Shown piece by piece: positions 1 to 16,295 of a stretch of DNA of 16,295 nt; position 1 is the first letter of the stretch; the number at the start of each line of letters is the position of its first letter. The notes below the pieces were generated by a model that did no database searches, was not told where the DNA came from, and saw nothing but the letters and a program-made list of their open reading frames with translations. A program made the translations under genes and the position numbers. The stretch comes from Rhodospirillaceae bacterium (GTDB lineage: Bacteria; Pseudomonadota; Alphaproteobacteria; Thalassobaculales; Thalassobaculaceae): NCBI GenBank assembly GCA_002730675.1, contig PCAV01000077.1, positions 3,747-20,041 of the forward strand. Direction: 5' to 3'.

Positions 1-296
1 TCCTGTTTGGGAACTTCCAATCCAGCTAAGTTGGCTAATTTATCTACACTTTCAATGAAGTTTAGTCCCTCAGTTTCCATAGTGAATTTGATTATGTCCC
101 CGTGTGCTCCGCACGCAAAACAATGATAGAAGTTTTTTTCATCCACAACAGATAAAGAGGGTTTACTATCGTTGTGAAAGGGACAAAGAGCTAGAAACTC
201 TCTCCCTCTCTTGATAAGTTTTAATTTTCTACCAACAACCTCAGAAATTCGAATCCGAGACCTTAATTCATCAAGAAAGTCAGCTGGAAAGCTCAT
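1..296 (-). CDS. dnaG: DNA primase DnaG, N-terminal part (cut by window edge)
   Basis: Primase makes the short RNA primers for lagging-strand DNA synthesis at the replication fork, working with the DnaB helicase. Only the first 98 codons are in the window; the rest lies left of base 1. The start is ATG at 296-294, and the N-terminus MSFPADFLDELRSRI is what is expected of an alphaproteobacterial primase. The CHC2 zinc-binding domain is complete: C38-P-F-H41, then C59-F-A-C62 (spacing C-x2-H-x17-C-x2-C), followed by GAHGDIIKF. The TOPRIM catalytic core is outside the window. No strong Shine-Dalgarno sequence precedes the ATG. The 110-base gap to phnM carries no clear promoter. The family call is secure from the zinc motif and surrounding residues. 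Confidence 0.95.
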   Translation of the reverse strand, partial: MSFPADFLDELRSRIRISEVVGRKLKLIKRGREFLALCPFHNDSKPSLSVVDEKNFYHCFACGAHGDIIKFTMETEGLNFIESVDKLANLAGLEVPKQ

Positions 297-406
297 ATGC
301 TAAGGACCATAAACTTGGAGTTTTTGAAGTACGAACTAAGGAAAAACTTAGGGTCTTCTAAATATGGACCATTTGATCAAAAAATGCGAGTCAACAAACT
401 AAGATT
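297..406. other. dnaG/phnM intergenic spacer
   Basis: This gap lies between the phnM stop codon and the dnaG start, both on the minus strand. It is AT-rich. It contains a 10-base palindrome TTTGATCAAA (372-381) and a weak CTAAG/CTTAG hairpin, but no convincing promoter hexamer pair, terminator or ORF. Confidence 0.4.
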
Positions 407-1573
407 TTAAAGCCAACAAGATCTATATACTGGGCTGCCATTTACGAAAGTTGCTTTCAATTTCCGTTCCCCAAGATCCAGCTGCTCGATTAATATCAAA
501 TCCGCTCGTTTTCCCTCGATTATCTCACCCCTATCCGTTACCCCCGCCGCTTCAGCTGGTGCCTTGGAAACCATCCTCCAACTGGAGCCAAAATCCAAGA
601 TTTTGTTTTCTGATAAGTTGAAAGGTGCTTGCATCAGAGCAGGATAATAATAATCGGAACACAATATATCTCCCATGCCAGCCTTTATATTTCTCGAGGC
701 GGATAGCCCAGATTTTCCCATATGGCTTCCTCCTCTTATAATGTTTGGTGCTCCGAGTACAATGAAGTTACGTAATTCATGTGCTTGAGTGATTGCCTCA
801 GTTGTTAGTGGAAATTCACTGATATGACAGCCTAGGGAATTATAAAATTGTCTGATGGTACTGGTTTTGTCGTCATGGCTTGCCATGGAAATAGAATTTT
901 TTATTGCAGTATTTGCTAATTTTTCAATTAGTTGGGTAGTTTCACTTTCGCGTTCTGAAAGACTTTCAACTAAAGACAAAAAGTCTATTTTTGTTAAACC
1001 GGTGCGCTCTAAAAATTGCGAAAGAGGCAGGTCTTCAGAAATTTTTTTGCGAATTGAAGGTAGATGATTATTAAAAGCCAAGAAGTGTATCTTACCATTT
1101 GAGATCCAATCAACAACTTCGTCCACAGCAGCGAAATTAAACGTTTCAAATCGTAAATGACATTTTGTAGCTGCCCCTAACCCACCGGAAACCTTTTTCA
1201 AAGCCGTCAAAACTTTAATTACTGTTTCACGACCACGTAGCCCAGGTTCCCAAGAGTAGGTTATCCCGTGAAAACCCGTTGTGATCCCATTTGCGACCAG
1301 CTGTCTGTCCGTGTCTAAAAATGCAAGTTCTAAAGGAAATGTAACCCCAGGCCGCGGCATTATTTGCCTCTCAAATGCATCGCCGTGAAGATCCACAATG
1401 CCCGGTAAAACCATGCATCCAGAAGCATCTATTCTTTTAACAGTTTTGGCAGGTGATACTCCGATGGCATCAATTTTCCCCTCAGAAATCACGATATCCG
1501 TTTCTTGGGTTTCACCGCTGGGTAAAAGAACACGACCACCTTCTATACAAAATTTGTTCACCTCACTTGTCAT
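407..1573 (-). CDS. phnM: Alpha-D-ribose 1-methylphosphonate 5-triphosphate diphosphatase PhnM
   Basis: PhnM removes pyrophosphate from ribose 1-methylphosphonate 5-triphosphate, giving the substrate of C-P lyase (PhnJ) in phosphonate breakdown; it is cytosolic and metal dependent. The protein is 388 residues, usual for the family, and belongs to the amidohydrolase superfamily. Visible motifs are the metal site D61-L-H63-G-D65 followed by FERQIMPRPGV (a PhnM hallmark), GITTGFHGITYSWEPG near 97-111, SHDD at 232-235, GAPNIIRGGSH around 274-284, and D307 in LCSDYYYPALM. ATG at 1573 is preceded by AAGGG at good spacing. It is divergent from the DUF1045 gene, whose family is known from phosphonate operons. 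The core lyase genes phnGHIJKL are not in the window, so the rest of the pathway must lie elsewhere or be absent. Confidence 0.93.
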   Translation of the reverse strand: MTSEVNKFCIEGGRVLLPSGETQETDIVISEGKIDAIGVSPAKTVKRIDASGCMVLPGIVDLHGDAFERQIMPRPGVTFPLELAFLDTDRQLVANGITTGFHGITYSWEPGLRGRETVIKVLTALKKVSGGLGAATKCHLRFETFNFAAVDEVVDWISNGKIHFLAFNNHLPSIRKKISEDLPLSQFLERTGLTKIDFLSLVESLSERESETTQLIEKLANTAIKNSISMASHDDKTSTIRQFYNSLGCHISEFPLTTEAITQAHELRNFIVLGAPNIIRGGSHMGKSGLSASRNIKAGMGDILCSDYYYPALMQAPFNLSENKILDFGSSWRMVSKAPAEAAGVTDRGEIIEGKRADLILIEQLDLGERKLKATFVNGSPVYRSCWL

Positions 1574-1621
1574 TAGTCACCCTTATTATCAATAATTCTG
1601 ATACCATGCGCGATAATCACT

Positions 1622-1641
1622 ATAGAGTTTGACGGCTCTAT
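1622..1641. promoter_or_regulatory. Inverted repeat in the phnM/DUF1045 divergent region (candidate operator)
   Basis: ATAGAG and CTCTAT form a perfect 6-base inverted repeat separated by 8 bases. It sits between the divergent starts of phnM (1573) and the DUF1045 gene (1654). A second short repeat, ATTAT-CA-ATAAT, lies nearer phnM. A regulator of both directions could bind here, but no known consensus was recognised and the arms are short enough to arise by chance. Confidence 0.25.
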
Positions 1642-1653
1642 TTGGAATTAGAG

Positions 1654-2400
1654 ATGGGTAATAAGTTGAATAAAGATGAAAAAACTATCGGTCCACATGA
1701 TGATAGATCTGGACGATTCGCCATTTATTACGCTCCAACGCCGTTCTCGGCACTTCATTCTCTTGGAAGTACTTGGCTGGGACGTGATAGCGCAACTGGA
1801 AAAATTATAGAACAGCCTTCTATATCCGGTATAACTTCTGAGCGTTTATCCGAATTAACTAAAAGTGCTAGACATTATGGATTTCATGCGACATTGAAAG
1901 CCCCCTTTCAACTGAAGCACGGAACGACCCTAACCCTTTTGAAGCAGACACTGAGGCAAGTCTTTGGAGATGCGAGCCCGTTTCACATAAATCTTGACGT
2001 TTTACGCCTAGGCAAACTCTTCGCTCTAATGCTGTCAAAACCCAATCCAAAGATACAAAGTCTAGCCGAGATTGTGGTAAGAGAAATTGATGCTTTTAGG
2101 GAACCTATTACTAAAGAAGAACTCGCAATACGAAGATCAAAAGGCTTAACCCCTTCACAGGATGAAAATTTGATTAATTGGGGCTATCCTTACGTGTTTT
2201 CTGAATTTCGTTTCCATATAACGTTAACTGGCAAAATACAATTAAGTAAAGAACAAGCAATTATTTACGATGCCATCAAGAGGCATTTTTCTGAATTTCT
2301 GAACAAAAGAATAAAAATTGAATACATTTGTTTGTTTCGTCAAACCAACAGAGAGGCCCCTTTTCTCTTGGTTGATCAATTCAAGCTAGGTTTAAAATGA
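1654..2400 (+). CDS. DUF1045 family protein, 2H phosphoesterase fold, phosphonate-associated
   Basis: This family (putative phosphonate metabolism protein, DUF1045) belongs to the 2H phosphoesterase superfamily, whose members act on cyclic or 2'-phosphate nucleotide-type bonds. Both HxT catalytic motifs are present: H78-A-T80 in HYGFHATLKAPF and H188-I-T190 in FRFHITLTG (numbered from the ATG). The conserved RFAIYYAP opening of the family is at about residues 21-28, so the protein has an unusual hydrophilic N-terminal tail of about 20 residues. I choose ATG 1654, preceded by GGAATTAGAG; an in-frame TTG at 1642 is possible. Its stop overlaps the next gene by 4 bases (ATGA), so the two are probably translationally coupled. 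Association with phnM supports a role in phosphonate use, possibly ribosyl cyclic phosphate hydrolysis, but that reaction is inference. Confidence 0.85.
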   Translation: MGNKLNKDEKTIGPHDDRSGRFAIYYAPTPFSALHSLGSTWLGRDSATGKIIEQPSISGITSERLSELTKSARHYGFHATLKAPFQLKHGTTLTLLKQTLRQVFGDASPFHINLDVLRLGKLFALMLSKPNPKIQSLAEIVVREIDAFREPITKEELAIRRSKGLTPSQDENLINWGYPYVFSEFRFHITLTGKIQLSKEQAIIYDAIKRHFSEFLNKRIKIEYICLFRQTNREAPFLLVDQFKLGLK

Positions 2401-2834
2401 AGCTAAGAATTCGTGAGGGCACTATTTTAGACGATGAATTGTGCGGCGCAATTATGCTTGGAGCTTTAGTAATTGAAGATATTCCACGATCATTTTTAAA
2501 AGACAATATTCTAATGCTACCGCTTCGAAGTAATTTGAGATTTATTGCCTTATGCGATGAGGTGCCCGCCGGGTTTTGCGATTACTCAGTTTCTAAGAGT
2601 CACATAAATTATTTATTTGTGGATCCTTTATTTCAAGCTAACGGAGTGGGCACTTATCTTCTAGAAAACGTCCAAAGACGTCTTGAAGCCCCCATTTCAG
2701 TCAATGTTTTATGCCGAAACGAAAAAGCGATTTTGTGGTATTTAAAAAAAGACTTTATTGTGACAAAGCTTTGGTCAGAACAATTCAATGGGCAACTAAC
2801 CCCGTGGTTAAAACTTACAAGAAAAACGTTATAA
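2397..2834 (+). CDS. GNAT family N-acetyltransferase
   Basis: A compact single-domain GNAT acetyltransferase of 145 residues, expected to move an acetyl group from acetyl-CoA to an amine. The acetyl-CoA pyrophosphate loop is Q80-A-N-G83-V-G85 in the stretch VDPLFQANGVGTYLL, matching Q/R-x-x-G-x-G/A. Motif B follows as NEKAILWYLKKDF near 108-120, in the usual N-x-x-A-x-x-x-Y position. The ATG overlaps the stop of the DUF1045 gene (ATGA at 2397-2400), so the two form an operon. In E. coli the C-P lyase operon also has an acetyltransferase, PhnO, acting on aminoalkylphosphonates; a similar role is tempting by context, but the sequence does not identify the substrate. Confidence 0.8.
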   Translation: MKLRIREGTILDDELCGAIMLGALVIEDIPRSFLKDNILMLPLRSNLRFIALCDEVPAGFCDYSVSKSHINYLFVDPLFQANGVGTYLLENVQRRLEAPISVNVLCRNEKAILWYLKKDFIVTKLWSEQFNGQLTPWLKLTRKTL

Positions 2835-2976
2835 GCGGCTTTACTGCCGTGTCTCTACTAAAATGGCACTCCTCATATATTAAAGCTAATTTAGAGGTAT
2901 CAATAACTTCCAACGTTTAGAAATATACTATAAGTTTAATACCAAAATTCGTTTCACGTACGAAGGAACTTGAAGC

Positions 2977-3912
2977 TTGAACGGATATCCTCGGGATCTG
3001 ATTGGTTACGCTGATCAACCCCCTAATCCACAATGGCCGGGAGGCGCTCGCGTAGCTGTAAACTTTGTCATCAACTATGAGGAAGGATCCGAGTACTCTA
3101 TACCGGACGGAGATGGTTTTTCCGAGGCAAGTTTAACCGAATCACCCTCATCCACTATTCCTCACGGAACACGTGATTTAGCGGCAGAGACACTTTTTGA
3201 GTATGGCTCAAGAGTTGGGTTTTGGCGTTTACTAAATTTATTTTTACAACATAAATTCCCCGTCACAATTTTTGCATGTGCTTTAGCACTCGAACGTAAC
3301 CCCCGGGTGGTCGAAGCAATAAAAAAGCACGAATTGGATATCTGCTGCCATGGCTGGCGCTGGATCGAGCACTATAAGCTTAGTGAAGATGAGGAGAGAG
3401 AAAACATAAAGAGAGCCGTCGCATCGCTGAAAAATTTATTTGGCCAACGACCTCTAGGATGGTATTGCCGTACAGCTCCTAGTGTGAATACCAGACGCCT
3501 TTTGATGGAAGAAGGTGGATTTATATACGATTCCGATGCTTATAATGATGAACTACCGTACTGGCTTGAGTTTGATAACAAAGCTCATTTAGTGATCCCA
3601 TATTCTTTGACGACAAATGATTCAAAATTTGGCCGCGGATGGTTCAGCACCTCAGATGATTTTTTTAAATTCAACAAAGATGCATTCGACTTACTCTACG
3701 AAGAAGGCAAAACGGCACCAAAAATGATGTCCATAGGGTTGCACCAAAGGTTGATTGGACATCCTGCCAGAGCGATGGGTCTTAAAAGATTTTTGAATTA
3801 TATTGCTAACTTTGATGATGTTTGGGTATGCAATCGCATAGACATAGCTGAACATTGGTTTAAAACGCATCCCCATCCGTTGCAACCAGATACATCGAGG
3901 ATTTTCTGTTAA
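2977..3912 (+). CDS. puuE: PuuE-type allantoinase (polysaccharide deacetylase fold)
   Basis: The metal-independent allantoinase PuuE opens the hydantoin ring of allantoin to allantoate in purine and urate breakdown, releasing nitrogen. The protein is 311 residues, the usual size for this group within the polysaccharide deacetylase (NodB-like) fold. Family motifs are [20 protein letters not shown] at the start, [11 protein letters not shown] at 29-39, [11 protein letters not shown] at 122-132 and [14 protein letters not shown] at 252-265. The start is TTG at 2977, with AAGGA at 2963-2967 as ribosome-binding site; an in-frame TGA just upstream leaves no earlier start. No other urate pathway gene is in the window. 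The stop shares TTAA with the convergent yacG stop. Related enzymes act on peptidoglycan or other amides, so substrate specificity is inferred from family resemblance. Confidence 0.85.
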
Positions 3913-4115
3913 ACTTGCTGTTTCTTTTGTGATAGGTAGTCTGATAAATCCAACACCTCTGCTTCAGATGGCACCTCTTCGCTAGGTAATTTGTAATCAC
4001 CACTCATCCAGTTCCCTAAATCAATGAGCTTACACCTCGCAGAACAGAACGGTTTGTAACTTTTAGCTTGTGGCTTATCACATAAAGCACACACTGCTTT
4101 TTTATTAAACGTCAT
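3909..4115 (-). CDS. yacG: DNA gyrase inhibitor YacG, zinc-binding
   Basis: YacG is a small zinc protein; the E. coli protein binds GyrB and blocks gyrase from loading on DNA. The four zinc ligands are two CxxC/CxxxC pairs, CALC and CSARC, separated by 11 residues. They are followed by the family's conserved [16 protein letters not shown] segment and an acidic tail. Two starts are possible: ATG 4115, four bases after the RNase gene's stop, gives 68 residues, and ATG 4133, overlapping the upstream gene by 14 bases, gives 74. Most family members begin close to the first CxxC, so I list the shorter. The gene is the last of the infA, maf, RNase E/G, yacG series, a typical alphaproteobacterial order. 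Confidence 0.87.
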
Positions 4116-4119
4116 GATC

Positions 4120-5415
4120 TCAACTAATCCCATTTTTTATTAAGAACTCATTATAAGTCATTTGGCTGTCTTCTGTGATGACGACTTTCGTTCCTAATTT
4201 ATCGCTGATATTTCCTATCTCCTCATCAAAAGTAGTATTTAATACATTTTTTAAAAACGGAGAACATACAACTTTTGGATAGGCTATTCCGGTTGTCTCT
4301 TTCATCAAAGAACGTAACACTTTCAGTGCCGTGGTTTCTAATGTCGGCGTGTTGTCTTCAGTTGTTCCAACTAATAAGTCTTTTAATGAATTTCCTCCTC
4401 GCGGCTTTGTTATTTCCAGTAACCCTGTGCGCGTCCACCCATGTATGACTAAAGATACTTCTTCACTAAGAGCAAAACTTTGCATTGTTTTCAGAAAGTT
4501 ATCTCTAATCTTAAAATTCTTAAATCTTGGAAAGTCGATAAGTATGATGCCACCTATCTCTCTCAACCGAAGCTGCCATACAATTTCCTCAGCAAGATGT
4601 GCGACTAGAGAAGTAGTTTCTGATCTAGGCTTACTCTTACTACCAATGTCTACATCAATCGAAGTAAGGGCTTCAGTCTCATCAAAAAAGAGATACGCAC
4701 CATCATCTAATGATATTTTTCGCTCCAGTGCGCGATTTATCTCATAATCCAGGTCATAATCTTTGAATAAAACACCATATTTACCCTCATAAATATTTGC
4801 GTTTGGATACTTTTCCATCGCAAGCCCCAAAGCACCAACTGATGGTATCAGTATTGAAGGTGATCGACTTTTCAAAATTTTTTCTTTTAAGTTTTTCCAC
4901 TTTTCTAGTTGGGCCGAAGTCACCGCTCTCATACAGAGCAAATCGCTCACGTCAAAAGCGTCTCTTATATGAACACCCATGCCATTCGGAATATTTTCAT
5001 TTATAAATTGTCTTATCAGACCCCTATTTTTTTTTGATTTGATTTTTCGTGAAATTGACGAGATAACCCCCACTGGGTAGAGGTCCAAATACTTTCCCCC
5101 AAAACAGATATTTGAGCTTACTCGAGCCGATTTTTTTCTATGCGCATCATTTAGAACTTGGACAAGCAGGGACTCTCCATCAATGGGCTGGCACATTTTT
5201 GTGTGCTCTATGTACCCGGGAGAAGTACCGAGATCCAAAAAACTTGCTCCTAACTCTTTTCGTGTAGCAGTCACTTTCGCGAGAATGATAGCACCCCTTA
5301 ACCATGGTGCGTGATGACGCTCTATAAATAAATTTGCCAGGCGATTATTTTTTAAAACGGCAACTCTTTTTTCACCTGGCGATGTATCGATAATTATCTT
5401 CTCGTTAGAAATCAA
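4120..5415 (-). CDS. Ribonuclease E/G family endoribonuclease (RNase G-like)
   Basis: RNase E/G enzymes cut single-stranded RNA with 5'-end sensing, in rRNA maturation and mRNA decay. The 431-residue length fits the short RNase G-like form without the long C-terminal scaffold of RNase E. An S1-like segment lies at roughly 36-110. The catalytic core has the conserved [23 protein letters not shown] block (here [13 protein letters not shown] with T247-E248) and two acidic metal ligands, D254 in IDVD and D294 in [19 protein letters not shown] matches the conserved end of the DNase I-like domain. The CPxCxG zinc link of E. coli RNase E is not seen. The start appears to be TTG 5415 with GAGAAG upstream, 10 bases after the maf stop, so the gene is probably in one operon with infA, maf and yacG. 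Confidence 0.9.
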
Positions 5416-5425
5416 AATAATCTTC

Positions 5426-6049
5426 TCACCGATTATATTCTTTATAGTTAAAACCCAATCCCTTTAAAACATTGTAAACCTCATGAATAGGCAATCCCAC
5501 CACATTAGAATACGAACCTTGTATTCTTTTTATAAAAGCTGCTCCTCTACCTTGAATAGCGTACCCCCCCGCCTTTCCAATCCATTCCTCACTAGCTAAG
5601 TAATTACTAATCTCTTGCTCATCTAGACGTTTGAAAGTTACAGACGAAATCACTAGCCTTTTTACATATTGATTATTTTCTCCAATGACCACAAACGCCC
5701 CCAAAACGTTGTGGCTACGGCCAGAAAGTCTTCGCAAACATTTCTCCGCTTGGATCTTTGATCCTGGTTTATCTAGGATTCTTGTGCCGCAAGTTACAAC
5801 TGTATCAGCGGCTAAAACAAAGCGACTTGGGTGTCTACGCTTTACTGTTTCCGCTTTTTCCAAAGCTATTCTAGCAGCATATTTTTTTGGGGCCTCTGGC
5901 TTTTTAACAGTTTCATCAACGTCAGCTGCGTCTGATAAAAAGTTTTCTACGCCAATTTGTTTCAGAAGGTCACTTCGCCTTGGAGACCCCGAGGCCAAAA
6001 CTAGTTCTAGGCCATCTGGAGGTAAAAAAGCTTTCTTTCCATTTTCCAC
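5426..6049 (-). CDS. maf: Maf-family nucleoside triphosphate pyrophosphatase
   Basis: Maf proteins hydrolyse non-canonical or pyrimidine nucleoside triphosphates to monophosphates and act as house-cleaning enzymes, with overproduction effects on septum formation. The nucleotide-binding signature LASGSPRR is at 18-25, the catalytic-site aspartate D82 in VLAADTVV, and the conserved GKAGGYAIQGRGAAFI and SYSNVVGLPIHEV blocks are at 158-173 and 179-191. The overall pattern resembles the YhdE/B. subtilis Maf branch (dTTP/UTP pyrophosphatase). Its length of 207 residues is normal. The start is GTG 6049, 18 bases after the infA stop, with only a weak ribosome-binding site, so translation may depend on coupling to infA. 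Confidence 0.92.
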   Translation of the reverse strand: MENGKKAFLPPDGLELVLASGSPRRSDLLKQIGVENFLSDAADVDETVKKPEAPKKYAARIALEKAETVKRRHPSRFVLAADTVVTCGTRILDKPGSKIQAEKCLRRLSGRSHNVLGAFVVIGENNQYVKRLVISSVTFKRLDEQEISNYLASEEWIGKAGGYAIQGRGAAFIKRIQGSYSNVVGLPIHEVYNVLKGLGFNYKEYNR

Positions 6050-6067
6050 GAAACTTAATGAAATACT

Positions 6068-6286
6068 TTACTTGAATCTAAATGTAATGCGGCCCTTGGT
6101 TAAATCATAGGGCGTCATCTCAACGTTCACTCTATCGCCTGCTAATACTCTAATGCGGTTTTTCCTCATCCTTCCGCTGGTATGAGCCAGAACTTCGTGA
6201 TCATTGTCAAGCTTAACTCTAAACATGGCATTTGGTAGCAACTCCGAAATTGTACCTGCAACTTCTAGAACATCTTCTTTACCCAA
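6068..6286 (-). CDS. infA: Translation initiation factor IF-1
   Basis: IF-1 binds the 30S A site and helps IF-2 and IF-3 select the initiator tRNA. The protein is 72 residues and is a single OB-fold domain with the near-invariant blocks [27 protein letters not shown] and [16 protein letters not shown]. The only possible start in frame with the conserved N-terminus is TTG 6286, which has a strong AGGAG ribosome-binding site six bases upstream. It heads the infA, maf, RNase E/G, yacG series, with an intergenic region of 163 bases separating it from hisD. In many alphaproteobacteria a UPF0262 gene and a low-molecular-weight phosphatase gene lie between hisD and infA; both are absent here. Confidence 0.97.
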
Positions 6287-6371
6287 CTTATACTCCTATC
6301 ATGTTAAAAATATCCTCTAAACCTGCGGGCGAATGGCCCTGAGGTCAAGCCGTTTTTTTGAACTCAAAAAC

Positions 6372-6405
6372 TTCTTAGATTATTTCTCGTGCTACTGTCT
6401 AAGAA
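6372..6405 (-). terminator. Possible hisD terminator hairpin
   Basis: TTCTTAGA (6372-6379) and TCTAAGAA (6398-6405) form a perfect 8-base inverted repeat with an 18-base loop. Reading on the minus strand it is followed by GTTTTTG. It lies just downstream of hisD and upstream of infA. The AT-rich stem and long loop make it a weak intrinsic terminator at best. A TTGACC hexamer lies between it and infA, but no good -10 box at normal spacing was found. Confidence 0.35.
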
Positions 6406-6449
6406 AGTTTAGGTAGTAGACACCTAACGACATACATTTGCTGCAACTA

Positions 6450-7748
6450 TCACTTCGAACTGCTCAAACGAACTCTAATTGATTCTGCATGAGCCGGAAG
6501 ACCCTCTGCTTCGGCCAGCGTCACGGCTGGTGGGCCGATTTTCTCCAAGCTCCTTAAATTACATTCAACAAACGTAGATCTTTTCATAAAATCGAATACC
6601 GATAAACCAGATGAGAATCTTGCTGCTCGATCAGTCGGTAAAACATGATTAGGACCAGCTACATAATCACCAATTGCCTCCGGAGTATACCTTCCTAGGA
6701 AAATTGCGCCAGCATGCTTTATTAATTTCATTAATTCATTAGGCTTTTCGACGGCGAGCTCCAAATGTTCGGGAGCTATGCGGTCAACAAGTTCTGTTGC
6801 TTCAGTTAACGAACTTACAACAATTATAGCACCTTGTTTTTCCCAACTAGCCCTAGCAATTTGCGATCTTTGCAGCGACACGAGGATTTCGTCCACCGCG
6901 TTCACTACCTGTTCCGCAAATTTTTCACTGTCCGTTATTAAGATTGATCGAGCAACTTCGTCATGCTCTGCTTGCGCTAACAGATCATAAGCTATCCATT
7001 TGGGGTCGTTTAATTTATCAGCAACAATTAAAATTTCTGACGGTCCCGCGATAGAGTCGATTCCAACAACACCATAGACTAGTTTTTTTGCGGCAGCGAC
7101 ATAGGCATTCCCCGGTCCAACAATTTTGTCTACCGAACTAACAGTCTCAGTTCCGTAAGCCAACGCTGCTATGGCTTGAGCCCCCCCAATTCGATAAATT
7201 TCTTGTACCCCAGACAGTTTTGCTGCAGCGAGAACCAATGGATTTATAGCTTTACCGGTTTGAGGTACAGTAATAACCCGTCTAGGTACCCCTGCCACTT
7301 TTGCCGGTATAGCATTCATTAGCACCGAGCTTGGGTAAGACGCTGTACCACCTGGCACATATAGGCCTACAGAGTCAACGGAACTCCAGCGCATTCCCAT
7401 TTTTACCTCTACCTCATCCAAATATTCGAAATTATCTGGCATCTGTTTTTGATGAAACGCCGTTATCCTATCTGCTGCAAATTTCAGAGAATCATACTGA
7501 TCAGTAGTAATTTTATTAATGGCTTTGTCAATTTCATCTCTATCTACAATCAAATCAGCCAAAGTTAAATCGCGCCCATCCAACTCCTTTGTGAGTTTAG
7601 TCAGCGCCTCATCTCCACTTTTTCTCACTTGTTCTATGATATCGGCGGAAACCTTAGTAGCATCTTCGACCCTCGTCGCTCGTCTGCCCAAGAGCCTCTC
7701 GAATGAACCATCAAAATTAGGGTCGCAACTATTTATTTTCAATACCAT
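6450..7748 (-). CDS. hisD: Histidinol dehydrogenase HisD
   Basis: HisD carries out the last two steps of histidine synthesis, oxidising L-histidinol to histidine with two NAD+. Zinc and catalytic motifs are intact: LLAQAEHDEVA (Q and H ligands), RIAPEHLEL (the catalytic Glu-His pair), YVAGPNHVLPT and GLPAHAES (the C-terminal His ligand). The GGAQAIAALAYGTETV and VDKIVGPGN blocks are also present. I choose ATG 7748, which has AGAGG six bases upstream, giving 432 residues; an upstream TTG at 7772 would add 8 residues without a good site. The start lies inside the last 20 bases of hisG, so the two are co-translated. Confidence 0.95.
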   Translation of the reverse strand: MVLKINSCDPNFDGSFERLLGRRATRVEDATKVSADIIEQVRKSGDEALTKLTKELDGRDLTLADLIVDRDEIDKAINKITTDQYDSLKFAADRITAFHQKQMPDNFEYLDEVEVKMGMRWSSVDSVGLYVPGGTASYPSSVLMNAIPAKVAGVPRRVITVPQTGKAINPLVLAAAKLSGVQEIYRIGGAQAIAALAYGTETVSSVDKIVGPGNAYVAAAKKLVYGVVGIDSIAGPSEILIVADKLNDPKWIAYDLLAQAEHDEVARSILITDSEKFAEQVVNAVDEILVSLQRSQIARASWEKQGAIIVVSSLTEATELVDRIAPEHLELAVEKPNELMKLIKHAGAIFLGRYTPEAIGDYVAGPNHVLPTDRAARFSSGLSVFDFMKRSTFVECNLRSLEKIGPPAVTLAEAEGLPAHAESIRVRLSSSK

Positions 7749-8400
7749 CTGAAACCTCTTTAAAACGATCAATCCACATATTTATTGCATGTGGATTTGT
7801 TTTGAAAGCAGCCCTGTTTACCGCCAATCGCGCACTGATCTCCGAAATTTTTTCCATTTCAACTAGGCCATTTGCTGTTAACGTGGCACCAGAGGAAACC
7901 AAATCAACAATCCTTCGACAAAGTCCCAGTCTCGGCGCAAGTTCCATCGCACCATTTAGTTTTATGCACTCTGCTTGGACGCCACGGGCCGCAAAATACC
8001 GTTTAGTTATATTTGGGTACTTTGTCGCAATTCTTAGATGGCTCCATTGCATTGGGTCCTCCGTAGCAGCTAATTCTTTGGGGCCTGCGACAGATAACCT
8101 ACACTTGCCAACTTTAAGATCAACTGGCGAGTAAATTTCGGAATGATCAAACTCCATCAACACATCGCTACCACAAATAGCAAGATGCGCTGCTCCAAAA
8201 GCTAAAAATGTTGCAGTATCAAAGCTTCTTATTCTAATTAAATCTATGCTCGGGTCTTTCGTTGAAAATTGAAGACGACGCGAACTCTCATTGAAAAAGT
8301 CATCCTCGGGCTCAATTCCGGCACTAGCCATGAGCTGTGCGACATCAGAGAGGATCCGACCTTTCGGAATAGCAAGCACCAATGGTTTCTGAGTCTCCAT
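7729..8400 (-). CDS. hisG: ATP phosphoribosyltransferase catalytic subunit HisG, short form
   Basis: HisG condenses ATP with PRPP as the first, committed step of histidine synthesis. At 223 residues it is the short form (HisG_S), which lacks the C-terminal regulatory domain and in known cases needs the HisZ partner. Seen here are AIPKGRIL near the N-terminus and FGAAHLAICGSDVLME. The segment DLVSSGATLTANGLVEME (about 166-183) is the conserved PRPP-binding loop region. ATG 8400 directly follows the TAG of the DUF2948 gene with no gap, and the 3' end overlaps hisD. hisZ is not in the window and would have to be elsewhere. Confidence 0.94.
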   Translation of the reverse strand: METQKPLVLAIPKGRILSDVAQLMASAGIEPEDDFFNESSRRLQFSTKDPSIDLIRIRSFDTATFLAFGAAHLAICGSDVLMEFDHSEIYSPVDLKVGKCRLSVAGPKELAATEDPMQWSHLRIATKYPNITKRYFAARGVQAECIKLNGAMELAPRLGLCRRIVDLVSSGATLTANGLVEMEKISEISARLAVNRAAFKTNPHAINMWIDRFKEVSDGIENK

Positions 8401-8868
8401 CTAAGTCGTTTCCTCATGTTTTAGACGTTGTGTAGTAGGCCAATTTTTTCCCATATCTGTAGCCGTTAATTTTAAGCTATTTATTCTAAGCCTGATCACT
8501 TTTGAGTCGGAAAATTGTAAATCTAAGTGTTGAGCACCATCATAAAAAGTCAAAAAGTTTAAAAATTGTGACCTGTCATTCATATCAATTTGATGCGTTT
8601 GCATAGATTCCACTTTATCAATTACTAACCCACATAGGCATCCCTGGTAACCAATTGGTTTCCCAATAGTCTCTACATTTTTTGTTAACTCCAATCTGAA
8701 CCTCTGGAGGACCATGATGACTTGCTTTTGTGAAGGGGTGTATAATATATCGGCAATTGGAACAATAGAATCATGCAATAATGCAGAAAGAACCTTCAGA
8801 TCGTCGAGTGGGGTTGCCTGCAAACGCAAATAGTTGGTACATATTTTTTGCTGGAATTCATCTTTCAA
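8401..8868 (-). CDS. DUF2948 family protein
   Basis: A 155-residue protein of unknown function from a family found mainly in Alphaproteobacteria, where it usually sits between murA and hisG or hisD, exactly as here. The LQATPLDDLKVLSALLHDSIVPIADILY stretch and the later FYDGAQHLDLQFSD segment are what I recognise from the family. No signal peptide, membrane segment or catalytic motif is evident, so it is probably a soluble cytosolic protein. The start appears to be TTG 8868, 26 bases after the murA stop; no in-frame ATG is near. The stop abuts the hisG ATG, implying cotranscription. The function is not known from the sequence. Confidence 0.82.
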   Translation of the reverse strand: MKDEFQQKICTNYLRLQATPLDDLKVLSALLHDSIVPIADILYTPSQKQVIMVLQRFRLELTKNVETIGKPIGYQGCLCGLVIDKVESMQTHQIDMNDRSQFLNFLTFYDGAQHLDLQFSDSKVIRLRINSLKLTATDMGKNWPTTQRLKHEETT

Positions 8869-8894
8869 TTAAGACACCATCTTGCCATTTCACG

Positions 8895-10169
8895 TCAAAC
8901 TCTTACTCGGTCTATTATTGCACCACAGGATTTTAATTTAGAGACAAGGCTTTCATAGCCTCTATCTAGATGATAAATTCTATTAATAGTTGTTTCGCCG
9001 CTAGCTGCTAATCCCGCAAGAACCAAGGAGACCGATGCACGCAAGTCTGTTGCCATAACTGGAGCTCCCATGAGCTTTTTCACACCTCTAATCAGCGCTG
9101 TAGAGTTGTGCACATTTATATTGGCCCCCATCCGGTTTAACTCCGGTACATGCATAAATCTATTTTCAAAAATTGTCTCTGTAATCATGCTGGCTCCATC
9201 GACGCGGGTCATGTACGCCATAACTTGAGCTTGCAGATCCGTAGGAAATCCAGGATATGGGTCGGTCATAATATCCACAGCGTCCGGATTACCATTAGGT
9301 CCTTCCACAAGGATCCCGAAGCTATTCTCTTCTATCCGTGCACCAGACGCTAAAAGCACGTCGAGTACAGCTCTCAAGTCACTGAAATTTGCACCAACAA
9401 GTTCTAATTTGCCCCCGGTAATGCAGGCTGCTATCGCGAATGTGCCAGCCTCTATTCTATCAGCAATGACCGAATGAGTAGTTCCACTTAAGCTATCTTT
9501 CCCCTGAATTCGGATAGTGTCAGTGCCATGGCCCTCTATTTCAGCACCCATCTTTATTAAGCATTCCGCCAAATTAACTATTTCTGGCTCGCGAGCAACA
9601 TTTGATAACTCTGTCTCACCATCTGCTAAAGACGCGGCGAGCATTATATTTTCCGTAGCGCCCACTGAAACCATTGGGAAGTTAATCCTGCTACCGTGGA
9701 GACGATTTCCTCTTGTTACCTTTGCTTCCACATAACCACGAGATAAGTCAATTTGGGCACCCATTTGCATTAATGCATTCAAATGTAAATCCACCGGCCT
9801 ATTACCAATAGCACAACCGCCTGGCAAAGAAACACGAGCTCTCCCCGAACGAGCGATAAGCGGACCCAGCACTAAAATTGAGGCGCGCATTTTGCGAACA
9901 ATATCGTATGGCGCCTCCGTGTTTGTAATTTTTTCACACTTTAACCCGAGGCATCTGGGATTTTTAATTGAATCCTCTATTTCAACCCCAACCCCCTCAA
10001 GCAATTCACGCATAGAACCAACATCCCCTAAGCGTGGTATGTTTTCTAAAAACATTTTCTCATTTGTTAGCAAAGTTGTTGCCATGAGTGGAAGGGCAGC
10101 ATTTTTTGCCCCACTAATATCAATTTTCCCCGAAAGTTTTGATCCCCCAGTTAAAATGATTTTATCCAT
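8895..10169 (-). CDS. murA: UDP-N-acetylglucosamine 1-carboxyvinyltransferase MurA
   Basis: MurA transfers enolpyruvate from PEP to UDP-GlcNAc, the first committed step of peptidoglycan synthesis, and is the fosfomycin target. The protein is 424 residues from ATG 10169, the usual length. The substrate-site SGAKNAALPLMA (K22, N23) is near the start. The catalytic loop is LPGGCAIGNRPVDLHL with the cysteine at position 119, equivalent to E. coli C115, so the enzyme should be fosfomycin sensitive rather than the Asp variant. TDPYPGFPTDLQAQ and ENRFMHVPEL are also intact. GAGG lies five bases upstream of the ATG; an in-frame GTG at 10175 overlaps that ribosome-binding site and is less likely. It heads the murA, DUF2948, hisG, hisD run. 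Confidence 0.96.
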   Translation of the reverse strand: MDKIILTGGSKLSGKIDISGAKNAALPLMATTLLTNEKMFLENIPRLGDVGSMRELLEGVGVEIEDSIKNPRCLGLKCEKITNTEAPYDIVRKMRASILVLGPLIARSGRARVSLPGGCAIGNRPVDLHLNALMQMGAQIDLSRGYVEAKVTRGNRLHGSRINFPMVSVGATENIMLAASLADGETELSNVAREPEIVNLAECLIKMGAEIEGHGTDTIRIQGKDSLSGTTHSVIADRIEAGTFAIAACITGGKLELVGANFSDLRAVLDVLLASGARIEENSFGILVEGPNGNPDAVDIMTDPYPGFPTDLQAQVMAYMTRVDGASMITETIFENRFMHVPELNRMGANINVHNSTALIRGVKKLMGAPVMATDLRASVSLVLAGLAASGETTINRIYHLDRGYESLVSKLKSCGAIIDRVRV

Positions 10170-10233
10170 GCGCACCTCGAATACACTTATTTAAAAAACG
10201 CCCAAAGTTTTTCGTTGGATTAGGGATAATAGT

Positions 10234-10262
10234 ATAATTGCAACTAACATAATTGTTGTCAG
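10234..10262 (-). promoter_or_regulatory. Candidate murA promoter
   Basis: On the minus strand CTGACA (10262-10257) is followed after 17 bases by AATTAT (10239-10234), with an overlapping TATACT. The spacing is ideal for a housekeeping sigma factor and the site lies about 65 bases upstream of the murA start. The hexamers are imperfect matches, so this is a candidate only. Confidence 0.35.
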
Positions 10263-10294
10263 AACCAAATAATTACCACGATTTTAAGAAAAAG

Positions 10295-10435
10295 CTAATT
10301 GGAACTGTTGCCGCGACCCCTGTCAGGTTGCTGTTGAAGCTTTCTTCGTTTCAAGTTGGCCCGAAGGGCTCTAGCTCGCCTCGCTTCAATTTCTCTCTTT
10401 TTAGTATTAGTTTCCGGTTTTTTTTTAACCATCAT
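10295..10435 (-). CDS. Small basic protein upstream of murA (46 codons)
   Basis: A short ORF with ATG at 10435 (or the adjacent ATG at 10432) and TAG at 10295. The product is about 46 residues, strongly basic, with a Lys-rich start (MMVKKKPETNTKKREIEAR) and a central RALRANLKRRKLQQQ segment predicted helical. The ALRANL+RRK pattern resembles small uncharacterised proteins that I recall annotated near murA in other alphaproteobacteria. It reads in the same direction as murA, which starts 125 bases further on. There is no strong ribosome-binding site. Nucleic-acid binding is plausible from composition but unproven; no function is known. A chance ORF cannot be excluded. Confidence 0.5.
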   Translation of the reverse strand: MMVKKKPETNTKKREIEARRARALRANLKRRKLQQQPDRGRGNSSN

Positions 10436-10540
10436 CCAGATGCTTCGTAAATGTTCGGTTCTACGGGGTAATTAATTTTATGATATCTCAACTACTTAAC
10501 ATCATCAAATAAACTTGCGTTATATGTCAGGCCTATGGCA

Positions 10541-10568
10541 TTGTTCCCCCAAATTTTGATGATAAATT
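10541..10568 (+). promoter_or_regulatory. Candidate tRNA-Thr promoter
   Basis: TTGTTC (10541-10546) and TAAATT (10563-10568) are separated by 16 bases and lie just upstream of the tRNA, leaving about 10 bases before its 5' end. The hexamers match only partly; position and orientation are the main support. Confidence 0.35.
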
Positions 10569-10578
10569 CGTACTATTC

Positions 10579-10653
10579 GCTGCCGTAGCTCAGGGGTAGA
10601 GCACTCCATTGGTAATGGCGAGGTCGACAGTTCAAATCTGTCCGGCAGCACCA
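10579..10653 (+). tRNA. tRNA-Thr (anticodon GGT)
   Basis: A complete 75-base cloverleaf with encoded CCA. The acceptor arms GCTGCCG and CGGCAGC pair fully, with A as discriminator. The D stem is GCTC/GAGC with a short AGGGGTA loop, the anticodon loop is TTGGTAA (anticodon GGT, reading ACC and ACT), and the T arm is GACAG-TTCAAAT-CTGTC. The anticodon stem CTCCA/TGGCG has one U-C mismatch at pair 28-42, which is unusual but need not abolish function. It stands alone between the small basic ORF and the amidohydrolase gene, on the opposite strand to both. Confidence 0.95.
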
Positions 10654-10783
10654 CTTTCCAGCCACTGTTTACTACCTTCAAAGAAAAGACATTTTCCCAA
10701 TTCAAGTGAGTAACACTGTATTAAGCCCGCATCAATTACTCGATGTTTAATAAAACTCCTTATACCAACCAAACTATTCAAAG
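10654..10783. other. Spacer between tRNA-Thr and the amidohydrolase gene
   Basis: The tRNA (plus) and the amidohydrolase gene (minus) converge on this stretch. It is AT-rich. I see no ORF, no strong hairpin with a T tract, and no integrase remnant or duplicated tRNA 3' end that would mark an attachment site. Confidence 0.4.
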
Positions 10784-11626
10784 CTAAGAAGTATGCGCCG
10801 ACCAACCATAAATATTATCCAAGGTCTTGCTCATCAGTTGGGCTTTTTCACTTAAACTGAGCGGTGCACTGTCAAGAAAGCAGTCCACACTTTCTCTGTA
10901 AGAAACAAACTTAACCGCGCGCGTCCAATCTGTACCCCACATACATCTTTCGAGCGAAAACCTGGAGAAAACTTCTTGCAAAGGATCCCAGATGTCAGAA
11001 AATGGAAAAGCTTGGTGTGATAGAGTACAGACGCCCGTAATCTTAATTACGACGTTATCATGACTTGCGAGTTCTAGAACCTTTTGTAGTTTAGAGAAAG
11101 GATTGTCGGGGACTGGTGGTTTGAATGGTTGCTTTATACCCAAATGGTCAATGACCAGCCTAGTATTGGGGTATTGTTTTGCCAAGCGGCCAGCCTCCTC
11201 AACATTTTCCCAACAAAGAAGGTTTACAGGAAAGTTACACCTTGAGGCCGTCCTCATTACCACATCTAGGCCGTGTTCACTTAAATCTCTTTGCTTCTCG
11301 TAAGCCAACATTAGCCTTATCGCCACAGCTCCCTTATTCTTGGCCCATTCTTGTATGATTTCACCGACTTCTGGTTTATTGGGATCTACTGGCTTTACCA
11401 ACCTAAACTTATTGGGGTATTTCTCATAAACACTAATAGCGTAGCTGGCGTCATATCTGTACATAGTCCAGGGGGAGACCAAAATTGCGCCATCCACACC
11501 AACGCGCTCCATTTCCTCAACCATAGTATCAGCGGTTACCTCTTCTGGCCCAACTAACTCATCAAACCATGGTCTTTCTTTATGATTCCGCTCGTATGCA
11601 TGAACCTGTGCATCTATCAGTCTCAT
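10784..11626 (-). CDS. Amidohydrolase-2 family TIM-barrel hydrolase
   Basis: A 280-residue metal-dependent hydrolase of the COG3618/amidohydrolase-2 type, a family that includes lactonases and decarboxylases. The N-terminal metal motif is DAQVHAY, where the usual first His of HxH is replaced by Gln as in several members of this group. VIDHLG supplies the conserved His near the middle, and MWGTDWTR near 228-235 supplies the conserved Asp at the end of the barrel. ATG 11626 is preceded by a strong AAGGGGGG. It follows the HlyD-like gene on the same strand after 63 bases with only a weak hairpin (11647-11665) between, so readthrough is possible. No secretion signal is seen. The substrate cannot be told from the sequence. 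Confidence 0.83.
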   Translation of the reverse strand: MRLIDAQVHAYERNHKERPWFDELVGPEEVTADTMVEEMERVGVDGAILVSPWTMYRYDASYAISVYEKYPNKFRLVKPVDPNKPEVGEIIQEWAKNKGAVAIRLMLAYEKQRDLSEHGLDVVMRTASRCNFPVNLLCWENVEEAGRLAKQYPNTRLVIDHLGIKQPFKPPVPDNPFSKLQKVLELASHDNVVIKITGVCTLSHQAFPFSDIWDPLQEVFSRFSLERCMWGTDWTRAVKFVSYRESVDCFLDSAPLSLSEKAQLMSKTLDNIYGWSAHTS

Positions 11627-11646
11627 TTAAACGAACCCCCCTTTTA

Positions 11647-11665
11647 AAACTGTATTTTGCAGTTT
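11647..11665 (-). terminator. Weak hairpin after the HlyD-like gene
   Basis: AAACTG and CAGTTT pair as a 6-base stem with a 7-base loop, followed on the minus strand by TTAAAA rather than a clean T run. It may attenuate transcription into the amidohydrolase gene but is too weak to call a firm terminator. Confidence 0.25.
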
Positions 11666-11689
11666 ATCTGAGATGATTAAATAGTATTC

Positions 11690-13465
11690 TTATTCTGGAT
11701 CAGTAAAAGATTCTTCAAAAGCTTTCATGATTGGATAAGTGAAGTATGTAATCAATGTTCGTTTACCTACTTTTATATCTGCAGATGCTAGCATGCCTTG
11801 AGAGAGGTCAAAATCTTGTGGCATTTTTGAGTCTTTTACGCTCTGGGTTTTAACCCTTCCCCGATAAAAAACACCTTTATCCCCAGCTAGGGATTCATTA
11901 AATGTATCTTTTGAGATAAATACTAACTCTCCGTCCAATCCACCAAATTCTTGGAATGGCATTGCATCCAACTTCACAGATACCGGCATTCCAACCTTTA
12001 TGTCGCTAATTTCTTTCGAGTCAATATCAACCTCCAAAAACAGTGGTTGATTTGTTTGAACCAGCGTAATTATTGGGTCACCTTCACGGATGTTTCCTCC
12101 GCTAGCCACAGACGGTATATCAAGCACAACACCGTCACCCGGCGATCTAACAACGACATTGTCAACTAACCTCTGCAATTTAATCTTTTCCTGCTCAAGT
12201 TGCATTAGTTCTTCGTTTTTTCCAGTAATTTCAGCTGTTAGATTAGATGCCCATTGAGCAATGAAGGCCTGCTTGTCTGCATTCAATGTAGTGATTTCAG
12301 ATTTCAGCTTTGTGATTGCACTCTGAGCATTAAACTGAGCTTTTTCCGCATTTAATAACTGGTCTTTTGCTTGCAAGTACTTCAGCAGAGAACCAATTTT
12401 ACGGTCATAGAGATCTTTTTGAACCTTTGTTAATTTTCGTTTAATTTCGGACTGCTTCTCAGAGATTTTGAATAGTTCCCTGGATGCTTCATATTCATTT
12501 TGGAGTTTAGTTAACTTGGAATTAAAGGAATTATTTTTTTCTTTGTATTCTGTAACTTTTTTAACCAAGGTGTTTCGATAAAGCTCACTTAATGAATTGT
12601 TATTATTTTTTAATCCCAACCTTTTAACAGTGTTATAGTAGAGATTATCCAGAGCGGCGGTTGGCTTCAACTCATTGGGCCTGTCCACGAGTGACTGTTC
12701 CATATTTAACCGGATCAATGACTGATAAATATTATCTATCTTTTCCTGATTTTGTTTTAAGTTCACCTTTACAACGGTGTCATCCAAATACGCAACTATC
12801 TGGCCCTTGGAAACAGCGTCACCTCGCTCAACCTCAACACTTTTGACGACAGAGCTCGCACTCGCTTCTACAATCAGGTTTGGAGTAGCTGTCATAAACT
12901 CGCCTCTGGCTGAAATTGTTGTATCAACTTCGTTAAGGGCCGCAAATACTACTCCCAAGATAAAGAATGCTAATAAGCTAATTGTAGATATTAGCAGCGG
13001 TTTTGACGGTCCCTGTTTGTAAATTGCGTCAGTGTCATTTATTTCATGATCATGGCTCGCGTCAGCTTCATTCATGTTGACCTCCACCATCTGTGAAGCG
13101 TCTCGACTCAAGCTTTCATATCTTGCTACAAGCTGGTTCGCCGTCCTTAAGTTTTCTGATATTGTCTTCATAATCCGAATGGCGGCTTCCGGATTTTGTC
13201 TTAGATAGTTTACAAAACTTTCTGCCGTGACCTCTGTTACTACTGCATCGCCCTTCGCCCGAGCGCCTGCACTTCGCGGATTACCGTCTATTAACGCCAT
13301 CTCACCAAAAATAGTGGGCGGCTCTAATTCTGCGAGTACTTGGTCCCCGCCAGACCCATGTTTCACGATTTCAACTACACCGGACTTGACGATATATCCA
13401 TATACCGCGCTTTCACCTTCGCGAAATATATATTCCCCACCAGAAAAAGTTTGATCACCCGCCAT
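11690..13465 (-). CDS. HlyD-type membrane fusion protein with N-terminal cyclic-nucleotide-binding domain
   Basis: This is the periplasmic adaptor of a type I secretion system, with an added cytosolic sensor domain. Residues about 5-115 form a CRP/PKA-type cyclic-nucleotide-binding domain. Its phosphate-binding cassette FGEMALIDGNPRSAGARA (53-70) has the ribose-contacting E55 and phosphate-contacting R64, so it looks able to bind ligand. A single membrane segment lies at about 156-177, then a lipoyl half-motif (about 195-230), a long coiled-coil hairpin (about 232-435), the second lipoyl half with VVVRSPGDGVVLDI at 437-450, and a beta-barrel region (about 475-565). HlyD proteins usually start with a short cytosolic tail, so the roughly 150-residue N-terminal region is the oddity. 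The start ATG 13465 has AAGAGAG upstream, 36 bases after the ABC gene. Ligand control of export is inferred. Confidence 0.9.
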   Translation of the reverse strand: MAGDQTFSGGEYIFREGESAVYGYIVKSGVVEIVKHGSGGDQVLAELEPPTIFGEMALIDGNPRSAGARAKGDAVVTEVTAESFVNYLRQNPEAAIRIMKTISENLRTANQLVARYESLSRDASQMVEVNMNEADASHDHEINDTDAIYKQGPSKPLLISTISLLAFFILGVVFAALNEVDTTISARGEFMTATPNLIVEASASSVVKSVEVERGDAVSKGQIVAYLDDTVVKVNLKQNQEKIDNIYQSLIRLNMEQSLVDRPNELKPTAALDNLYYNTVKRLGLKNNNNSLSELYRNTLVKKVTEYKEKNNSFNSKLTKLQNEYEASRELFKISEKQSEIKRKLTKVQKDLYDRKIGSLLKYLQAKDQLLNAEKAQFNAQSAITKLKSEITTLNADKQAFIAQWASNLTAEITGKNEELMQLEQEKIKLQRLVDNVVVRSPGDGVVLDIPSVASGGNIREGDPIITLVQTNQPLFLEVDIDSKEISDIKVGMPVSVKLDAMPFQEFGGLDGELVFISKDTFNESLAGDKGVFYRGRVKTQSVKDSKMPQDFDLSQGMLASADIKVGKRTLITYFTYPIMKAFEESFTDPE

Positions 13466-13501
13466 TGTTTCTCTCTTCGTCGCTTTACGGGACAGATTTT
13501 T

Positions 13502-15640
13502 TTAGGCCCCTGATAGTTTCTGATCCATTGTCCATAACTCTTTGTACAATGGACATGTTTTAAGAAGATCTTCGTGCTTCCCTTGACCAACAACTATACC
13601 CTTTTCAAGCACAACTATTTGCTCAAATTCAGCAGTTAGTCGCATATCATGAGTTGCCATCATCACCGTTTTATGCTCGGCAATCTTCGGAAAGTTTTCA
13701 AAAAAGCCAATCTGTGTAGACTTATCAAAATTAACCAACGCCTCATCTAATAACAATATTTTTGGCTTTGCCATCAAACCCCTCGCCAGCGCAACGGTAA
13801 CCCGATTTCCTTGTGACAAGGGTAGTCCAAACTGATTTATTTCAGTAGAAATACCGTCTGGTAATTCCTCCAAAACCCGCGATAATCCGGATATATCAAG
13901 AATTTCCTGAAACTCTCTCTCGCTTATATTTGGTTGCACCTTTCTCAAATTTTCTTCGATCGTTGCTCCAAAAAAGACCGGCTTTGCATCGATCAATGTC
14001 GTCTGACTTCGGTAATTATCCAAGCTGAGATACCTAATATTTTGTCCATCAATTTCCATCGCACCCATATTAGGCCTCAAAAAACCTTGGCAAAGTCTTA
14101 GAAAAGTTGTTTTTCCAGATCCAGATGGCCCTACTACCGCTACTTTAGTTCGAGGTGCAATATCGAGATTGAGACCATTTAGTGCTGCCGTATCATCAAA
14201 TTTGACTATTACGTCGCGGCAAACTACCCCGCCCTTGACTACATGTTGATTACCTGCCCCTAAACGTTCAGTAGGCCCATTCCAAGTGGTCCCCACTGTG
14301 TCAATTGTATTTTTGAAATTTGTTAGGTCTGCGAAAAATGTAAAAATGGCCGTAACTGGGGCAACTAATTTACCTGCCAGCATGTTACATGAAATGATAG
14401 CTCCAGCTGAAAGTGATCCCGCCAAGACCAGGAGAACTCCAGTGAATACCAACACCACTGTCATAATTTGCGTGAGAGTAGAATTAATATTTGTAACTGC
14501 GAGGTTTGCTATTTGACCTGCAACAGACCTTCTAATACTGCTCGACGATATTTGTCGCCATTCCTTGCGTTGAGTGGGCTCCAGAGAAAATGCCTTTATC
14601 GTTTCGATACCGGCAACGCTAGCTTGAACTGTTCTTCTTTTTGAGGCTTCTATCGGTCCCGTAATCTTACTCTCTTCCTTTTGCCGCCAGCGACTAAATA
14701 ATGTTATTGCGCCAATCAAAATCGTGAAACACGCAACGATCAAGGCAAGCGCGGGACTATAGCCAAATAGGACCGGCATAAATACTAGTAATCCTGTAGC
14801 ATCAAAGATGGTCGTAAGAACTTGGCGTGATATAAAATTTTTGATCGTTAGAGGCGATTGCAAAATCCCCTCGAACTCCGCCGGCGATCCCGTCTGAAAT
14901 GTAGATGCTGGTAACGACATAACTTTATCAAATACATCACCCGCAAGCCTAGCTTCTATCGAGGTAGATACAAAGTTTATAACATAATCACGGACGAAAC
15001 CGAGAATGCCGTTGAAAATTAAGGCACCAACCACTCCAGCGGCTAAAATGTATAAAGTTCCAACTGCTCCATAATTTAGAACCTTATCAAGTGATATCTG
15101 TATAAATACAATAGGGGCAAGACCCAAAAGATGCGTTATAATCGAAACAATAAATGTGACCCCAAGTAAACTTTTAAATCTGTAAATTTCAGGAATAAAC
15201 CACCTCCAGTCGAAAAGGCGATCCTGAGAATCGACACCAGTTTCACGGCTTACGAGAAAAACTGCCCCATTCCAACTGCTTTTAAACTCAGTTTCGTTTT
15301 CGACCACAACCTTATTCGTTGGATCCAACGGGTCTATCGTCTGGAATTCTGCTATATTTTGTTCATTGACCTTGCAACTTATCAAGATCCTGGAAGTTCC
15401 ATCCTTCAGGGTTGCAACACAAGGAAAATAATACGATCTCTCGATAAGCGTGCGTAGCGCGGGTTTTAGATATTGTAATTTTATTCCCTGCTCTTTAAAC
15501 GTCTGTTCAAGATCATTTTGTGACGAGATATGTCCTCGCGAAATTTTCTCTTCGACTTGCTCTGCTGTAACTCTAATTCCAAACTGTCTTGCCAAGGCAA
15601 TCGTGCTTAGGGACAGGGATCTAATAGATCGTTCATTCAT
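13502..15640 (-). CDS. HlyB-like type I secretion ABC exporter with inactive C39-like domain and atypical ATPase motifs
   Basis: A 712-residue inner-membrane ABC exporter expected to pair with the HlyD-like protein encoded next. Residues 1-130 form a C39-peptidase-like domain with neither catalytic Cys nor His in place, as in HlyB, so it would bind a substrate but not cut a leader. The membrane domain has about six segments between 158 and 440. The nucleotide-binding domain has Walker A GPSGSGKT (504-511), Walker B ILLLDEA (628-634, with E633) and H-loop H664. However, the signature is LSQGN (608-612) instead of LSGGQ, the Q-loop position is A552 in LIDAKPVFF, and the D-loop is VNFD. ATG 15640 has AAGG nine bases upstream. 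It is first in a two-gene operon. Either it pairs with another ABC subunit or it is a divergent homodimer. Confidence 0.9.
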   Translation of the reverse strand: MNERSIRSLSLSTIALARQFGIRVTAEQVEEKISRGHISSQNDLEQTFKEQGIKLQYLKPALRTLIERSYYFPCVATLKDGTSRILISCKVNEQNIAEFQTIDPLDPTNKVVVENETEFKSSWNGAVFLVSRETGVDSQDRLFDWRWFIPEIYRFKSLLGVTFIVSIITHLLGLAPIVFIQISLDKVLNYGAVGTLYILAAGVVGALIFNGILGFVRDYVINFVSTSIEARLAGDVFDKVMSLPASTFQTGSPAEFEGILQSPLTIKNFISRQVLTTIFDATGLLVFMPVLFGYSPALALIVACFTILIGAITLFSRWRQKEESKITGPIEASKRRTVQASVAGIETIKAFSLEPTQRKEWRQISSSSIRRSVAGQIANLAVTNINSTLTQIMTVVLVFTGVLLVLAGSLSAGAIISCNMLAGKLVAPVTAIFTFFADLTNFKNTIDTVGTTWNGPTERLGAGNQHVVKGGVVCRDVIVKFDDTAALNGLNLDIAPRTKVAVVGPSGSGKTTFLRLCQGFLRPNMGAMEIDGQNIRYLSLDNYRSQTTLIDAKPVFFGATIEENLRKVQPNISEREFQEILDISGLSRVLEELPDGISTEINQFGLPLSQGNRVTVALARGLMAKPKILLLDEALVNFDKSTQIGFFENFPKIAEHKTVMMATHDMRLTAEFEQIVVLEKGIVVGQGKHEDLLKTCPLYKELWTMDQKLSGA

Positions 15641-15673
15641 AGGGAATACCTTATCGATAAACGTGCGCTTGCC

Positions 15674-15679
15674 ATTATA
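15674..15679 (-). promoter_or_regulatory. Consensus -10 box of the secretion operon
   Basis: On the minus strand this reads TATAAT, a perfect -10 hexamer, 34 bases before the ABC exporter start. At 17-base spacing the -35 position reads TCCTGT, which is poor. A promoter with a strong -10 and weak -35 often depends on an activator, and a palindrome lies directly upstream. Confidence 0.55.
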
Positions 15680-15704
15680 TCTTTAAAGTGATTCAAACAG
15701 GAAG

Positions 15705-15719
15705 TCTACAGACTGTAGA
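15705..15719. promoter_or_regulatory. Palindrome TCTACAG-A-CTGTAGA, candidate operator
   Basis: A perfect 7-base inverted repeat around a central A, immediately upstream of the -35 position of the secretion operon promoter. A further CTACAG half-site lies at 15722-15727, followed by AGTAG. The centre is about 45 bases upstream of the predicted transcription start, a typical place for an activator. The regulator is unknown; the pattern does not match the CRP/FNR consensus TGTGA or TTGAT. Confidence 0.45.
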
Positions 15720-15763
15720 AACTACAGCAGTAGTACTATTGAATTCTAGCAGTATAAATAAAA

Positions 15764-15789
15764 AGAGCCGGAGCATTTGCTCCGGCTCT
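15764..15789 (-). terminator. Strong intrinsic terminator of the repetitive-protein gene
   Basis: AGAGCCGGAGC (15764-15774) and GCTCCGGCTCT (15779-15789) form a perfect GC-rich 11-base stem with a 4-base loop. On the minus strand a TTTTATTT tract follows. It lies 20 bases after the stop of the repetitive ORF and upstream of the secretion operon promoter, so it separates the two transcripts. It is the clearest terminator in the window. Confidence 0.92.
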
Positions 15790-15808
15790 CTATGAACTTT
15801 AGTAGTTT

Positions 15809-16295
15809 TTAACCAACTATCGGCTCGTCCGGTCCTGCCGCAGGCTCTGGCGCAGTATCTGGAGCATCTACTGGAGCTTCTGCGCCCGCGTCTGGTGGCG
15901 CTCCTGTATCGGGGGCACCCCCACCAGCGCCTTGGTCCATAGCTTGATCCATAGCTCCTCCAAGGGCCGCATCAAGACCGGCCATTGGATCCCCTTCAGG
16001 TCCAGGGGGTGGATTAGTTCCCATTGGATCGGGAGGTGCCATATTAGCCATTGGATCCCCTTCGGGTCCAGGAGGTGGATTAATTCCCATTGGATCAGGG
16101 CCAGCCATTGGCTCAACACCTTGCGCGCCAAAAGCTGCACCTAGAGCGTCCATATCACCCATCCCGCCAGCGTCTGCCGGTGGTGCCATACCTTCTGGTC
16201 CTGGAGGTGGTGCTACCCCTGGAGGCATAGCTGACATCATGTCCGCATCCATACCCTGCATTGCTTCCGGTGGCATTGCCGCCATCATGTCCGCA
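15809..16295 (-). CDS. Repetitive Met/Pro/Gly/Ala/Asp-rich acidic protein, 3' part (runs off right edge)
   Basis: The reading frame is open to the window edge. The residues encoded before the first visible Met (A-D) fit the same repeat pattern (ADMM-x-AMPP), so the true start is probably beyond base 16295. At least 161 residues are visible. They contain no Lys, Arg, His, Cys, Trp or Tyr, about 12% Met, and many Pro, Gly, Ala and Asp, so the chain is very acidic and probably disordered. Repeats include AMPP-x2-x(n)-DADMM blocks at the start, and PPPGPEG three times (residues 27-33, 71-77 and 93-99 from the first visible Met). It ends DEPIVG and a strong terminator follows. No family is recognised. 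Its place beside a type I secretion operon, lack of Cys and acidity would fit an exported substrate, but no RTX nonapeptides are visible. Confidence 0.7.
   Translation of the reverse strand, partial: ADMMAAMPPEAMQGMDADMMSAMPPGVAPPPGPEGMAPPADAGGMGDMDALGAAFGAQGVEPMAGPDPMGINPPPGPEGDPMANMAPPDPMGTNPPPGPEGDPMAGLDAALGGAMDQAMDQGAGGGAPDTGAPPDAGAEAPVDAPDTAPEPAAGPDEPIVG
15981..16099 (-). repeat. In-frame tandem repeat, two 53-base copies at 66-base period
   Basis: Bases 15981-16033 and 16047-16099 are the same sequence with four substitutions. They encode DPMG-T/I-NPPPGPEGDPMA. Three of the four differences fall at third codon positions and are silent; the fourth changes Ile to Thr. The 66-base period equals 22 codons, so copy number can change without breaking the frame. 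Confidence 0.85.

Follow-up and report, generated by a model that had tools for sequence, protein, structure and literature searches.

Organization of the locus

The window, the whole stretch of 16,295 nucleotides analyzed, belongs to an incomplete genome (G000, 68% complete), and its end is the exact end of contig C77 (20,041 bases). The following features were assigned, all on the minus strand:

11690..13465 (-): HlyD-type adaptor with an N-terminal cNMP-binding domain, 591 aa (Pfam, NCBIfam, PDB sequence match)
13193..13450 (-): cNMP-binding domain, adaptor residues 6-91, with phosphate-binding cassette FGEMALIDGNPRSA (Pfam, motif alignment)
13502..15640 (-): HlyB-like ABC exporter, 712 aa (Pfam, NCBIfam, PDB sequence match, motif readout)
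15762..15791 (-): terminator-like hairpin between the cargo gene and the ABC gene (hairpin scan)
15809..16294 (-): K/R-free Met/Pro/Ala/Gly/Asp repeat protein, C-terminal part, ending DEPIVG, probable exported cargo (ORF composition)

Transcription runs from the repeat ORF through the hairpin to the ABC gene and, 36 bases further on, to the adaptor gene. The coordinates originally predicted for the adaptor and ABC genes are right. The prediction had also placed a cation-free repetitive ORF immediately upstream; this holds as to composition, the ORF featuring no K/R and 26 D/E in its 161 visible residues, but only the C-terminal part is present, because the window ends at the end of contig C77, and the hairpin separates it from the ABC gene. 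A tRNA-Thr gene (ggt) resides beside the module, at 10579-10653 on the plus strand.

At the start of another contig of this genome, C4, a repeat ORF of the same Met/Pro type is represented by its N-terminal 154 residues and is preceded by a complete acidic ORF of 525 aa ending DVPPPPDDPVVG. In the relative G003, a single contig carries in a row the 525-aa ORF, a repeat ORF of 318 aa ending DEPIVG, the ABC gene and the adaptor gene. Contigs end inside the repeats in G001, G002, G011 and G020, and inside the ABC gene in G004 and G030.

The ABC protein carries PF00664 and PF00005, and HlyB is its top sequence match in the PDB (4e-77), which places it among the HlyB/PrtD-type exporters of type I secretion systems (T1SS); the top NCBIfam hits are under their cut-offs (TIGR03375, 374 vs. 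693 bits; TIGR01846, 356 vs. 726 bits). Its N-terminal domain is C39-like. The PF03412 match is under cut-off and begins at profile position 21, and no Cys was found in the N-terminal stretch shown, which includes what we take to be the position of the catalytic residue; the catalytic C39 Cys of peptidase-containing exporters of the HetC type is thus missing.

The cNMP-binding domain of the adaptor

The fusion of a cNMP-binding domain to an HlyD adaptor, proposed from the letters alone, is borne out by profile searches. Adaptor residues 6-91 match PF00027 (cNMP_binding, E 1.2e-20), and residues 158-587 match TIGR01843 (type_I_hlyD) with 236.8 bits, over the cut-off of 208.65. In the PDB, the adaptor finds its best sequence match in its counterpart within the HlyB/HlyD complex (8dck_C); the matches over its first 115 residues are cNMP domains from kinases and from regulators of the CRP type. 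TIGR03896 (cyc_nuc_ocin), a bacteriocin-type transport-associated protein with a stretch like a cNMP domain, was matched by residues 6-107 with 22.6 bits only, far below its cut-off of 161.05.

The phosphate-binding cassette features the Glu and Arg typical of cNMP-binding domain proteins, which we take to be the telling residues of the pocket. The motif FGEMA[LI]I[DE]...RSA is kept in all 48 fused adaptors aligned (45 without repeated loci), and a slightly looser pattern in 240/240 homologues listed, these being the best 120 of 639 and the best 120 of 601 found by word searches over the first 500 residues. A chance or misannotated fusion is ruled out by the presence of the motif in all 240. 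FGE and RSA are kept in seven of the eight loci L163-L170, the motif differing at one or two other places in three of the seven; L169 is cut there. For L045-L082, pocket conservation is in part a product of ascertainment, because the two peptide patterns used to seed the scan of species genomes lie within the cNMP domain. The fusion recurs in relatives, in the species-genome scan and in the class survey. Among plasmid records, 69/72,556 match the adaptor at 1e-30; the five listed match the HlyD part only, and two cover at least 80%.

The domain might serve as a structural or oligomerisation module exerting no ligand control, export being constitutive. PF00027 folds occur also in proteins binding no cyclic nucleotide, which fits this reading. 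It is improbable, however, given that the pocket is near-invariant although adaptors at the far end are only about 26-32% identical overall, and that cyclase genes are linked to the operon (see below).

Conservation of the gene neighbourhood

Conservation was monitored in 52 loci, many of them close kin (the window, L034-L042, L048-L082 and L164-L170), drawn from relatives, from a species-genome scan (best 80 kept of at least 500 relatives) and from a class survey; L045-L047 and L163 were dropped as repeats of other loci. Record titles name Rhodospirillaceae, SAR116, OM182, other Gammaproteobacteria, a beta proteobacterium and Magnetococcales, the carriers being mostly uncultured, apparently marine bacteria. 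The class survey gave matches at E 1e-50 in 23 of 385 genomes; judged by the matched range, 10 carry the fusion, G320 and G354 are cut, and the others match the HlyD part.

The three-gene neighbourhood, whose absence in relatives had been set in advance as grounds for giving up the prediction, is conserved and is found again in distant Proteobacteria. The ABC gene adjoins the adaptor gene in 51/52 loci, the exception being L169, which is cut by a contig end and has the adaptor visible only from about residue 90 (the adaptor of L082 lacks its end). Acidic ORFs poor in K/R (K+R at most 1%, D+E at least 8%) are found at the operon in 33/52 loci. In another 11 loci the contig ends within the ABC gene or shortly before it (L038, L040, L051, L054, L056, L057, L059, L063, L069, L072, L169), and no acidic ORF was detected by this threshold in 8 loci with visible flank (L052, L055, L058, L062, L068, L071, L167, L168). 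In L052 a short Met-repeat ORF is found at the other edge, and the acidic ORF of L067 lies past the adaptor gene.

Acidic ORFs as candidate cargo

The loci examined contain 957 ORFs with a length of 130 aa or more. Of these, 36 are acidic and K/R-poor as defined above, 34 of them belonging to operons; L071 and L072 account for the other two, with a repeat ORF and an RTX-like ORF, respectively. The L071 ORF (13384-14112), K/R-free, rich in GPNVTCGEG and located some 1.7 kb past the adaptor, is unlike the usual cargo. Among the 34 operon ORFs, K/R are entirely lacking in 24 and number one or two in the other 10; Trp residues are few or missing, and D+E exceed K+R by 23 to 109.

C-terminal regions were analyzed in 35 ORFs, the 34 of the operons plus that of L049 (1.6% K+R), leaving aside those of L071 and L072. 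A tail made up by two terminal hydrophobic or Gly residues, with an acidic residue within the preceding five, is found in 34/35, as against 54/891 of the remaining ORFs having a stop and 18% of composition shuffles. A short stretch ending QG occurs in 19/35 C-terminal regions vs. 1.3% of shuffles. Both patterns were written after the sequences had been seen. AprA and like proteases end with Asp and three hydrophobic residues, and the lipase TliA with EGVLIS, a terminal motif of this kind being dispensable in one study (PMC2642768).

The proteins have been annotated only as 'hypothetical protein', and the candidate cargo family is here given a definition. RTX families of Pfam, and with them the nonapeptide repeats of RTX cargo, were not detected in the four cargo ORFs scanned (that of the window, that of L042, and both of L034). 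Database homologues of the 525-aa protein number 13 at E 1e-5, and no Pfam domain was found in any of them. A search for further cargo by PPPDDP-type motifs gave 7 hits in 5 of 10 genomes, and the two examined (C4 of G000, C12 of G020) are second acidic ORFs of the 525-aa kind.

The acidic proteins could be disordered proteins staying in the cytosol, with the exporter serving some other cargo. They belong to no known family, and their export is read from sequence features, which leaves room for this explanation; it is nevertheless very improbable, since acidic ORFs hold the same operon position across widely separated clades and their tails resemble known T1SS tails (PMC2642768).

The hairpin of the window (15791-15762) has 13 pairs, 8 of them GC, and is followed by a T-rich stretch. 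A loose scan of the window gave 5 terminator-like sites vs. 4.7 expected by chance, this hairpin being far stronger than the other four (13 vs. 5-6 pairs). Among 30 loci tested out of the 33 with an acidic ORF, a hairpin with a T-run, taken as the best site of a scan with no shuffle control, was found in the first 130 bases past the acidic ORF in 29; the next gene is a cyclase instead of the ABC gene in 2 of the 30. The position of the hairpin after the cargo gene suggests the making of much cargo and few exporters, a pattern presumably like that of hlyA vs. hlyBD. No paper on a terminator within the hly operon was found in a literature search.

Two further observations concern the repeat genes and their surroundings. 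In some clades (L077, 1-660; L053, 200-862; L081, 3-1199) the cargo repeats are crowded with Met, His and Cys residues, in MHHMPHDCM-like stretches, a composition suggestive of copper binding. An ORF looking like a trypsin-like protease lies upstream of ORFs of the 525-aa type in C4 of G000 (L171, 2440-3321, minus strand), in L034 (2106-2987) and in L172 (3114-3980); a K/R-free protein would resist trypsin-type cleavage.

Cyclases, TolC and the nature of the ligand

Class III cyclase genes reside near the operon in 17/52 loci, within the flanks fetched. In the G043 clade (8 loci) a gene encoding a CHASE2 and class III cyclase protein starts a few bases past the adaptor stop and is followed by one or two small cNMP proteins; in L042 (12978-15074) the cyclase is followed by two such small cNMP-binding proteins, both stand-alone, and by a DUF1538 protein. 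In the L048 clade (UBA4588, 5 loci) a cyclase of 295 aa precedes the ABC gene, and in two SAR116 loci a 295-aa cyclase, 70-71% identical to the former, lies 4.8 kb beyond the adaptor. This cyclase is thus found within about 5 kb of the operon in 7 loci from two separate adaptor clades; it is single-copy in 10/10 genomes of these two clades and operon-linked in 7. In the genomes of the SAR116 loci L080 and L081, a 295-aa cyclase (48% identical) resides elsewhere. L066 has a TPR-cyclase 1.5 kb on, and L051 another cyclase on the opposite strand. In a tree built from 51 adaptors, those accompanied by the CHASE2 cyclase form one clade, and the 295-aa cyclase group needs two changes.

The Asp pair and the Asn/Arg motif, which we take to be catalytic in class III cyclases, are preserved in the complete cyclases of L042, L053 and L066. 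When PF00211 matches were counted in 18 genomes, possibly incomplete, the operon cyclase was the only one found in those of L072, L075 and L078, and both cyclases of those of L048, L076 and L077 lie within about 10 kb of the adaptor.

The link with a second messenger, as originally predicted, holds in part: cyclase genes lie at the operon in distant clades, but none (0/9 loci) in the clade of the window itself. Three class III cyclases are present in G000 away from the operon, two of them listed on C134 and C139, and the 295-aa cyclase has no match in this genome at 1e-20. A dedicated 295-aa cyclase accompanying the system everywhere is ruled out, none being found in 385 class genomes at E 1e-60, a sample holding no positive control.

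The suggestion that TolC might be encoded elsewhere proved sound, as one TolC-family ORF (PF02321) was found in G000, on contig C130, beside another HlyD gene. Because it sits by another T1SS, its pairing with the window system is only inferred. TolC-family genes adjoin the operon in several other clades. An HlyD-type adaptor and a TolC-family partner, two components of type I secretion, are both represented.

The PF00027 domain of HetC, another exporter, bound ppGpp (Kd about 59 uM) and not cAMP (PMC10986499), so that the class of the domain leaves room for more than one ligand. The adaptor may likewise serve the same export system while binding a non-cyclic ligand (ppGpp or GTP), in which case export would follow starvation, not a cyclase. 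The operon of the window, devoid of a cyclase, fits this alternative; the pocket Glu and Arg-Ser-Ala, kept throughout, and the cyclases found at the operon in several clades, with the residues kept in L042, L053 and L066, do not, and we consider it unlikely, if with a modest chance of being correct.

A proposed type I secretion system with a nucleotide sensor on the adaptor

The T1SS with a cNMP-binding adaptor is a real, conserved variant, undescribed as far as searched: no paper on the cNMP-HlyD fusion was found by title or abstract start in the open-licence literature. As judged from sequence, it is likely, with considerable room for doubt, that the system is dedicated to the secretion of very acidic, K/R-free, probably disordered proteins, and that its activity is subject to post-synthetic control through the adaptor, exerted by a second messenger of nucleotide type, most probably a cyclic mononucleotide. 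This proposal builds on the domain fusion, the conservation of genes and pocket, the linkage of cyclases in several clades, the tail pattern and the hairpin, from which we infer export, the identity of the ligand and the step gated. Counting against it are the lack of a linked cyclase in the clade of the window, the 8 loci with visible flank in which no acidic ORF passed the threshold, the partial ascertainment of pocket conservation, the binding of ppGpp by the HetC domain, the absence of the Q-loop Gln in the ABC protein of the operon and the association of the only TolC found in G000 with another T1SS.

The cargo gene would be strongly transcribed, most transcripts ending at the hairpin, to yield abundant cargo and few exporters. 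By analogy, the cargo would be recognised via its C-terminal tail and the C39-like domain of the exporter. Binding of the ligand to the CRP-like domain, on the cytosolic N-terminus of the adaptor, would then allow productive engagement of cargo and TolC; cAMP or cGMP may open or assemble the channel, as originally predicted. The cytoplasmic domains of adaptors in ABC exporters and T1SS are sizable and, though little known, essential for substrate recognition and complex assembly (PMC8277102), and a nucleotide sensor located there suggests control of cargo engagement or of TolC recruitment.

The system shares with HlyA-HlyB-HlyD-TolC the HlyB-like ABC protein with a C39-like domain, the type I HlyD adaptor, the cargo gene upstream, a TolC-family gene by the operon in several clades, and a tail, acidic and then hydrophobic, as in some T1SS cargoes. 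It differs in the cNMP-binding domain of the adaptor, in a cargo nearly K/R-free with no Pfam RTX match and, each in some clades, in the linked cyclases and the degenerate ATPase motifs of the ABC protein. LapBCE/LapA likewise combines a type I secreted protein with a second messenger; there, however, the messenger is c-di-GMP, and LapD/LapG act on the surface retention of the adhesin and not through a domain of the adaptor. HetC of Nostoc is an exporter with a PF00027 domain required for its function in vivo (PMC10986499), but in HetC the domain is on the ABC subunit, which has an active cysteine peptidase, no adaptor gene is nearby, and the domain bound ppGpp. If the proposal is correct, a second messenger would act directly on the adaptor of a secretion machine, the operons of some clades including cyclases of their own, and secretion may be switched directly by a signal.

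Erosion of ATPase motifs in the exporter

The ABC protein of the window features the Walker A Lys, the catalytic Glu and the H-loop His, has Ala in place of the Q-loop Gln, and LSQGN as signature. Of the four motif residues scored in 49 operon ABC proteins, the Walker A Lys is the most often kept (45), followed by the catalytic Glu (33), the H-loop His (28) and the Q-loop Gln (8). In SAR116, Walker A, signature, Glu and His are all lost in 4/4, PF00005 being still recognised in the one scanned (L081). ATPase motifs are thus eroded in some clades, while the nucleotide pocket of the adaptor is kept. Loss of ATPase motifs is not a hallmark unique to the cNMP-adaptor system, since the catalytic Glu is replaced by Asp and the H-loop His is absent in 7 of 8 control ABC proteins, these seven coming from a second T1SS next to the operon in the G043 clade; the eighth control, from G000, is canonical. 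The loss of Walker A in all four SAR116 proteins stands apart from these controls.

The HlyB mutant H662A binds ATP with no hydrolysis and gives no cargo at the cell surface; whether ATP drives type I transport stepwise or acts only as a gate is left open in the same source, in which proton motive force or an electrostatic gradient are named as alternatives (PMC5018854). It is conceivable, if improbable, that in part of the family, most clearly in SAR116, the exporter has turned into a conduit gated by the second messenger and no longer powered by ATP, through which the membrane potential (inside negative) would pull the polyanionic chain out, the missing positive charge of the cargo serving as an electrophoretic mark. 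Eroding ATPase motifs combined with a kept nucleotide pocket provide a natural experiment on the role of ATP, and could make the question testable.

The second, shorter ABC proteins of the T1SS neighbouring the operon in the G043 clade are encoded in L073 (18688-20277, minus strand), L079 (18663-20264, minus strand) and L170 (307-1902, plus strand), with four similar ones. A different layout was observed in seven loci (L083-L087, L090 and L102, e.g. from Terasakiella and Methylocystaceae), made up by two ABC genes, an HlyD gene and a separate small cNMP-binding protein; the 13 ABC proteins scored in these loci keep the Q-loop Gln and the catalytic Glu.
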